DNA of 64,000 nt, from NCBI RefSeq assembly GCF_003970675.1, contig NZ_CP034562.1:5127501-5191500 (forward strand), in the 5' to 3' direction. Source of the stretch: Flammeovirga pectinis (GTDB lineage Bacteria; Bacteroidota; Bacteroidia; Cytophagales; Flammeovirgaceae). Shown here piece after piece: positions 1 to 64,000 of this stretch; position 1 is the first letter of the stretch, and each line of letters opens with the position of its first letter. Position numbers and translations under genes: made by a program. Below the pieces are notes generated by a model. It was not told the origin of the DNA, did not search any database, and saw only the letters and a list, made by a program, of their open reading frames with translations.

Positions 1-1331
<1,331 letters not shown>

Positions 1332-1340
1332 TTTTACGGT

Positions 1341-1415
1341 TAGCACTCTAGTGATAGAGTGCTAGCAAAGTTTTTCCTTTTCACTGTCAAATAACTTATT
1401 TAGAAGAGTTATTTG
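1341..1415 (+). other. 23S-5S spacer hairpins (likely rRNA processing signals)
   Basis: Two inverted repeats sit in the 23S-5S spacer. The first has a perfect 10-bp stem with a gtga loop (1341-1350 with 1355-1364). The second pairs CAAATAACT at 1388-1396 with AGTTATTTG at 1407-1415. Neither is followed by a long T run, so I read them as processing stems of the rRNA precursor rather than terminators; that is inference. Confidence 0.45.
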
Positions 1416-1457
1416 GTATTAGTGATTAGATTCGATGATCAAAGACATTAAGATATT

Positions 1458-1568
1458 GATGGTGTCAATGACGTGGGTGTTCACCTCTTTCCATTCCGAA
1501 CAGAGCAGTTAAGCCCCACAGTGCTGATGGTACTGGGTTAACCCCCGGGAGAGTAGGTCGACGCCACA
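1458..1568 (+). rRNA. rrf: 5S ribosomal RNA
   Basis: The conserved 5S core ccattccgaacagagcagtt lies at 1491-1510 and the loop E / helix IV part (gatggtactgggttaac) follows. The ends ggtgtc (1461-1466) and gacgcc (1560-1565) pair to form helix I. The length of about 111 nt fits bacterial 5S. It lies 126 bp after the 23S gene on the same strand, as expected for an rrn operon. End positions are accurate to a few bases. Confidence 0.93.
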
Positions 1569-1582
1569 TTTATTATATATAG

Positions 1583-1620
1583 AAGGTTAGTTAACACAAG
1601 ATGTTGACTAACCTTTTTTT
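1583..1620 (+). terminator. Rho-independent terminator of the rrn operon
   Basis: A 14-bp stem (1583-1596 with 1602-1615, one G-U pair) closes a 5-nt loop and is followed by a run of eight T. It lies 14 bp after 5S. Confidence 0.85.
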
Positions 1621-1670
1621 GTGGCTATACTTTTTTAAAGAAAGTAGATCTCAAAAAAATAGCAAAACTA

Positions 1671-1704
1671 AAAGCCATAGGATAATTAAATATCTTATGG
1701 CTTT
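1671..1704. terminator. Hairpin, probable terminator for the leftward genes at 1732-2866
   Basis: A 14-bp stem with one G-U pair (1671-1684 with 1691-1704) and loop attaaa lies between the convergent rRNA operon and the leftward small lipoprotein gene. T-tracts on either side are short, so strength is uncertain. Confidence 0.5.
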
Positions 1705-1731
1705 CTTATTTATCTAGGATAGAGTTATTCT

Positions 1732-1866
1732 CTATTGATTACTTTCTGAAAGGATACTAGCCTTTTGAATCTCATTACTAGCATAAGTAGGACACGTTTT
1801 ATATGTTCTACAAGAAGATAGACCTAAAAGTAAAATTCCAGAACAAAGGATTAAAAAACGTTTCAT
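1732..1866 (-). CDS. Small putative lipoprotein, 44 residues
   Basis: This short frame was read directly from the sequence. It starts with ATG at 1866 and ends with TAG at 1732. The product begins MKRFLILCSGILLLGLSSC, a basic start followed by a hydrophobic stretch and a lipobox (LSSC), so the mature lipid-anchored peptide would be only about 26 residues with two cysteines, starting CRTYKTCPTYAS. It lies 10 bp downstream of the LuxE-like gene on the same strand and is probably co-transcribed with it. Tiny lipoproteins with a Cys-Pro-Thr-Tyr motif occur widely in Bacteroidota, as I recall, but no function is known to me. The coding call rests on the well-formed lipoprotein signal. Confidence 0.65.
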   Translation of the reverse strand: MKRFLILCSGILLLGLSSCRTYKTCPTYASNEIQKASILSESNQ

Positions 1867-1876
1867 TATTAAAATT

Positions 1877-2866
1877 TTATTGTACCATCAAATTACAACC
1901 TCTAACATCTGTATTATCAAAACGCCCTAAAACATAGAAATGATTCAAATCTTTTCCGGGTGCTCCAATATCTTTTGTTTCAATAAAACAACAAGATTCG
2001 ATATTACCAAGGTCAATTATATTTATACCACCTCTAATAGAATTAGAAAGTGAAAAAGGATCATTTATTTCTCTGAAATAAACTCTCATCCAAGAAGGAG
2101 TAACAAATTGTTCATCACCTAAAGAATAACCTTGCGATAAAAGTTCTGTCATTCCGTATTCAGAATGAATATTATTAGAATTAAACGCATCTTTAAGTTG
2201 TTGATGTACTTCACTTCTCGTTAGTTCTTTTCTTTTACCTTTCATCCCTCCGGTTTCCATAATAATGATATTAGAAAAATCCGAAGGAAACTTCTCGGCA
2301 AAATCAAGTAAAGCAAATGTAACTCCTAATAAAATAGCTTTCTCACCATTCTTTTGTATTTCTCGCAATTTGTGGGCCAACCTTTCTAAGTCATTTAAGT
2401 AAAAGTCTGATTGCTTTGCAGACTGATTCATAAAATCACTAACCATGCATACTAAAGAAGCATCTTTTCGTTCTAAATAACTAGGTAAAAGAGCTAGAAG
2501 ATGAATGTTTTTTAATGGTCCGTAAATTTTTTGAAAAAACGAGGTAGTAATATTTTTGTAATGATTTAAATCGGAAACATAATGCTTACTACGTACGCTT
2601 CCTGTGGTTCCACTGCTTTGAAAAGTCCTTTCAACCTTAGAATTATCACAAAGTACCTTTTGAGTCTTAAAAAATTCAATAGGCATAAAAGGAATATCAG
2701 TAATCTTATGTATCTTATTAGGCGAAACTCCAAGGTAAGAAATATACTGACTATAAATAGGGTTATTTATTGCTTGGTAATTAAAAGCTTCAAGAGTAGC
2801 TTCTTCAAACTCTGAATCTGTCTTAATAGAAAATATTTTTTTCTTGAATTGATCAATGAATTCCAT
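1877..2866 (-). CDS. LuxE-like acyl-protein synthetase / acyltransferase family protein
   Basis: The 329-residue product resembles the LuxE family (acyl-protein synthetase), whose members activate or transfer acyl groups and are distantly related to adenylate-forming enzymes. A Ser/Gly/Thr-rich phosphate-binding-like motif, FQSSGTTGSVRS, lies at about residues 83-94, and a downstream EYGMTELLSQGY (about 237-248) matches the A5-like motif of adenylating enzymes. No signal peptide or membrane segment is visible, so it should be cytosolic. No luxA, luxB, luxC or luxD genes are nearby, so bioluminescence is not implied. In Bacteroidota such proteins occur alone and their substrate is not established. 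It is followed after 10 bp by the small lipoprotein gene at 1732-1866. Confidence 0.75.
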   Translation of the reverse strand: MEFIDQFKKKIFSIKTDSEFEEATLEAFNYQAINNPIYSQYISYLGVSPNKIHKITDIPFMPIEFFKTQKVLCDNSKVERTFQSSGTTGSVRSKHYVSDLNHYKNITTSFFQKIYGPLKNIHLLALLPSYLERKDASLVCMVSDFMNQSAKQSDFYLNDLERLAHKLREIQKNGEKAILLGVTFALLDFAEKFPSDFSNIIIMETGGMKGKRKELTRSEVHQQLKDAFNSNNIHSEYGMTELLSQGYSLGDEQFVTPSWMRVYFREINDPFSLSNSIRGGINIIDLGNIESCCFIETKDIGAPGKDLNHFYVLGRFDNTDVRGCNLMVQ

Positions 2867-3006
2867 CTATTGCTTTTAAGAATGTAATGAAATGATTTTC
2901 TTAGTAGTCAGAAACTATAAGACTATGTTACTATTAGTAACTAAAATAGTAAATTATCTGTTCTTATTTTCTACCACTAAATTTAAATAATCAATTTATA
3001 ATTAAT

Positions 3007-3633
3007 ATGATTTCACGAAGATATATAACACAATATATAAAGCAACTAAGCTATTTGTTAATGCTTATGATGTTAACATCATGCTTCGGTGAACCCGAGT
3101 TTCCATTAGAACCAGAAATTGAGTTTGCTTGGATTGAAAATTATAATCCTACAGAGCTTAATGATAGTGTTTATATAGCACTAACCTTTAGAGATGGTGA
3201 TGGTGATTTAGGATTATCAGAAGATGACATTAATGGCCCCTATGCACCTTATGAACAAGATAAATTACCTGAGGATACAGTAGCCAATAAATACCATAAT
3301 AATTATTTTGTTTCGATTCTTAGAAAAGAGGATGATGGGATTTACAGGTCTGTTGTTTTTGAAGCAGAACAAGATTTTAATGGTAGATTCCCTAGATTAA
3401 ATGATTCTGGAAGAGAAAGACCATTAGAAGGAGAGTTAAGGTATGGAATAGTATTGTATTATGATGGCGTACTTCAATCTCCACTAAATAAAGGAGATTC
3501 AATTAAATTTACTATTAATATAGCAGATAGAGCTTTAAATGAAAGTAATGAAATTACTACTGCTGGAATTGAAATAGGAACTCCTAAAGAAAAGGAGGAG
3601 GGACAAGAAGAAACAGCAACACCTACTGATTAA
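3007..3633 (+). CDS. Putative lipoprotein with acidic GDGDLG motif
   Basis: The 208-residue product has a basic N-terminus, a hydrophobic stretch and a lipobox (MMLTSC, Cys at about 26), so it is likely an outer-membrane or periplasmic lipoprotein. The mature part is acidic and carries FRDGDGDLGLSEDD near residues 61-74, a pattern like calcium-binding loops; related lipoproteins with this motif are common in Bacteroidota but without known function. The C-terminus is a Glu/Thr-rich tail. It is transcribed alone, convergent with porT, and ends in a shared hairpin region. I do not recognise a specific role. Confidence 0.6.
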   Translation: MISRRYITQYIKQLSYLLMLMMLTSCFGEPEFPLEPEIEFAWIENYNPTELNDSVYIALTFRDGDGDLGLSEDDINGPYAPYEQDKLPEDTVANKYHNNYFVSILRKEDDGIYRSVVFEAEQDFNGRFPRLNDSGRERPLEGELRYGIVLYYDGVLQSPLNKGDSIKFTINIADRALNESNEITTAGIEIGTPKEKEEGQEETATPTD

Positions 3634-3664
3634 CTAAAGTAAAAAGTAGGTGTTATATAAATAA

Positions 3665-3707
3665 ATCCTTTATCATCAATTATCCTTCGAAATTGATGAT
3701 AAAGGAT
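3665..3707. terminator. Long hairpin between convergent genes, overlapping the porT stop codon
   Basis: A perfect 17-bp stem (3665-3681 with 3691-3707) closes a 9-nt loop. It lies between the lipoprotein gene ending at 3633 and the leftward porT gene ending at 3680, so the last codons and stop of porT form one arm. It probably ends transcription in at least the rightward direction (tail attttatg). Confidence 0.6.
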
Positions 3708-4483
3708 ATTTTATGTTGTCTTATTGCATCTACGTAAGGCATAAAAATAGATTCCTGTGTATTATCAGCTACATTTAATAATCCATGAGAAATTCGTATC
3801 TCAGGAGACAAGCAAAACATTTTGTTGTATATGTGTATACCGAATCCCCATGTAAAAGACATATTGAATTTTTTCATGTTGATGTAAAATTCTTCAGTAG
3901 GAGAATCTTGTTTAGTAGCAACTGTAAATGAGGGAGTAAAACCTCCTAGTAAATAAAGGCGATGATTTTTTCTTCTATCAGATTGATATTTTAATAGAAT
4001 AGGGAAATCTAAAGATGTATTTGATTGTAATTGATCAAGGTCTCTTACATCAATATCACTTCCGTCTTCTTTAAAAGTAATTTCTGATGTAAAATTGCGA
4101 GCGTAAAAAGTTACATTTGGTGAAAAACGTAAAGCCCAATGGTTATCTTTTGATAAGTTGACATTCAATAAGAAGCCCAATAAAAAACTCATTGTATTTT
4201 CAGGATTTACGGTTAATAAATCTTGAGGTTGACCAGAGTTATCATATTTTATCGCATTCTCGTTCATCCTTACACCAGTTGGTGTAGAAACTAATCCAAT
4301 TTGAAAGCCATAATGAAGTTTTTTCTTATCGAAGTTAGATAAGTTATATATAGTACTTGTTTTTCCTTTTTGTTGAGCGTAAGATTTAGAAGTAAACCCA
4401 ATGCTCAACAATAAGAATAAACATGTAGTAATTATTTTTGTCCTGTGTAAACAGAACTTATTCCAAATGTGAGTGATGTACAT
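3680..4483 (-). CDS. porT: PorT-family outer-membrane beta-barrel protein (type IX secretion)
   Basis: PorT is an outer-membrane protein required for the type IX secretion system (T9SS), which exports proteins across the outer membrane in Bacteroidota. The 267-residue product has an N-terminal signal peptide (hydrophobic [17 protein letters not shown], cleavage before QQKGK near residue 37) and a body rich in alternating beta-strands, for example [18 protein letters not shown] and [13 protein letters not shown], typical of the PorT-type barrel. The start at 4483 overlaps the end of ubiE by 52 bp; no other conventional start lies upstream of the signal peptide, so a long N-region is implied. 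The ubiE-porT order is, to my knowledge, conserved in many Bacteroidota and strongly supports the name. Confidence 0.85.
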
Positions 4484-5157
4484 GTTACGGATTTATAGCC
4501 TAACTTATCTAAGATATCTGTAAATGCTTTACCATAAGGGAAGGCTTCTACAGATTCTGGTAAATAAGTATACGCAGAGTTATCTTTAGAAACAATTTTT
4601 CCAATCATTGGTAAGATATTCATAGAATAAAATCTATACAATTGTTTGAATGGAAAAGATTGTGGTTGTGAGAACTCAAGTACAACTAATGTGCCATTAG
4701 GTTTTAGTACCCTTTGGATATCAGAAAGACCCTTTTCTAAATTCTCGAAATTTCGAACACCAAAAGCTACAGTTACGGCATCAAAAGAATTATCTTCGAA
4801 AGGTAAATTTTCTGAATCACCAATTTGTAGATCAATAAATTTAGATAAACCTTTTTTAGCAACTTTCTCTCTACCAACTTCTACCATACCTGCAGAAATA
4901 TCTGCACCAGTAATTTTCTCTGGTTTTAAAGTTGCCCAAGCTTGAAGTGCAAGGTCTCCAGTGCCAGTAGCAACATCTAAAATTGTTTTAGGTTGAGATT
5001 TTTTTAATTTATTGATAGCAATTTTTCTCCAGTAGATATCAATACCTCCACTAAGAACTCTATTCAATAAATCATAATTTGAGGAAATGTTATCGAACAT
5101 TTTTGCTACTTGTTCTTTTTTTCCTTCGTTTCTATCTTTATATGGTAATACCGCCAT
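4432..5157 (-). CDS. ubiE: Demethylmenaquinone methyltransferase UbiE/MenG
   Basis: This enzyme methylates demethylmenaquinone with S-adenosylmethionine in the last step of menaquinone synthesis. The 241-residue product has the family layout: [21 protein letters not shown] near the N-terminus, the SAM-binding motif [12 protein letters not shown] (about 61-72), and the signatures [25 protein letters not shown] (given here only as the region at about 108-132) and [17 protein letters not shown] further on. Length is normal for the family. It is the first gene of a ubiE-porT unit transcribed leftward from a canonical promoter at 5248-5277, with 52 bp overlap into porT. Menaquinone as the sole quinone fits Bacteroidota. 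Confidence 0.95.
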
Positions 5158-5247
5158 TTTTTTTGCAATTTTTTCTCCGTCAATACGTTAGTGTAACAGA
5201 TATCACTTATATTGTACCGCATTATTCCTATTGTAATGCTTAGTACG

Positions 5248-5277
5248 CAAAATTACACTTTTCATTTCTATGAACAA
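5248..5277 (-). promoter_or_regulatory. Bacteroidota-type promoter for ubiE-porT
   Basis: On the minus strand, TTG (5277-5275) is followed after 19 bp by TAATTTTG (5255-5248), matching the known Bacteroidota consensus TTG-N19-TAnnTTTG. Transcription would start near 5241, giving a leader of about 84 nt. Confidence 0.65.
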
Positions 5278-5355
5278 TGCTTATTGCATAAAACCTTGAA
5301 ATGTATGATTTTGTTTACATAATCTATTACTGTTTAACAAACGAACTAAACTTTT

Positions 5356-7731
5356 ATGAGATACTTTCAAACTCAAGTACTCTTACTTTTTATATTAATA
5401 TTTTCATTAACAGCTTCAGCACAAAAAGTAAAACATTCTTCTACATTTAAAAAGCATATTAAATATGCTGAAGAATATATGGATTTTGAAGAATACCATA
5501 ATGCTGTAGAACTATTACTAAAGGTTGAAGAAGAAGGGGAAATAGATCAAGAATGGAATTATTTAGTTGGAATTTCTTATTTGTTTTCATCCAATTTAAA
5601 TAAAAGTAAGGCACTAAAATATTTACAAAAAGTAGTAGATAAAGAAGAGTACCCTGATATTCAATATTATTTAGCAAAAGCTTTACAATACAATCATAAA
5701 TTTTCTGAAGCTAAAGAAATCTATGGGAGTTTTCTTACATATAATCAATATTTAGATGATGATGAGATTGAGGATATAACATTTTTAAAGTCTCAATGTG
5801 AAACTAGTATTGAATTAATGAATGACTCTCTAGAGATGTTGATTATTAATTTAGGACCTAATATAAATACTGAATATCCAGAAATTGCACCTGTACTGTC
5901 TGCAGATGAAAGAACATTGGTTTTTACTTCAAGACGATCTGATAGTCATGGGGGTGAAATAGATCCTGTTTCAGGGATGTATTATGAAGATATATATATA
6001 TCAAGAAGAGATGATAGTGGAAATTGGGATAAGGCAGAACCAATCGGTAAAACTATTAATACTTCAGGACACGATGCTGCAGTAGGACTATCACCAAGTG
6101 GTAATACTTTATTTTTATATAAAAGTGATAATAAAGCGAGTGGTAAACTATTAGCTGGAAATATTTACATGAGTGAGTGGAATGGAGCAAATTGGTCTAC
6201 ACCATCTGCTTTACCTAAAGGTATTAATTCTGATAATTGGGAGACGCATGCAACGTTAACAGCTGATGGTAAATCGTTGTATTTTACAAGTAACCGTTCA
6301 GGTAAAGATGCATTTGGAGAAACGGATATTTATGTAGCTCATAAAGACGAATATGGAGCATGGGGAGAGCCAACAAATTTAGGTGAAAATATAAACACTA
6401 AATTTCCAGAAGAAAGTCCATTTGTACATCCAAATGGTAAAGTACTTTATTTTAGCTCTAAGGGACATAAAGGAATGGGTGGTTACGATATTTTTTATTC
6501 TGAATGGGATGATAATAAACAGGAGTGGAGTAGAGCTAAAAATATTGGTTACCCTATAAATACTGCTGATGATGATATCTTTTATTCTATATCAGCAGAT
6601 GGAGAAAGAGGTTTCTTTTCTTCTATAAGAGATGATAGTGAAGGAGGTCAGGATATATATATGGCTATAATTCCATCTCAAACAATCAATGTTATTGCTT
6701 TAAATGGAGAAGTAAGAGATGATGAATCAGGTAATTTGATTGAAGCAACTGTAGAGGTTATTAATAATGAAACTGGTGAGGTTGTACATCAAGAAATTGC
6801 AAAAGGAGGGAAATATTTAATGTATTTAGAACCTAATAATGATTATGGCTTTAGGGTTTCTCATAATGGTTATTTATTTCATTCTAAAAATATCAACATA
6901 AAAGACCAAACTGATTATATCGAATTAGTTGAAAATATAAAACTTCAGAAAACGGCTGATCAAAAGAGAGAAGAATTGAAAAATATTTTCTTTAGCTCAT
7001 ATAGTGATTTAGAAAATAAATCATCTTATGAATTAAAAGCATTGGCTAGCTATGTAAATCAATTGGATGAGTTTGTTATAGATATAAGTGTTCATTCTGC
7101 AAGAGGTATGGAAAAAGATTCTATAGTAAATCTTAATGTAACACAAGCTAGAGCAGAAGCAATTGTAAAATCATTAACGCAATTAGGAATTTCGATTGAT
7201 AAAATTGCAGCAAAAGGATATGGGTGGCAACATCCAGTAGCTTCTAACGATATTAAAACTGGTAGAATGAAAAACGAACGTATTGAATACGTTGTGAGAA
7301 CTCCAGAAGAACTTGTGGTTTTTGAAGAAGTTGTGGAAGAAGTACCTCTTCCTGTTATTATTCCAGAGTTAGGTGAGGTAATGGATATTAAAGGAATAAT
7401 TATGTTTGCCGTATCAAGTAATTCGATAACTCCTGAAAGTTTTTACGTAATAGATCAAGTCGTAAATGTCATGGATAAATATCCAAATTTAGTAATTGAG
7501 GTGGGTGGACATACCGATAATACGGGAACATCTTCTTTTAACTATATTTTAGGTGAGAAACGTGCAAGAATAATTGTTCAACAATTAGTAATTTTGGGAA
7601 TTGAAAAAAATAGGCTGAAATATAAATCATATGGTTTTGATTCTCCTGTTGCAGATAATAATACAGAAGAGGGAAGAATGAAAAATCGTAGAATTTCATT
7701 CACCCCGTTAGAATTTTTAAATGAACAATAA
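5356..7731 (+). CDS. PorE-like protein: TPR, PD40 beta-propeller, carboxypeptidase-regulatory and OmpA-like domains
   Basis: The 791-residue exported protein starts with a signal peptide (cleavage after TASA, about residue 22). In order it shows TPR-like helices (about 30-155), a WD40/PD40 beta-propeller with repeats such as SADERTLVFTSRRSD, SPSGNTLFLYKSDN, TADGKSLYFTSNRSG and HPNGKVLYFSSKGHKG (about 175-445), a carboxypeptidase-regulatory-like Ig fold (about 448-535), and two OmpA-like domains. The first OmpA-like domain (about 545-655) has lost the GHTD peptidoglycan-binding motif; the second (about 675-790) keeps GGHTDNTGTS. This order matches PorE of the T9SS, which ties the secretion machine to peptidoglycan. 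PorE of Porphyromonas is a lipoprotein, whereas no lipobox is seen here. It lies next to porT, divergently, and 39 bp before a paralogue. Confidence 0.75.
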   Translation: MRYFQTQVLLLFILIFSLTASAQKVKHSSTFKKHIKYAEEYMDFEEYHNAVELLLKVEEEGEIDQEWNYLVGISYLFSSNLNKSKALKYLQKVVDKEEYPDIQYYLAKALQYNHKFSEAKEIYGSFLTYNQYLDDDEIEDITFLKSQCETSIELMNDSLEMLIINLGPNINTEYPEIAPVLSADERTLVFTSRRSDSHGGEIDPVSGMYYEDIYISRRDDSGNWDKAEPIGKTINTSGHDAAVGLSPSGNTLFLYKSDNKASGKLLAGNIYMSEWNGANWSTPSALPKGINSDNWETHATLTADGKSLYFTSNRSGKDAFGETDIYVAHKDEYGAWGEPTNLGENINTKFPEESPFVHPNGKVLYFSSKGHKGMGGYDIFYSEWDDNKQEWSRAKNIGYPINTADDDIFYSISADGERGFFSSIRDDSEGGQDIYMAIIPSQTINVIALNGEVRDDESGNLIEATVEVINNETGEVVHQEIAKGGKYLMYLEPNNDYGFRVSHNGYLFHSKNINIKDQTDYIELVENIKLQKTADQKREELKNIFFSSYSDLENKSSYELKALASYVNQLDEFVIDISVHSARGMEKDSIVNLNVTQARAEAIVKSLTQLGISIDKIAAKGYGWQHPVASNDIKTGRMKNERIEYVVRTPEELVVFEEVVEEVPLPVIIPELGEVMDIKGIIMFAVSSNSITPESFYVIDQVVNVMDKYPNLVIEVGGHTDNTGTSSFNYILGEKRARIIVQQLVILGIEKNRLKYKSYGFDSPVADNNTEEGRMKNRRISFTPLEFLNEQ

Positions 7732-7770
7732 ATTAAATTTTAATCAAACTACGAAACTCTCTCATCCAAC

Positions 7771-10494
7771 ATGAAAAACTACCCAATCATTAATTTGATT
7801 TTTTTACTACTACTATGTTACAACGTAAGTGCTCAAAATAAACAGACTACAGGTAAAGTAAAAAAGCAATTAAAAGAAGCTGAAACGTACTTAAAATTAG
7901 AAGAATATCATTTTGTAGAAGAAGAAATGATGGACGCTGTTAAAATTGCTCCCTCAGATTCTTTGTGTCAATATTATTTAGGTATTGCAGTGTTTAATTC
8001 ACCTACTAAAAATAGAGTAGATGCATTATCACACTTTGAACTTACCTACGAAAAAGATAATAATTTTAGACAAATCAATTACTGGCTAGGTAAAAATTAC
8101 CAGTTATTACATGAGTTCAAGAAAGCTGAAGCTTTTTATGAAAAAGAAAAGGCTCTTTTTACAAGTTTATCAGAAGATCAACTGAAAGAAAAGAAAAAGT
8201 TCCCTGGCTATGTAGATTATAGTATTGCTGAACTTGATAGATATATTGACCAGTGTAAAAGAGGCTATAGTTTTATGGCAGAAGTAGATGATAAACTTTT
8301 ACTTAATCTGTCTTTAGCAAATACATACCTTCCAGATATTACACCAATTATTACTGTTGATGGACAGCGTTTGTATTTTACTTCTCACCGTCAAGATATT
8401 TCAAGTCACCATGAATTAGACCCTCATGATCAACTTCCATATCAAGATGTATTTTATATGGATAGGAGAGAAGATGGTTTTTGGGGTACTCCAAAAGAAT
8501 TTAAAGAAATTAATACAGATGAACACGATGCTGCAATTGCATTATCATCTGATGGTAAACAATTATTTCTTTATAGGAGTGTTGGTGCTAGTACTAATAA
8601 CCCTGGTGATATCTACGAAGTTCATAATAATAATGGTACTTGGACAGAACCTCAACCTGTTTCTGCACCAATAAACTCAGGTGCTATGGAAACGCATATG
8701 AGTATGTCTAGTGATGGGAATGTGATAATTTTCACTAGTAACAGAGAAGGAGAAGGTTCTCAAGGAATGCAAGATTTATATATCATTAGAAAGCTTCCTA
8801 ATGGAGAATGGGCTATGCCTCAGAATATGGGAAATAAGATTAATACTTCTTTAAATGAAGAGTCACCTTATATCCATCCAAATGGTAAAACTCTATATTT
8901 TAGCTCTCAAGGACATAATAGTATTGGAGGTTATGATGTTTTTAGAGTTGACATTGATTTAAAATCAGGTACTCTAGGAGAATTAGAACAACTGAAATAT
9001 CCTGTAAACTCTGCTAGTGATGACTTATTTTATGTAATGTCATCGGATGGTTCTGAATCTTATTTTTCTTCTGTTAGAGAAGAAGGAATGGGTGGCTATG
9101 ATATTTATTGTGTGAAAAATAATGAACACAATAGACGTAAGGTTTTATTCTTAACGACTCAAGTGAACACTTCTGATCATAGAAAGGTAAAAGCGACTGT
9201 AAAGCTTATTAATATTAAGACACAAGAAGTTGAGAAGGAAGAAGTAATTCTATCTCAAGATGGTAAAATTGAATGGATGCACCGTTGTGCAGGAGATTAT
9301 GGAATTGAAATAACTGCTGAAGATTATATGTTTAAATCTGATCGGATAGATTTTGATACATTTAAAGAGCCAACTGTAACTTTAGATATTACTTATGATC
9401 TTCAGAGATTTGACCTTAATAAATCAGAGCCACTCTTTAATGTTTATTTTGATGATTCTGAAATTAATATGTCAACTTCTAGATCTGAATTAAATGCATT
9501 TAAAGAGTTTACTGATAAATATCCAGATTATAGCTTTGAAATCGTAGGTCATTCAGACTTTGATGACTCTAAAAGCAAGTTAGTTCAAGAGTTTGAATCA
9601 AAAACAAAGACAATGGAAACTTTAGAAGCATTGTCTACATTAGGAATGTCTTCAGAAAATCTTGTTAGTGAAAATATTGGTTATGGATCTAAATTTCCAC
9701 TTTATATAGCCTCTTCTTTTACACATTGGAAAAATAATAGAATGGAATATATTATTCGTCCAAAGGGATATAAGAAGATAGTATCAAGGGCTTCAGATTG
9801 TAGTGCAGTATCTTACGATCAGGCATCTTATGATTTTGTAAATGATCATGAAAGTGTTTTAGCATCATTATTATCGGAATTAAAACAATGTGCATATTTA
9901 GAATTGGTTGTAACGCATGATGGAACTCAAGATGGGTTGGATAGAGCGAATGAAATTCTAAAATACTTTGAAGATAATGGGATTAATAGAGAGCAGCTTT
10001 CTACAAAAATTAAAGTAGGTAGCAATGCAACTGTTAATCTTAGGTACATCCAAGATCAAGTTGCAGAAGATGGATATGTAAATTATGATCCTAACCACGA
10101 TAATGAAGAAGTTGCATCAGCAACTACAAAATCTACAGAAGATTTAGCTTTTGAATCAAGAATTGAAAATCTAACTATTCAGTTTCCTTTTGGATCAGAA
10201 TCATTTGATGCAAAAGAAAATGAAATCTTAAAAGAGATCAAAGATTACTTAATTTTAAACTCGAATAAGTCATTACAGATTACAGGGCATACAGATAGTA
10301 CAGGTCCGGAAGTATATAATGATTACTTAGGTTTACAACGTGCTAAATCTATTGCATTCTTTTTTAAAGATATTGAAAATCCTAATCGAATTACAGTGAA
10401 AAGTAAAGGAGAAATGGAACCTATTGCTTCTAATGCAACTAGAGAAGGAAGGTATGAAAATAGAAGAATTCAGTTTAAATTTAATGTGAAATAA
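7771..10494 (+). CDS. Second PorE-like protein with TPR, PD40 propeller and several OmpA-like modules
   Basis: The 907-residue product is a paralogue of the preceding gene. It has a signal peptide ending in NVSA (about residue 21), a TPR-like region (about 30-165), a PD40 propeller (about 185-450; repeats include TVDGQRLYFTSHRQD and HPNGKTLYFSSQGHN), a regulatory Ig-like domain (about 455-540), and three OmpA-like modules. The first (about 555-665) keeps a GHSDFDD variant, the second (about 680-765) is strongly degenerate, and the last (about 795-905) has an intact TGHTDSTGP motif. The 39-bp gap and shared strand imply one operon with the 5356-7731 gene. A strong terminator follows at 10516. 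A role in anchoring T9SS or another envelope complex to peptidoglycan is inferred. Confidence 0.72.
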   Translation: MKNYPIINLIFLLLLCYNVSAQNKQTTGKVKKQLKEAETYLKLEEYHFVEEEMMDAVKIAPSDSLCQYYLGIAVFNSPTKNRVDALSHFELTYEKDNNFRQINYWLGKNYQLLHEFKKAEAFYEKEKALFTSLSEDQLKEKKKFPGYVDYSIAELDRYIDQCKRGYSFMAEVDDKLLLNLSLANTYLPDITPIITVDGQRLYFTSHRQDISSHHELDPHDQLPYQDVFYMDRREDGFWGTPKEFKEINTDEHDAAIALSSDGKQLFLYRSVGASTNNPGDIYEVHNNNGTWTEPQPVSAPINSGAMETHMSMSSDGNVIIFTSNREGEGSQGMQDLYIIRKLPNGEWAMPQNMGNKINTSLNEESPYIHPNGKTLYFSSQGHNSIGGYDVFRVDIDLKSGTLGELEQLKYPVNSASDDLFYVMSSDGSESYFSSVREEGMGGYDIYCVKNNEHNRRKVLFLTTQVNTSDHRKVKATVKLINIKTQEVEKEEVILSQDGKIEWMHRCAGDYGIEITAEDYMFKSDRIDFDTFKEPTVTLDITYDLQRFDLNKSEPLFNVYFDDSEINMSTSRSELNAFKEFTDKYPDYSFEIVGHSDFDDSKSKLVQEFESKTKTMETLEALSTLGMSSENLVSENIGYGSKFPLYIASSFTHWKNNRMEYIIRPKGYKKIVSRASDCSAVSYDQASYDFVNDHESVLASLLSELKQCAYLELVVTHDGTQDGLDRANEILKYFEDNGINREQLSTKIKVGSNATVNLRYIQDQVAEDGYVNYDPNHDNEEVASATTKSTEDLAFESRIENLTIQFPFGSESFDAKENEILKEIKDYLILNSNKSLQITGHTDSTGPEVYNDYLGLQRAKSIAFFFKDIENPNRITVKSKGEMEPIASNATREGRYENRRIQFKFNVK

Positions 10495-10515
10495 TCAATA
10501 AAATTTAATCAAATA

Positions 10516-10552
10516 AAAATCCCATTAGAAATAAATCTAATGGGATTTTTTT
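10516..10552. terminator. Bidirectional terminator between PorE-like operon and suf cluster
   Basis: A perfect 14-bp stem (10516-10529 with 10536-10549), loop of 6 nt, followed by T7 on the plus strand and preceded by A-rich sequence, so it can stop both convergent transcripts. Confidence 0.85.
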
Positions 10553-10569
10553 ATGTAATGGACTAAAAA

Positions 10570-10986
10570 TTAGTCTACGTATTCGTCAAATACAGCTACT
10601 AAATGTTCAGCAATCATTTCAGCAGAACGTCCTTCGATATGGTGTCTTTCTACAAAGTGAACCAATTCGCCATCTTTGAACAAAGCAATTGATGGTGATG
10701 AAGGAGGATAAGGTAACATTAATTCTCTTGCTTTAGCAACTGCTTCTGGGTCTACACCTGCAAAAACTGTTGTTAAATGCGTAGGCTTTTTTGGAGATGT
10801 AGCTACAGCGTGAAGAACACCTGGGCGACAAGTACCAGCAGCACAACCGCAAACAGAATTAATTACTAAAAGAGTAGTGCCAGATTGAGCAACAGCTTCT
10901 TCTACTTGAGCAGCAGTTTTTAAATCTGCAAAGCCATTGTCTGTTAACTCCATTTTCATTGGAGTAGTTAAATGTTCAGGATACAT
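10570..10986 (-). CDS. BrxA/BrxB family bacilliredoxin (DUF1094, YphP-like)
   Basis: Bacilliredoxins are thioredoxin-fold proteins that remove bacillithiol from mixed disulfides on proteins. The 138-residue product has the family hallmark Cys-Gly-Cys motif in SVCGCAAGTCRPG (about residues 44-56); the third cysteine close by is an extra feature compared with the Bacillus proteins as I remember them. The YPPSSPSIALFKDGE segment (about 95-109), containing a cis-Pro type loop, and the C-terminal RHHIEGRSAE also fit. It is the last gene of the leftward sufS-sufE-sufT cluster (34 bp after sufT), which suggests a link between iron-sulfur assembly and thiol redox repair. Bacillithiol or a related thiol is known in some Bacteroidota. 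Confidence 0.88.
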   Translation of the reverse strand: MYPEHLTTPMKMELTDNGFADLKTAAQVEEAVAQSGTTLLVINSVCGCAAGTCRPGVLHAVATSPKKPTHLTTVFAGVDPEAVAKARELMLPYPPSSPSIALFKDGELVHFVERHHIEGRSAEMIAEHLVAVFDEYVD

Positions 10987-11020
10987 ATTGTTTGTTATAT
11001 TATTATTTTATAAATCTATT

Positions 11021-11368
11021 TTACATGAAGCCAAGTTCTAACTTTGCTTCATCAGACATCATATCTGTTGTGTAAGGAGGTTCGAATGTAAGTTCAATTT
11101 CTACATCTGTAACACCCTCAACTTCTTTTGCTGCTAACTGAATTTCACCAGGAATTTGTTCTGCAGAAGGACAAGAAGGTGTAGTTAAAGTCATTAATAT
11201 GTGTACCTTATTTAAAGGAGGAATTATATTAATGTCATAAATTAAACCTAGCTCGAATACATCTACAGGTATCTCTGGATCGTAAACTGTTTTTATAGCT
11301 TCAACAACCTTTTCTTTTAAAGCTTCTGTGCTTACAGGTTGGCTTGTTTCTTTATTTTCTTCAGTCAT
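11021..11368 (-). CDS. sufT: SufT-like DUF59 iron-sulfur assembly protein
   Basis: The 115-residue protein is a DUF59 / MIP18-type domain, as in SufT and PaaD, which help assemble or transfer iron-sulfur clusters. The conserved start of the domain is seen in TVYDPEIPVDVFELGLIYDI (about 27-46), and the typical TTPSCPSAEQIPGE with its conserved cysteine lies at about 63-76, followed by VELTFEPPYT-like sequence (here ELTFEPPYTTDMMSDEAK). A short Lys/Glu/Thr-rich leader precedes the domain. It sits between sufE and the bacilliredoxin gene on the same strand with gaps of 27 and 34 bp, supporting one operon and the Suf assignment. Confidence 0.88.
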   Translation of the reverse strand: MTEENKETSQPVSTEALKEKVVEAIKTVYDPEIPVDVFELGLIYDINIIPPLNKVHILMTLTTPSCPSAEQIPGEIQLAAKEVEGVTDVEIELTFEPPYTTDMMSDEAKLELGFM

Positions 11369-11395
11369 GACTGTACTATTTCTGTTTAAAAAGGA

Positions 11396-11833
11396 TTAGC
11401 TTTTAGCGCTGTAAGCAAGAGCATAAAATTTCATTTGCTTAATCATTGAAGCAAATCCGTTGGATCTTTGAGAACCAATTACACCGTTCATTCCGATTTT
11501 TTCGAAAAAGAATAAATCAGCATTTATGATTTCTTGAGGAGTACGGTTATTTAAAACACGAATTAATAAACTGATAAGACCTTTAGTAATATCAGTATTA
11601 CTATCTGCAGAATAAATTACTCGTCCTTCTTGGAAATCTGTAGTTAACCAAACTTTAGACTGACAACCTTTAATTAGGTTTTCATCAATCATATATTGTT
11701 CGTCTAGTTTAGGTAACTCTTGTCCTAGTTCCATAATGTAGAAAATTGTAGATTCTCTATCACCATCTAGTAAATCGAAATCATCAATAATTTCGTTTTG
11801 AACTTCTTCTATATTTTTTATTGCAACTGTCAT
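11396..11833 (-). CDS. sufE: SufE sulfur acceptor protein
   Basis: SufE accepts persulfide sulfur from the cysteine desulfurase SufS and passes it to the SufBCD scaffold. The 145-residue product shows the SufE fold and its active Cys in the motif NLIKGCQSKVWL (about residues 48-59). The C-terminal GVIGSQRSNGFASMIKQMK is also typical. It lies 18 bp downstream of sufS, the usual partner order. Length is normal. SufBCD genes are not in this window, so the scaffold must be encoded elsewhere. Confidence 0.93.
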   Translation of the reverse strand: MTVAIKNIEEVQNEIIDDFDLLDGDRESTIFYIMELGQELPKLDEQYMIDENLIKGCQSKVWLTTDFQEGRVIYSADSNTDITKGLISLLIRVLNNRTPQEIINADLFFFEKIGMNGVIGSQRSNGFASMIKQMKFYALAYSAKS

Positions 11834-11851
11834 AATCTTTCACCTTAATTA

Positions 11852-13072
11852 TTAACCAAACATTTTTACAATACGTACCAACCCTTCTATAAAACGATCC
11901 ACTTCTTCGAATGTATTGTAAGCAGAGAAAGAAGCTCTAATTGTTCCTTCTAAGCCATATCTTGCCATAAGAGGCTGTGTACAATGATGTCCTGTTCTTA
12001 CTGCAATACCGCGAGCATCTAGCATCATACCGACATCATAGTTATGAATATTCTCAATTATAAATGATAAAACACAAACTTTGTTTTCTGCTTCACCAAT
12101 TATTTTAGCAGTAGGAACTTCTTTTTTTAGTTTTTCTGTAGCATATTTAAGGATTGCAGCTTCATGTGCAGCCATCTCTTCCTTGCCCCACTTATTGATG
12201 AATTCAATAGCTTTACCAAATGCAATAGTATCTGCTATATTTGGTGTTCCCGCTTCAAATTTATAAGGCAATGTATTGAAAGAAGTGCCATCAAAAGAAA
12301 CTTCCTTAATCATTTCACCACCTCCCATATACGGAGGCATATCATTCAAAATGGCTTCTTTTCCATATAAGAAACCCATTCCTGTAGGCCCAAACATTTT
12401 ATGAGCAGATGATACAAAGAAATCACAATCAAGTTCTTGAACATCTATAGGTAAATGAGCTGCAGATTGCGCTCCGTCAATCAGTACTTTAGCACCAAAT
12501 GCGTGTGCTCTTTCAATAATTTTTTCTACAGGATTAACTGTTCCTAAAGCATTAGAAGCATGAACAACAGAAACAATCTTCACTTTATCAGAAAGCATTT
12601 TTTCAAATTCTTCAAAGATAATTTCACCTTTATCAGAAATTGGAATAGGTCTTACTGTAGCTCCTTTTTCTGCAGCAATTAATTGCCAAGGAACAATATT
12701 AGAATGATGTTCCATTGTAGAAACTAATATCTCATCTCCTTTAGAAAGGTTTGTCTTTCCATAAGTTTGAGCTACTAAATTGATTCCTTCAGTTGTACCA
12801 CTTGTAAAAATAATCTCCTCAGACTTAGCTGCGTTAATAAACTTTTGAAGTAACGTTCTAGTTTCTTCAAATGCTCCGGTAGCCTTATCTGCTAAAGTAT
12901 GTGCTCCTCTGTGTACATTAGAGTTATATCCTTTATAATATTCCTCTAATGCATCAATAACTACTTTTGGTTTTTGGTTTGTTGCACCATTATCAAAATA
13001 GGTTAATGGGTGGCCGTTTACCTCAGTACTTAGGATGGGAAATTCTTTACGAAGTTGTTCAACGTCAATCAT
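11852..13072 (-). CDS. sufS: SufS-type cysteine desulfurase
   Basis: This PLP enzyme takes sulfur from L-cysteine as an enzyme-bound persulfide for iron-sulfur cluster assembly. The 406-residue product has the group II desulfurase features: YFDNGATNQKP near the N-terminus, NSNVHRGAHTLA, the PLP histidine region TMEHHSNIVPW, the Schiff-base lysine in SSAHKMFGPTGMG (about 222-234), and the active-site cysteine in RTGHHCTQPLM (about 359-369). It heads the leftward sufS-sufE-sufT-bacilliredoxin cluster. The start chosen gives the family N-terminus MIDVEQLRKEFPIL. Confidence 0.96.
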   Translation of the reverse strand: MIDVEQLRKEFPILSTEVNGHPLTYFDNGATNQKPKVVIDALEEYYKGYNSNVHRGAHTLADKATGAFEETRTLLQKFINAAKSEEIIFTSGTTEGINLVAQTYGKTNLSKGDEILVSTMEHHSNIVPWQLIAAEKGATVRPIPISDKGEIIFEEFEKMLSDKVKIVSVVHASNALGTVNPVEKIIERAHAFGAKVLIDGAQSAAHLPIDVQELDCDFFVSSAHKMFGPTGMGFLYGKEAILNDMPPYMGGGEMIKEVSFDGTSFNTLPYKFEAGTPNIADTIAFGKAIEFINKWGKEEMAAHEAAILKYATEKLKKEVPTAKIIGEAENKVCVLSFIIENIHNYDVGMMLDARGIAVRTGHHCTQPLMARYGLEGTIRASFSAYNTFEEVDRFIEGLVRIVKMFG

Positions 13073-13130
13073 TTTTTCGTCTTATTTAGAATAAATCTAC
13101 TTCTAATGAAACCGCAATTTTGTATAAAAG

Positions 13131-13198
13131 TTCGTCATCTTCAAGTTTCTTCACATATTCATTCTAAATAAATGGTAAAAAAGATGAATATATGACGA
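13131..13198. repeat. Interrupted inverted repeat in the sufS / merC divergent region
   Basis: The arm 13183-13198 (gatgaatatatgacga) is complementary to two blocks on the other side, 13131-13138 (ttcgtcat) and 13155-13162 (atattcat), separated by 16 unpaired bases. It lies between the divergent sufS and merC-like genes and could be an operator or a folded RNA; function is unknown. Confidence 0.3.
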
Positions 13199-13243
13199 TT
13201 TGTTGATGTTTAAGAGTTATTATCTATTTGCAACTGGATGTTA

Positions 13244-13272
13244 TTTGCAACATGTTTGCATTTCTAAATTTG
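13244..13272 (+). promoter_or_regulatory. Bacteroidota-type promoter for the MerC-like gene
   Basis: TTTG at 13244-13247 is followed after 17 bp by TAAATTTG at 13265-13272, fitting the Bacteroidota consensus. The transcript would start near 13279, downstream of the first possible ATG of the frame (13228), which supports initiation at 13291. Confidence 0.6.
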
Positions 13273-13290
13273 AACCATTTATTTTGTAGC

Positions 13291-13722
13291 ATGATTAAAA
13301 GGCTTCAAGGTAAAATAACACAATACGCAGATCAGATTGGATTTACAGGATCATTATTCTGTTTAATTCATTGTATCTTAACATCTGGTGTTATTGTCGT
13401 GAGTTCAGCAATGTCTCATGTTCATGAAAGTCACAATCATGCTCACCAAATTGACGTCTGGGGGATATTAGATCTTTCTATGATTGCAATTAGTGGAATT
13501 GCAGTTTGGTTTGCCAGTAGAAAAACACATACATCTAGTTTAAAAGTTGGTATGTGGATTTCTTATATGGTTTATGCAGTTACAATGTTAATTAAATATG
13601 TGGGTTACGAACCTACTTGGTTAGCGGTAACATCTTATGTAGCTTCTTTATTACTAATTGCTTGTCATTTGATTAATCTCAGACAAGCTAGCCATTGTTC
13701 GAGTAAAGTTTGTACTATTTAA
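13291..13722 (+). CDS. MerC-domain membrane protein
   Basis: The 143-residue product matches the MerC family of four-helix inner-membrane proteins, first known for Hg(II) uptake but in Bacteroidota usually found beside other metal genes. Four hydrophobic segments are visible, the first with the family cysteines in GSLFCLIHCILTSG (about residues 18-31). A His-rich loop follows the first helix (HVHESHNHAH), and the C-terminus has two further cysteines (HCSSKVC), all suggestive of metal binding. I chose ATG at 13291 rather than 13228 because the promoter lies between the two and because the family N-terminus is short. No merA, merR or merT is present. It converges with, and overlaps by 4 bp, the DUF3299-like gene. 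Confidence 0.8.
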   Translation: MIKRLQGKITQYADQIGFTGSLFCLIHCILTSGVIVVSSAMSHVHESHNHAHQIDVWGILDLSMIAISGIAVWFASRKTHTSSLKVGMWISYMVYAVTMLIKYVGYEPTWLAVTSYVASLLLIACHLINLRQASHCSSKVCTI

Positions 13723-14159
13723 TTTTCTACCTCAATAACTTTAGCTGCAGATAATTTATAAATCAAGCTATAAAAATCATCCCTATTTAAATTTAGCCTT
13801 CCCTTTACCGTAACTTTTTTGTTTACCAAGCTTTGCTTTTTGGGTATATCTAGTTCTATTACTGTTTCAGGACCAGCATTCCCACAGAAAAAACAATTAG
13901 CAAAAGGCATATAGGATAATATACTTGTGCCATTTTCACTATCTACTGGTAGAATATAACCACTTATTGTAATTATTGATCCATCTATCATTTCAACTTC
14001 TCCACCAAAAATGGGTTCCGATACTTCAAAGCCTAATGTTTCATCCATTGATGTTTCCATTTCAACATGGCTTAATGTTTTCCAAACATCTGTTGATGTA
14101 TTTTGAGCAGTACAATGAATAGAAAAGAAAGTAATTATTGATAAAAAATATAATTTCAT
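13719..14159 (-). CDS. DUF3299-like exported protein with CFFCG motif
   Basis: The 146-residue product has a signal peptide (MKLYFLSIITFFSIHCTAQ, cleavage near residue 18) and a small beta-rich domain with ISGYILPVD and PFANCFFCGNAGPET (about 94-108), features of the DUF3299 family of periplasmic proteins. The Cys-x-x-Cys pair could bind metal or be redox active. The gene follows the ABC permease gene by 4 bp and is part of the same leftward operon. In some Proteobacteria, DUF3299 proteins accompany ABC transporters connected with zinc (I recall the Zrg locus of Vibrio cholerae), so a metal-related role is plausible but not shown here. Confidence 0.65.
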   Translation of the reverse strand: MKLYFLSIITFFSIHCTAQNTSTDVWKTLSHVEMETSMDETLGFEVSEPIFGGEVEMIDGSIITISGYILPVDSENGTSILSYMPFANCFFCGNAGPETVIELDIPKKQSLVNKKVTVKGRLNLNRDDFYSLIYKLSAAKVIEVEN

Positions 14160-14163
14160 GATT

Positions 14164-15384
14164 TTATTCTGATAAAGCTTGAGAGATATTTGTTTTTGCT
14201 GCTTGAATTGCTGGAACTATTGATGCTACGAAACCAACAATTAGTGTTCCTGCAAATAAATAGATTTCACCTGTAACAAAGGTAGTTCCTCCAATATTTA
14301 ATGTTGTCAAAGTATCCACTTGATTAGCAGCTATGAAGATACTTAAATGACTTATACTAATACCGATACTAAATCCTAGTAATGAGCACAATAAACCTTC
14401 TATCAATAATAATCCAAAAATATAAGATTGAGGAGTACCTAAAGATCTAAGGTACGCAAGTTCATATTTACGTTCTTTTAATGAGTTATAAAGTGAAATA
14501 AAAATGCTCAAACCAGAAACAATAATTATTGCGATCGCTAAATATTGTAAAGCAGTAATAGCATTTTCCACTAAAGATAATAGTCTTGCGGTTTCATAAG
14601 AAGGAAGAGCTGCTTGCATAGATGTTTGCTCATTCACCATTCTTGGGAGTGTAATAGCACCCATTGGGTTTCTAAATTTAATTAGCATTGTTGTAATTTG
14701 CTTATCAAGAGTATCTTCTTTTTTATCAGAAAGGTTACCATAATTTGCTTTACTCTTGCTTGAATGTTTATGAACATCCCAAATTGATTCTAAACTAGTT
14801 AATAGTAATTGGTCGATAACAGTTCCAGTAGGTTTTAAAATACCAACAATTTTAAAATGTTCATCTTCATGATCGTGTCCTCCTTCACTCATACCATGAG
14901 AACTATGGAAATCATCTCCAATTTTTAAATTCAGTTTTTTTGCAGCAGCAGCTCCAATAGTAACTTCTAAAGGAGTATGTTCTCCCCATAATTTACCTTC
15001 TGCTAATTTACCTTTATAAAGATCTACATACTCATGGGTTGTACCTACAATTCTATGCCCTTTAAAACTATCACCTAAAGACTGTGGTATGGCTTTAGCA
15101 ACAAGAGGATGTTTTTTTAATCTACTAGCATCTTTTAAAGAGATATTTCCGGTAGGAGTATCTACTTGATAAATGGCACAAAGGATAAGCTGTAGTGGGC
15201 TTCCTTTTGCACCTATAACCATGCCTATACCTGCTTGATTTTTCTTTAATGTACTCGAGAAATAATCTTGAGTTAGTAATAAAGCAGATATAATACTCAC
15301 TCCAAAAGCAAAAAGTACAAGGTTTAATACAGTACTCATTGGCTTGTGCCAAAGGTTTTTCCAAGCAAACTTAAAGATGTTCAT
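14164..15384 (-). CDS. FtsX/MacB-type ABC transporter permease with His-rich loop
   Basis: The 406-residue protein has the FtsX-domain layout: one membrane helix near the N-terminus (about 17-40), a large extracytoplasmic domain (about 45-270), and three helices at the C-terminus (about 280-400). The extracytoplasmic domain carries a His/Asp/Glu-rich stretch, SSHGMSEGGHDHEDEH (about 163-178), which looks like a metal-binding loop. The gene is 6 bp downstream of its ATPase partner and 4 bp upstream of the DUF3299-like gene. Relatives act as mechanotransmission transporters (MacB, LolCE); substrate is not evident, but the His-rich loop and the adjacent MerC-like gene point to a transition metal such as zinc. 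That is inference. Confidence 0.85.
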   Translation of the reverse strand: MNIFKFAWKNLWHKPMSTVLNLVLFAFGVSIISALLLTQDYFSSTLKKNQAGIGMVIGAKGSPLQLILCAIYQVDTPTGNISLKDASRLKKHPLVAKAIPQSLGDSFKGHRIVGTTHEYVDLYKGKLAEGKLWGEHTPLEVTIGAAAAKKLNLKIGDDFHSSHGMSEGGHDHEDEHFKIVGILKPTGTVIDQLLLTSLESIWDVHKHSSKSKANYGNLSDKKEDTLDKQITTMLIKFRNPMGAITLPRMVNEQTSMQAALPSYETARLLSLVENAITALQYLAIAIIIVSGLSIFISLYNSLKERKYELAYLRSLGTPQSYIFGLLLIEGLLCSLLGFSIGISISHLSIFIAANQVDTLTTLNIGGTTFVTGEIYLFAGTLIVGFVASIVPAIQAAKTNISQALSE

Positions 15385-15390
15385 ATGATA

Positions 15391-16032
15391 TTATTGTATT
15401 GACTTTAACGTCAAAATATTTTCTTTGAATTCGTTTTTTAACCTACTATCATGTGTTACAATAATTAACGCAGTATTTTCTTCAGAAGATAATTCCCGAA
15501 GAAGTTTAATTACTTCTGTAGCATGTGTATCATCAAGACTAGCAGTAGGTTCATCTGCAAGTAATATAGAAGGCTTATTGATTAAAGCCATGGCAACAGA
15601 TAATCGTTGTTTTTCACCCTCGCTCATTTGTTGAGGTGAACGATCGATATGTTTTATTATACCAAGTCTGTTTAGTAGTTCTTTTACTCTCTCCTTATCA
15701 ATTTTATTTCCACCAACTTTCTGAGCAAAATATAGATTTTCTCCAACCGTTAGGGCTCTTGCAAAATGAGGTTTTTGAAATATAATTCCAATGTACTTCC
15801 CACGGAAACTATCCATTTCTTGACCTTTAAGCTGAGCAATATTCTTATTATTAATTATTATATCACCTGTAGTTGGTTGTAGTAAACCTCCAATAAGGTG
15901 TAACAATGTTGTTTTACCGCAACCAGAAGGTCCAATTATAAGCATTTCGTTACCTGCTTCTAAATTAAAATTTTCAAAGCTTATTTCAGACCCTTTTGGA
16001 TAGGTAAATTTAAGTTGATTGGTATGGATCAT
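15391..16032 (-). CDS. ABC transporter ATP-binding protein (LolD/MacB-like)
   Basis: The 213-residue cytosolic ATPase has Walker A GPSGCGKTT (about 33-41), a Q-loop (IFQKPHF, about 84-90), a signature QQMSEGEKQRLSVA (about 134-147) in which LSGGQ is replaced by MSEGE, Walker B ILLADEPTASLD (about 156-167) and the switch His in IIVTHDSRL. Size and sequence fit the LolD/MacB/FtsE class that works with FtsX-type permeases, and the partner permease follows after 6 bp. It is the first gene of the three-gene leftward operon. Confidence 0.92.
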   Translation of the reverse strand: MIHTNQLKFTYPKGSEISFENFNLEAGNEMLIIGPSGCGKTTLLHLIGGLLQPTTGDIIINNKNIAQLKGQEMDSFRGKYIGIIFQKPHFARALTVGENLYFAQKVGGNKIDKERVKELLNRLGIIKHIDRSPQQMSEGEKQRLSVAMALINKPSILLADEPTASLDDTHATEVIKLLRELSSEENTALIIVTHDSRLKNEFKENILTLKSIQ

Positions 16033-16289
16033 ACATTTAAGTGATAATGGAAAACGAAAGTACTAGAGTTTCTTATAAAAGTAATAATTTAATCTCTAAA
16101 ATATTGATAATAGGGTTATTTGTAGTTTAATGTGAATTATTTTAATAAATGTAAATATTTAAATTTAATTATTGTTAGATGATATTGTTTTATTACTAGT
16201 TTTAGATAAGCAAACCATCAACTTCTTTAAATAGGTATCTGCTATATAAAAACTAAAAAAGACAAAGTAACTATTATTAATTTACAACA

Positions 16290-18176
16290 ATGAAAAAGTA
16301 TTTTTTAACTATTTTATTCGCACTAACGAGTTTACTTATCTATGCTCAAAGGTCTTCTGATTGGAGTTTCTCTATTGAAGGAAAAGAAAAACAAATTTTT
16401 ACACATGCATTTACAGGAATTTCGGTTTTAGAAACAACGAAATTTTATTACGGAATAGACCCTGTAAATAAAAAGCCACTTTGGAAAATAAAGAAAGATG
16501 CTACTAATGAAGCGTTAAATACTGCTAGTAATATCTCAGATATGGCTGGAGCAGATGTAGGTTTAAGTGCTTTTGCAAAGAAATCTTGGGATCCAATACC
16601 AAATTCACCATTAGTATCTATAGATCAACAAATCGTTAATGTATCAACAGGTGAAATACTTGTTCCTGCAGGAAGCTACAAAGAGGTATTAAAAAGTAAC
16701 TTTTTATCTGCAGCATACTCTACAATTTTAGAGGTTGTTACTGAGGATAATCAAAGAAAGGTGTATAATATAGATCTAAATACTAAAAAAGTTGCTTGGC
16801 AAAAAGATTTAGGGAAATATTCTACAACTTCTCAGTTAATGAATAAGACATCTTCTATTCCTAGTGTAGCGTTAGTACCTAAAACTACTAAGAATGGAGA
16901 TATTATTTATAAAGAAAAGAAAGAGTTAATCCTTTTTGATGGAAAAACAGGACAAGAGAAATGGAGATTTATATGTAGCCCTGGTTCATTTTTCCTAAAT
17001 AATGCAGAAGATATTGTAGTAGTTGTGGAAGCTCCTTCTGGATTTAAATCAACTACTTCTGTAAACCCAAAGTTATCGAAAAAAATTATTGCTGTTGATT
17101 TATCGAACGGTAAGCCACTATGGAAAAAATCATTAAAATTAGATGATAATTTTAGAAGTGCTCAAAATGTAAATGATGAAGAATTTTTAGTAAACTATGG
17201 ATCTGGTATAAATATTTTTGATTTCAAAACTGGTGAGCAGAGATGGAAAAAAGGATTTAAGGCTAATAATGTTAAAACTATTAATCAAAAACCTAATGAT
17301 GAGCTAGAGGTTTTTTATGCAAATAAAATCATGATGGTTTCTGCAAAAGATGGAGACGAATTATGGAAAAAGCCTATTAAATTCGATATGGATGAAGATA
17401 TTGAAGGTGGTGTAATAAAAAGAGAGTATGAACAAGGAATTTTAATGGTTCATGGTAGAGGTGTTGGTTTTTATAACAAGGAAACTGGTAAAAAGAAATG
17501 GTTTGCAAAAGTAGAAACTGATAAAGTGGCTTTTAATAACTCTAAAAATATTGTAGCTGTTTTGGATAAAAAGAAATTGTACTTATTTAATCCAAATAAA
17601 GTTGAAAAGAAATTAGAAAAACTCAAACTTGATATTGAAAAACCTAAAGAAATGTTAGGGTTTGAAGTTTTAAGTAATGGATATTTCCTAACAGGAATGC
17701 AAGAGTATTTACGTTTAGATGACAAAGGAAATGTTTTAGGACAAGGTTATTATAAACAACTAACATCTGATAGGTTACTTAAAGCAGCTTTAACAACAAC
17801 AGCAATGACAACATCTGTTTTAGGAGCAAGAGGTGAAGTTGATGATATAGAATTTGGCGTATTCATGAGCCCTGAAAATGCGGAAAAAGTAGCAGACATT
17901 AGTGATTCGGCATTTGATGCTTTAGATAAACTAAAAAAAGAGTCTGAGTTACACGGTACAGCTGAGACTGATGGTAAAAACATTTACTTTATGGAAGGTA
18001 CTAAAACGGAAGCTGGTGACTTATTACAATTTGTAAAAGTAAATAAGGAATCTGGTAAAGAAGAGGATAGAATGGAAGTAGGTAGTAATAGAAAAGTTGT
18101 TTATAAAATTGAATTAAAACAAGGAATTTTATTTGCTGTAGTTGATGGTAAGCTTTGTGCTTATAATCTTGACTAA
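16290..18176 (+). CDS. Exported PQQ-like beta-propeller protein
   Basis: The 628-residue product starts with a signal peptide (MKKYFLTILFALTSLLIYAQ, cleavage near residue 19). Repeated segments of the form DGKTGQEKWRF, LSNGKPLWKKSL, FKTGEQRWKKGF, AKDGDELWKKP and KETGKKKWFAK (from about 150 to 420) are the blades of a PQQ/pyrrolo-quinoline-quinone-type propeller. No residues for PQQ catalysis were identified, and the family here is more likely a scaffold or binding protein. The C-terminal part (about 440-628) is less repetitive. The gene is monocistronic with a terminator at 18201. Function unknown. The preceding 257 bp (16033-16289) hold nothing I can name. Confidence 0.75.
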   Translation: MKKYFLTILFALTSLLIYAQRSSDWSFSIEGKEKQIFTHAFTGISVLETTKFYYGIDPVNKKPLWKIKKDATNEALNTASNISDMAGADVGLSAFAKKSWDPIPNSPLVSIDQQIVNVSTGEILVPAGSYKEVLKSNFLSAAYSTILEVVTEDNQRKVYNIDLNTKKVAWQKDLGKYSTTSQLMNKTSSIPSVALVPKTTKNGDIIYKEKKELILFDGKTGQEKWRFICSPGSFFLNNAEDIVVVVEAPSGFKSTTSVNPKLSKKIIAVDLSNGKPLWKKSLKLDDNFRSAQNVNDEEFLVNYGSGINIFDFKTGEQRWKKGFKANNVKTINQKPNDELEVFYANKIMMVSAKDGDELWKKPIKFDMDEDIEGGVIKREYEQGILMVHGRGVGFYNKETGKKKWFAKVETDKVAFNNSKNIVAVLDKKKLYLFNPNKVEKKLEKLKLDIEKPKEMLGFEVLSNGYFLTGMQEYLRLDDKGNVLGQGYYKQLTSDRLLKAALTTTAMTTSVLGARGEVDDIEFGVFMSPENAEKVADISDSAFDALDKLKKESELHGTAETDGKNIYFMEGTKTEAGDLLQFVKVNKESGKEEDRMEVGSNRKVVYKIELKQGILFAVVDGKLCAYNLD

Positions 18177-18200
18177 TGAATCTTCTTAAGAAGTTGAATA

Positions 18201-18237
18201 AAAAAGTTGTCTTATATTAAGTAAGGCAACTTTTTTT
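18201..18237 (+). terminator. Rho-independent terminator after the beta-propeller gene
   Basis: A stem of about 13 bp (near 18202-18214 with 18222-18234, one G-U) is followed by T7, 24 bp after the stop codon. Confidence 0.8.
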
Positions 18238-18329
18238 ATCTAAAAGCAATTTTATCTTACTTTCAATTAAAGTCATTAGTTACTTTTTAGCATTTGATTA
18301 AATTGCCCAATTAGAATTACAAAAGAATA

Positions 18330-18677
18330 ATGAAGAAAAAACTTATAGTATTAGGTGTAATTGTAGGTAGTGTGTATGTATTATTCATGATCATCTTTTA
18401 CTTTTCATTCGAATCAATTCAAGAAACTCCTGCTTACCATCAAGCTCTGAAAGAAATTAAATTAAGTACGTTAATTCATAAAAGAGTTGGTGATATAACG
18501 GGTGTTGATAAATGGGATAGTGAAGGAAAAGTAGAAATAGAAAATAATTCTACAGAAGGAAAAGCCTATTTTGTTATTCCAATACAAGGAGAGAAAGATA
18601 GTGTTCATGTTTCAATTTCATTATTTGAAAATGAACATGGTAATTGGATTGTGGAAAATATGAAAGTATTAGACTAA
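18330..18677 (+). CDS. Coa1/Tim21-like membrane-anchored protein
   Basis: The 115-residue protein has one N-terminal membrane helix (about 5-27) and a small soluble domain with HKRVGDITGVDKW, GKAYFVIPIQGEKDSVHVSI and NWIVENMKVLD. This pattern matches the cytochrome oxidase complex assembly protein 1 (Coa1) domain, known from mitochondria and from many bacteria where its role is not settled. It sits alone between two terminators and directly upstream of the trp leader. A role in respiratory complex assembly is possible but not shown by context. Confidence 0.65.
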   Translation: MKKKLIVLGVIVGSVYVLFMIIFYFSFESIQETPAYHQALKEIKLSTLIHKRVGDITGVDKWDSEGKVEIENNSTEGKAYFVIPIQGEKDSVHVSISLFENEHGNWIVENMKVLD

Positions 18678-18723
18678 AAAATATTTAATTTGAGTGTAGT
18701 TTACTATAAAAATTAAGATTTGA

Positions 18724-18754
18724 TTGCGAATTTCATTCTTAATTCCTAGTTTTA
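18724..18754 (+). promoter_or_regulatory. Possible promoter of the trp operon leader
   Basis: TTG at 18724-18726 and TAGTTTTA at 18747-18754 (7 of 8 matches to TAnnTTTG) are 20 bp apart. Transcription would start near 18761, almost at the leader peptide ATG (18762), making the leader nearly leaderless. The mismatch in the last base lowers confidence. Confidence 0.4.
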
Positions 18755-18761
18755 TTGCGAA

Positions 18762-18824
18762 ATGATAAAAACAAAAAAAAATATCGTAAAGTCATGGTGG
18801 TGGCGCTCAGTTTCAACTAATTGA
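18762..18824 (+). CDS. trpL: trp operon leader peptide, 20 residues with three consecutive Trp
   Basis: A 20-codon frame from ATG at 18762 to TGA at 18822-18824 encodes a basic peptide ending KSWWWRSVSTN. Three Trp codons in a row (18795-18803) are extremely unusual by chance and lie directly before the first arm of an attenuator hairpin, 116 bp upstream of trpE. As in known trp leader peptides, ribosome stalling at these codons when charged tRNA-Trp is scarce would decide whether the downstream terminator forms. The peptide itself needs no function. It is far too short for routine gene calling. Confidence 0.88.
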   Translation: MIKTKKNIVKSWWWRSVSTN

Positions 18825-18902
18825 GTGATTGTCCGCGTACAGGCTTTATTTTAAAATATAGATTTTAAAAAGCTCGCTGATTCACTCAGTGGGCTTTTTT
18901 TA
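18804..18902 (+). promoter_or_regulatory. Ribosome-mediated transcription attenuator of the trp operon
   Basis: Three mutually exclusive pairings can be drawn. Arm 1 (18804-18812, CGCTCAGTT) pairs with arm 2 (18819-18827, AATTGAGTG) with two G-U pairs. Arm 2 (18822-18828, TGAGTGA) alternatively pairs perfectly with arm 3 (18882-18888, TCACTCA). Arm 3/4 forms the terminator: 18870-18880 with 18886-18896, 11 bp with two G-U pairs, followed by a T run to about 18902. A ribosome stalled on the Trp codons would cover arm 1, free arm 2 to pair with arm 3 and prevent the terminator; a ribosome reaching the stop codon, which lies inside arm 2, would let the terminator form. This is the classical attenuation logic. 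Confidence 0.88.
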
Positions 18903-18939
18903 TGTTCTAACATTACTATACTAATAGATTTTATAAAAT

Positions 18940-20346
18940 ATGTATCGATTTATCAACACACATGCAGAATTACTTGCAGATACTGTTACTCCAGTAAGTA
19001 TTTATTTAAGGGTAAGAGATAGATTTGCAAATAGCTTATTATTAGAAAGTTCTGATTATCATGGAGCAGACAACAGTTATTCATTTATTTGTTGTGAACC
19101 TGTTGCGGAATTTTCTGTTCACGATAAATTATTAAGAGTTCAATATCCTAATAAAGAAGAAAATAAAAGAGAATTATCTTCTCATGAAGAAGCTCTAACT
19201 GAGTTATCGGTATTTTCTAAATCTTTTGAATATAAGCAGAATGATAATCAAAAATTTGCCTCACATGGCTTATTTGGTTACATGACTTATGATGCAGTTC
19301 AATCTTTTGAAGAAATTGAATTTGATGCTGATAAAGTTGATACTGAAATTCCTCAGATAAGATATCAAGCATTTAGATATGTAATAGCAATTAATCATTT
19401 TAAGAATGAGTTACATATTTTTGAGCATATTCCTGAAGGAGAAAATTCTGAAAGTAAAATTGAAGAGATAAAATCTTTAATAAAGAGTAAAAACTTTCCT
19501 GCCTATCATTTTAAAAGAGAAGGTGAAGAAACTACAAACTTTACTGATTCAGAATTTTTAGAAGTTCTTAAAAAAGGGAAAGACCATTGTTTTAGAGGTG
19601 ATGTTTTTCAGATTGTACTTTCAAGAAGGTATCAACAAGATTTTCAGGGGGATGAGTTTAATGTTTATAGATCACTGCGTTCTATCAACCCATCACCTTA
19701 CTTATTTTATTTTGATTATGGTACATATAAAATCTTTGGCTCATCACCAGAGGCACAAATCATTGTAAAAGATAAACAAGCGACGATACATCCAATTGCA
19801 GGTACTTTTAAACGTACAGGTAATGATAAAAAAGATGCTGAAATAGCTCAACAATTATATGATGATCCGAAAGAAAATTCAGAACATGTAATGCTAGTTG
19901 ATTTAGCTAGAAATGATTTGAGTAGAAACGGGAATAATGTTAAAGTTGAAGTTTTTAAAGAAATTCAATATTACTCTCATTTAATTCACTTAGTATCTAA
20001 AGTAAACGGTCAATTAACAGAAGGGACCGATCCTTTAAGAGTTGTTGCTGATACTTTTCCTGCTGGTACTTTATCAGGTTCTCCAAAATACAAAGCAATG
20101 GAGTTAATTGATAAATACGAAAATGTTCGTCGTAGTTTTTATGGTGGTGCTATTGGTTTTATGAGTTTCGATGGAGATTTTAACCACGCTATAATGATTC
20201 GTTCGTTTTTAAGCTTGGATAATAAGCTTCATTACAGAGCGGGTGCAGGTGTTGTTGCTCAGTCTTCAGAAGAGAGTGAACTACAAGAAGTACACAATAA
20301 ATTGGCTGCTTTGCGTAAAGCATTGGATATGGCCGAAGGACTTTAA
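18940..20346 (+). CDS. trpE: Anthranilate synthase component I
   Basis: TrpE converts chorismate to anthranilate using ammonia supplied by TrpG. The 468-residue product has the chorismate-utilising signatures FGSSPEAQI, HPIAGTFKRTG, MLVDLARNDLSR and PAGTLSGSPKYKAMELID (from about residue 265 to 390). Near the N-terminus the stretch SLLLESSD (about 31-38) matches the LLES element of the tryptophan feedback site, so allosteric inhibition is probably retained. It is the first structural gene after the attenuator and heads the trpEGDC block. Length is typical of trpE without fused trpG. Confidence 0.96.
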   Translation: MYRFINTHAELLADTVTPVSIYLRVRDRFANSLLLESSDYHGADNSYSFICCEPVAEFSVHDKLLRVQYPNKEENKRELSSHEEALTELSVFSKSFEYKQNDNQKFASHGLFGYMTYDAVQSFEEIEFDADKVDTEIPQIRYQAFRYVIAINHFKNELHIFEHIPEGENSESKIEEIKSLIKSKNFPAYHFKREGEETTNFTDSEFLEVLKKGKDHCFRGDVFQIVLSRRYQQDFQGDEFNVYRSLRSINPSPYLFYFDYGTYKIFGSSPEAQIIVKDKQATIHPIAGTFKRTGNDKKDAEIAQQLYDDPKENSEHVMLVDLARNDLSRNGNNVKVEVFKEIQYYSHLIHLVSKVNGQLTEGTDPLRVVADTFPAGTLSGSPKYKAMELIDKYENVRRSFYGGAIGFMSFDGDFNHAIMIRSFLSLDNKLHYRAGAGVVAQSSEESELQEVHNKLAALRKALDMAEGL

Positions 20347-20379
20347 TTTAATACAGAGAAGAAAATTTAGCAGAAGGAT

Positions 20380-20946
20380 ATGAAAATTTTAGTTCTTGAT
20401 AATTACGATTCGTTTGTGTACAACTTGGTACATTACCTAAGAGAATTAGGACAAACTGTTGATATATATAGAAACGATAAAATTACTTTGAAAGAAGTAG
20501 GTAAATACGATAAAATATTACTTTCTCCAGGCCCTGGTATTCCTTCGGAAGCAGGAATAATGCCTGAGTTGTTGAAAACTTATGGAGAGACAAAAAGTAT
20601 TTTAGGGGTATGTTTAGGGCATCAAGCTATTGGAGAAGCATTTGGAGCAACATTAGAGAACAATCATCCTTTACATGGTGTTCAGGATAATGCTCAAGTA
20701 GTAACTCCAGAAGCAAAATTATTTCAAGGTATTCCAAATACTTTTAAAATTGGGCACTATCATTCTTGGGTACTTAAATCTGATAGCTTGGCTGGAACTC
20801 AATTAAAGATTACAGCTCGCGATGAAAATGGGTTTGTAATGGCTGTACAGCATAATAAGTTTGATGTGCAAGGAGTTCAATTTCATCCAGAATCTGTTTT
20901 AACAGAACACGGAATGGACATATTGAAAAATTGGGTACAAGGTTAA
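20380..20946 (+). CDS. trpG: Anthranilate synthase component II (glutamine amidotransferase)
   Basis: The 188-residue class I glutamine amidotransferase supplies ammonia to TrpE. It begins with the family motif LDNYDSFVYNLVHYL, has the oxyanion segment LLSPGPGIPSEAG, the nucleophilic cysteine in GVCLGHQAIGEAFG (about 78-91), and the catalytic His/Glu in VQFHPESVLTEHG (about 167-179). It lies 33 bp after trpE and 16 bp before trpD, so the assignment to tryptophan rather than p-aminobenzoate synthesis is supported, although such subunits may serve both. Confidence 0.95.
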   Translation: MKILVLDNYDSFVYNLVHYLRELGQTVDIYRNDKITLKEVGKYDKILLSPGPGIPSEAGIMPELLKTYGETKSILGVCLGHQAIGEAFGATLENNHPLHGVQDNAQVVTPEAKLFQGIPNTFKIGHYHSWVLKSDSLAGTQLKITARDENGFVMAVQHNKFDVQGVQFHPESVLTEHGMDILKNWVQG

Positions 20947-20962
20947 TCTTATAATAATTACC

Positions 20963-21949
20963 ATGAAAAAGATACTAAACAGACTTTTTGAATACGGGTC
21001 ATTATCTGAACAAGAAGCTAAAGCGACACTAACAAAATTGGCTCAAGGAGATTTTAATCCAAGTCAGATAGCAGCATTTCTTACAGTATACTCTATGCGA
21101 AGTATTACGGTAGAAGAGTTAACAGGATTTAGAGATGCAATGTTAGAATTGTGTTTAAGAATAGATTTAGACGACTTCGACGCAATGGACCTTTGTGGTA
21201 CGGGTGGAGACGGTCAGGATACATTTAATATATCAACATTATCTTCTTTTATTGTTGCCGGAGCAGGTCAAAATGTAGCTAAGCACGGTAATAATGGAGT
21301 ATCTTCTGTATGTGGTTCATCTAATTTGATGGCACACTTTGGGTATGATTTTACAAATGACGTTGATACGTTAAGAAGAAATTTAGAAGAGGCAGGGATA
21401 TGTTTTATTCATGCTCCATTGTTCCATCCAGCAATGAAAAATGTGGCACCAATTCGTAGAGAATTAGGAGTTAAAACGTTTTTTAATATGCTAGGACCTA
21501 TGGTAAATCCATCTTTTCCAAATAAGCAGATTGTAGGTGTATTTAGTTTAGAAATTGCACGTTTGTATGGGTATTTATATCAACAGACAGAGAAAAAATT
21601 TGCAATACTACATTCATTAGATGTATATGACGAAATATCGTTAACATCACCTTTTAAGATTATAACAAAGGAAAGTGAGCGGTTATTAAAACCAGAAGAC
21701 TTAGGATTACATTATCAAACTAAAGAATCTTTATTTGGAGGAGGTACTATTGCAGAATCAGCAAAAATATTTACTGATGTGTTAGAAAATAAAGGTACAC
21801 TTCCTCAGCAAGAAGCTGTTCTAGCAAATGCAGGTGTGGCAATTGCAACAGGTAAAGGTTTAGCCTTTCAAGAAGGTGTAGCTCAAGCAAGAGAATCTTT
21901 AGAATCTGGAGCAGCATTAAATGCATTTAAAAAATTAATTAATTCTTAA
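20963..21949 (+). CDS. trpD: Anthranilate phosphoribosyltransferase
   Basis: TrpD joins anthranilate and PRPP to phosphoribosylanthranilate. The 328-residue product has the N-terminal helical region and the glycine-rich PRPP/anthranilate signature DLCGTGGDGQDTFNIST (about 73-89), followed by AKHGNNGVSSVCGSSN and the RRELGVKTFFNMLGPMVNP region (about 167-185), all diagnostic. It lies between trpG (16 bp) and trpC (15 bp). Length is normal and there is no fusion. Confidence 0.96.
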   Translation: MKKILNRLFEYGSLSEQEAKATLTKLAQGDFNPSQIAAFLTVYSMRSITVEELTGFRDAMLELCLRIDLDDFDAMDLCGTGGDGQDTFNISTLSSFIVAGAGQNVAKHGNNGVSSVCGSSNLMAHFGYDFTNDVDTLRRNLEEAGICFIHAPLFHPAMKNVAPIRRELGVKTFFNMLGPMVNPSFPNKQIVGVFSLEIARLYGYLYQQTEKKFAILHSLDVYDEISLTSPFKIITKESERLLKPEDLGLHYQTKESLFGGGTIAESAKIFTDVLENKGTLPQQEAVLANAGVAIATGKGLAFQEGVAQARESLESGAALNAFKKLINS

Positions 21950-21964
21950 AGAATATCTATTGAT

Positions 21965-22747
21965 ATGACAATTTTAGATAAAATAGTTGCACATAAAAAG
22001 ATTGAAGTAGCAGCAAGAAAAGAAATAGTATCTCTTGCAGACCTTCAAGCTAGACCTTTGTTTGACAAAGAACCTGTATCTGCCAAAGCATGGATTGCTA
22101 GTCCTAATAAATCTGGAATTATTGCTGAGTTTAAAAGACAGTCTCCGTCTAAAGGATTAATTAATGGTACTGCAAAAGTTTCTGATGTAGCAGAAGGCTA
22201 TTTTAAAGCAGGTGTTTCTGCAATGTCTGTTCTTACAGATCAAGAATTTTTTGGAGGAACCGTAGACGATCTATTGGCTGCAAGGTCAGTATCTCCTGTT
22301 CCTATTATTCGTAAAGATTTTATTGTAGATGAATATCAAATTGTTGAGGCAAAATCAATAGGTGCTGATTTTATTCTTTTGATAGCCTCTTGCTTAACAC
22401 CAGAAGAAAGTAAAAAATATGCAGAGGTTGCAAGAAACTTAGGAATGCAAATTTTACTAGAGGTACATAACCAAGAAGAATTAGAAGCTCACGTTTGTGA
22501 TAAAATGGATTTAATTGGGGTAAATAACCGTAATCTTAAAACATTTGAGGTAAGTATTGAAAATTCTAAGATTCTTGCGGAACTAATTCCGAACGAATTC
22601 GTAAAAGTTTCTGAAAGCGGAATTAGTAATATCGAAAATATAAAGGAGCTAAAGAAGTATGGTTATAAGGGCTTTTTAATAGGTGAAAACTTTATGAAGA
22701 CAAATAATCCATCTAAAGCTGCTAAAGAATTTATAAGTCAATTATAA
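21965..22747 (+). CDS. trpC: Indole-3-glycerol phosphate synthase
   Basis: TrpC closes the indole ring by decarboxylating carboxyphenylamino-deoxyribulose phosphate. The 260-residue TIM-barrel protein has GIIAEFKRQSPSKG (about 50-63, catalytic Lys), PIIRKDFIVDEYQI (about 117-130), LLEVHNQEEL, GVNNRNLKTFEV (about 184-195) and the phosphate-binding VSESGISNIENI and GFLIGENFM. It is the last gene of the trpEGDC block; the next trp gene in the same direction, trpF, begins 476 bp downstream after an opposite-strand gene whose stop codon abuts that of trpC. Confidence 0.96.
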   Translation: MTILDKIVAHKKIEVAARKEIVSLADLQARPLFDKEPVSAKAWIASPNKSGIIAEFKRQSPSKGLINGTAKVSDVAEGYFKAGVSAMSVLTDQEFFGGTVDDLLAARSVSPVPIIRKDFIVDEYQIVEAKSIGADFILLIASCLTPEESKKYAEVARNLGMQILLEVHNQEELEAHVCDKMDLIGVNNRNLKTFEVSIENSKILAELIPNEFVKVSESGISNIENIKELKKYGYKGFLIGENFMKTNNPSKAAKEFISQL

Positions 22748-23140
22748 TTAAAATAGACGCTTTTTATTAGCGTGGAATTTGATTCTATTAGATTGAGGAT
22801 AGTAGTCTATTGTTCTATAATAATTGTCTTTAGAGCCTGGAATCAGAAATTTCCCTAATACTTTTATATCATTTAGTTTGATGTAAACTTCAGAAGGGCT
22901 GTTTTCATTTCCATAAACAGTAACTCTTCCAGATTTATGACTTATGTCTATGGAATCAGCTTTTATTTCAATCCCAGGATCAATAAAATAGGCATTTCCT
23001 CTAAGGCAGAGTAATCGTTTATCCTGATTTATAAAAGCACTATCAGCACTATATTCAAGAGATCTTTCTCTATCGTAAAACTGCTGATTACAACCTATAG
23101 ATAAGGTTGCTAATAAAATAAGAGGTATCAATTGTCTCAT
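22748..23140 (-). CDS. LptA/OstA-like putative lipoprotein on the opposite strand within the trp operon
   Basis: The 130-residue product has a lipoprotein signal (LLATLSIGC, Cys at 17). The mature part has alternating short strands such as SLEYSADSAFINQDKRLLCL, ALRGNAYF-like LRGNAYFIDPGIEIKADSI and DISHKSGRVTVYG, which is the pattern of the OstA/LptA-like beta-jellyroll involved in lipopolysaccharide transport. The similarity is from pattern only, so the name is tentative. It lies antisense to the trp operon: its stop codon abuts the trpC stop, and its start is followed by a perfect inverted repeat before trpF. Read-through from trpC into trpF would make RNA antisense to it. Confidence 0.55.
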   Translation of the reverse strand: MRQLIPLILLATLSIGCNQQFYDRERSLEYSADSAFINQDKRLLCLRGNAYFIDPGIEIKADSIDISHKSGRVTVYGNENSPSEVYIKLNDIKVLGKFLIPGSKDNYYRTIDYYPQSNRIKFHANKKRLF

Positions 23141-23185
23141 ACTATAATAAATCTGTAGGTATCAAATATACAGATTTATTATAGT
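23141..23185. repeat. Perfect 17-bp inverted repeat between the lipoprotein gene and trpF
   Basis: The arms ACTATAATAAATCTGTA (23141-23157) and its exact complement (23169-23185) flank an 11-bp loop. It begins one base from the lipoprotein ATG. A TATATTTG element (minus strand, 23170-23163) that fits the Bacteroidota -7 box overlaps the loop, so the repeat could be an operator for the lipoprotein promoter or a hairpin stopping trpC read-through. There is no T tract. Confidence 0.5.
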
Positions 23186-23223
23186 TGAAGTCTAATTACC
23201 GGAGTAACTGTTTTAATTGATAT

Positions 23224-23892
23224 ATGATGAGTAGTATAAAAGATGATGTTTCTATAATTGATTGGAAAGTATGTGGAATGCGTAATCGGGAAAATATTTA
23301 TGATATTTTGAAATTATCTCCTGATTATATGGGTTTTATAATGTACCCACCGTCAAGTAGATTTATAGAAAATGAAGATGTTTCTTTTTTAGAGACAAAG
23401 TGGGACGTTCCAACTAAACGAGTGGGTGTATTTGTAAATGAAGAAATAGAAACAATACTCTCACAAAGTAAGAAATATCATTTTGATACGATACAGTTAC
23501 ATGGAAGCGAAACACCTGAAATATGTAGAATACTTAAAGATGCAGGGTATGAGATTTTTAAAGTCTTTGGTATTAAAGATGAATTCGATTTTTCAACTTT
23601 GAAATCTTACGAACCCTATGTAGATGCATTTTTGTTCGATACTAAAAGTTCAAAACATGGAGGGACAGGAAAAACATTTGATTGGGGAGTTTTAAAACAA
23701 TATTCTTCCACAAAGCCATTTATTTTAAGTGGGGGAGTTTCTTTAAAAAATATAAAAGAGCTTACCATTTTAGATCATTTACCTTTTAAAGGGATAGATG
23801 TAAATAGTAAGTTTGAAATTGAGCCGGCAATGAAAGATATTGCAATGGTTACAGAATTAAGCGATTGGGTGAAATCCATCAACAAAAAATAA
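23224..23892 (+). CDS. trpF: Phosphoribosylanthranilate isomerase
   Basis: TrpF isomerises phosphoribosylanthranilate in the third step of tryptophan synthesis. The 222-residue TIM-barrel protein has the catalytic [10 protein letters not shown] near residues 15-24 (Cys), [27 protein letters not shown], the catalytic Asp region [20 protein letters not shown] (about 139-158) and [12 protein letters not shown]. The start at 23224 gives about ten residues more than the shortest relatives; a start two codons inward cannot be excluded. It is followed by trpB only 8 bp after its stop codon, forming a trpF-trpB pair. Confidence 0.95.
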
Positions 23893-23900
23893 TTAGACAA

Positions 23901-25085
23901 ATGACTTACCAAGAACCAGATCAGAATGGCTATTATGGCCAATTTGGAGGAGCATATATTCCAGAAATGCTTTACCCAAATGTAAAAGAATTAAAGGATA
24001 ATTATGAGGCAATGATTGCCGACCCAAAGTTTAAAGAGGAATTCGATGGATTATTAAAAGACTATGTTGGTCGTCCAACTCCTCTTTATTTCGCAAAGAA
24101 GTTATCTGATAAATATGGTGCAAAGATTTACCTTAAAAGAGAAGATCTTAACCATACAGGAGCACACAAGATAAATAATACAATTGGTCAGATTTTATTG
24201 GCTAAACGTTTAAATAAAAAGAAAATTATTGCAGAAACAGGTGCTGGCCAACATGGTGTGGCTACGGCAACAGTTTGTGCTTTAATGAATATGGAATGTA
24301 TTGTTTACATGGGGGAAATTGACATTGCACGTCAGAAGCCAAATGTTGAACGTATGCGTTTATTAGGTGCTACAGTTATTCCGGCAACTAGTGGTTCTAA
24401 AACATTAAAAGATGCAACCAATGAGGCTATGCGTCATTGGATAAATAACCCATCTGATACACATTATATTATTGGGTCTGTAGTGGGACCTCATCCTTAC
24501 CCAAATATGGTTGCTAAATTCCAATCTGTAATTAGTGAGGAAATGAAATGGCAATTAAAAGAAAAAGAAGGAAAAGAAAATCCTGATTATGTAATTGCTT
24601 GTGTAGGTGGAGGAAGTAATGCAGCAGGTGCATTTTTCCATTATTTAGATGAGTTAGATGTAAATTTAATAGCGGTAGAAGCTGCTGGTTTAGGCGTTGA
24701 ATCTGGTGAGTCTGCAGCAACAACAGCATTAGGAACACCGGGTGTATTGCATGGTAGTAAAACTATTCTAATGCAAACAGAAGACGGACAGGTAGTTGAA
24801 CCTTATTCTATATCTGCTGGTTTAGATTACCCAGGAATTGGACCTATTCATGCTTATTTATATGAGTCTGGAAGGGCACAGTTTAAATATGTTACAGATG
24901 AGGAAGCAATGGAAGCTGGTGTTGAATTGAGTAGATCTGAAGGTATTATTCCTGCAGTAGAATCAGCTCATGCATTTGCAGCTTTAGGTAAAATGGATTT
25001 TAAACCTGAAGATGTAGTTGTTGTAAACTTATCTGGAAGAGGAGATAAAGATTTAGAAACTTATATGAAATACGGTAAGTATTAA
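23901..25085 (+). CDS. trpB: Tryptophan synthase beta subunit
   Basis: TrpB condenses indole and serine to tryptophan with PLP. From ATG at 23901 the product has 394 residues, the usual length, and begins with the family N-terminus ([14 protein letters not shown]). The PLP lysine is in [14 protein letters not shown] (about 78-91), [11 protein letters not shown] follows, the phosphate loop is [12 protein letters not shown] (about 224-235), and [12 protein letters not shown] closes the domain. An upstream in-frame ATG at 23865 overlaps trpF by 28 bp and adds residues absent from relatives, so I prefer 23901. trpA does not follow; a terminator ends the operon. This is the TrpB1 type that normally needs TrpA. 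Confidence 0.95.
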
Positions 25086-25110
25086 TTAATATCAATTTGG
25101 TAGTAATAAG

Positions 25111-25142
25111 TAGCTAGTAATGAATAATTACTAGCTATTTTT
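25111..25142 (+). terminator. Terminator of the trp operon
   Basis: A perfect 11-bp stem (25111-25121 with 25127-25137), 5-nt loop, followed by a short T tract, 25 bp after the trpB stop codon. Confidence 0.75.
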
Positions 25143-25201
25143 ATGATCTTTTTAAAATACGTTTATTTAATTCTTGTCTAATTTTAAAATATTCAATTAA
25201 A

Positions 25202-25600
25202 ATGAAAATATACTTTTCAGGAGCAATAAGAGGAGGGCGTGAAGACGCAGAATTATATGCGGAAATTATAACACACCTACAGCAATATGGTGATGTATTA
25301 ACCGAACATATTGGACAGATGGATTTACAAGAGAAAATGATTACTGATAAAGAAATTCATGATCAAGATCTTAATTGGCTGATAGAATCAGATATTATTA
25401 TTGCAGAGGTGACGGTGCCTTCTTTAGGAGTTGGGTATGAATTAGGACGTGGAGTTGAAATGAAAAAGCCAACCTTTTGTTTTCATAGATCAGAAAAAAC
25501 ATCTGCAATGGTTTCTGGATGTCCTGATATAAAAACGTTTAAGTACAATTCTCTTTTAGACCTTAAGGTTTTTTTAGATGAAATTTTCCAAAAATTATAG
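25202..25600 (+). CDS. DNPH1/Rcl-like 2'-deoxynucleoside 5'-phosphate N-hydrolase
   Basis: The 132-residue product is strikingly similar in pattern to human DNPH1 (Rcl), which hydrolyses the N-glycosidic bond of deoxynucleoside monophosphates and cleans the pool of modified nucleotides. The N-terminal YFSGAIRGGREDAELY (about 4-19), the VLTEHIG element (about 35-41), IHDQDLNWLIESDIIIAEV (about 59-77) and SLGVGYELGRGVE (about 80-92, with the catalytic Glu) are all conserved. It belongs to the nucleoside 2-deoxyribosyltransferase superfamily. It is monocistronic, downstream of the trp terminator. Confidence 0.85.
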   Translation: MKIYFSGAIRGGREDAELYAEIITHLQQYGDVLTEHIGQMDLQEKMITDKEIHDQDLNWLIESDIIIAEVTVPSLGVGYELGRGVEMKKPTFCFHRSEKTSAMVSGCPDIKTFKYNSLLDLKVFLDEIFQKL

Positions 25601-25743
25601 AATTAACTTTCCTATTTACATGAAATAATCTTTTCTGTACTATATTCTTACGTGAAATGTGATTTTTTGGAGTTTTACAGGTATCTATTTTATTTGTTTA
25701 TTAAGTTGTTAATAACATTGTATTTACTGTGAGACCAAAGGCT

Positions 25744-26892
25744 ATGAAAAATAATTCAATTAACAATCAAAAGGCACTAAATGATCCAAATAGTGACCTT
25801 TCTAACGATGAACAATCATATTTTCACTTATATGATACATCTCCAGATATGTTTTTATCATTAAATGTTCATGATAAAACCGTTAAGTTTTGTAATCAGA
25901 CTTTTTCTGAAAGAATGAACTATTCTAAGAGTCAGATTATTGGGTCTCCTGTTTTTAAATTTTTTCACCCTGATTCTTTTGGTATCATACAGGAGAAATT
26001 TAAAGAGTTTATGAGAACAGGTATTTTAAAGAATGTAGAACTTAAGCTATTAACCAAAGATGAAAAAGTTATAGATGTTCTTTTAAATACAAAAGCAGTA
26101 AAAGATGAGAAAGGAAATGTTTTGTATAGTAACTCATGTTTTAGGGATATATCAGAACTTATTGAATTAAGAAAAGAATTATCTCAAAAAAATCATGAGT
26201 TAGAAGAAAAGGTTATTGAGCGTACGCAAGAATTAGAACATTTTGTTTACGCAGCATCTCATGATTTACAGGAACCTCTTAGAAATATGTCTAATTGTAT
26301 AGATGTATTACAAAGTAATTATCAAGATCAATTAGATACTACAGGGAAACAATTTGTAAAATATATTTCTGCATCTGCTCAAAGAATGTCTAATTTGATT
26401 ACAGGAATTTTAGATTTTTCTAAGACAGGAAAGGAGAATGAAGTAACTACTATTGATATTGCTGATGTGATTGATGAAATTAGATCAGATCTTTCACTAT
26501 TACTTAAAGAAACTTCAACTGTATTTAATGTTAATAATGATATGTCCGTTATTAAAGGGTATAGAATGGAAGTTAGGTTATTATTCCAAAACTTAATTAG
26601 CAATGCAATTAAGTTTAGAAAAAAGAATGAACAACTTACAATATCAATTAATTTATCAGTTAATGAGGATGGTAAGAAAGTCTTTTCAATAGGAGACAAT
26701 GGGATTGGTATAAAAGAAGAATATTTTAAAAGAATATTTCAGATTTTTAAAAGATTACATAACAGAGAAGATTTTGAAGGAACTGGAATAGGTTTAGCAC
26801 ATTGTCAGAAAATTGTTAAGCTCCATGGAGGAGATATATGGGTTGAATCTATCTATGGAGAAGGTTCAATTTTCTATTTTACGTTGAATTAA
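25744..26892 (+). CDS. PAS-domain sensor histidine kinase
   Basis: From ATG at 25744 the product has 382 residues, with no membrane helix, so it should be a cytosolic sensor. A PAS domain (about residues 28-140; FHLYDTSPDMFLSLNVHD, then FFHPDSFG and YSNSCFRDISE) is followed by a short coiled coil, the HisKA dimerisation box with the phospho-accepting His in AASHDLQEPLRNMS (about 173-186), and an ATPase domain with N box NLISNAIKF, G1 IGDNGIGI and G2 EGTGIGLAHC. A GTG at 25729 would add five residues; ATG is preferred. No response regulator gene adjoins it, so its partner is unknown. Confidence 0.9.
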   Translation: MKNNSINNQKALNDPNSDLSNDEQSYFHLYDTSPDMFLSLNVHDKTVKFCNQTFSERMNYSKSQIIGSPVFKFFHPDSFGIIQEKFKEFMRTGILKNVELKLLTKDEKVIDVLLNTKAVKDEKGNVLYSNSCFRDISELIELRKELSQKNHELEEKVIERTQELEHFVYAASHDLQEPLRNMSNCIDVLQSNYQDQLDTTGKQFVKYISASAQRMSNLITGILDFSKTGKENEVTTIDIADVIDEIRSDLSLLLKETSTVFNVNNDMSVIKGYRMEVRLLFQNLISNAIKFRKKNEQLTISINLSVNEDGKKVFSIGDNGIGIKEEYFKRIFQIFKRLHNREDFEGTGIGLAHCQKIVKLHGGDIWVESIYGEGSIFYFTLN

Positions 26893-26931
26893 AAAAAGCT
26901 CTTGGAAAGAAATTACCACCAAGAGCTTTTT
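26893..26931. terminator. Bidirectional terminator
   Basis: A perfect 13-bp stem (26893-26905 with 26919-26931) has A-tract and T-tract flanks and separates the histidine kinase from the convergent NTF2-like gene. Confidence 0.85.
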
Positions 26932-26934
26932 TAA

Positions 26935-27402
26935 TTATTTTGATTTATTGAACATATAACGATCAATTTTCCATTCACCGTCAATCTTCTTTAGAATAAA
27001 TAATTCTCTATTAGCTTCTTCAACTGTTTGGCCATTAGCATGAATCAACGTTTTACCTTTAGATTGTGTTCTAGCAAAGGCATAATCATCTCTAATTACA
27101 ATTTCCTCAATATCGAATTCAACAGTTAATTGAATCATTTTAAAAACATTGTCGTAAGCAATAGAAAGTTGGTCGCTTCCAGTTGCAGTAGGGAATGTTG
27201 TAGGATAAAAAATACCTTCTTTAGAGTAAAGCGCAACTATAGTTTGAGTATCACCAGCATTTAATGCTTTTTCATACCCTTTAAGTAGTTTTGTTACTGC
27301 GGCCTTTTCGTTAGTAACAGGCTTAGTGTTATCTGCAATAATTGTTGTTTGTGACATAATGATAAATGTTACGGTTATAAATAATGATTTAATAATTTCC
27401 AT
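26935..27402 (-). CDS. Exported SnoaL/DUF4440-type NTF2-like protein
   Basis: The 155-residue product has a signal peptide (hydrophobic SLFITVTFIIMSQTTIIA, cleavage near residue 24) and then one NTF2-like cone domain: VTKLLKGYEKALNAGDTQTI, FYPTTFP, AYDNVFKMI, AFARTQSKGKT and WKIDRYMFNK. Such proteins often are steroid-isomerase-like fold enzymes or binding proteins; no catalytic residues can be assigned. It is encoded alone, leftward, between two terminators. The 185 bp upstream (27403-27587) hold only the Crp-gene terminator. Confidence 0.75.
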   Translation of the reverse strand: MEIIKSLFITVTFIIMSQTTIIADNTKPVTNEKAAVTKLLKGYEKALNAGDTQTIVALYSKEGIFYPTTFPTATGSDQLSIAYDNVFKMIQLTVEFDIEEIVIRDDYAFARTQSKGKTLIHANGQTVEEANRELFILKKIDGEWKIDRYMFNKSK

Positions 27403-27560
27403 TGTTGTAATTTTTTATTAGAATTCAAGTTTCGTTTTGATTACATCACAAAGGTGGTGGGTTTTCTATGGAGCTACTTATAAACTGAAATAAGAAAAAA
27501 TCTTAATCTAGTTTAAGAGTGATTAGCTGATGGTTGATAATGAATCTTTTAAACAAAAAA

Positions 27561-27585
27561 AGGCTACCGTTATGGTAACCTTTTC
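27561..27585 (-). terminator. Terminator after the Crp-family gene
   Basis: A stem of about 10 bp (27561-27570 with 27575-27584, one mismatch) followed on the minus strand by T7GTTT, next to the stop codon at 27588. Confidence 0.65.
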
Positions 27586-27587
27586 AT

Positions 27588-28187
27588 TTATTTTTTACTT
27601 AATTCCTTTCTAATCTTACTAAGAAATTCAGGAGTGATACCTAAAAAAGAGGCAATCTGAACATTGGATATTCTATTTAATAAGTAAGGATATTTCTCAG
27701 AAAAGTTAATATACTTCTCCTTTGCAGAGAAACTGATATTATCAAGGACTCTATCTTGGAGATTCATATGAGCATTTTCTAATAACACTCTAAAAATACG
27801 ATTAAACTTAGGGTGTTCTTCGTATAGCTTTTTTAGATTTTCTAGAGATATCCGAAGTACAGTAGTATTTTCTAAAGCTTCAATTTCCATTCTCGAAGGA
27901 AGTTCTTTATAAAAACTTTTGATATCGTTTATCCAATGGTTTTCAATAGCAAACTGCATATTGTGTTCGCTACCGTTATCATCAACATAATACATTTTTA
28001 GAGCACCTTCTACTATAAAGTTCATGTATTTTTCAACATCGCCACTCTGAGATAGGTATTGTCTTCTTCTTATCTTTTTAATTTCACAAATGCCTCTAAC
28101 AAATTCTTTCTCGTTATCTGTTAGAGGCATTATGTTATCAAAATAAGCTACAATAGTAGTAACATATTTATCAATTTCGTTATTCAT
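27588..28187 (-). CDS. Crp/Fnr-family transcriptional regulator
   Basis: The 199-residue product has a cyclic-nucleotide-binding-type beta-barrel (about 20-125; RRRQYLSQSGDVEKYMNFIVEGALKMYY falls at about 38-65) and a C-terminal helix-turn-helix region (about 165-199; RISNVQIASFLGITPEFLSKIRKEL). No Fnr-type cysteines and no clear cAMP pocket are visible, so the effector is unknown; Bacteroidota have many such regulators. It starts 17 bp after the metacaspase gene, implying a common transcript. Confidence 0.85.
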   Translation of the reverse strand: MNNEIDKYVTTIVAYFDNIMPLTDNEKEFVRGICEIKKIRRRQYLSQSGDVEKYMNFIVEGALKMYYVDDNGSEHNMQFAIENHWINDIKSFYKELPSRMEIEALENTTVLRISLENLKKLYEEHPKFNRIFRVLLENAHMNLQDRVLDNISFSAKEKYINFSEKYPYLLNRISNVQIASFLGITPEFLSKIRKELSKK

Positions 28188-28204
28188 ATATTATGAACAT
28201 TTAC

Positions 28205-30445
28205 TTATTCAGTAATTGTAGATTCAAAAGTTTTAGAGCTAATACTCCAAACTGTTTTTACTTTTCTAGGTTTCATAGATAGCCCTCTAGTATTAGAATT
28301 AATACTAGAAAGTAAGCTCATTAATGGGTCAGAACTAGCTGCAGATCTAGTAGATCTTACTCCATGTACATTAAATAATTGTTCTGGATTTGGAATAGCT
28401 TCTTCAGAGGCTAATAAGAACATTTTATCAACCCCAGTACCTTCAACAGTAAATTCTATAAAATTACCTTCAAGGTTTACAGGAACAACATCTTTTTCGT
28501 ATCCCTCTAAAATATTATCAGATTTATTGTCTGAAAAATCAAAAGGTAATAATAATTGCATTGCTCCAGAGTCATCAATCATGAAGACATATAAGAACAT
28601 ATTTTTCTTTTTCCATCTTTCAAATAAGGCAGGGTTCTTTTTAAAAGCCAATCTCATGTTTTGCCCTTCATATATTTTACCTCCATCTACAATAGAGTTG
28701 TCATCTAAATTTTGTAGACACAGATCATATGGAAAGGCCATGTTTGGAGGAGAATGCAGTGTCATCCATTTCTTAATAGCTCCAATTTTCTGCGCCTGAT
28801 CTTGTAAAGTATAAGAGAAAGCCTCTTTAGTTACAGGTACGGGATCAGAGAATAAAGGTAATGTTTTTACTTCATCAGATTGTGCATTTGCAGATTGTAA
28901 AGTCCATGCATATTTTAATTTGCCTTCGGCGATAAACCCGCTTAAGATATAAGAAGCATCTACACTCGTACCCGATAGTTTTGTAGCTGTCTGAGATAAT
29001 TCTTTAGACAATTTATCATACTGAGAAGAAGATAGCGGTAATGTGACTAATAATTTAGCCGTACTATTTCCATTACAAGCACTTGATTCAATCGCCTTTT
29101 TAACCTCATTTGCAGATATTTTATTGATGGTAGTAAGATTACCACATGTATTAGAAACAATCCATGTTTTTGCAACTTCATCATATGCAAGTGTGTGTGT
29201 ACCCACTTCCCAAGGTTTAATTAATTGAATTTTAGAAGAACTTAAGCTACTTAACTCTTTACCTAAAGAAGTAATTGTAGCATCATCTAAATCACTTTTA
29301 GCAGACCAAACTACTAAATTAGGTCTACTTGGATGCGACCAAACTTTAACCTCAAAAGCATCACCTTCTTTAATTCCCTCTAAATCGCCAGAAGTAACTT
29401 TAGCGTAAGAGTTGGTCATGCCATCTAAAGAAGATATTTCTAATTCAATTCCTTTATCGTTTTTAAGTGTTGTTCCTTTGCTAATTTTTAAAGCAGCACC
29501 CCCTAACAACTTCAACTCACCAGTAGTAGCATCAATTTTTTCAACAAAAAGAAGAGGATTGTCAGAACCTGTTGCAGCACCACCAAATAAAGATTTAGTC
29601 ATTCTATCTTCTTGTCCTTCAAAAGTAGGTGTTTGTACTTTACCACTAAAGCGTAACAAAGAACGGATTCTCTTTTCTAATGTAGCAACATCCTCTACAG
29701 AAGAAGAAGTATTTATTGCTTGTAAAAATGCATCTGTAAAAGCTCCTTGAGGTAATCCTTCTGTATTTACTGTTTCAGAAGCAGTCTCGTTATTTTGTGC
29801 AGCAGAGATAATTAAAGCACCTCTTGTTGCTGGTGGTATTGTTTTAGGTACAGTTGTTTTAATATCAGGAAACTTATGGTTTAAACTTCTAGATACGGGT
29901 GTGGCAGCAGTAATTGCATTTCTACTTACAGAACCACTATGGCAACTATCAAAAATAGCTGTAACAACTGCTTTTTTATCAGTTAGGCTTAAAAGAAAAG
30001 CATTTAATTCTGTATCGAGTATGTAGCTTTGTTCGCCTTTATAAGCATCCGAAGGAACAATACACTCTTGTGTTTTATCTGCCTCAAAATGTTGACTATT
30101 TTCTACCTGAGATCCATGACCCGCATAATAGAAAAATACAACATCATCTGGATTAGTATTATTTGTTAACCATTTAAATGCAGCTTTTAAACCTGCTGTA
30201 GTTGTTTGTTCAGGCGTGTCTAATAACTTAATTTCATCAAACTGATATTTACATTTTAATACGTTAGACATAGCATTAGCATCTCTAACAGCACCATTTA
30301 AATTTCGCCATGTAATAGTTTCTGATGATGGATTATCAGGAACATATTTATCTATACCTATAATTAAAGCAATCTTTTTTGCATAGGTATCTTGAATTGT
30401 GAATGTTAGAAGAATTAACAGTAGTAAGGATAAGTTTTTCATCAT
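28205..30445 (-). CDS. Exported caspase-family (C14, metacaspase-like) protein
   Basis: The 746-residue product has a signal peptide (LLLLILLTFTIQDTYA) and a caspase-like protease domain at about residues 23-280. The catalytic dyad is His110 in FFYYAGHGSQ and Cys168 in IFDSCHSGS, as in type I metacaspases and related bacterial orthocaspases. The C-terminal part includes a region with SIVDGGKIYEGQNMRLAF and KKNMFLYVFMIDDSGAMQLLLPF (about 575-635), which fits the DUF4384 domain often attached to bacterial C14 proteins. Export suggests a periplasmic role. It precedes the Crp-family gene and is divergent from thrC. Substrate unknown. Confidence 0.85.
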   Translation of the reverse strand: MMKNLSLLLLILLTFTIQDTYAKKIALIIGIDKYVPDNPSSETITWRNLNGAVRDANAMSNVLKCKYQFDEIKLLDTPEQTTTAGLKAAFKWLTNNTNPDDVVFFYYAGHGSQVENSQHFEADKTQECIVPSDAYKGEQSYILDTELNAFLLSLTDKKAVVTAIFDSCHSGSVSRNAITAATPVSRSLNHKFPDIKTTVPKTIPPATRGALIISAAQNNETASETVNTEGLPQGAFTDAFLQAINTSSSVEDVATLEKRIRSLLRFSGKVQTPTFEGQEDRMTKSLFGGAATGSDNPLLFVEKIDATTGELKLLGGAALKISKGTTLKNDKGIELEISSLDGMTNSYAKVTSGDLEGIKEGDAFEVKVWSHPSRPNLVVWSAKSDLDDATITSLGKELSSLSSSKIQLIKPWEVGTHTLAYDEVAKTWIVSNTCGNLTTINKISANEVKKAIESSACNGNSTAKLLVTLPLSSSQYDKLSKELSQTATKLSGTSVDASYILSGFIAEGKLKYAWTLQSANAQSDEVKTLPLFSDPVPVTKEAFSYTLQDQAQKIGAIKKWMTLHSPPNMAFPYDLCLQNLDDNSIVDGGKIYEGQNMRLAFKKNPALFERWKKKNMFLYVFMIDDSGAMQLLLPFDFSDNKSDNILEGYEKDVVPVNLEGNFIEFTVEGTGVDKMFLLASEEAIPNPEQLFNVHGVRSTRSAASSDPLMSLLSSINSNTRGLSMKPRKVKTVWSISSKTFESTITE

Positions 30446-30559
30446 AATGAGGAATACAACAATTTGTTATCATTTTGTGAGATATTTCAAAAATACAAAA
30501 AATAATAACAGTAAAAGGAGGTAAATCATTATAAATAGCACTTGAAATCACCACTTTTA

Positions 30560-30589
30560 TTGAGATTTTTCATAAAATGAGTATATTTG
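30560..30589 (+). promoter_or_regulatory. Bacteroidota-type promoter for thrC
   Basis: TTG at 30560-30562 and TATATTTG at 30582-30589 are 19 bp apart, an exact consensus match. The transcript would start near 30596 and have a leader of about 68 nt. Confidence 0.7.
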
Positions 30590-30663
30590 CTTGTAATATT
30601 TTCAATAAAACACGATTATCTTTTACGGATATATCAAAGTGAAGAGAGAAAACGAGAAGTAAG

Positions 30664-31986
30664 ATGATCTATTATAGTACTAAACGACAAGCAGAAGAAG
30701 CTAGCTTAAAAAAAGCACTCTTCAAAGGTTTACCAGAGGACAATGGTTTATATATGCCTGAGCAAATTGCAAAGTTGCCTCAAAGCTTTTTTGATAACAT
30801 TGGAGAAATGTCTTTTCAAGATATTGCATTTGAAGTAACAAATGCATTGTTAGGAGAAGATGTGCCTACAGAAGAAATTCGTAAAATTGTAGACGAAGCT
30901 GTAAATTTTGATGCTCCAATCGTAAAAGTAGTAGATCAAATTTATTCTCTAGAATTATTTCACGGACCAACGTTAGCATTCAAAGATTTTGGTGCTCGTT
31001 TTATGTCTCGTTTAATGGCTTACTTCTTAGAGAAAGGAGAAAAATTACATATTCTTGTTGCAACATCTGGAGATACAGGTAGTGCAGTAGCACAAGGTTT
31101 CTTTGGTGTTGAGGGCATTCAAGTTACTATCCTTTACCCTAAAGGAAAAGTAAGCCCTATACAAGAACAACAACTGACAACGAATGGCGGAAATATTAAA
31201 GCTGTCGAAATTGAAGGAACGTTTGATGATTGCCAAAAATTGGTAAAAGAAGCATTCCTAGATAGAGAATTAAGTGAGGCTTTAAATTTAACATCTGCCA
31301 ACTCTATAAATATTAGCCGATTGATTCCTCAGTCGTTCTATTATTTTAATGCTTTTGCTCAATTAAAGAGAGAGGGCTTTAAAAAAGTAGTATTCTGTAC
31401 ACCAAGTGGTAACTTTGGTAATTTATGCGGTGGCTTAATAGCAAATAGAATGGGACTTAAAGTGGAAAACTTTATTGCCGCTACTAATGCTAACAAAGTA
31501 GTTCCTGTTTATTTAAAAACGGAAATTTTCCAACCAAAACCATCTACAGCAACAATTTCTAATGCTATGGATGTGGGTAACCCAAGTAACTTTCCTCGTT
31601 TATTAGAGTTAAATGGTAACTCTTTTGAGAAATTAACGAAGAAGGTATCTGGTGCTTATTTTAACGACGAAGAGACAAAAAAAACAATGAAAGCGGTATT
31701 TGATGAGACTGGATACGTAATGTGTCCTCACTCAGCAATTGGGTACCAAGCTTTACAAGATTATATTAAAGAACAAGGCGGACTTGGTAAGAAAACAGCA
31801 GGTGTATTCTTAGCAACAGCTCACCCTGTTAAGTTTGTAGAAATCGTTGAGCCGGTTATCAACCAAAAGATTGAAATTCCTCAACGTCTTCAAGATATTA
31901 TTGATAGACCAAAAGTAGCTACTTTATTACCTGTCGATTTTAAATTATTCAAAGAGTATTTATTATCTGAGGTAGAAGCAGTGTAG
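30664..31986 (+). CDS. thrC: Threonine synthase
   Basis: ThrC makes threonine from O-phosphohomoserine with PLP. The 440-residue product matches the longer (yeast/E. coli-like) class: N-terminal YYSTKRQAEEASLKKALFKG, the PLP-lysine region FHGPTLAFKDFGARFM (about 98-113), ATSGDTGSAVAQGFFG (about 132-147), CTPSGNFGNLCGGLIANRMG and the C-terminal ATAHPVKFVEIVEP. It stands alone with its own promoter and terminator rather than in a thrABC operon. A two-hairpin or Thr-rich leader was looked for in the 68-nt leader and not seen. Confidence 0.95.
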   Translation: MIYYSTKRQAEEASLKKALFKGLPEDNGLYMPEQIAKLPQSFFDNIGEMSFQDIAFEVTNALLGEDVPTEEIRKIVDEAVNFDAPIVKVVDQIYSLELFHGPTLAFKDFGARFMSRLMAYFLEKGEKLHILVATSGDTGSAVAQGFFGVEGIQVTILYPKGKVSPIQEQQLTTNGGNIKAVEIEGTFDDCQKLVKEAFLDRELSEALNLTSANSINISRLIPQSFYYFNAFAQLKREGFKKVVFCTPSGNFGNLCGGLIANRMGLKVENFIAATNANKVVPVYLKTEIFQPKPSTATISNAMDVGNPSNFPRLLELNGNSFEKLTKKVSGAYFNDEETKKTMKAVFDETGYVMCPHSAIGYQALQDYIKEQGGLGKKTAGVFLATAHPVKFVEIVEPVINQKIEIPQRLQDIIDRPKVATLLPVDFKLFKEYLLSEVEAV

Positions 31987-32009
31987 TTTTGTCTATATAA
32001 AAATTAATA

Positions 32010-32046
32010 AACTCCTTCTTGGTTATAACTGAGAAGGAGTTTTTTG
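32010..32046 (+). terminator. Terminator of thrC
   Basis: A 10- to 11-bp stem (AACTCCTTCT at about 32010-32019 with AGAAGGAGTT at 32032-32041) is followed by T6. Confidence 0.85.
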
Positions 32047-32156
32047 TTTGTGCTTTTTTAATTTTTTGCATATTAAACTAGCGAATCACCCTTTTATAAC
32101 GATGTTATCATATAAATCATTTATTTTAATATTTAATTATTATGCAGTAAAATTAT

Positions 32157-33158
32157 ATGATTGATGTAACTATAAAAGATAGGACCGAGTGGCTTTTTAC
32201 AATTGCTAAAATCTTGCATGTAAACCTAGAAGAAGGACAAGACACTTTCATTTTTGATAATGAAGTAGGCAAGGGTGATGTTTTTTATAAAACTATTGAG
32301 GACGGTATTATTATCAGAGGTTTAAATTTTAACCTTAAACAAGATGTATCATTTAAAGAAGAACCTAGAAAAGTGTCCTCTTCTTTAATTCTTGATTTTT
32401 CTTTTCAAGGATACCCAAAAGGAACAGTATTTTTAGAACAACCTCAATTAGTAATTGAACAGAGTAAGCAAGTACTGATGTACACTGATAATTCGACAAT
32501 AATTGGTCGCTTTATTAAAGGAGAACCTAGGAGTTTTATGGCAATTGAAATCAAATTTGATTGGTTGAAAAGAAACTTTAAAGATTTTTTTAAAAAACAT
32601 CCTAAGTTTAATGATGGCCTTTATTCTGATAGAGCAGTGCTATCGACTTTACCTTATGGATTATCACATCAAGAAACTTTAGAGCAATTAATGTTTAAAG
32701 ACTATGCTCCAGAAATTACCAAGCCAGTGTATAAAGGATTGGTACTTATTATCGTAGCAGATATTTTATATCAAATTGTTTCTAACGAGGATCAACAAAA
32801 TAAATATTCTTTTAGTGTAGAAATACAAAAAGAATTAGATGAGTTAGATGCATATATCAAATTAAATCTTGACAAAGAAATTACAGTCGAAGACCTATGT
32901 AAAAAGATAGGTTATTCAAAAACTAAGCTTCATGGTTTATTTAAAAAGTATTTCAAATATTCTATGTATGATTACATTAAACACCTAAGACTAAAAAAAT
33001 CTCAATCTTTATTAGTGACAACAGAACTTCCTATTGCTGATATTGCTAATAGGGTTGGATATCAATCAATTCCTCATTTCACAAACAGATTTAAAAAAGA
33101 AATTGGTGTAACACCAACAGAATATAGAAAAGGGTATAATCGCGATAGTTTAAGCTAA
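32157..33158 (+). CDS. AraC-family transcriptional regulator
   Basis: The 333-residue product has a variable N-terminal sensing region (about 1-220) and a C-terminal AraC/XylS DNA-binding domain (about 230-330) with two helix-turn-helix units: TVEDLCKKIGYSKTKLHGLF and PIADIANRVGYQSIPHFTNRF, ending in the family motif KKEIGVTPTEYRKGY. The N-terminal part is not a recognisable cupin. It lies upstream of the DUF3302-HlyD-outer-membrane factor operon, and may control it, but a terminator and about 450 bp separate them. Confidence 0.88.
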   Translation: MIDVTIKDRTEWLFTIAKILHVNLEEGQDTFIFDNEVGKGDVFYKTIEDGIIIRGLNFNLKQDVSFKEEPRKVSSSLILDFSFQGYPKGTVFLEQPQLVIEQSKQVLMYTDNSTIIGRFIKGEPRSFMAIEIKFDWLKRNFKDFFKKHPKFNDGLYSDRAVLSTLPYGLSHQETLEQLMFKDYAPEITKPVYKGLVLIIVADILYQIVSNEDQQNKYSFSVEIQKELDELDAYIKLNLDKEITVEDLCKKIGYSKTKLHGLFKKYFKYSMYDYIKHLRLKKSQSLLVTTELPIADIANRVGYQSIPHFTNRFKKEIGVTPTEYRKGYNRDSLS

Positions 33159-33248
33159 TACCATGTCAGTTATATGCATAGATTTTTATAAAAAGCATAC
33201 CTTTTACTGAAAAAAACAAAAATAATACAGAATTTTATTATTGAAATA

Positions 33249-33289
33249 AAACCATTATGGTGACGTGTGTCACTGTAGTGGTTTTTTTT
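33249..33289 (+). terminator. Terminator after the AraC-family gene
   Basis: A 16-bp stem with three G-U pairs (33249-33264 with 33269-33284), 4-nt loop, followed by a T run. Confidence 0.85.
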
Positions 33290-33613
33290 CGTGCTGTTTT
33301 AATGACATAAATCAATAACAAGTTTAACTATCTGTGAATAAAATATAAGTGAACAATTGCATAATTAATAATGTATTTTCAAATAATTTATTTGTTAGAT
33401 GATAAACTATATTTGAATTATAGATTATTAATCATCAGAAAAACAGTTGATTGATTTAGTAATTTTAAAAATTGGTAGAGCTCATGTTTAAAAGAACATA
33501 TCAATAGTTTTTGTTAATACATGAACAAGAAAACTACCTGTTTTGAAACGAAATTCTTTCTAAAATTTAATATACTACTCTTTTGAGTTGGACAAGTTTT
33601 AACTAAATCTGAA
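33290..33613. other. AT-rich intergenic region without recognised genes
   Basis: I see no supported gene here. TATATTTG at 33408-33415 fits the -7 box, but the nearest TTTG upstream (33391-33394) is only 13 bp away, so it is a doubtful promoter for the downstream DUF3302 gene. Short frames in this stretch look random. Confidence 0.4.
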
Positions 33614-34021
33614 ATGAAAAAGAAAATATCGTTCTCCTTTATGTTTTTAATGTATGCTTTGATGATACTACCTACAAATGCTTTCGCAATGGTAAGTCCT
33701 GACAAGGTAAATACAATAGCTGATATTATGTCATGGGTAGTAATTTGTGTAGTACCTGTAGTTGGTGCTATTGTATTCTGGAAGATTCATGTTATTCCAG
33801 AAGAAATTGCTAAAAAGAGAAATCATCCTCAAGCTGATTCTATTCATATTATGTGTTTGTTGTCTTTAATTATGGGAGGTATGTTATGGCCAGTTGCATT
33901 AATCTGGGCATATTCTAATCCACATCAAGTTCACGTTACAGATATTAAAGAATTTGGTGTAAATGCAGATGATTCTGATGATGAAATCCAGAAGGAAATA
34001 AAAGAAACAGAGGTAGCATAA
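33614..34021 (+). CDS. DUF3302 membrane protein (YibI/YiaW-like)
   Basis: The 135-residue protein has an N-terminal signal or membrane segment (about 5-25) and two further helices (about 38-58 and 77-97) with WVVICVVPVVGAIVFWKIHVIPEEIAKKR-type sequence; the piece KIHVIPEEIAKKRNHPQ is typical of DUF3302. In Escherichia coli DUF3302 proteins (YibI, YiaW) are encoded next to HlyD-like proteins (YibH, YiaV), and here too a HlyD-like gene follows after 59 bp. The tail is acidic. The exact role of DUF3302 proteins is not known to me; a partner of the adaptor protein is likely. Confidence 0.8.
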   Translation: MKKKISFSFMFLMYALMILPTNAFAMVSPDKVNTIADIMSWVVICVVPVVGAIVFWKIHVIPEEIAKKRNHPQADSIHIMCLLSLIMGGMLWPVALIWAYSNPHQVHVTDIKEFGVNADDSDDEIQKEIKETEVA

Positions 34022-34080
34022 AAACAACTCATTCTACTACATACTAATAAAATTACTATACAATATATTCATTAATAATC

Positions 34081-35202
34081 ATGGTAGATTTAATATTAAT
34101 CGTTTATTGCCTAATTGTTTGGCTAGTATTTATAAAATTTAAATTGTTAGCATGGAATACTACATCTAAGCTAATTGTATTTATTATCCCAGTTGTTGGA
34201 ATAACAGGTTTAATTCTAGCAATGAACATATTTATGCCTTCTTCGGATGATGTTCGTGTTTATAACAAAACCGTTCAGATAAAAGCCAATGTAAGAGGTA
34301 GAGTACAAGATGTACTAGTACAAGAAAACTCTAGAGTAAACAAAGGAGATACTCTTTTTGTAATAGAACAAGAACCATTTTTAGCTCAGATTTCAGGTTT
34401 AAAAGCTTCAATCAAAAAAGCAGAAGCTGCAGTAAGCGTTCAATATAAAAATGTAGAAGCATTACAAGCATCTAGAAGAGCAATTGAAGCACAATTAGAT
34501 TTAGCTAGAACACGTGAAAGTCAGTTTCAAGAATTGGTAGATGCTGGTGCAGGAAACCGATTTGATTTAGAGCAGGCAGAAAATAATGTGAAACAATTAG
34601 ATGCACAATTGGCACAAATTAAAGCACAAGAGGCTTCTATTTTAGCAAATATTCGTGCAGAATATAACGGTAAACAAGTTTCTGTTGCAGAGTTAGTTGC
34701 TAAACTAGAGAAAGCAGAATGGGATTTAGAACAAACCATTGTTAAAGCACCTTTAGATGCAATGGTTGTCAATTTACAGTTAAGACCTGGAGCAATGGCA
34801 CTGCCATTAACAGACTTAATGACATTAGTAGAAGGACGTCAGAATATAATGGCATCTTTTGATCAGAATGAATTACACAAAATCCAAGAGGGTAATGAGG
34901 TTGATTTGACATTCGTAACTCGTCCTGGAGAAATTATACCAGCAAAAGTAGAATCAGTAGTTTGGGCATCGAGTAGAGGTCAGTTATTACCAAGTGGTAA
35001 AGTACCTCAAGTTGATCAAGACTTACAGAAAAGAGGAAAGTATTTAGTGAAATTCACTACAAATGAAGATGCACATATTCCAATGGGAGCTAATGGTTCT
35101 GTAGCGGTTTATACATCAACTTTAGAGCCTTTCTATATCATTCGTAAAGTTATGATTAGACTTTCTGCTAAGGTGAACTATCTGATTTTAAAAGCTCACT
35201 AA
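34081..35202 (+). CDS. HlyD-family membrane fusion (adaptor) protein, YibH/YiaV-like
   Basis: The 373-residue protein has two N-terminal membrane helices (about 2-20 and 30-50), a split lipoyl-like beta-barrel domain (VQIKANVRGRVQDVLVQENS, about 66-85, and LEQTIVKAPLDAMVVNLQLR), a long coiled-coil hairpin (about 105-215) and a beta-barrel region (about 235-330). This is the adaptor architecture of tripartite efflux systems such as EmrA. It is preceded by a DUF3302 gene and followed after 19 bp by an outer-membrane factor gene. No inner-membrane pump gene is present in the operon. Confidence 0.88.
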   Translation: MVDLILIVYCLIVWLVFIKFKLLAWNTTSKLIVFIIPVVGITGLILAMNIFMPSSDDVRVYNKTVQIKANVRGRVQDVLVQENSRVNKGDTLFVIEQEPFLAQISGLKASIKKAEAAVSVQYKNVEALQASRRAIEAQLDLARTRESQFQELVDAGAGNRFDLEQAENNVKQLDAQLAQIKAQEASILANIRAEYNGKQVSVAELVAKLEKAEWDLEQTIVKAPLDAMVVNLQLRPGAMALPLTDLMTLVEGRQNIMASFDQNELHKIQEGNEVDLTFVTRPGEIIPAKVESVVWASSRGQLLPSGKVPQVDQDLQKRGKYLVKFTTNEDAHIPMGANGSVAVYTSTLEPFYIIRKVMIRLSAKVNYLILKAH

Positions 35203-35221
35203 TATATCAATCGATTATCTC

Positions 35222-36625
35222 ATGAAGTTATTAACCAAATTAGCATTGACACTTGGAGCTACTTTAGCTTTTAGTGGATGTATCAAACTGAAAGATGCAC
35301 CAACGTCAGATAAAATTAAAGAAGACAATACTGCATTAGAAAATATGAAAATACCTAATGATTGGGTATTTCAGGAAATGGATTCTGCACAAGTAGATCT
35401 TTCTTGGGCAAAAGAATGGGAAACCGCTGAAATAGACTCAATCATTGCTGAAGGATACAAGTATAATGCAGATATTAATATTGCAGCTTCTAGAATAGAA
35501 CAGGCAAATAAAGGTTTGAAAATAGCTAAATCTCGATTGTTACCAATTATTGGTGCAGGAGGTACTGCAGGCTATAATTTCCCTACTCAAGGTGCAGCTC
35601 CAGGTTATGGAATGGTAAATATGTCGTGGGAAGCAGATTTATGGGGTAAGCTTCGTTATGCTAAAAAAGGTACAGAAACGATGATTTATTCTGCAGAATA
35701 TGCACAGCAGAAATTAGAACAAGTATTGGCAGCATCAATTGCTAAAGCTTGGTACACTGCAGTGTTTATAAAGCAGCAAAAAGATTTAGTAAACCAAGCA
35801 ATCGAAGCTACTGAAAAGATGACATCTTTAAACGAAGCTCGTTTTGCTATTGGAGCAGCTAAAGAATCTGATGTTTTACAAATGAATGCTCAAGAGGCTA
35901 AGTTTAGAGAAAAATTAGTTGAACTTGAACAAGTTGAAAAAGATACAAAACGTTCCATTGAACTTCTTGTAGGTAGATACCCTAAAGGAGAAATTGAAGT
36001 AGCTGCAGCATTACCAGAAATAGAAATGGAAGTGCCAGAAAACTTACCAATGAGTATGTTAGAAAATCGTCCTGAGATTATGATTAGCCAGTACTCAGTA
36101 CAACAAGCTTTTTATAATAAAGAAGTAGCCAAAGCCGCACGTTGGCCAAAAGTAAGTATCAATTCTTCTTTTGGAGGGGTTAACTCTACTTTACAAGGAA
36201 TGATGCATTTATCGAATCCAATTTTCTCTTTAGGAGCAAGCCTTACAACACCAATTTTTAGTTGGGGTGCAATTAAGGCAAATATTGCAATTCAAGATGA
36301 AAATCAGAAACAAGCTGTTTTATATTATGCAAAATCGTATTTAAATGCTTTAAGTGAAGTAGAGACAAGCTTAAATGGAATTGATGCAGTTGAAGGTCGC
36401 TTTGAGCAATCATCAATTGCTTTACAAAACTTAGAACGTACATACGAGTTGTCTGAGTTACAATATAAAATTGGTAACGAGAACATGTTTACGTTACTTC
36501 AAAAACAGCTTCAATTGTTAAATGAAGGAACAAATCAGTTGAATTTAAAGTATCAAAAAATTTCTCAACGTATTAATCTATACCTTGCTTTAGGTGGAGA
36601 TTATGTAGATGTGAGTGCTAGTTAA
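35222..36625 (+). CDS. Outer-membrane efflux lipoprotein (TolC/NodT family)
   Basis: The 467-residue product has a lipoprotein signal (LGATLAFSGC, Cys at 20) and the duplicated outer-membrane efflux domain of TolC-like trimers. Typical elements are INIAASRIEQANKGLKIAKS (about 78-97), SWEADLWGKLRYAKKG (about 137-152), ENRPEIMISQYSV (about 280-292) and the second-repeat LYYAKSYLNALSEVETSLNG. It forms the last component of the DUF3302-HlyD-OMF operon. It should make an outer-membrane channel linked to the adaptor protein. Confidence 0.9.
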   Translation: MKLLTKLALTLGATLAFSGCIKLKDAPTSDKIKEDNTALENMKIPNDWVFQEMDSAQVDLSWAKEWETAEIDSIIAEGYKYNADINIAASRIEQANKGLKIAKSRLLPIIGAGGTAGYNFPTQGAAPGYGMVNMSWEADLWGKLRYAKKGTETMIYSAEYAQQKLEQVLAASIAKAWYTAVFIKQQKDLVNQAIEATEKMTSLNEARFAIGAAKESDVLQMNAQEAKFREKLVELEQVEKDTKRSIELLVGRYPKGEIEVAAALPEIEMEVPENLPMSMLENRPEIMISQYSVQQAFYNKEVAKAARWPKVSINSSFGGVNSTLQGMMHLSNPIFSLGASLTTPIFSWGAIKANIAIQDENQKQAVLYYAKSYLNALSEVETSLNGIDAVEGRFEQSSIALQNLERTYELSELQYKIGNENMFTLLQKQLQLLNEGTNQLNLKYQKISQRINLYLALGGDYVDVSAS

Positions 36626-36636
36626 TAATAAATATA

Positions 36637-36671
36637 AGAATGGGAAATAACATCAAAATATTTCCCATTCT
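36637..36671. repeat. Inverted repeat after the efflux operon
   Basis: A perfect 13-bp stem (36637-36649 with 36659-36671) with no T tract. It may be a weak terminator or a 3'-end stabilising stem. Confidence 0.4.
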
Positions 36672-36711
36672 CTAGTATAAATTCTGAGAGTGATTTTAAT
36701 AATCGCATCAA

Positions 36712-36752
36712 AAAAGCCTTGTAATTCAGTAATTGAAATACAAGGCTTTTGT
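36712..36752. terminator. Bidirectional terminator between efflux operon and S9 peptidase
   Basis: A 12-bp stem (36712-36723 with 36739-36750) has A- and T-tract flanks and separates convergent genes. Confidence 0.8.
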
Positions 36753-36771
36753 TATTTTAAAAATGATAGAC

Positions 36772-38952
36772 TTATAAATTATCCATCACAAAATTTGTCA
36801 TTTGAACATATAAATGAAGTCTAGTATTCCCTCCGTAGATACCATGATTACGGTTAGGGTAGAAGAATTCATTAAATTGTTTACCAGATTTGATTAACGC
36901 ATTCGATAAGTCTATAGCATTCTGAACATGAACATTATCATCTCCAGTACCATGAATTAATAAGAACTTCCCTTTCAATTTATCTGTATGATGTATAGGA
37001 GAATTGTCATCATATCCTGTAGGGTTATCTTGAGGAGTTTTTAAATAACGCTCAGTATATATAGAATCGTAATATCTCCAAGTAGTTACAGGAGCTACAG
37101 CTATACCCATTTTAAAGTAATCAGCACCAGTAAACATACATAAAGAGGTCATGTAACCACCAAAACTCCATCCCCAAATACCAATTCTTCCGGCATCAAC
37201 ATAGTTTTGTTTTCCTAACCATTTTGCAGTCTGAATTTGATCAAGAGCTTCTAATTTTCCTAATTGAGCATATGTAGAATGTTTAAATTCTTTACCTCTA
37301 GAACCAGTTCCTCTACCATCAACAACACAAACAATGTATCCTTTTTGAGTTAACATTTGATGCCATGCAAAGTTTCCGCCACCCCAAGAATTTGCAACTT
37401 GATTAGATCCCGGACCACTGTACTGAAACATTAATACAGGGTATTTCTTAGCAGCATCAAAATTTGCTGGTTTTAGCATATACCCATATAACTCAATGTC
37501 ATCTTCCGTAGTAAATGTGAAGTGTTCTTTTCCAACAAATCCATATTCAGCAATTAACTCTTTAAAAGCAGCATTGTCTTCTAAAACTTTAATCAACTGA
37601 TTTTTCTTTGTTTTATACAATGACGTTGTTGCTACTTCTTCAGAACTACTGTGTTTACTAATATAATAACTGAAATCATTACTCATATTTACATGAGTCT
37701 GACCATTTTTAGTTGATAAGCGAGTTTTCTTTTTACCATAAATATCAATAGCATAGAAATCTCTATCTAAAGAAGCAACCTCATTAGAAATATAGTAAAT
37801 AACAGCTTTCTTACTTGCTTCGTTAATACCAACTAATTCGCTCACTTCCCATTCGCCATTTGTTATTTGGCGTACCATTTTACCTTCAACAGTATATAAG
37901 TAGATGTGTTTGTATCCACTCACTTCAGAAGTATAAATAAAGTGCTTACCATCTTTTAAATAAGTAAGGTCATCACAATAATCCATATCTACATACGTCT
38001 TATTTTGTTCAGAAAGTACCACTTTGCTCTCACCACTTGTAGCATTAGCATGTAGAATTTCTAATTTATTCTGAAGACGGTTCATTCTAATAATAGATAA
38101 TACAGCTGCATCAGCAGTCCATTGTACTCTTGGAATATAAATGTCCGTTTCGTTACCTATATCAACAGATTTGTGTGTGTTGTTATTTTCAAGATCAATA
38201 ATTGATACAGAAACTACAGAATTTTTCTCACCTGCTTTAGGGTATTTAAATTTGTAATCTTGAGGATAAAGGTTACCCCATATCTGCATATTGTATTCTG
38301 GTACTTCAGTCTCATTAAAAGTTTGATAAGCAATTTTCTTACTATCAGGAGCCCAGAAAAAAGCTTTCGCCATAGAGAATTCTTCTTCATACACCCAATC
38401 AGCACTACCATTAATAATGTGATTAAACTTTCCGTCTGTAGTTAGTTGAGTTTCTTCCATAGAAGATAAGTCTACAACAAACATATTGTTTTCTCTAGCA
38501 AAAGCAACCTTCTTACCATCAGGAGAAAAAGTAGCATAAGATTGTTTGCCATTTTCAGAAAGCTTAGAGAGTTTCTTAGATATAAAATCATAAACATAAT
38601 ATTCTGCTTTAAAAGATCTACGGTAAATAGATTCCTTCTCAGTCATTAATAATACTTGTTTTTCATCAGCAGAAAATACATAATCTCCAATAGAAACCTG
38701 AGGAGAAAGAGTAGAGCCGTCTAAGATTGTTTCAACTTCTTTACCAGTTGTAACATCGTTCTTAATAATTTTATTTGAGTTCAGCTTTGTATAAAACTGA
38801 CCAGCTTTCATCCAACGTACGGCATTTACCGACTTGGGATAGAATTTATATTCTGCCCAGATGTTTTCTAAACTGATTTCTTTAGTCTGTGCAAAGGTAT
38901 TTGCAAATGATAGGCACATTAACCCGATTAAAAGTAATAATCGTTTTTTCAT
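36772..38952 (-). CDS. S9 family dipeptidyl-peptidase IV-like protease
   Basis: The 726-residue exported enzyme has a signal peptide (LLLLIGLMCLSFANTFA, cleavage near residue 21), an N-terminal eight-bladed propeller (DPPIV_N, about 40-470), and a C-terminal alpha/beta-hydrolase (about 480-726). The catalytic Ser lies in WGWSFGGYMTSL (about 594-605), Asp in IHGTGDDNVHVQNA (about 671-684) and His in YPNRNHGIYGGN (about 700-711). Bacteroidota DPP IV-type enzymes release X-Pro dipeptides in the periplasm during peptide feeding. It is monocistronic and flanked by terminators. Confidence 0.92.
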   Translation of the reverse strand: MKKRLLLLIGLMCLSFANTFAQTKEISLENIWAEYKFYPKSVNAVRWMKAGQFYTKLNSNKIIKNDVTTGKEVETILDGSTLSPQVSIGDYVFSADEKQVLLMTEKESIYRRSFKAEYYVYDFISKKLSKLSENGKQSYATFSPDGKKVAFARENNMFVVDLSSMEETQLTTDGKFNHIINGSADWVYEEEFSMAKAFFWAPDSKKIAYQTFNETEVPEYNMQIWGNLYPQDYKFKYPKAGEKNSVVSVSIIDLENNNTHKSVDIGNETDIYIPRVQWTADAAVLSIIRMNRLQNKLEILHANATSGESKVVLSEQNKTYVDMDYCDDLTYLKDGKHFIYTSEVSGYKHIYLYTVEGKMVRQITNGEWEVSELVGINEASKKAVIYYISNEVASLDRDFYAIDIYGKKKTRLSTKNGQTHVNMSNDFSYYISKHSSSEEVATTSLYKTKKNQLIKVLEDNAAFKELIAEYGFVGKEHFTFTTEDDIELYGYMLKPANFDAAKKYPVLMFQYSGPGSNQVANSWGGGNFAWHQMLTQKGYIVCVVDGRGTGSRGKEFKHSTYAQLGKLEALDQIQTAKWLGKQNYVDAGRIGIWGWSFGGYMTSLCMFTGADYFKMGIAVAPVTTWRYYDSIYTERYLKTPQDNPTGYDDNSPIHHTDKLKGKFLLIHGTGDDNVHVQNAIDLSNALIKSGKQFNEFFYPNRNHGIYGGNTRLHLYVQMTNFVMDNL

Positions 38953-39074
38953 TATTTAGTTATGGTTTAAATATCGTAATCTAAGTAAGGCTCCCGTTTA
39001 TTTATAGTGTTATTGATTGTATAAAAAATTGAAAGGGTTGGCGGTGTGATTACGAATTCGATGGAATAAAAAAA

Positions 39075-39110
39075 ATCTTACAATGCTAAGTTACATTGTA
39101 AGATCCTTTT
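39075..39110. terminator. Terminator hairpin between leftward genes
   Basis: An 11-bp stem (39075-39085 with 39094-39104) flanked by an A tract and a T tract. It would end the transcript of the 39124-39432 gene on the minus strand. Confidence 0.7.
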
Positions 39111-39123
39111 TTTAAAACATTCT

Positions 39124-39432
39124 CTAGAAAGTTAGTTCTTCTTGAGGTTGCTGTTCTTCTTCTTTTGGTAAACTGTCGTTTAAAGCATACAGTTCATCTT
39201 CAAGAAAATAGATATGATTTTGCATATCATTTAGTTTGTGATTCTTGTCATATACAGTTTTATGAAGTTTATCAATGTACTTCTGACTGTCTACTAGCAT
39301 TTTTTTTAGTCTTCCGACATAGATGTCCACTGATTCATTCCAACCTTGTTCCATTAACGTCGTTTTTTTTCTGTTAATGTTTGCTTGAGGTGAATTTTCT
39401 GGATAGAGATAACTTTGGTCTTTCATCATCAT
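39124..39432 (-). CDS. Small coiled-coil protein of unknown function
   Basis: The 102-residue protein has no signal peptide or membrane helix. Its middle part (about 35-90) is a predicted helix with heptad-like spacing (VGRLKKMLVDSQKYIDKLHK, then LNDMQNHIYFLEDELYALND), and the C-terminus is Glu/Gln-rich (EEEQQPQEELTF). It is encoded alone with its own terminator. I do not recognise a family. The initiation codon could also be one of the other Met codons at the N-terminus. Confidence 0.55.
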   Translation of the reverse strand: MMMKDQSYLYPENSPQANINRKKTTLMEQGWNESVDIYVGRLKKMLVDSQKYIDKLHKTVYDKNHKLNDMQNHIYFLEDELYALNDSLPKEEEQQPQEELTF

Positions 39433-39666
39433 TTAATAATTATTGCTTTATAAGTAGTAAAAAAACACCATCTTTTAAATGTGTTTTTCCAAGAATTGAC
39501 TATTTGATATTTTGAGGTAGTTCTTGTCACATATTAATACATACACAGTTGTCAATTCTTATTAGCAAAAATACTATGTTCTAATATTTATTCAAATTAT
39601 TAGAATATTAATGTTAAATTTTTTAAATAAAAAAGTAATGAAAAGTGATTTTGTGCTAAAATCCTT

Positions 39667-42258
39667 TTAAAAAATTAGGTTAAAAGATACGTTAGGAAGA
39701 ATACCTAGTTGAGACACATCAGTTAATATATAATCGTAAGCATTAGATTCGTTTGGTCCAACCTCTGTAACTTGTCTTTCTTCTGTATTTTTCTGATTGT
39801 ATAAATCATAGATTGTCAATACTACTTCACCTTTCATTCTTTTTCCTATTCTAAAATTATATTCAGAAGAAAAATCTAATCTATGGTAAAGAGGTATCTC
39901 GTAAGGTTCGATAGAATTGTTTTCAATGTTAGGACCTCTACTTTCAGGAATCAGATTATTGAATGAGTATTCAGTATCTTTTAAAACCCATGTTATACCA
40001 ACTTTCCAGCGTTTCCTTTTGTACATACTAGCAAGCTGTAAAATATGCGTTCTTTTTTTCTCGGTTTCTTGTTGAGTATATTCCTTCAAGTAGTTATTAT
40101 ACCCATAGCTAATATAATTATAGAACCTTTTGGTGTTAAATTCATAAATAACATCAATACCGTAAGATTTCCCATTGCCAATATACTTATGGTAAAAAAC
40201 AGGGTTTCTATAGATAAGATCAGACATTTCGCCTGTACTTTGTTTATAATACCCTTCAATATCTATACTGTGTTTACCAAATTTGGCCGTTCCCCCACCA
40301 ATGAAATGATTAGACGTAATAATAGGTATGCCTTCGCCATCAGAAATAATCCAATAAGCATCGTAAGTCAATTCATCAGATAATTCTCTTATAAATTGAT
40401 AATATCTGCCCATTGAAAACTTTAAACTATAATTTTGATCACTATCTAGATTATAAGTTCCTTGAATTCGAGGAGCGATATAAGCTTTGTTAGAAGGTTG
40501 ATAATACCAAACTCTACTTCCTGCTGTAAGTGCAAGCTTTCCTAAAAGGAAATTAAATTGTCCGTAAACACCTAAAGTATTTGATTTAGTAAGGCTATCA
40601 ATCTCATTAGAAAAGAAAGATGTAGGAATAAGTTCTTTCACCACATAATAATTAGTGTATACAGTACCAACATCAAGTCTACCATGATTTAGGAAAATTT
40701 GTTGGTCTGAATGAACACTAATATCTCTAAATTTTTGGTTAGATATCGTAACAAGCTTTCTTGGTCGTTTAATAACCGTTGCACTATCTCTTACATGAGA
40801 AATCTTATGACGGTTTCTAATATTTTCTGAGAAAGTGGCATAAACATGTGAATTCCATTTAGCAAACTGACCATTCCAGTTTAAAGCAAAAGCATTATTA
40901 GTCCAAGAACGGTCATCTGAATTTGTAAGTGGGGGCGGAACGCGTCCATTAGGTCCTTTTTTAGTAGGAACTAATTGATATGATGATGAGTAATTATCCT
41001 GAGAGTTTAAATAACTAGCAGAAATTTGGTTTGTTGTATTGATTTGGTAGACCACCTTAGCATTAGCATCGTGGTATTCTATATCTGGTGTAATATTTTG
41101 AGAGATGATATTTACATCACCTTTACTTTCTACAGGAGAGTTTTGATCTACAGTACCATTTACCTCGGCTCTATCGTATAAGTATTTTTCTATTGCACCA
41201 TGGTACTGTCTATAAGTACCATAAACAGCTAATTTCCCTTTAATGATAGGGGTAGAAAGATAACCTTTATAACCAAGTAAACTAACACCAACATTCCCTT
41301 CTGTATGGTACAAAGGAGGATCTTTTAATCCAATATCTAAGATGCTAGAGACCCTTGCTCCATATAAACAATCATAGCCACCTGCATATAAAGTAGCACT
41401 TGATGTTACATCTGGGTTGATCACACTTTCTAAACCAAAATAATGGTCTAGTTGGTACATTGGGTAATTATCAATTAAAGTAAGGTTCTGGTCAGATTCT
41501 CCACCTCTAACTTCTAAAGCAGAAGATAAACCAGTTGTACTAACTCCAGGTAACAAACGTAATGCATAATAAACATCAGTTTGACTAGACATTGGAAGAT
41601 TTCCAATCCCTGAATTTTTTACATTTTTACCTTTGCTTTGTGCATCAATTAAAGAAGTAACATTATTTAATTGTTGCTCATAAACTAATTCTGGAAGTTT
41701 TTGGCTATCACGTTGTAGTTTGACTTCAATAGGATTATCAGTATTAATGTCTTTTACAGGCATTTTTATATGTTGATATCCTAAAAACTGAAATGTAATA
41801 GTATCTTCTGTTGTTAGCTTAATTTGAAAAGAACCATCTTCTTTAGAAACGGCATAGAAGTTTGATGGAGATGCTAAGATTGTTGCATACGGCAGGGGTT
41901 CATCCTCATCATCTATTATGGTGCCTTGTATTGTCTTTTTGATAAATACTGGCTTCTTGATTACAATAAATTGCTCTTCAAGAATTTCATAACTTAATGA
42001 GGTTCCTGCTAATACTTGAACAAGCGTCTTATCAAGTGTAGCATTTGAAATAGAAGCAGATACAGTTTTATTTTTTATAGCATTATCACTAAACGAAAGA
42101 TAAACTTTAAAAGTAGTTTCTATTTCTTTTAGGGCATCACGAAGAGGTTTCTGCTTGTATTCTGCAGAAAAGAACTCTTCTTGTGCTGAAGCATTTACTG
42201 TAATTATAAATAAAAACAGAGAAGAGAGAAAGAGTATTTTCTTATAAAGATACTTCAA
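39667..42258 (-). CDS. TonB-dependent outer-membrane receptor with STN domain
   Basis: The 863-residue product has a signal peptide (about 1-25), a secretin/TonB short N-terminal (STN) domain (about 30-95; PLRDALKEIETTFKVYLSF), a carboxypeptidase-regulatory-like domain (about 108-190), a plug with ALRLLPGVSTTGLSSALEVR and SILDIGLKDPP (about 230-320) and a large beta-barrel. STN domains signal through the FecR protein, and the fecR gene overlaps this one by 17 bp upstream. No SusD-like gene follows, so the ligand is not obviously a glycan; it is unknown. Confidence 0.9.
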   Translation of the reverse strand: MKYLYKKILFLSSLFLFIITVNASAQEEFFSAEYKQKPLRDALKEIETTFKVYLSFSDNAIKNKTVSASISNATLDKTLVQVLAGTSLSYEILEEQFIVIKKPVFIKKTIQGTIIDDEDEPLPYATILASPSNFYAVSKEDGSFQIKLTTEDTITFQFLGYQHIKMPVKDINTDNPIEVKLQRDSQKLPELVYEQQLNNVTSLIDAQSKGKNVKNSGIGNLPMSSQTDVYYALRLLPGVSTTGLSSALEVRGGESDQNLTLIDNYPMYQLDHYFGLESVINPDVTSSATLYAGGYDCLYGARVSSILDIGLKDPPLYHTEGNVGVSLLGYKGYLSTPIIKGKLAVYGTYRQYHGAIEKYLYDRAEVNGTVDQNSPVESKGDVNIISQNITPDIEYHDANAKVVYQINTTNQISASYLNSQDNYSSSYQLVPTKKGPNGRVPPPLTNSDDRSWTNNAFALNWNGQFAKWNSHVYATFSENIRNRHKISHVRDSATVIKRPRKLVTISNQKFRDISVHSDQQIFLNHGRLDVGTVYTNYYVVKELIPTSFFSNEIDSLTKSNTLGVYGQFNFLLGKLALTAGSRVWYYQPSNKAYIAPRIQGTYNLDSDQNYSLKFSMGRYYQFIRELSDELTYDAYWIISDGEGIPIITSNHFIGGGTAKFGKHSIDIEGYYKQSTGEMSDLIYRNPVFYHKYIGNGKSYGIDVIYEFNTKRFYNYISYGYNNYLKEYTQQETEKKRTHILQLASMYKRKRWKVGITWVLKDTEYSFNNLIPESRGPNIENNSIEPYEIPLYHRLDFSSEYNFRIGKRMKGEVVLTIYDLYNQKNTEERQVTEVGPNESNAYDYILTDVSQLGILPNVSFNLIF

Positions 42259-43201
42259 CCTCTTTGTTATTTATTTTATAATTAACGCCCATTGTTTTTG
42301 CTATTACCTCTAAAGAAGTTTTTAAAGACGAGGTAGTTATAGTACCTGTAAACTTCATATTGCCAATAGAAGGATTTTTGTAAATAACGCGAACATCAAA
42401 TTGTCTTTGTATCTCTTCAAAAACCTTTTCTAAACTGGCATTTTCGTAATTAAAAACACCCTTTTTCCAAGTAGGTTCTTGGTTGTAATGATCTACATGT
42501 ACAAAGCCATTGTTCACATATTCAGCCTCATCACCTTTAGAAAGAATAATTTCTTTTCCATTTCTATCAGCAACTAATACTTTACCTGTATAACAGCTTA
42601 TAATCCATTTCTTATCACGAGCGTAGATGTTAAAACTAGTTCCTAATACAGTAACAGACCCAAGTTCCGTAGATACCTGAAAAATATTACCTTTTTCGAC
42701 ATTAAAAAAAGCTTCACCTTGTAAATCAAGGTAACGTCCTTCACCCCATTTTTGCCTACTGTAAGAGATTTTACTATCAGAATTAAGATCTACTGTAGAA
42801 CCATCAGGTAATACAACATTTTTCGTAATTCCTCTATCAGCAACCTCAGTATGGTGGCTTGGCACAAAGTTTCTGTAGTAAAAAGCGATCACAAGACCCA
42901 AAACAATAACAGCTGCTCCATACCTCCACCAATTCGTAGTTAATTTAACTTCTTTTGGAGGTGTAACAACATTACTTTCGATCTTGGCCCAAAGGTCATT
43001 CTCTCTTTGAGCAGAAAAATTTGGTTCTTTTACCTCAACTTTTTGCACGAAAGTTTTAGCAGAATCAATATTTTCTTTTTCATCTTTATTTTCAATAAGA
43101 TACTTCTCCCAATAACTATCAAGAGATGTATCGCCGAGGGCCCATGCACAGAAATTAGGGTCTTCGACATATTTGGTTAGTGTTGACATTATTTTTATCA
43201 A
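42242..43201 (-). CDS. FecR-family anti-sigma factor
   Basis: The 319-residue inner-membrane protein has a cytosolic N-terminal part (about 1-85), one membrane helix (about 88-105, YGAAVIVLGLVIAFYY), the FecR domain (about 115-210; DRGITKNVVLPDGSTVDLNS, LDLQGEAFFNV) and a C-terminal DUF4974-like domain (about 245-319; ASLEKVFEEIQRQFDVRV). FecR proteins hold their sigma factor until the TonB receptor signals. It lies between the sigma gene (39 bp) and the receptor gene (17-bp overlap), the standard arrangement in Bacteroidota. Confidence 0.92.
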   Translation of the reverse strand: MIKIMSTLTKYVEDPNFCAWALGDTSLDSYWEKYLIENKDEKENIDSAKTFVQKVEVKEPNFSAQRENDLWAKIESNVVTPPKEVKLTTNWWRYGAAVIVLGLVIAFYYRNFVPSHHTEVADRGITKNVVLPDGSTVDLNSDSKISYSRQKWGEGRYLDLQGEAFFNVEKGNIFQVSTELGSVTVLGTSFNIYARDKKWIISCYTGKVLVADRNGKEIILSKGDEAEYVNNGFVHVDHYNQEPTWKKGVFNYENASLEKVFEEIQRQFDVRVIYKNPSIGNMKFTGTITTSSLKTSLEVIAKTMGVNYKINNKEVEVSL

Positions 43202-43240
43202 TAGGTTGTAATCAGTAAAGGCACAGAAAGGATGTTTGTA

Positions 43241-43840
43241 CTATAGAAAATTCAAAAAATTTACTATTATTTTACCGATTACAATTAATATGAGACTATC
43301 ACCCATATTATTTCGCATTTTTTTCAGAGCTGAAGCCTGTAAATTTCTCACAGACTGATTACTAATATTCATTACTTCGCTTACTTCTTCTGGAGAAAAG
43401 CCATTATAGAAGCGTAAGTAAATAACCTCTTTTTGCCTTCCAGAAAGGTGTTCTAGTGTTTGAAGTAACTTTTCTTTATTTATTTGTTCTGTTTCTGATG
43501 TAATAATAGACTCTTCCATTGTAAAGCCTGTATCAAAAGTTTCTATAACATCATCGCCAGTATTTGATGTTTTAGCACCTTTTTTTACTTTTTCGTAAAT
43601 ACTTCGTTTTAGAGCGACCATTAAATAGAGTTTCACATTATTGGTATCTCCTAAACCACTCCTTTTTTCCCAAAGTCTTAAAAATAAGTCTTGTACACAG
43701 TCTTCGACCATGTTAGCGTCTTGGCAAAAATGATATCCATATTTATATAAAAGTTTAATGTATTGATTATAGAAATATTTAAGAGCAGAAGCATCGTCAT
43801 CTTCTCTTAAAGATTTCCAATAGTGAAGATCTTGTTCCAT
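43241..43840 (-). CDS. FecI-type ECF RNA polymerase sigma factor
   Basis: The 199-residue product has region 2 (about 20-90; YNQYIKLLYKYGYHFCQDAN and VEDCVQDLFLRLWEK) and region 4 (about 130-185; LSGRQKEVIYLRFYNGFSPEEV and SVRNLQASALKKMR), the layout of ECF sigma-70 factors of the Bacteroidota. The C-terminus adds a short hydrophobic stretch (LILIVIGKIIVNFLNFL). It is the first gene of the sigma-FecR-receptor operon and is divergent from the lipoprotein gene at 44191, separated by 350 bp with two inverted repeats. Confidence 0.92.
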   Translation of the reverse strand: MEQDLHYWKSLREDDDASALKYFYNQYIKLLYKYGYHFCQDANMVEDCVQDLFLRLWEKRSGLGDTNNVKLYLMVALKRSIYEKVKKGAKTSNTGDDVIETFDTGFTMEESIITSETEQINKEKLLQTLEHLSGRQKEVIYLRFYNGFSPEEVSEVMNISNQSVRNLQASALKKMRNNMGDSLILIVIGKIIVNFLNFL

Positions 43841-43967
43841 CTAGGTTGTTGAGCAAAAGTGAATTTCTAACCTCCTTTCAAAAAAAAATAGAAAGGTAGC
43901 TTTAAGTGTCAAAAAATAGTATGAAGGTACATTTATAATTATAACAAAAACATACCCCTAAAATTAT

Positions 43968-43990
43968 ACCACACTATATATAGTAGTGGT
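43968..43990. promoter_or_regulatory. 23-bp near-palindrome in the sigma / lipoprotein divergent region, possible operator
   Basis: ACCAC-a-CTATATATAG-ta-GTGGT is symmetrical about a ctatatatag centre with only a small asymmetry. A second repeat, CTCTTAAAA at 44005-44013 with TTTTAAGAG at 44032-44040, lies 15 bp further. Nothing else was recognised in the 43841-44190 gap. Confidence 0.4.
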
Positions 43991-44190
43991 CTGTGTAAGG
44001 TTATCTCTTAAAAGAACTTGGATATCATTGATTTTAAGAGCTATAGAATGATTTTTTCAATGAAAATCAAAAATAAATAAATTTAAATGAGTACAAATAT
44101 CAACCTATCTACTTTACTGAATTGAAACCTATAAACAGTGTTTTAATCAAATATCAAATTAATTATTATCCAAAAAATCATTTATTCATT

Positions 44191-45237
44191 ATGACTATTA
44201 AACTTAAAAGTATTGCTCTTGGCATATTGTCAATTTCTGTGGTAACATCTTGTACAACTGACGAATTAACGGGTTCTCAGGCAACTGGTTTAGCTGAGGT
44301 AGCTGGTGAATTCGCGGTAGTATCATCCAATTTTGAAGTAAAAGATTACACTGATAATGTTACTTCCGATGCAGCTGAAAGAGGATATTCTGTGACATCT
44401 TCTTCAAATGCTAGAACATTGGATGATGGACAAGGTGGCCCAGGAGGAGAAAAAGAGAAAAAAGGAAAAGGAGAAACAGGAAAGAGATTCCATGTAAGAC
44501 ACTATATGGATTGTGCAGATATAACAGAAACTACGGTGGATGATACAAAAACAATGGTTATTGATTTCAGTAATGGAGCTTGTGAAAGCAAAGATGGAGA
44601 AACAGTCTCTGGTGTAGTTACTGAAGTTCATGAAAAAACAGATACTTCAGTAAGTCATTCTACTACTTTTGTAGATTTTTCTGAAAATGGTAAAGTTGTA
44701 AATGGTACTACATCTATTGCAGGTACTCTTGTTTTTGATGATAGCGTTGAGGCTACGGAGGAAAAAGGTAAGAAAGGACCCAAACCTGTATCGTCTGATT
44801 TACTTAAAACAGTAGATTTAACAGTTTCTTTTCCAGCAACAGATTCTACTGAAGCATATACAGAACGTATTGAAAGAAGTATTGATGAAGAAATGATGGA
44901 TGGTGTAAAAACTGTTACAGGTTCTTTAACTGTAACAAGTTCTTTAGAAGGCGAAAGCTTTACTACACAAATTACAGAGCCTTTATCATACGATCCAAAA
45001 TGTGGAGAGGGTAAACCAATGTTTGCTCCGTTATCTGGTAAAGAAGTAATGACTAAAGATGGCGAAACTATGACTGTAGATTATGGCGATGGTAGCTGTG
45101 ATTATATTGTTTCAATCACTTTAGCAGATGGAACAACAGAATCTGTAGATTTAAAAGAGGCTTTTGATACCTATGGATTTGTTGGAGTAGGTGCTAAAGG
45201 TGGTAAAAAAGGAGGAAAAAAGAATGGGAAAAAATAA
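44191..45237 (+). CDS. Putative lipoprotein with Lys/Gly-rich segments
   Basis: From ATG at 44191 the product has 348 residues with a lipoprotein signal (ISVVTSC, Cys near 20). After a spacer it has a Gly/Glu/Lys-rich stretch (GPGGEKEKKGKGETGKR) and then a beta-rich region with two cysteine-containing repeats of the form VIDFSNGACESKDGETVSG and VDYGDGSCDYIVSITLADG, a motif I recall from Bacteroidota surface lipoproteins of unknown function. The C-terminus is very basic (KGGKKGGKKNGKK). An earlier in-frame ATG at 44122 would put 23 residues before the signal, so 44191 is preferred. It is divergent from the ECF sigma gene and may be regulated with it. Confidence 0.6.
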   Translation: MTIKLKSIALGILSISVVTSCTTDELTGSQATGLAEVAGEFAVVSSNFEVKDYTDNVTSDAAERGYSVTSSSNARTLDDGQGGPGGEKEKKGKGETGKRFHVRHYMDCADITETTVDDTKTMVIDFSNGACESKDGETVSGVVTEVHEKTDTSVSHSTTFVDFSENGKVVNGTTSIAGTLVFDDSVEATEEKGKKGPKPVSSDLLKTVDLTVSFPATDSTEAYTERIERSIDEEMMDGVKTVTGSLTVTSSLEGESFTTQITEPLSYDPKCGEGKPMFAPLSGKEVMTKDGETMTVDYGDGSCDYIVSITLADGTTESVDLKEAFDTYGFVGVGAKGGKKGGKKNGKK

Positions 45238-45297
45238 TTCCATTCGTATAAAAGATATTTTGATTCTATACCCTAATTTATAATTACTTACTGACAA

Positions 45298-45348
45298 AAA
45301 AGCAACGTTTCTTACCCTTGTGGTTTAGAAACGTTGCTTTTCTTTTTT
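45298..45348. terminator. Bidirectional terminator
   Basis: A perfect 15-bp stem (45298-45312 with 45327-45341), 14-nt loop, T-rich after and A-rich before, between the convergent lipoprotein and AmpG-like genes. Confidence 0.85.
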
Positions 45349-45372
45349 ATAAAATGAGACCTATATTATTAG

Positions 45373-46800
45373 CTAATCTTTAAGTCCAAATTTTTGATCA
45401 ATCTTTAAATTGAATCCCATTAAGATGGCAGGTATACCAGAGAATACTACAAGAATAAAGAAATTAGAATACCCTAAAAATTCTTGAAAATAGCCACTTA
45501 TCATACCAGGTAACATCATTCCTAATGCCATAAAACCAGTGCAAACAGCATAATGTGCAGTCTTATTTTCTCCTTGAGAAACATACAACATATACATCAT
45601 TAAAGCAGTGAAGCCAAATCCATAGAAAAATTGTTCAATAGCAATTACAATACCTGTATAAATCAAACTTTCTGGTTGAAAATAAGCAAGTAACATATAA
45701 CCGATATTTGGTAGGTTGATGGATAATAACATCGGAACTAACCAAAATTTTAATCCTTTCTTATAAATAGCCATTCCTCCAAGTATTCCACCCACTACTA
45801 AACAAGCAAGTCCAATGGTACCGTATAGTAAGCCTAGATCATCATTACTTAATCCTAAACCACCAATTGTTCTATCATCTAATAAAAATGGAGTAGCTAT
45901 TTTAACTAATTGAGCTTCTCCTAATCTATAAAGTAAGATAAAGCCTATCACATTAAATAAATCTTTTTTATTAAAAAATGAAAGAATAGGAGAGTTCATT
46001 TTTTCAGGATCTTTCTTGATTTTTTTCTTTAAATCAAATAGCATAAATACTCCTACAGCTATACCTATTATTAAATAAGTCCACGATGTTTTATAACCAG
46101 TAAACTCATTAAATAACCAACCGCCAAGTAAGATTATACACATCTGACTAAAGATGATACCGACTTCTTTCAACCCTTTTTCCTGATCTTTTTTAGGTCT
46201 TACTACTTCTTTATTAGGAAGAATAAGTTTATGTAAAATACCAAAGCCAACCATTGTAACTCCAAGTGCCATAAAGGTAGTAGCCCAAATAGTTTTATAG
46301 TCTCCATATTGCTTGTAAAAGTGACCTGTTAGAAAGACAATACCTCCTTGGCCAGCCCACATGGCTAATCTATAGAAAGTGCTTCGTATTCCTACAAAAA
46401 AGGCTTGTTGATCATCTCTTAAGCCTATCATGTAAAAGCCATCTGTAGCAATATCATTTGTAGCAGAAGTGAAAGCTACAATCCAAAGAGCTGCAAGAGA
46501 GTACCGAAAGAAATTATCCATAGGAAGCGTAAGTGCAACTGCGGCAAATGCACCTCCAATAATAATTTGCATGGTAGAAATCCACCATTTTTTAGTTTGA
46601 AGAACATCTACAATCGGACTCCAAAATGGTTTAATTACCCAAGGTAAATAGAGCCAAGATGTATAAAGGGCAATTTCTATATTGTTTAGTCCTAGGTTCT
46701 TGTACATTATTACGGCAACAGTCATAACAATAGTATAAGGTAAGCCTTCTACAAAATATAATGACGGAAGCCATGTCCATGGATTTCTATCTTTTTGCAT
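45373..46800 (-). CDS. AmpG-like MFS permease (peptidoglycan fragment uptake)
   Basis: The 475-residue protein has about 12 membrane helices and the N-terminal pattern WLPSLYFVEGLPYTIVMTVA followed by WLYLPWVIKPFWSPIVD, close to AmpG and related PAT-family permeases, which import anhydro-muropeptides released in cell-wall turnover. The middle cytosolic loop (about 195-215) is charged. It lies 15 bp downstream of the DigH-like glycosyl hydrolase gene and in the same operon as a sugar kinase of the BadF/NagK superfamily, so recycling of peptidoglycan sugars is a good inference. Substrate is not shown by sequence alone. Confidence 0.78.
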   Translation of the reverse strand: MQKDRNPWTWLPSLYFVEGLPYTIVMTVAVIMYKNLGLNNIEIALYTSWLYLPWVIKPFWSPIVDVLQTKKWWISTMQIIIGGAFAAVALTLPMDNFFRYSLAALWIVAFTSATNDIATDGFYMIGLRDDQQAFFVGIRSTFYRLAMWAGQGGIVFLTGHFYKQYGDYKTIWATTFMALGVTMVGFGILHKLILPNKEVVRPKKDQEKGLKEVGIIFSQMCIILLGGWLFNEFTGYKTSWTYLIIGIAVGVFMLFDLKKKIKKDPEKMNSPILSFFNKKDLFNVIGFILLYRLGEAQLVKIATPFLLDDRTIGGLGLSNDDLGLLYGTIGLACLVVGGILGGMAIYKKGLKFWLVPMLLSINLPNIGYMLLAYFQPESLIYTGIVIAIEQFFYGFGFTALMMYMLYVSQGENKTAHYAVCTGFMALGMMLPGMISGYFQEFLGYSNFFILVVFSGIPAILMGFNLKIDQKFGLKD

Positions 46801-46815
46801 TCCTATAATTCTTTA

Positions 46816-48357
46816 TTAATGAATGATTTTTACTTTCTTAGAGAAGAGCCCTCCTGCTTTTAGCATGATTGCATTACTGCGCGAGCTCTCATTTTTATTG
46901 GCATCTAAAGCTGTAACTATATAAGTATAGGTAACTCCCTTTTTTATAGTTAGGTCTGTAAACTCTTGTTTTTGATACGGTTGTTTATTGACCATATCAA
47001 GTATAAATTGTCCTTTTAAAGAACCAATATCTGTGGTTTCATATCGGTAGATAACATATTTTCTAATGTCTGAGTTGGTGTTTTTATCTTCCCAAGATAA
47101 AGAAACTCCTGAATATATATTTCCTTCTGCATTAGTAATTCGAACTTTATTTGGTGTATCCTGTTCCATACGGAAGCTAGAAGGTGGTAAAACAAATGTG
47201 TTATATTTCTCTTGAATACTTTCGACTACATTCAATGGGTTAGAGAAAAGATATTTAGCACTAAAAAATGCATTACCTTTTACATTGTTATATTTTCTAT
47301 TGATATCAATTTGTGCAGAAATTTCATTAGGGTCCATCCATTTTTCTCCTAACTTGTAGAGCGCTTGTCCAATGTATAAATTAGTACCAAAACTATTGTT
47401 GTTCCACCACATAACAACTTCTTCATAAGGTGCAGCTCCTAGTTCTCTGTGCCAATAAACTTGAGGTATAACATAGTCTAACCATTTATTAGCCATCCAT
47501 TTTACAACATCTGCATACAAATCATCATAATTGGTAATACCTGCTCTGGTTGCAGATCCTTTCGGGTCAACTTCCTTATTTCTCCAAACACCAAACGGAC
47601 TAATGCCAAACTGAACATCGGGTCTTTCTTTATGAAGTCTTTCCGAAAATGTTTTAACAAAGTAATCTACATTGCTTCGTCGCCAATCTTCAATGGTTAA
47701 AAATTGAGTGGAGTCGGCGTATAAATCAAATGTTTCTTGATCTGGAAAATCTTGGCCTGCAATCGGGTAAGGGTAGAAGTAATCATCAAAATGTACGGCA
47801 TCGATATCATAATGTCTTGCTACGTCCATAATTGCATCAATTACAAAATCTCTACCTTTTGGATGACCTGGATTGTAATAATATTTATTTCCATATTTTA
47901 CAAACCAATCTCTATTTGTGTAAAAAGGATGATCTGATGTTAATGCAGTTGTGTCTGCATTCATTGTAACACGGTAGGGGTTAAACCATGCATGGAAATC
48001 TAGATTTCTTTTGTGTGCCTCTTCAATCATAAATGATAACGGATTAAAGTAAGGGTTAGGGCTTTTACCTTGTTCTCCAGTAAGAAATTTACTCCAAGGC
48101 TCATAGGCCGAAGGGTAAAAAGTATCTGCAACAGGTCTAACTTGTACAATTACGGTATTGAACCCTATACTCGATATTTTATCTAAATAACGAACATAAT
48201 CTTCTCTTTGTGCTTGCATAGAAGCACTACTTGAAGATGGGAAATCAATATTATTGACCGTTGCTATCCAAACGGCTCTAAATTCGCGGTTCTCTTGAGA
48301 GTATCCTATACTAGCTACAACGCTAAAAAATAATAGGAATAAAAGTCTGATTTGCAT
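46816..48357 (-). CDS. GHL10/DUF187 glycosyl hydrolase-like protein (DigH/YddW-like)
   Basis: The 513-residue exported protein has a signal peptide (LLFLLFFSVVASIGYS) and a TIM-barrel of the GHL10 (DUF187) type, with EFRAVWIATVNNIDFPS (about 25-41), FNTVIVQVRPVADTFYPSAY (about 68-87), LDFHAWFNPYRVTMN, DIDAVHFDDYFYPYP (about 184-198) and FGISPFGVWRN (about 248-258). A C-terminal Fn3-like domain follows (about 410-500). The E. coli relative DigH (YddW) cleaves stem-less (denuded) peptidoglycan glycans. The gene lies between the sugar kinase and the AmpG-like permease, which supports a cell-wall role. Confidence 0.85.
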   Translation of the reverse strand: MQIRLLFLLFFSVVASIGYSQENREFRAVWIATVNNIDFPSSSSASMQAQREDYVRYLDKISSIGFNTVIVQVRPVADTFYPSAYEPWSKFLTGEQGKSPNPYFNPLSFMIEEAHKRNLDFHAWFNPYRVTMNADTTALTSDHPFYTNRDWFVKYGNKYYYNPGHPKGRDFVIDAIMDVARHYDIDAVHFDDYFYPYPIAGQDFPDQETFDLYADSTQFLTIEDWRRSNVDYFVKTFSERLHKERPDVQFGISPFGVWRNKEVDPKGSATRAGITNYDDLYADVVKWMANKWLDYVIPQVYWHRELGAAPYEEVVMWWNNNSFGTNLYIGQALYKLGEKWMDPNEISAQIDINRKYNNVKGNAFFSAKYLFSNPLNVVESIQEKYNTFVLPPSSFRMEQDTPNKVRITNAEGNIYSGVSLSWEDKNTNSDIRKYVIYRYETTDIGSLKGQFILDMVNKQPYQKQEFTDLTIKKGVTYTYIVTALDANKNESSRSNAIMLKAGGLFSKKVKIIH

Positions 48358-48420
48358 AAAAAGTAATCTAAACGTTAGATTTTTTGATAATGTGAAGATA
48401 CAAGCAAATCCTCTCTTTCA

Positions 48421-49281
48421 CTACTTTAAATGAAACTCTATTAAACCAGCAGAAGGAGTGGCGGTGATTTTATTTATAGATAAATTGTTCTTGCTAAATA
48501 CACCTTTAATAATTGGTGCAAAATGAAATGCAATAGAACCTGTAAGCTCTATATTAGTATGCTTGTTATGTTTTAAAGGAAGAATATAGTATTCTATATA
48601 TTTTTGAAATTGTAGAGTGACCATTTCAAAAATGACATCATCAATGTTTACATGTTTATTGATAAATGGTGCGAATGAAGCACAAAATTTATTAGGAGCT
48701 TCTTCTTTATATAGTTTTTGTAAAATATCTTCTGTACTTAGATTAAACTGATCTATAAAGTTATTGGTAGTAATAATAGAGAGTTGGTTGGTAAGTAATA
48801 ACTTCAGAAATTCTAAACCAATTGTTGCACCACTTCCAAAATCGCTTAATAAATAACCTAAAGAAACTGGCTGGTCTATAATTTTATTATTTCTGTATAA
48901 ACAAGAATTAGCACCTGTGCCTAAAATGCCTGCTATACCATTTTCTTTTCCCAATAAGCTTCTTGCAGCCCCTAGTAAATCTCCTTTTACACTAACTTTT
49001 GCAGTGGAGAAAACTTTTTTTAATAAAGATTTTAAATAGAATTGTTGTTCTTTAGTACCGCAACCTGCACCATAAAAATACAAATTAGAAATAGCTGATG
49101 AAGAGCAGATAGTTGTTATCTGTTTTTCGTCTTTCTGGAATGCTTCAATTAGATCAGTCTGATTCCAAAAGAAAGGGTTATAACCTTCGGAAGTAAAGGA
49201 ATAAATAATTTCTTTAGCTTCAATATCAATTAAAGTCCAATCGGTCTTACTAGATCCACTATCGGCAATTAAATGATACAT
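48421..49281 (-). CDS. BadF/NagK-type sugar kinase (probable N-acetylglucosamine or amino-sugar kinase)
   Basis: The 286-residue cytosolic protein has the ASKHA-fold phosphate-1 motif LIADSGSSKTDWTLID (about 4-19), a second Gly-rich element GIAGILGTGANSCLYRNN (about 115-132) and SLGYLLSDFGSGATIGLEFL, as in the BadF/BadG/BcrA/BcrD ATPase family that includes GlcNAc kinases. It is 63 bp upstream of the DigH-like hydrolase gene and 27 bp downstream of a coiled-coil membrane protein gene, all leftward. Phosphorylation of sugars released from peptidoglycan is the likely job. Confidence 0.78.
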   Translation of the reverse strand: MYHLIADSGSSKTDWTLIDIEAKEIIYSFTSEGYNPFFWNQTDLIEAFQKDEKQITTICSSSAISNLYFYGAGCGTKEQQFYLKSLLKKVFSTAKVSVKGDLLGAARSLLGKENGIAGILGTGANSCLYRNNKIIDQPVSLGYLLSDFGSGATIGLEFLKLLLTNQLSIITTNNFIDQFNLSTEDILQKLYKEEAPNKFCASFAPFINKHVNIDDVIFEMVTLQFQKYIEYYILPLKHNKHTNIELTGSIAFHFAPIIKGVFSKNNLSINKITATPSAGLIEFHLK

Positions 49282-49308
49282 GATAGTTTATTGTTTAGGT
49301 TTAATAAA

Positions 49309-50214
49309 TTAATCTCTCTCTTGGGATTTGTTGAATACCATTAAATCGGTACCGTTCCTCTGTAAAGCAAAAACAACAAAAATTATTAGTGCAATAACTA
49401 GAACAATACTAGTTACCGAAATAATCTTATAGAGGTCTGTATTTGCTTGAGTTTGCAATTCTTTTTCTTTGTATTGCAATTGCTGCGTTTGTAATTCTTT
49501 TTGTTGAACTAGTTGCAGTTGTAAGTCTTTGTCGTTTGCAGTTAATCGAACAGCATTTAATTCACTTCTTGTAGTGCCTAATTCTTGCATCAACTTACTG
49601 TATAATTCTTTCTGATTTCTTAAAGCTTCTTGTACAGATACTTCTGATTGCTCTGCAAGTTTTTGATCTTTAAGTGATTGAAGGTGTTTTGTTTGTGTGC
49701 GTTCTAATTGCTCTTGAGCTTCAGAAAACTGTTGTTGATTTGCCTTAATTAATTCATTTTGCTCTTTCGAACGCTGACTCATTTCTTGAATTACACGGTT
49801 GTTCTCATCAATATTTCTTTGCAATCTAAACTTATCATCTTTTAGATCTGATATACGATTTTCTAGAGAACGAATAGAACCCTGTTTCATGTCTAATTTC
49901 TGATCGTGAGTAGTAAGTTCAGCTTCTCTTTCATTTAAACGTTTTTCTAAACGGAGAAGATCATCTTTTAAATCAAGAATACGATCATTTTGGTGTTTAA
50001 TTTTAGATAAGTAAGCACCACTCTCTGCTTCTACTTGAGCATTTTTCTTTTCAAGTTCATTAATACGCATTCTTTGTTGCTTAGTCCCGTCAGAGCCAGA
50101 AAAAGCAGCATAAGCAGCAACAGTACCAACGATAATTAAACCTATGATACCCACGGGTAACCAACTTTTTTGTTGCAATAGTTCGTCTTTAAAACCAGTC
50201 GTATTATTTCTCAT
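49309..50214 (-). CDS. Coiled-coil protein with membrane helices at both ends
   Basis: The 301-residue protein has one hydrophobic segment near each end (about 19-38, SWLPVGIIGLIIVGTVAAY, and about 266-288, ISVTSIVLVIALIIFVVFAL). Between them about 210 residues form an almost uninterrupted coiled coil rich in Gln, Glu, Lys and Leu (for example LRLEKRLNEREAELTTHDQK and QLQLVQQKELQTQQLQYKEK). The whole would form a membrane-anchored rod or loop. No enzymatic motif is visible. It is the first gene of the leftward recycling operon. In Bacteria similar architectures serve division or cell-wall scaffolds, but I do not recognise a family. Confidence 0.6.
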   Translation of the reverse strand: MRNNTTGFKDELLQQKSWLPVGIIGLIIVGTVAAYAAFSGSDGTKQQRMRINELEKKNAQVEAESGAYLSKIKHQNDRILDLKDDLLRLEKRLNEREAELTTHDQKLDMKQGSIRSLENRISDLKDDKFRLQRNIDENNRVIQEMSQRSKEQNELIKANQQQFSEAQEQLERTQTKHLQSLKDQKLAEQSEVSVQEALRNQKELYSKLMQELGTTRSELNAVRLTANDKDLQLQLVQQKELQTQQLQYKEKELQTQANTDLYKIISVTSIVLVIALIIFVVFALQRNGTDLMVFNKSQERD

Positions 50215-50619
50215 TGATATATATATGTCTGTCGGTAAAAACCGAAAGCTGTTTTACAGAATTTGAAAATTGCAGGAGGGTTCTGTAATAGTTCTGAATA
50301 TTGTCAAAAAAAAGCACTTTATCAAAAAAATAACAACAAATATAGCCTCTTTATAAATGAGGTGATAATGTGACAGTTAATTGTGAATACTATACTTCGA
50401 ACGGTAGAATTTTTACTATTTCCTCTTAAATCCTACCCAAATTTATCAAAAAAAAAGAAATTTTTTGCCCATTTGCCCGATTAAATGGTCTACTATATAT
50501 CATATGATTACTAAATAAAGTACTATTAATAACCTATTTCAATCAATTATATTAAAATAATACAATTTTATGTATAAAAAATCAAAATAACCCAATTGTA
50601 AATAATCGTTTATAAAGCA

Positions 50620-50649
50620 TTGTTTTATTACTTGTGTATGTTATATTTG
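50620..50649 (+). promoter_or_regulatory. Bacteroidota-type promoter of the glucosaminidase gene
   Basis: TTG at 50620-50622 and TATATTTG at 50642-50649 are 19 bp apart, an exact consensus match. The transcript would start near 50656, leaving a leader of about 93 nt. Confidence 0.7.
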
Positions 50650-50689
50650 CATCCAATAATTTAATTCTGCGGTAATCCTTAATTAAATA

Positions 50690-50724
50690 GCTGATAATCA
50701 GCACAAGCGTCAGACGGACACTTG
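50690..50724 (+). promoter_or_regulatory. Two hairpins in the 5' leader of the glucosaminidase mRNA
   Basis: GCTGA-taa-TCAGC (50690-50702) is followed directly by CAAGCGTC (50704-50711) paired with GACACTTG (50717-50724) with one C-A mismatch. They end 24 bp before the ATG and may control translation or stability. No riboswitch class was recognised. Confidence 0.35.
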
Positions 50725-50748
50725 AATTTTTGACATAACAAACTTTTA

Positions 50749-51393
50749 ATGAAAAAGTTTTTGCTCATATTAACCATTTTTGTTGCAAGTGTAGGAAGCT
50801 TTGAAATTGCGAATGCATCTTCAAATACTTCAATTGCAAGTGTAAAAGATACGGATACAATAAAGAGAGAAGATTACATTCGTACTTTGTACAAATCCTT
50901 CGATCCAATTTGTAGAAAATACGGTATCAATACAAAAGTGGCTATATCACAAGCAATAGCAGAGCAAGGTTGGAAACTGAGAAAAGATTTCAGAATTTTC
51001 AACATCGCTTCTACTAGTACTACAAGAAGTAAATTAGTCTACGATATCGGAGAACAACGATACAGAAGATATAGAGTTTATACATCTTTAGAACAAGCAG
51101 TAGAAGACTATTGCAAAGTGCTAACTAGTTTCCATACTTATCGTAAAAATGGATTATTTGAGACATTAGATCCAAATAAACAAATTACAGCGATTACGAA
51201 AGGTGGATATGCTACAAGCCCAACTTACCTTCAACTAGTAAGTGCGGTAATGGACAGATTTGTTGCTCCAGTAGTAGACGAGTTACGTGAAGAAGAAGCG
51301 TTGGCAAGAAGATCTCAGGAACTTCAGTCAGTTGCATCAATTAGTAGCGTAGAAGCACAACACATTCGTTTCTGTCTTCCTTCTGGATACTAG
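50749..51393 (+). CDS. Exported glucosaminidase-domain protein (GH73-like)
   Basis: The 214-residue product has a signal peptide (MKKFLLILTIFVASVGSFEIANA, cleavage near residue 23) and a GH73-like lysozyme-fold domain (about 45-180) with the presumed catalytic Glu in VAISQAIAEQGWKLR (about 64-78), IFNIAS (about 82-87, typical NxxG/N-x-F-x-I region), the YRRYRVYTSLEQAVEDYCKV stretch and GGYATSPTYLQLV (about 144-156). It should hydrolyse peptidoglycan between GlcNAc and MurNAc. It faces the recycling operon divergently, suggesting coordinated wall turnover. It is followed by a terminator. Confidence 0.85.
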   Translation: MKKFLLILTIFVASVGSFEIANASSNTSIASVKDTDTIKREDYIRTLYKSFDPICRKYGINTKVAISQAIAEQGWKLRKDFRIFNIASTSTTRSKLVYDIGEQRYRRYRVYTSLEQAVEDYCKVLTSFHTYRKNGLFETLDPNKQITAITKGGYATSPTYLQLVSAVMDRFVAPVVDELREEEALARRSQELQSVASISSVEAQHIRFCLPSGY

Positions 51394-51437
51394 AATCGGA
51401 TCTTACATCTCGACTTCAATTAAGAAGAAATATTATT

Positions 51438-51470
51438 AAAGACCTTGCTTAACGGCAGGGTCTTTTTGTT
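51438..51470 (+). terminator. Terminator of the glucosaminidase gene
   Basis: An 11-bp stem with one G-U pair (51438-51448 with 51455-51465) followed by T-rich sequence. Confidence 0.75.
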
Positions 51471-51508
51471 TTACATTATATTTTTTAGAAAGGAGATATT
51501 GAATAAAA

Positions 51509-51569
51509 AAATAGTAATCAAATTAGTACCATCAAGTTGATTTTTAACGGGCTAATCTAATTACTATTT
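51509..51569 (-). terminator. Interrupted hairpin, probable terminator of the sulfatase gene
   Basis: AATAGTAAT at about 51510-51518 pairs with ATTACTATT near 51560-51568, and an inner ATTAG/CTAAT pair continues after an internal loop. On the minus strand a T7 tract follows. Confidence 0.5.
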
Positions 51570-51624
51570 AATGTTACTTTTTGAAGTGAATTCTCAAAAA
51601 AAGTATCTAAAAAATTACTTCATA

Positions 51625-53373
51625 TTAATGGGCTACGCCTCTCTCTGCATTTTTGATTAACTGCTTAAGTACATCATAATCTGCAGGAACGGGAACTACA
51701 CCATTATCTTTTTCATATTTACTATACCCAGCTTTTAACTTTGCTACAAGTTTAGGCTTCTTACTCGCTAAATTATGCATTTCAGAAGGATCACTAACGA
51801 TATCATATAATTCCCATTTACCTGTACCTTTTGTTTTAGGGTTGATAGATAGTTTATATTTACCTTGGAATACGGCACTACTTCCTGCTAATTCATAGCC
51901 AATAATTTCATCATCATTATGTAAAGCTTTAGCTTTTCCAGTCAGAAAACTCCACATACTTTTTCCGGTGATTGGGTAAATCTCTTTTCCATTATAAGAG
52001 TTTCCAGTATCTTCTATACCTGCAACTTCTAACATAGTTGGTACAAGATCTTTAACAAAGGCAAAATTATTAACCATTTTACCTTGCTCTAATACTTTAG
52101 GGTACCAAGCAACAAAAGGAACACGTATTCCACCTTCTGTAGAAAACGTTTTATAGTAGCTATTGGGAGTGTTAGCTGCTGCAGCCCATCCTGGTCCATA
52201 ATCTGCATAAGAACCTTTTAAGCCCATTTTTGAATAGTCGCCTTTATAGTCTTCTATAAAAGTGTATTCATAGTTTGCTTTATACCATTTATCAAACCCG
52301 GGTTTTGTTGTTAATTGATTTGGATCTGCACCATTATCAGAAAGAAATACAATTAAAGTATTATCATATTCGCCAATTTCTTTTAGGTAACTTATTAATC
52401 GGCCAATATTGACATCCATATTGTCTACCATTCCAGAATAAGCTTGCATTTTACGAGCATTGAATTTTTTCTGCTCATCTGATAGTTTACTCCAATCCTG
52501 AATTTTCCAATCTGGCTCTGTTGTAGCTGCATTGTCTGTGTTTAAAATCACATCTTTAGATACAATACCAAGTTCTTTCTGTTTAGCTAAACGGTTTTCT
52601 CTAAGCTTTTCCCAACCTTCATCATAAACACCATTGTATTTATCGATATATTCTTTTGGAGCTTGGTGTGGGTAATGAACTGCTTGGTAAGAAAGGTAAG
52701 CGTAAAATGGTTTGTCATCTTTCTTAGACTCACCAATATATTTCATCATTTTATCTGTGTAATAATTTGATGAAAAATAATTTTCTGTAGGAAGGCTAAC
52801 TTGCTTTTTATCTTCGTAATAATGAACTGCTTTATACATTGGAATGTAGGGTTGTTCAACCCAATTATCAGCACCACTTTCCATTAATGCAAATGAACGT
52901 TCAAAACCTTTAGCATGTGGAATAGTAGTTTCTGAATGGCCTAAATGCCATTTTCCTACCATGTAGGTATGATACCCTCCATCTTGCATCCTTGTTGCAA
53001 CAGAAACTACATCATCATTTAAGTAACCTTCATAACCTGGCTTTCCAAATTGATTGTCTGCTTGAATTTCTGTCATATTACCAAGGCCTGCTCTATGGTT
53101 GTCAACTCCAGTCATTAGCATTGTTCTTGTTGGAGAACATGCTGCACCAACATGGAAATTTGTGAATTGAATACCTTCATTTGCCAGTTTATCTATGTTA
53201 GGTGTTTGGATTTCACTACCAAAAGCACCAATATCTCCATACCCCATATCATCTGCTAAAATGATTAAGATATTTGGCTTTTTTGTTTGCTTAGAAAGCT
53301 CCTTTTTTTGATTGTTATTACATCCTATTAAAACAAAAAGGAGAGCTAAAATTGATAAGCCTGTTATTTTCAT
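51625..53373 (-). CDS. S1-family sulfatase lipoprotein (arylsulfatase-like)
   Basis: The 582-residue product has a lipoprotein signal (LLFVLIGC, Cys near 18). The sulfatase domain begins with PNILIILADDMGYGDIGAFG (metal-binding Asp pair). The Cys converted to formylglycine is in AACSPTRTMLMTG (about 79-91, CxPxR motif). GKWHLGHSETT and LIVFLSDNGADPNQ (metal-binding Asp/Asn) follow, and the C-terminal HNLA-type motif WELYDIVSDPSEMHNLASKKP is present. Such enzymes remove sulfate esters from marine glycans. No polysaccharide-utilisation genes adjoin it, so its substrate is open. Confidence 0.93.
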   Translation of the reverse strand: MKITGLSILALLFVLIGCNNNQKKELSKQTKKPNILIILADDMGYGDIGAFGSEIQTPNIDKLANEGIQFTNFHVGAACSPTRTMLMTGVDNHRAGLGNMTEIQADNQFGKPGYEGYLNDDVVSVATRMQDGGYHTYMVGKWHLGHSETTIPHAKGFERSFALMESGADNWVEQPYIPMYKAVHYYEDKKQVSLPTENYFSSNYYTDKMMKYIGESKKDDKPFYAYLSYQAVHYPHQAPKEYIDKYNGVYDEGWEKLRENRLAKQKELGIVSKDVILNTDNAATTEPDWKIQDWSKLSDEQKKFNARKMQAYSGMVDNMDVNIGRLISYLKEIGEYDNTLIVFLSDNGADPNQLTTKPGFDKWYKANYEYTFIEDYKGDYSKMGLKGSYADYGPGWAAAANTPNSYYKTFSTEGGIRVPFVAWYPKVLEQGKMVNNFAFVKDLVPTMLEVAGIEDTGNSYNGKEIYPITGKSMWSFLTGKAKALHNDDEIIGYELAGSSAVFQGKYKLSINPKTKGTGKWELYDIVSDPSEMHNLASKKPKLVAKLKAGYSKYEKDNGVVPVPADYDVLKQLIKNAERGVAH

Positions 53374-53532
53374 ATTGAGTATTTTGATTTGTAATGAAGT
53401 TTAGTAGTAGGATATAAAGTTGATTAGATAGATACATCCTTTATTATTTATCCCTATAAAATTAGTAGTGTTTGATAATAATTACAAACGTTTTTTTAAA
53501 CGAATTTAATTTAGTAGGAAAAAGCGGATTAC

Positions 53533-54231
53533 TTATTTGGTGTTATCTGTTTTTCTAACAAAGTAATTGAGGTAGAAAATCATTCCGAAATAGGTAATTA
53601 TTAAAGTAGGGATATTAGAATTAAAGGCTAAATTAAAATCAGGGATAGAAAACCAATCTCTAAAAGAAGTAGTTGCAATTGTTGCCATAAAAGCAATACC
53701 AAATATGAATAACCCAATTATTGCAATTTTATTGGTAATGGTCCTGTGTATACCTTCCTTAATTTCTTGCATGAAAAAATACCATAGAACAGTTATACAG
53801 AAAACAGCCTCAATGGCTATTGCAGAATAAACATTTGATATATATAATCCTAAGCCAATACTAGAAGAATCTTCTCCAAATACATGGTGAGGGTACCCAG
53901 AAAAAAAGTCGAGTATAAAATGTCCTGCAACTATTGCACTTCCTATTAATCCAATTCTAGTACTTTTAAAAAAGAGTCTACCAAAAGCAAAAACTAAGAT
54001 TAACCAAAACATTTGAGGTAGGAGATCATGACTAAACAGCATATTAGCAGTCATATTGTGAAGGGTTACATTAAAGACATCTGTTGGTTCTGTAGTTTCA
54101 ACATTTAAATAATGTAAAAGGAACCATAATAGATCTTGAAGCTGAGAACCGATCAAAAAGTAGAGGAAAGTTCCTTTGGGATAACTTTTGTTATGTGCAA
54201 TTAACGCTGTAGAGAAATGACCGGCTAACAT
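53533..54231 (-). CDS. Multi-pass membrane protein, possibly YdjM-like hydrolase family
   Basis: The 232-residue protein has about six hydrophobic segments. The N-terminal MLAGHFSTALIAH, the HNMTANMLFSHDLL stretch (about 57-70) and GHFILDFFSGYPHHV (about 103-117) place His and Asp residues in positions reminiscent of the YdjM / DUF457 family of membrane-bound putative metal-dependent hydrolases. The resemblance is only partial, so the function is unsettled. It is encoded alone. The 158 bp on the downstream side, up to the sulfatase start, hold nothing I can name. Confidence 0.55.
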   Translation of the reverse strand: MLAGHFSTALIAHNKSYPKGTFLYFLIGSQLQDLLWFLLHYLNVETTEPTDVFNVTLHNMTANMLFSHDLLPQMFWLILVFAFGRLFFKSTRIGLIGSAIVAGHFILDFFSGYPHHVFGEDSSSIGLGLYISNVYSAIAIEAVFCITVLWYFFMQEIKEGIHRTITNKIAIIGLFIFGIAFMATIATTSFRDWFSIPDFNLAFNSNIPTLIITYFGMIFYLNYFVRKTDNTK

Positions 54232-54449
54232 GTGAAAAGTGTCTTATGGTAGTTAAAAATTTGCGATTAGATAATTTACTAAAAAATATTGAATAGCAAT
54301 TTTGGTTTGAGTTAACTGATGGTATTTCTTTTAGCAGAAAACGTAGACTTTAAAAAACCACAAATACTTTAATGAAATTATAGAATAATAAAATGAGATA
54401 ATTATGTTGAGTTTGTATTTTTGTATACCAAAACTTTAAAAAGATACAA

Positions 54450-54617
54450 ATGGGAAAACAGCAACCACTAAAAGAAGGAGAAGATTATTATATAGAGAAT
54501 GGCTTGTATGTTTTTACAAAAGCTTATCACGAAAAACGAGGATATTGCTGTAAGAATCAATGTAAACATTGTCCTTGGGGATTTAAAAAAGATAGACAAA
54601 GAACTAGTATTCTTTAG
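54450..54617 (+). CDS. DUF5522-family small cysteine-rich protein, 55 residues
   Basis: This short frame, read directly from the sequence, starts with ATG at 54450 and ends with TAG at 54615-54617. The product contains FTKAYHEKRGYCCKNQCKHC and PWGF (about 22-45), matching the conserved core of the DUF5522 family (tyr-His-x-x-Arg-Gly-Tyr-Cys-Cys, then Cys-x-x-Cys-Pro), which is found in bacteria and eukaryotes. Four cysteines and two histidines suggest a small metal-binding (zinc) protein. Function is unknown. It is followed by a terminator shared with purM. Confidence 0.8.
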   Translation: MGKQQPLKEGEDYYIENGLYVFTKAYHEKRGYCCKNQCKHCPWGFKKDRQRTSIL

Positions 54618-54640
54618 ATTATAATAATTAGGTATAAACA

Positions 54641-54682
54641 AAAACGAGGCGTAATAGATTAAACTACTACGCCTCGTTTTTA
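54641..54682. terminator. Bidirectional terminator between the DUF5522 gene and purM
   Basis: A GC-richer stem of 13 bp (54641-54653 with 54668-54680) flanked by A and T tracts. Confidence 0.9.
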
Positions 54683-54699
54683 TTATTAAGTACTTCTAA

Positions 54700-55866
54700 T
54701 TAATAAGAGTAAGTACCGTAAGGAGAGTGGATATCTAAAGATTTACCACCTTCTTTATGTTCAACACGGCCAACAATTTGAGCATCGACATTGAATGATT
54801 TCGAAATGTCAATAATCTCTTGAGCGTGTTTAGGGTCGACATAGATTTCCATTCTATGGCCCATATTAAAGACTTTATACATTTCTTTCCAATCTGTACC
54901 ACTGTTTTTATGAATCATATCAAACAATGGAGGGATAGGGAATAAATTGTCTTTTATAACATGAACATTGTCAACAAAATGAAGCACTTTAGTTTGTGCA
55001 CCACCGCTACAATGTACCATACCATGAATTTCTGGTCTTAATGCATCTAATACCTTTTTGATAATAGGAGCATACGTTCTTGTTGGAGATAATACTAATT
55101 TACCTGCATCTAAAGCTAAATCAGCAATAGCATCTGTAAGTTTTTGATTGCCCGAATAAATAAGCTCGTTAGGAACTTGTGGGTCAAAACTTTCAGGATA
55201 TTTATCAGCAAGATATTTAGAAAATACATCATGACGGGCAGAAGTTAATCCATTACTACCCATTCCACCATTGTATTCACTTTCGTAAGTTGCTTGACCG
55301 TAAGACGCTAATCCTACAATAACATCACCGCCTTTGATGTTGCTATTGTCAATTACCTCGTCACGACGCATTCGTGTAGTTACAGTACTATCTACAATAA
55401 CTGTACGAACTAAATCTCCAACATCTGCTGTTTCACCACCTGTACTATGAATATCGAAACCATTGTCTCTTAGCATTTGAAGAACCTCTTCTGTACCGTT
55501 AATCAATTCTGAAATAACTTCACCTGGTATAAGGTTTTTGTTACGTCCAATTGTCGACGATAAGAGAGTACTTCCTGTTGCTCCAACACAAAGTAAATCA
55601 TCAGTATTCATAATAATTGCATCTTGAGCAATACCTTTCCAAACAGATATATCACCTGTTTCTTTCCAATATAGGTAAGCTAAAGAAGATTTTGTACCCG
55701 CACCATCGGCATGCATAATGGCACAGTAATTTGGATCGCCTGTTAGAATATCAGGAACGATTTTGCAGAATGCTTTAGGAAATAAGCCTTTATCCAAACG
55801 CTTGATTGCATTATGGATGTCCTCTTTTGAGGCAGAAACACCGCGTTGTGCGTATCGCTCTTGCAT
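54700..55866 (-). CDS. purM: Phosphoribosylformylglycinamidine cyclo-ligase (AIR synthase), Bacteroidota type
   Basis: PurM makes aminoimidazole ribotide in purine synthesis. From ATG at 55866 the product has 388 residues and starts MQERYAQRGVSASKEDIHNA. The usual landmarks are AIMHADGAGTKSSLAYLY (about 47-64), QDAIIMNTDDLLCVGATG (substrate-binding Asp cluster), STGGETADVGDLVRT and MVHCSGGAQTKVL. It belongs to the longer Bacteroidota version. The open frame extends to an upstream ATG at 55911, which would add 15 hydrophobic residues absent from relatives, so 55866 is preferred. It is monocistronic. Confidence 0.93.
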   Translation of the reverse strand: MQERYAQRGVSASKEDIHNAIKRLDKGLFPKAFCKIVPDILTGDPNYCAIMHADGAGTKSSLAYLYWKETGDISVWKGIAQDAIIMNTDDLLCVGATGSTLLSSTIGRNKNLIPGEVISELINGTEEVLQMLRDNGFDIHSTGGETADVGDLVRTVIVDSTVTTRMRRDEVIDNSNIKGGDVIVGLASYGQATYESEYNGGMGSNGLTSARHDVFSKYLADKYPESFDPQVPNELIYSGNQKLTDAIADLALDAGKLVLSPTRTYAPIIKKVLDALRPEIHGMVHCSGGAQTKVLHFVDNVHVIKDNLFPIPPLFDMIHKNSGTDWKEMYKVFNMGHRMEIYVDPKHAQEIIDISKSFNVDAQIVGRVEHKEGGKSLDIHSPYGTYSY

Positions 55867-55992
55867 GAGATTCGATAAGTTGATATAAATTTGAAAAGCC
55901 CATAGCATCACGTACTTACGTGCGTATGTGCTAATGCCGTAAAATTATACTTTTTAATTAAGATTTATAAATATTTATCGAATTAAATGAAG

Positions 55993-56388
55993 TTAACGTT
56001 CCATTGCTACCTCATGGGGTGTAATTATTTCTGCTTTATTCCCCCAAGAATTTCTGATATAGTTCAAAACATCAGCTGCATCTTCATCGCTCAAAGCCCC
56101 TTGTTCTGGCATAGATCCTTTCTCATAAGTAACGCCATTTATTTCTATAGGGTCTTCTAAACCATGTAATACCTGTCTAATTGCTTGGCTTTTATTTTCT
56201 ACTAAATATTTAATTCCAGCCAAAGGAGGTACAGAGGGTTCTATACCCTGCCCATCTGACATATGACAATGCATACAATTAATCATAAACACGCCTTGTC
56301 CTCTTTTTATGCTTTCTTCTAATGGGGTATATGTAAATGAAACTAAAAAGGTAGTTAAAAATGTGAGTAAGAGTAGTATTTTTTTCAT
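55993..56388 (-). CDS. Exported class I cytochrome c
   Basis: The 131-residue product has a signal peptide (LLLLTFLTTFLVSFTYT) and one c-type heme domain with the heme-binding CMHCH (about 38-42), then GQGIEPSVPPLAG and the distal methionine region YEKGSMPEQGALSDEDAADVLNYIR (about 91-115, given here only as a region). Such proteins shuttle electrons in the periplasm. The gene is alone; a partner oxidase or dehydrogenase is not seen nearby. Confidence 0.88.
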   Translation of the reverse strand: MKKILLLLTFLTTFLVSFTYTPLEESIKRGQGVFMINCMHCHMSDGQGIEPSVPPLAGIKYLVENKSQAIRQVLHGLEDPIEINGVTYEKGSMPEQGALSDEDAADVLNYIRNSWGNKAEIITPHEVAMER

Positions 56389-56483
56389 GATAACTTTTCT
56401 TTAGGTGTTCGTTTTACGTTTATATGATAAATGTATGCTTTTTTATGAATATGTTAGATGATTATGATCAATTTAATAGGGGC

Positions 56484-57242
56484 TTATGCAAATTTTTCTA
56501 TTCCTAAACCAAATAAGGCAAAATCATATTTTACAGGGTCGTTAGCATCAAATTGTTTTAAATGATTAGTTAGTTCTACTGCTGCTTTCCAATCCGACTG
56601 TTTGCGGTCTAGAAGGTGTAATTTTCTACTTACTCGCTCAACGTGTACATCTAGTGGACAAATCAATTGCTTGGTTTGAATGGTGTTCCATATGCCAAAA
56701 TCAACTCCGTTTGTGTCTTGCCTTACCATCCATCTTAAAAACATATTAATTCTCTTACAGGCTGATTTACGAGCTGGAGTAGCAATATGTTTTTTTGTTC
56801 TCTGTGGAGCATCATCTTGATTAAAAAAGTAATCATGGAAACCAATTAGAGCATTTTCTACACTTTCATCTTCCTTGTTGTATCCAATTAGAAAAGCATC
56901 TTCTAATGAAGCATGTTTTTGATAATGGCGTTGAAAGAAAGATAAAAAATATAGAGTGTCAATATCGTTAAAAGTACGATGTTTAAAAGTTAGGAATGGT
57001 TTTAAATCTGCTTCCGTATGGTTCATAATAAAATCATGAGGTGCATTGTCCATCATATTTACCAACTCATTACATTTATTTATAATAGTTTTTCTTTGGC
57101 CCCATGCAAGCATCGATGCCCAAAAGCCCATAATCTCAATGTCTTCTTTTTTTGTGAATTTATGAGGGATACAAATTGGGTCATCTTTAATAAAATTAGG
57201 CTGATTGTATTTTTTGTAACTACTTTCTAAAAGATCTATCAT
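56484..57242 (-). CDS. TIGR02757 (DUF2400) family protein
   Basis: The 252-residue cytosolic protein has the conserved patterns of the TIGR02757 family: DPICIPHKFTKKEDIEIMGF (about 21-40), WASMLAWGQRKTIINKCNEL (about 41-60), CKRINMFLRWMVR (about 161-173) and CPLDVHVERVSRKLHLL (about 190-206). The late part resembles a helix-hairpin-helix DNA-glycosylase-like fold, but activity is undefined. It is widespread in Bacteroidota. It is transcribed leftward, divergent from the tRNA array. Confidence 0.85.
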   Translation of the reverse strand: MIDLLESSYKKYNQPNFIKDDPICIPHKFTKKEDIEIMGFWASMLAWGQRKTIINKCNELVNMMDNAPHDFIMNHTEADLKPFLTFKHRTFNDIDTLYFLSFFQRHYQKHASLEDAFLIGYNKEDESVENALIGFHDYFFNQDDAPQRTKKHIATPARKSACKRINMFLRWMVRQDTNGVDFGIWNTIQTKQLICPLDVHVERVSRKLHLLDRKQSDWKAAVELTNHLKQFDANDPVKYDFALFGLGIEKFA

Positions 57243-57343
57243 TTAATTTTATTTACGATTATCATTGAATATCCTTCAAATTAGTCGATTTAGGGAGATT
57301 ATTTCTTAATGATTGTAATATTTCCTCTTTTTTTTGCAAATAG

Positions 57344-57375
57344 TTTGGAGTGAATAGGGTTCTCAATTACCTTTG
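57344..57375 (+). promoter_or_regulatory. Bacteroidota-type promoter of the tRNA-Glu array
   Basis: TTTG at 57344-57347 and TACCTTTG at 57368-57375 are 20 bp apart, an exact consensus match. It lies 18 bp before the first tRNA gene; no other promoter-like element is seen in the array spacers. Confidence 0.75.
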
Positions 57376-57393
57376 CACTCGCAAAAAACAGTT

Positions 57394-57465
57394 GCTCCGT
57401 TCGTCTAGGGGTTAGGACGCCAGGTTTTCATCCTGGTAGCACGGGTTCGAATCCCGTACGGAGTA
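57394..57465 (+). tRNA. tRNA-Glu (anticodon TTC), copy 1
   Basis: It folds as a standard cloverleaf: acceptor GCTCCGT with ACGGAGT, anticodon stem CCAGG/CCTGG enclosing ttttcat (anticodon TTC, Glu), and T arm CGGG-ttcgaat-CCCG. Discriminator A; no CCA is encoded. Confidence 0.97.
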
Positions 57466-57498
57466 CATAGTCTAATTGAGACTCAAAATCAATACCCC

Positions 57499-57570
57499 GC
57501 TCCGTTCGTCTAGGGGTTAGGACGCCAGGTTTTCATCCTGGTAGCACGGGTTCGAATCCCGTACGGAGTA
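57499..57570 (+). tRNA. tRNA-Glu (anticodon TTC), copy 2
   Basis: Identical in sequence to copy 1; starts 105 bp later. Confidence 0.97.
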
Positions 57571-57603
57571 CATAGTCTAATTGAGACTCAAAATCAATAC
57601 CCC

Positions 57604-57675
57604 GCTCCGTTCGTCTAGGGGTTAGGACGCCAGGTTTTCATCCTGGTAGCACGGGTTCGAATCCCGTACGGAGTA
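57604..57675 (+). tRNA. tRNA-Glu (anticodon TTC), copy 3
   Basis: Identical in sequence to copy 1. It is preceded and followed by spacers of the catagtc type. Confidence 0.97.
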
Positions 57676-57708
57676 CATAGTCTAATTGAGACTCAAAATC
57701 AATACCCC

Positions 57709-57780
57709 GCTCCGTTCGTCTAGGGGTTAGGACGCCAGGTTTTCATCCTGGTAGCACGGGTTCGAATCCCGTACGGAGTA
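57709..57780 (+). tRNA. tRNA-Glu (anticodon TTC), copy 4
   Basis: Identical in sequence to copy 1. The spacer type changes from catagtc to cacagtc directly after this copy. Confidence 0.97.
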
Positions 57781-57813
57781 CACAGTCTAATTGAGACTCA
57801 AAATCAATACCCC

Positions 57814-57885
57814 GCTCCGTTCGTCTAGGGGTTAGGACGCCAGGTTTTCATCCTGGTAGCACGGGTTCGAATCCCGTACGGAGTA
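57814..57885 (+). tRNA. tRNA-Glu (anticodon TTC), copy 5
   Basis: Identical in sequence to copy 1. The spacer after it carries a single private substitution. Confidence 0.97.
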
Positions 57886-57918
57886 CACAGTCTAATTGAG
57901 ACTTAAAATCAATACCCC

Positions 57919-57990
57919 GCTCCGTTCGTCTAGGGGTTAGGACGCCAGGTTTTCATCCTGGTAGCACGGGTTCGAATCCCGTACGGAGTA
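57919..57990 (+). tRNA. tRNA-Glu (anticodon TTC), copy 6
   Basis: Identical in sequence to copy 1. Confidence 0.97.
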
Positions 57991-58023
57991 CACAGTCTAA
58001 TTGAGACTCAAAATCAATACCCC

Positions 58024-58095
58024 GCTCCGTTCGTCTAGGGGTTAGGACGCCAGGTTTTCATCCTGGTAGCACGGGTTCGAATCCCGTACGGAGTA
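58024..58095 (+). tRNA. tRNA-Glu (anticodon TTC), copy 7
   Basis: Identical in sequence to copy 1. It is the last of the array and is followed within 6 bp by the terminator. Confidence 0.97.
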
Positions 58096-58100
58096 CATCA

Positions 58101-58134
58101 ATCCTGTTTCGGAAAAGAGACAGGATTTTTTTTT
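58101..58134 (+). terminator. Terminator of the tRNA-Glu array
   Basis: A 10-bp stem with one G-U pair (58101-58110 with 58117-58126) followed by T9. Confidence 0.88.
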
Positions 58135-58269
58135 GTCTTTTTTCTTAGTAATAGATAAAAAAATACAACTAATTGTCACTGCACGTAACTCATTTCATTT
58201 GATTTCGTTAACTTACTATAGCACAAACTTAAAGTGCATTTATGTCAAATTAATTAACGAAATAAAACC

Positions 58270-58656
58270 ATGAGCAAGAAAGACAATCCGTTTGAGGATA
58301 TTCTAAATGATTTTGTGTTCCCAAGAATGAAAGATGACTTTCAGAAGGACAAAGTAAAGAACACTATCAAAAATGTATTTGAGGCAGTTCAAGGGGTAGT
58401 AGAAGAAGCACAAGAAGCTGCAAAGACTGTGGATGTGGAAGTAAAGCAGACACAATCTGATGATCCTGACACAAAGAATATTCATGTCGAAATCAAATCA
58501 AAGAAAAAGAAGAAGCACAAAGAAGAGGAAGCTCCTGTGTCTTCTAACGAGGTTGACCAATTAAAAGCAGAAGTGAAAATGCTTAAATCTCAACTTGGTG
58601 ATAAAGAAGAAATCATTTCATTGTTAAAACAACAAATAGAAATGTTGAAATCATAA
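58270..58656 (+). CDS. Acidic/basic coiled-coil protein of unknown function
   Basis: The 128-residue soluble protein starts MSKKDNPFEDILNDFVFPRM, has a helical stretch (about 28-52, VKNTIKNVFEAVQGVVEEAQ), a highly charged Lys/Glu linker (about 75-90, KSKKKKKHKEEE) and a C-terminal leucine-zipper-like coil (about 96-127, with Leu or Val/Met at heptad-like spacing: VDQLKAEVKMLKSQLGD). No family is recognised. It has its own terminator at 58681 and lies between the tRNA array and a sigma gene. Confidence 0.6.
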   Translation: MSKKDNPFEDILNDFVFPRMKDDFQKDKVKNTIKNVFEAVQGVVEEAQEAAKTVDVEVKQTQSDDPDTKNIHVEIKSKKKKKHKEEEAPVSSNEVDQLKAEVKMLKSQLGDKEEIISLLKQQIEMLKS

Positions 58657-58680
58657 ATTGAAAATTACTTCAATAAAATT

Positions 58681-58711
58681 AGCACATCATAAATTGGTGT
58701 GCTTTTTTTAT
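58681..58711 (+). terminator. Terminator after the coiled-coil protein gene
   Basis: A 9-bp stem (58681-58689 with about 58695-58703, one G-U) followed by T7. Confidence 0.75.
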
Positions 58712-58861
58712 GTTCTAAGGTTTTAAAAGAAGAGAATTATAGTTGTATAAAGTTCTTTGTGAAGAGCTAAAAAAATACTTTTTCAAAAAAAATATAAAAA
58801 AATGACTTTTTCTTAAAATATAAATCTCACTTATCCGACTTATAATGTAGATACAATAATT

Positions 58862-59413
58862 ATGACAGGAAAAGAACAAAATATAGAAAACACATTCCAT
58901 CAAGAACAAGGCCGCTTGACAAATTACATTAAGGGTAAAGTTGGTTCTTTAGAAGATGCGGAAGACATAACACAAGATGTGTTTTTGAGTTTTGTGGGGA
59001 GCTTTGATGATATATCTGATTTGCGCAAATCAATCTCTTGGCTTTATACTGTTGCTAAAAATAAAATTGTTGATTTCCGTCGTAAAAAGAAGACTGTAGC
59101 TATTGAAGATCAAAAGCCTGAAACTGATCAGGAGGAAGGATTAAATTTAATTGATCTTATACCATCTATAGAATCATTGCCAGATGAACAACTCATGTTA
59201 GATATGATATGGGAAGAAATTCATCTAAGATTAGAAGAACTACCCAAAGAACAGCGTGAGGTCTTTGAATGGCATGAGTTAGAAGGCCGTAGCTTTAAAC
59301 AAATAGCTGATGCTACAGGAATCACAATTAACACATTAATAAGTAGAAAACGCTATGCTGTGTTGTATCTAAGAGAGCATTTAGAAGAATTGTTCAAATT
59401 GATCAAGGAGTAG
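58862..59413 (+). CDS. ECF-type RNA polymerase sigma factor
   Basis: The 183-residue product has region 2 (about 12-80; TNYIKGKVGSLEDAEDITQD and WLYTVAKNKIVDFRRKKK) and region 4 (about 120-175; LRLEELPKEQREVFEWHELE and SFKQIADATGITINTLISRK). A short acidic linker joins them. Unlike the sigma factor at 43241 it has no FecR partner; instead it is followed, 48 bp later, by a small two-helix membrane protein and then a flavoreductase-like protein. One of these could be its regulator, which is inference. Confidence 0.88.
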   Translation: MTGKEQNIENTFHQEQGRLTNYIKGKVGSLEDAEDITQDVFLSFVGSFDDISDLRKSISWLYTVAKNKIVDFRRKKKTVAIEDQKPETDQEEGLNLIDLIPSIESLPDEQLMLDMIWEEIHLRLEELPKEQREVFEWHELEGRSFKQIADATGITINTLISRKRYAVLYLREHLEELFKLIKE

Positions 59414-59461
59414 GAGATTATAAGAAAGTCAAATTAATAATTAATCAAAAAAGAAAAAGTA

Positions 59462-59779
59462 ATGAAAAAGTTTTCAAATAAAAAAAGAGTGGCCAAAATG
59501 GTAGGTTTTGGCATAATAGCAATTTCATTAATAACTACAGTATTTATGTTTTTATGGAATTGGTTAATGCCTGTAATTTTTGGGTTAACAACTATTTCAT
59601 TTTTTCAATCTTTAGGTTTACTAGTAATGTCAAAAATAATATTTAGTGGAGCCAATAAACCTAGTTTTAGACAAAGAGAAAAAGCGATGATGCGTAAAGA
59701 AAAATTTATGCATCAGATGAAAAAAAGAAAATTCGAGATGAAGGAAGAAGAGACTGATTTAACAGACTCAAAAGAGTAA
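59462..59779 (+). CDS. Small two-helix membrane protein downstream of the ECF sigma gene
   Basis: The 105-residue protein has a basic N-terminus, two membrane helices (about 14-36 and 39-58) and a long very basic then acidic C-terminal tail (KPSFRQREKAMMRKEKFMHQ and MKEEETDLTDSKE). The pattern is that of a small membrane-anchored protein with a cytosolic charged tail. It lies between the sigma gene and the flavoreductase-like gene (9 bp). It may be a sigma regulator, but no anti-sigma motif (such as a zinc-binding HxxxCxxC) is visible. No family recognised. Confidence 0.6.
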   Translation: MKKFSNKKRVAKMVGFGIIAISLITTVFMFLWNWLMPVIFGLTTISFFQSLGLLVMSKIIFSGANKPSFRQREKAMMRKEKFMHQMKKRKFEMKEEETDLTDSKE

Positions 59780-59788
59780 TTTTTTAAG

Positions 59789-60514
59789 ATGAAGATTATA
59801 GAAAAGATATTAAAATCAGTACTAACTGAAACTGAGATTATCTATAAAAAACAATTATCTAAGTCAGCCTTTCATATTAGAATTCAAAGTGAAGACTTTT
59901 TAAAAATAAATATTATTCCTGGTGCTTTTCTAAGAGTTGGTATTGGAATCGGTAAAGAGGAGCTATCGATGAAGGACAAGATTAGAAGTTATAGTATATG
60001 GGATTTCGACCAAAAAAAAGGAGTAATAGATATTGCTATTGCAACACATAGTAAAGGCATTGGATCGTATTGGGTTTCAAACTGTAAGGTAGGAGATAAA
60101 CTATTTTGTAAATTGAAAACGGGAAAATTTTTGATAGATGAAATAGCAGATAGTTATTTAATGATTGGAGACCTTTCAGCACTTTCTCATTTATATATGA
60201 TTCAGAGAGAGCTTGGACCTAATAAATATGTTAAGGGTATAATTTATAGTGATAATAAAGATGATTTTTTTCCTGATGTAGATAACAAGACTCCTTTTGA
60301 TTTTTATGAGAAATCTCAAAATCCAATAGATGAAGTTATTGGTGAAATCAAGAAAAGTCTTCCATTAATGCATGGAGAGGAAATAGTTTATATTGCTGGT
60401 GACAGTCGACTTTGTATTGCTCTTACTAAATTTTTTAGAAATGAGCTAAAATGGAAGTCAAATAAAATTAAGACAAAACCGTTTTGGAACCCTGAAAAGA
60501 AGGGTTTAGAATAG
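59789..60514 (+). CDS. Siderophore-interacting-protein-like FAD-dependent ferric reductase
   Basis: The 241-residue protein resembles the siderophore-interacting protein (SIP) family of flavin reductases that release iron from ferric siderophores in the cytosol. Supporting pattern: an N-terminal barrel with PGAFLRVGIGIG, the flavin-binding RSYSIWDFDQ (about 67-76), IDIAIATHSKGIGSYWVSNCKVGDK (seen at about 80-104), and a nucleotide-binding half (SYLMIGDLSALSHLYMIQRE, about 120-139, then EEIVYIAGDSRLCIALTKFF). Sequence similarity is moderate. It ends the three-gene unit and is followed by a terminator. Confidence 0.7.
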   Translation: MKIIEKILKSVLTETEIIYKKQLSKSAFHIRIQSEDFLKINIIPGAFLRVGIGIGKEELSMKDKIRSYSIWDFDQKKGVIDIAIATHSKGIGSYWVSNCKVGDKLFCKLKTGKFLIDEIADSYLMIGDLSALSHLYMIQRELGPNKYVKGIIYSDNKDDFFPDVDNKTPFDFYEKSQNPIDEVIGEIKKSLPLMHGEEIVYIAGDSRLCIALTKFFRNELKWKSNKIKTKPFWNPEKKGLE

Positions 60515-60522
60515 CTATAAAA

Positions 60523-60557
60523 AAAGTCCTTGCAAATCTGTTTTTTGCAAGGACTTT
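60523..60557. terminator. Bidirectional terminator
   Basis: A perfect 14-bp stem (60523-60536 with 60544-60557) with an A tract before and a short T-rich stretch after, between convergent genes. Confidence 0.8.
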
Positions 60558-60582
60558 CTAATTTATGATGTATAAGAATGGG

Positions 60583-61752
60583 TTAAATACTCATCTCTAC
60601 AATTTCTTGTACTTTTTCTAATGAAATATCTTGACGTTCACCAAGACCTAACCATTTACGATCAGCAAAACGATCTACAATAGTTTTAGCTACTTCTGCA
60701 TAATCTTCTGTATAATCAGATATTTTAGTGTCAATACCCATTGAATGGAAGAATTCTACAGTTCTTTCGATAGTAGCTTGAGCTCTATGTTCAATACTAC
60801 CTTCTGTAATTCCCCAAACACGTTCACCATATTGAGCTAATTTATCTTTTTTATTATTGAACATTACTCTGTATAAGTTAGGTCCAATAATAGCTAAAGT
60901 TCGAGCATGGTCAATTTCATATAAAGCAGTAAGTTCATGGCCTATCATGTGAGTAGCCCAATCTGTTGGTACTCCTTGCTGAATTAAACCATTTAATGCC
61001 ATTGTGCAACACCACATAAAGTTACCTGCTACAGTACTGTCGCCAGGGTTTGCAATAACTTGTGGTCCAATTTCTACTAATGTTTGAAGTACTCCCTCAG
61101 CTATTCTATCTTGTAAAGGAGCATCGGCAGGGTAAGTAATATATTGCTCTAAAACATGTGTAAAAGCATCTGTAATACCATTTACAATCTGTCTTTGAGG
61201 TAATGAAGCAACAACTCTAGGATCTAAAATAGAGAACTTAGGGAAACATAATGGTCCTCCAAAAGCTAATTTCTCTTTTGTTTCTTCTCTAGTAACTACA
61301 GAACCTGAGTTCATTTCAGAACCCGTTGCAGGTAAAGTTAAGATTGTACCAAATGGAACAGCTTCTGTTACTTTTTTACCTAATCCTTTTTTTATAATAT
61401 CCCAAGGCTCACTTTCTGTAAATGGTATAGCAACACATAATAATTTTGTTGCATCAATAACAGAACCACCACCAACAGCTAAAAGGAAGTCTACATTTTC
61501 TTTAATGGCAAGCGTTCTAGCTTTCATTATTGTTTCGTAACGAGGATTAGCTTCAATTCCTCCAAAATCAATAACATTACGGTCTTTTAAAGCTGTATGC
61601 ACTAAATCGTAAATGCCATTTTTCTTTACACTTCCGCCACCAAATAACACCATAATGTTTTTAGCATCTGCCGGAATGTGTTTGTTTACTTCTTCAATTC
61701 TGTTTTCACCAAATACTAGGCGAGTAGGGTTCCAAAGCTCAAAATTTTTCAT
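60583..61752 (-). CDS. Iron-containing alcohol dehydrogenase (YqhD/BdhA-like)
   Basis: The 389-residue enzyme belongs to the group III iron-type alcohol dehydrogenases, which reduce aldehydes with NADPH. It shows the nucleotide-binding FGGGSVKKNGIYD (about 38-50), the LLAVGGGSVIDATK element (about 89-102), TLPATGSEMNSGSVVT (about 137-152) and the metal-ligand stretches ITDAFTHVLEQY (about 192-203) and THMIGHELTALYEIDHARTL (about 262-281). GGGS(V/K) after the first strand is typical of the NADPH-dependent YqhD branch. It is monocistronic. Confidence 0.93.
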   Translation of the reverse strand: MKNFELWNPTRLVFGENRIEEVNKHIPADAKNIMVLFGGGSVKKNGIYDLVHTALKDRNVIDFGGIEANPRYETIMKARTLAIKENVDFLLAVGGGSVIDATKLLCVAIPFTESEPWDIIKKGLGKKVTEAVPFGTILTLPATGSEMNSGSVVTREETKEKLAFGGPLCFPKFSILDPRVVASLPQRQIVNGITDAFTHVLEQYITYPADAPLQDRIAEGVLQTLVEIGPQVIANPGDSTVAGNFMWCCTMALNGLIQQGVPTDWATHMIGHELTALYEIDHARTLAIIGPNLYRVMFNNKKDKLAQYGERVWGITEGSIEHRAQATIERTVEFFHSMGIDTKISDYTEDYAEVAKTIVDRFADRKWLGLGERQDISLEKVQEIVEMSI

Positions 61753-61918
61753 TGATAAGGTTTCTTATGTTTATATTTTTTTGTTGATGCAAAGCTGCTA
61801 AAATAAAATTTATCAAAAAATTGATATAGGATAAGAAAGCACCTTCACAGAGTAGTTAACTCTATTTTGGTAAAAACAGTTTTAGTAAAGTGATATTTTA
61901 AATCAATAAAGAGAATTA

Positions 61919-61947
61919 TTGATTAAAGAATCTTATTTCTACCTTTG
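61919..61947 (+). promoter_or_regulatory. Bacteroidota-type promoter of the SDR gene
   Basis: TTG at 61919-61921 and TACCTTTG at 61940-61947 are 18 bp apart. The -7 box covers the first in-frame ATG (61945), so translation must start at 61972. Confidence 0.6.
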
Positions 61948-61971
61948 CATCAATATAAAAATAGAAAAAAG

Positions 61972-62775
61972 ATGGCAGAAAAGCAGACAATATTTATTAC
62001 AGGAGCATCATCAGGAATTGGTAAATCTATAGCAGAAGCCGCTGTAAAGAAAGGTTATAATGTAATTGGTACTTCTAGGAATCCTAATACAACTAAAAAT
62101 AAATTAGAAGGGGTAAAATATGTAGCCTTAGATGTTTCTAGTTCTGAAAGTATTGATGCTTGCTGGAATGAAATAAAAGATACTCCAATTGATGTTCTTA
62201 TTAATAATGCAGGACAGTCTCAAATAGGACCTGTAGAAGAAACATCTATGGAGAAATTTAGATTTTTATTTGAAGTGAATTTCTTTGGGGTTTTAAACCT
62301 TACAAAGAAAGTATTACCACAAATGCGTGAAAGGAGAGGTGGTACTATTATTAATGTAGGATCTTTAAATGGTAGATTTGCAGCACCATACTACTCTAGC
62401 TATTGTGCAACAAAATTTGCAATGTCTGGATGGACACAATCTTTAAGAAGCGAAATGAAAGAGTTTGGTGTTACAGTAGCACTAGTAGAACCCAACCATA
62501 TTGCTTCTAGTATTGTTCCAGACTTTAACTGCGCAGAAGATTCGGAATACTTCCCATATGCAGATAATATTCGTCAGAGTGTAAAAGGAAGTATGTCAGA
62601 AGCAGAAGCATCTTCTGTAATTTCTGATACTGTAATGGAAGTTATAGAAACCAATGCACCCTCTCCAATTTATGTTTCTGGTGGTAATGCAAGTATGTTG
62701 GCTTTTGCAAAGAGATTTTTACCAGATGCCTTCGCAGAAAAACTGATTAGAAAAACGTATGGTCTTAAAGACTAA
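61972..62775 (+). CDS. Short-chain dehydrogenase/reductase
   Basis: From ATG at 61972 the product has 267 residues. It has the NAD(P)-binding TGASSGIGKSIAEAA (about 10-24), the NNAG motif in LINNAGQSQIGPVEE (about 78-92), the catalytic Ser in INVGSLNGRFAAPY and the YxxxK in YSSYCATKFAMSG (about 142-154). This is a classical SDR. Substrate cannot be told; relatives include fatty-acyl and steroid-type oxidoreductases. The gene is alone with its own promoter and a long terminator. Confidence 0.9.
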   Translation: MAEKQTIFITGASSGIGKSIAEAAVKKGYNVIGTSRNPNTTKNKLEGVKYVALDVSSSESIDACWNEIKDTPIDVLINNAGQSQIGPVEETSMEKFRFLFEVNFFGVLNLTKKVLPQMRERRGGTIINVGSLNGRFAAPYYSSYCATKFAMSGWTQSLRSEMKEFGVTVALVEPNHIASSIVPDFNCAEDSEYFPYADNIRQSVKGSMSEAEASSVISDTVMEVIETNAPSPIYVSGGNASMLAFAKRFLPDAFAEKLIRKTYGLKD

Positions 62776-62788
62776 ACAGAAATGATTT

Positions 62789-62830
62789 AAACAAGAAGAG
62801 GTTGTCATAATTGACAACCTCTTCTTGTTT
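62789..62830. terminator. Bidirectional terminator with a 19-bp perfect stem
   Basis: The arms 62789-62807 and 62812-62830 are exactly complementary, with a 4-nt loop, between the convergent SDR and response-regulator genes. Confidence 0.8.
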
Positions 62831-62862
62831 AATGGTAGTGCTATTGTCTGTATATAAGTAAT

Positions 62863-63264
62863 TTATATCAAATCACTTATACTTAATAAAGACTCTTCTG
62901 TAAGTGGTTTAGTTACAAATTTTACCACATATTCATTATTTACTATTCTTTCAATATCAGATTCATTATCTGAACTTGATAGGATAGCTATTTTACATTT
63001 TTCTTTTAACTCATCTGGGAAGCTTTCAAATTCATATAAGAACACGAAACCGTCTACGATTGGCATATTAATATCTAGTAAAATTAAACTAGGTAAATTG
63101 CCTTTCAAGTCAAAACGCTCTTGAAGAAATTCCAATGCTTTTTTGCCAGAATTTTTTATAACAATTTCTTCTGCAAAATCTGTTAGCTCAATAATTCTAC
63201 TATTTATAAAATTATCAGTGTCGTTATCATCGACAAGTAATATAGTTTTTATTTTTTTGCTCAT
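62863..63264 (-). CDS. Single-domain response regulator (CheY-like receiver)
   Basis: The 133-residue protein is one receiver domain: acidic pocket in LLVDDNDTDNFINSR (about 9-23), the phospho-accepting Asp in LILLDINMPIVDG (about 60-72), the Ser/Thr in AILSSSDNESD (about 93-103) and the conserved Lys in KFVTKPLTEE (about 115-124). There is no output domain. Bacteroidota often have such receivers acting with PAS-type kinases; no kinase gene adjoins it here, the nearest candidate being at 25744. Encoded alone. Confidence 0.92.
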   Translation of the reverse strand: MSKKIKTILLVDDNDTDNFINSRIIELTDFAEEIVIKNSGKKALEFLQERFDLKGNLPSLILLDINMPIVDGFVFLYEFESFPDELKEKCKIAILSSSDNESDIERIVNNEYVVKFVTKPLTEESLLSISDLI

Positions 63265-63471
63265 GTTTTGGATTTCTGATAGTTTACGTTCTAACTAACT
63301 TAGTTAAGTGGCAGTACAAAATGTATTATCATCAATTAATTCTTAAAATACTAAAATTATTCCATAAGTCATTTTAAGGAGGTTATTTTGATGATTTTTT
63401 TACATTTCAATAGTCTGTTTTTTTATTTAGAAGTAGATATGTTCTTCTATGACAATTCGAAATTATAAAAA

Positions 63472-63505
63472 ATCTCCCAATATTTCAGTGTTAATATTGA
63501 GAGAT
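63472..63505 (-). terminator. Terminator of the GH3-family gene
   Basis: A stem with one mismatch (63472-63484 with 63493-63505) and a T-rich tract on the minus strand, 6 bp after the stop codon. The rest of the 63265-63510 gap shows nothing recognisable. Confidence 0.65.
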
Positions 63506-63510
63506 CGTTA

Positions 63511-64000
63511 TTATTTTTTCCAATGAATGATTTTATCTGCAATTTTCCTGTCATTTGATAGTCGAGGAACTTTATTTTGACCTCCTAACTTACCAATTGA
63601 CTTCATATATTGTTGAAAAGCATCTCTTTGTAATGCCGAAATAACTAAAGTTCTTGTAATAGTTCCTGTAATTAAATCATCGTAATAAACATTCAATTCA
63701 CGGAGTTTATTGTCTATTGTCAATGCAAATGCATCGGGATCATTAGGTTCGTTTTCATAAGAAATTAACCATTCATGATAAGGTAATCCTTTAATAGGAT
63801 TAACTTGTGGAGCAACAGAGAACTCAGTTATTTTAACCTCAGGATGTTGTTCTAAGGCAAATTTCATTGCTTTTTCTACTTCTGTGCCAATAACGTGCTC
63901 TCCAAAAGCAGAAATAAAATGCTTAATTCTTCCTGTAACAAGCACTCTATATGGGGCTTTTGATACAAATTTGACTGTATCACCAATTGAATAACCCCAA
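63511..64000 (-). CDS. GH3 auxin-responsive promoter family protein, C-terminal part (5' end outside window)
   Basis: The frame stays open from the right edge of the window to the stop codon at 63511, giving at least 163 residues. The visible part begins GYSIGDTVKFVSKAPYRVLV and continues VTGRIKHFISAFGEHVIGTE, the conserved C-terminal motif of bacterial GH3 proteins, which are acyl-adenylating, amide-forming enzymes in plants (auxin and jasmonate conjugation) with unknown substrates in bacteria. Later conserved parts include YHEWLISYENEPN and KLGGQNKVPRLSNDRKIAD. An apparent start inside (GTG at 63945) is only an edge effect; the real start lies outside the window. Confidence 0.9.
   Translation of the reverse strand, partial: WGYSIGDTVKFVSKAPYRVLVTGRIKHFISAFGEHVIGTEVEKAMKFALEQHPEVKITEFSVAPQVNPIKGLPYHEWLISYENEPNDPDAFALTIDNKLRELNVYYDDLITGTITRTLVISALQRDAFQQYMKSIGKLGGQNKVPRLSNDRKIADKIIHWKK

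Follow-up and report, generated by a model that had tools for sequence, protein, structure and literature searches.

A predicted ribosome-mediated tryptophan attenuator upstream of trpEGDC in Flammeovirga pectinis and its conservation in the Cytophagales

Leader, pairings and terminator upstream of trpE

Expression of trpEGDC in Flammeovirga pectinis is very probably set by the supply of charged tRNA-Trp, through a ribosome-mediated transcription attenuator located between the upstream gene and trpE. The anatomy of this attenuator, its conservation in relatives, the mutual exclusion of its pairings in constrained folding and a conserved distance from its Trp codons to arm 2 are established here. 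The same interpretation had been put forward in an original prediction made from the letters of the window (the whole 64 000-nucleotide stretch of DNA that was analysed), and it is supported: every element named there is present and conserved. The elements are as follows, in window coordinates.

18762..18824 (+): trp leader peptide ORF of 20 codons, MIKTKKNIVKSWWWRSVSTN; ATG at 18762, stop codon TGA at 18822-18824; WWW leader in 9/9 genus genomes
18795..18803 (+): Trp sensor codons, three TGG in tandem; WWW in 126/149 called leaders versus 0/935 Markov controls
18786..18849 (+): 1:2 hairpin of the MFE structure; core 18804-18812/18819-18827, extension 18800-18803/18833-18836, plus an outer stem
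18820..18847 (+): arm 2, the antiterminator 5' strand in constrained folding; pieces 18820-28, 18831-33, 18835-37 and 18842-47; includes the leader stop codon
18869..18890 (+): antiterminator 3' strand in constrained folding; equals the terminator 5' arm, its loop and the upper part of its 3' arm
18867..18901 (+): intrinsic terminator; 14-bp stem 18867-18880/18886-18899, loop 18881-18885, T tract 18895-18901 (seven T)

The 20-codon frame with three TGG codons at 18795-18803 agrees with the original prediction to the base, and the leader stop codon lies within arm 2 (TGA 18822-18824 in 18820-18847), as had also been claimed. The core of the 1:2 hairpin, formed by arm 1 (18804-18812, CGCTCAGTT) and 18819-18827 (AATTGAGTG), has 9 bp including two G-U pairs, at exactly the coordinates first given. 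Arm 2 starts 16 nt past the last Trp codon. A 7-bp alternative pairing had been placed at 18822-18828/18882-18888; these are exact complements (TGAGTGA/TCACTCA), but the pairing lengthens to 9 bp (18820-18828 with 18882-18890) and the antiterminator as a whole is larger, comprising ∼21 pairs in four helices in constrained folding (18820-28/18882-90, 18831-33/18879-81, 18835-37/18875-77 and 18842-47/18869-74). The entire terminator 5' arm is consumed by the antiterminator in these folds, so that the overlap of terminator and alternative pairing holds and extends over that whole arm. The terminator had been assigned to 18870-18880/18886-18896, which is correct in position but short, as the stem has 14 bp rather than 11. 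Its T tract ends 38 nt before the trpE ATG (18940). The MFE of 18740-18910 is −44.2 kcal/mol (z = −4.08), and none of 200 dinucleotide shuffles was equally stable.

Ribosome-constrained folding

The effect of a translating ribosome was modelled by keeping the bases that it covers single-stranded, with an assumed footprint of 13 nt beyond the A site. With the ribosome absent, the 1:2 hairpin and the terminator of the window locus formed with probabilities of 0.99 and 0.97. A ribosome on the Trp codons gave 0.96-0.97 for the antiterminator and 0.02-0.03 for the terminator, the complete transcript included. With the ribosome on the stop codon, the terminator returned to 0.98 and the antiterminator fell to 0.00, the low antiterminator value being partly a product of how that state is modelled.

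We infer leader translation, stalling, termination and a response to tryptophan at the window locus, in the following scheme. RNA polymerase would start a few bases 5' of the leader ATG and a ribosome would load immediately. When charged tRNA-Trp is scarce, this ribosome would stall at 18795-18803 and cover arm 1, leaving arm 2 (18820-18847) to pair with the terminator 5' arm, the loop and the upper part of the 3' arm, and transcription would continue into trpE. When charged tRNA-Trp is available, the ribosome would proceed to the stop codon, which lies in arm 2, and cover that arm, the terminator would form and transcription would end near 18901. In an untranslated leader, the 1:2 hairpin would sequester arm 2 and the terminator would also form, providing a basal shut-off.

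Conservation of the leader and terminator

Searching the genomes of 58 relatives and 293 genomes of the order gave 107 trpE upstream regions that were read. To these were added 80 named loci, from among others Cyclobacterium, Algoriphagus, Spirosoma, Dyadobacter, Hymenobacter, Pontibacter, Flavobacterium, Salegentibacter, Mucilaginibacter and one Saprospiraceae MAG, making 187 regions in total. Since some of the named loci duplicate others in the set, clustered counts are the safer ones. A leader together with a terminator was complete in 149 of the 187 regions, compared with 9 of 935 first-order Markov controls.

The Trp codons, whose conservation in related genomes had been proposed as a check, are kept. 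The WWW leader is present in all nine genomes of the genus; at one of these loci (L008) the terminator is plainly visible in the sequence though automatic calling missed it. Across the order Cytophagales, 87 of the 107 sampled regions carry a leader, 79 with a called terminator and 8 with WWW but no called terminator. The remaining ∼19% of the sampled regions have no recognisable leader; they come from several families within the order, in a pattern that suggests loss in individual lineages.

At three loci from the window's own family (L012, L024 and L025), the leader has GFWFW(Q/Y)W in place of WWW, with Phe and Tyr codons alternating with Trp. Judged from their codons, such leaders may sense several of the aromatic amino acids.

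Alternative pairing and the distance to arm 2

The second check proposed on related genomes concerned the alternative pairings, and these are preserved while the sequences of the arms change. The arms are complementary at the window locus (TTGAGTGA/TCACTCAG), in Spirosoma-like genomes (GGGATGA/TCATCCC), in Dyadobacter (AGATGGACG/TGTTCATCT) and in Flavobacterium (GTCGTGA/TCACGAC), so that between lineages the arm sequences are wholly different and complementarity is kept. Within the genus no covariation was obtained; the antiterminator core is nearly invariant there.

Equilibrium folding of full-length leaders gave thermodynamic switching in only 10 of 149 cases, since stability usually favours the complete terminator over the antiterminator. 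As the terminator outcompetes the antiterminator at equilibrium in most relatives, the mechanism must be kinetic there. Attenuation in E. coli is likewise believed to be kinetic. Full-length folding was thus dropped as a general test and replaced by partial transcripts with shuffled controls. With a stalled ribosome, the mean pairing between the terminator zone and the upstream arm was 0.78, compared with 0.39 when the intervening sequence was shuffled; with the ribosome on the stop codon it was 0.10, a value partly due to arm 2 being blocked by construction. Antiterminator pairing fell within the top 5% of a locus's own shuffles at 114 of 149 loci and, after clustering at 70% identity, in 37 of 53 clusters (binomial p ∼1e-31).

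In 88% of loci, arm 2 starts 12-22 nt past the last Trp codon (median 17), compared with 20% in shuffles. This is the distance kept free by a ribosome stalled on the Trp codons, and we regard it as the strongest argument for the ribosome as the sensor. With arm 2 held at a fixed, ribosome-sized distance and free in sequence, this set of loci lends itself well to testing the attenuation model by natural variation, in organisms where Shine-Dalgarno sequences are not relied on and the start of translation is less fully understood.

Relation to known attenuators

The original prediction described trp regulation in the Bacteroidota as mostly uncharacterised, which overlooked that trp attenuation has already been proposed there. 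The Rfam family RF01692 (Bacteroid-trp, 'Bacteroidete tryptophan peptide leader RNA') was put forward from comparative genomics by Weinberg et al. 2010 (PMC2864571), Bacteroid-trp has been noted upstream of trp in Flavobacterium psychrophilum (PMC6414381), and transcriptome data from that species suggest leader-peptide attenuation before amino acid operons (PMC9723704). We found little else in the literature on trp or ribosome-mediated attenuation in Bacteroidetes.

The window locus and RF01692 share the phylum, a position upstream of trp genes, a leader with Trp codons and a hairpin that includes these codons. Their terminator 5' arms are related in sequence (AAAAGGCTTGTC in RF01692, AAAAAGCTCGCTGA at the window locus), whereas arm and loop sequences differ. 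The model matches the window over its full length with 27.5 bits (E = 0.3), below its gathering threshold of 49. At the cut-off it recognises 15 of 16 Flavobacteriaceae loci and none of 20 Cytophagales loci, nor any of the 2 Sphingobacteriales, 1 Saprospiraceae and 1 Persicobacter loci (second set). Across 297 genomes sampled from the phylum, 28 matches exceeded the cut-off. One family accounts for 26 of these, and the 12 genomes listed from the window's own order, the window's genome included, gave none. The score of 27.5 bits and the lack of any Cytophagales locus over the cut-off led us to treat the locus as an undescribed extension of Bacteroid-trp: it falls outside RF01692 by threshold, would work like a member and is probably homologous. 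As far as we found, the mechanism is a known one and the lineage and sequence form are undescribed. The predicted regulator of tryptophan synthesis thereby reaches beyond the Flavobacteriaceae into the order Cytophagales, and isolated cases occur in Sphingobacteriales and Saprospiraceae; much of this attenuator diversity is missed by the RF01692 model.

As in the E. coli trp attenuator, tandem Trp codons stand beside arm 1, the stop codon lies at arm 2, the 1:2 hairpin, antiterminator and terminator are mutually exclusive, and the antiterminator takes the terminator 5' arm. The window locus differs in having three Trp codons rather than two and a predicted 5' UTR of ∼3 nt. To our knowledge, no Shine-Dalgarno sequence is to be expected in the Bacteroidota. 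The window scored 23.6 bits against Rfam RF00513 (Trp_leader), below the gathering threshold of 41. Other Rfam matches up to E = 10, such as SpF11_sRNA and Thr_leader, were sub-threshold and accounted for by the terminator; these were set aside.

Alternative explanations

A terminator could equally be used by a protein-controlled attenuator, and the operon might be governed by a TRAP-like, Trp-activated RNA-binding protein or by a DNA-binding Trp repressor, with the leader incidental. TRAP (PF02081) was found in 0/9 genus genomes, in a search that detected the B. subtilis control, and TrpR (PF01371) had no match over the cut-off, with one weak sub-threshold match in one genome. For a protein switch, moreover, Trp codons set apart from arm 2 by a constant interval of ribosome size would be superfluous, and we consider this explanation very unlikely. 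Much the same low probability goes to an untranslated leader that senses uncharged tRNA directly, as a T-box or other such RNA. T-box-type RNAs likewise put a terminator and antiterminator before amino acid operons, but no T-box exceeded the gathering threshold in the window or appeared among the leader matches up to E = 10, and the conserved leader ORF, its Trp codons and the position of its stop codon run contrary to that reading. The region could, finally, hold nothing but an unregulated terminator of an upstream transcript and a chance Trp-rich frame: the gene at 18330-18677 shares the strand and lacks an obvious terminator, and TGGTGGTGG alone is not rare, occurring twice in the window and 136 times genome-wide, for which reason its rarity was dropped as an argument. 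None of 30 other genomic TGGTGGTGG sites checked had a short ATG-started frame followed by a called terminator. Leader and terminator are retained together 5' of trpE across the order although the upstream sequence varies, and among the Markov controls any leader with a terminator arose in 9/935 and one with WWW in none. Conservation thus refutes this explanation for practical purposes, and its probability is close to nil.

A further possibility adds to the attenuator proposed here a trans action of the released leader RNA of ∼140 nt, or of the leader peptide, as is known for Sinorhizobium meliloti trpL (rnTrpL/peTrpL), where the attenuator leader mRNA is leaderless and begins at the ATG (PMC7298713). 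The predicted small RNA, near-leaderless and with a strong terminator, resembles rnTrpL, which starts at the trpL ATG; the phylum and sequence differ, and the leaderless start is observed there and predicted here. Against a trans action, the leader peptide is not conserved in sequence across the order outside the Trp run. We think such an addition improbable, if less so than the other alternatives, and retain ribosome-mediated attenuation in cis as the preferred explanation.

A predicted promoter close to the leader ATG

A sigma-A promoter is predicted immediately upstream of the leader.

18724..18754 (+): predicted sigma-A promoter; −33 TTG 18724-18726, 20-nt spacer, −7 box TAGTTTTA 18747-18754

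A similar site (TTG-N-TAnnTTTG-like) ends 7 nt 5' of the leader ATG in the 8 genus loci listed. Just 5' of the leader, a sigma-A site (TTG, spacer, TAnnTTTG; score at least 6) was found for 116 of 148 leaders, compared with 18% of random positions. The −7 box lies a median of 11 nt from the ATG, with a minimum of 4 nt; among leaders where a box can be recognised, roughly half have it ending 4-10 nt 5' of the ATG. The F. psychrophilum −7 box spans −12 to −5 (PMC9723704), a placement that would put the transcription start at ∼18759 and give the predicted 5' UTR of ∼3 nt at the window locus. With a promoter predicted so close to the ATG, the leader mRNA would be nearly leaderless; in F. psychrophilum leaderless mRNAs make up just 5.5% of transcripts (PMC9723704). 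With a −7 box 4-10 nt from the ATG, the first ribosome may load without a Shine-Dalgarno sequence or a normal 5' UTR.

In Spirosoma-like genomes a tRNA-Pro (CGG) gene adjoins the trp leader on its 5' side (L015:3129-3203 (−), L087:291-365 (+), L169:357-431 (+) and L172:827-901 (+)), and at L029:1155-1231 (+) a tRNA with a CAT anticodon lies directly 5' of the leader. With a tRNA gene directly upstream, the leader may be transcribed from the tRNA promoter in these genomes.

trp genes and neighbouring tRNA genes

The genes downstream of the attenuator are as follows.

18940..20346 (+): trpE, anthranilate synthase component I; PF04715 and PF00425 over the Pfam cut-offs
20380..22747 (+): trpG, trpD and trpC; NCBIfam TIGR00566, TIGR01245 and NF001377 over cut-offs
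22748-23140 (−): convergent ORF between trpC and trpFB, tail to tail with trpC; matches neither Pfam nor NCBIfam
23224..25085 (+): trpF and trpB; PF00697 (trpF), TIGR00263 over cut-off (trpB)

The best NCBIfam model for trpE was trpE_most, with a score under its curated cut-off. trpA lies apart from the trp genes of the window, at G000:C1:112291, and the ORFs listed upstream of it include no Trp-rich leader ORF that we could see. The attenuator may or may not also control trpF, trpB and trpA.

Xanthocytophaga flavus and a relative carry a tRNA-Trp (CCA) gene between the attenuator terminator and trpE (L018:1373-1446 (+), L161:1070-1143 (+) and L017:2953-3026 (−)). It is a second copy, with 74% identity to the genome's other tRNA-Trp, which lies near tRNA-Thr. 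The Xanthocytophaga attenuator would thus govern a gene for the same molecule whose charging it senses. We can envisage, while leaning slightly against it, an ancestral, phylum-wide Bacteroidota trp attenuator on a leaderless or nearly leaderless mRNA that in one genus also controls a diverged second tRNA-Trp gene.

Elsewhere in the window, 57394-58095 (+) holds seven near-identical tandem tRNA genes, spaced by exactly 105 bases and of equal Rfam score.
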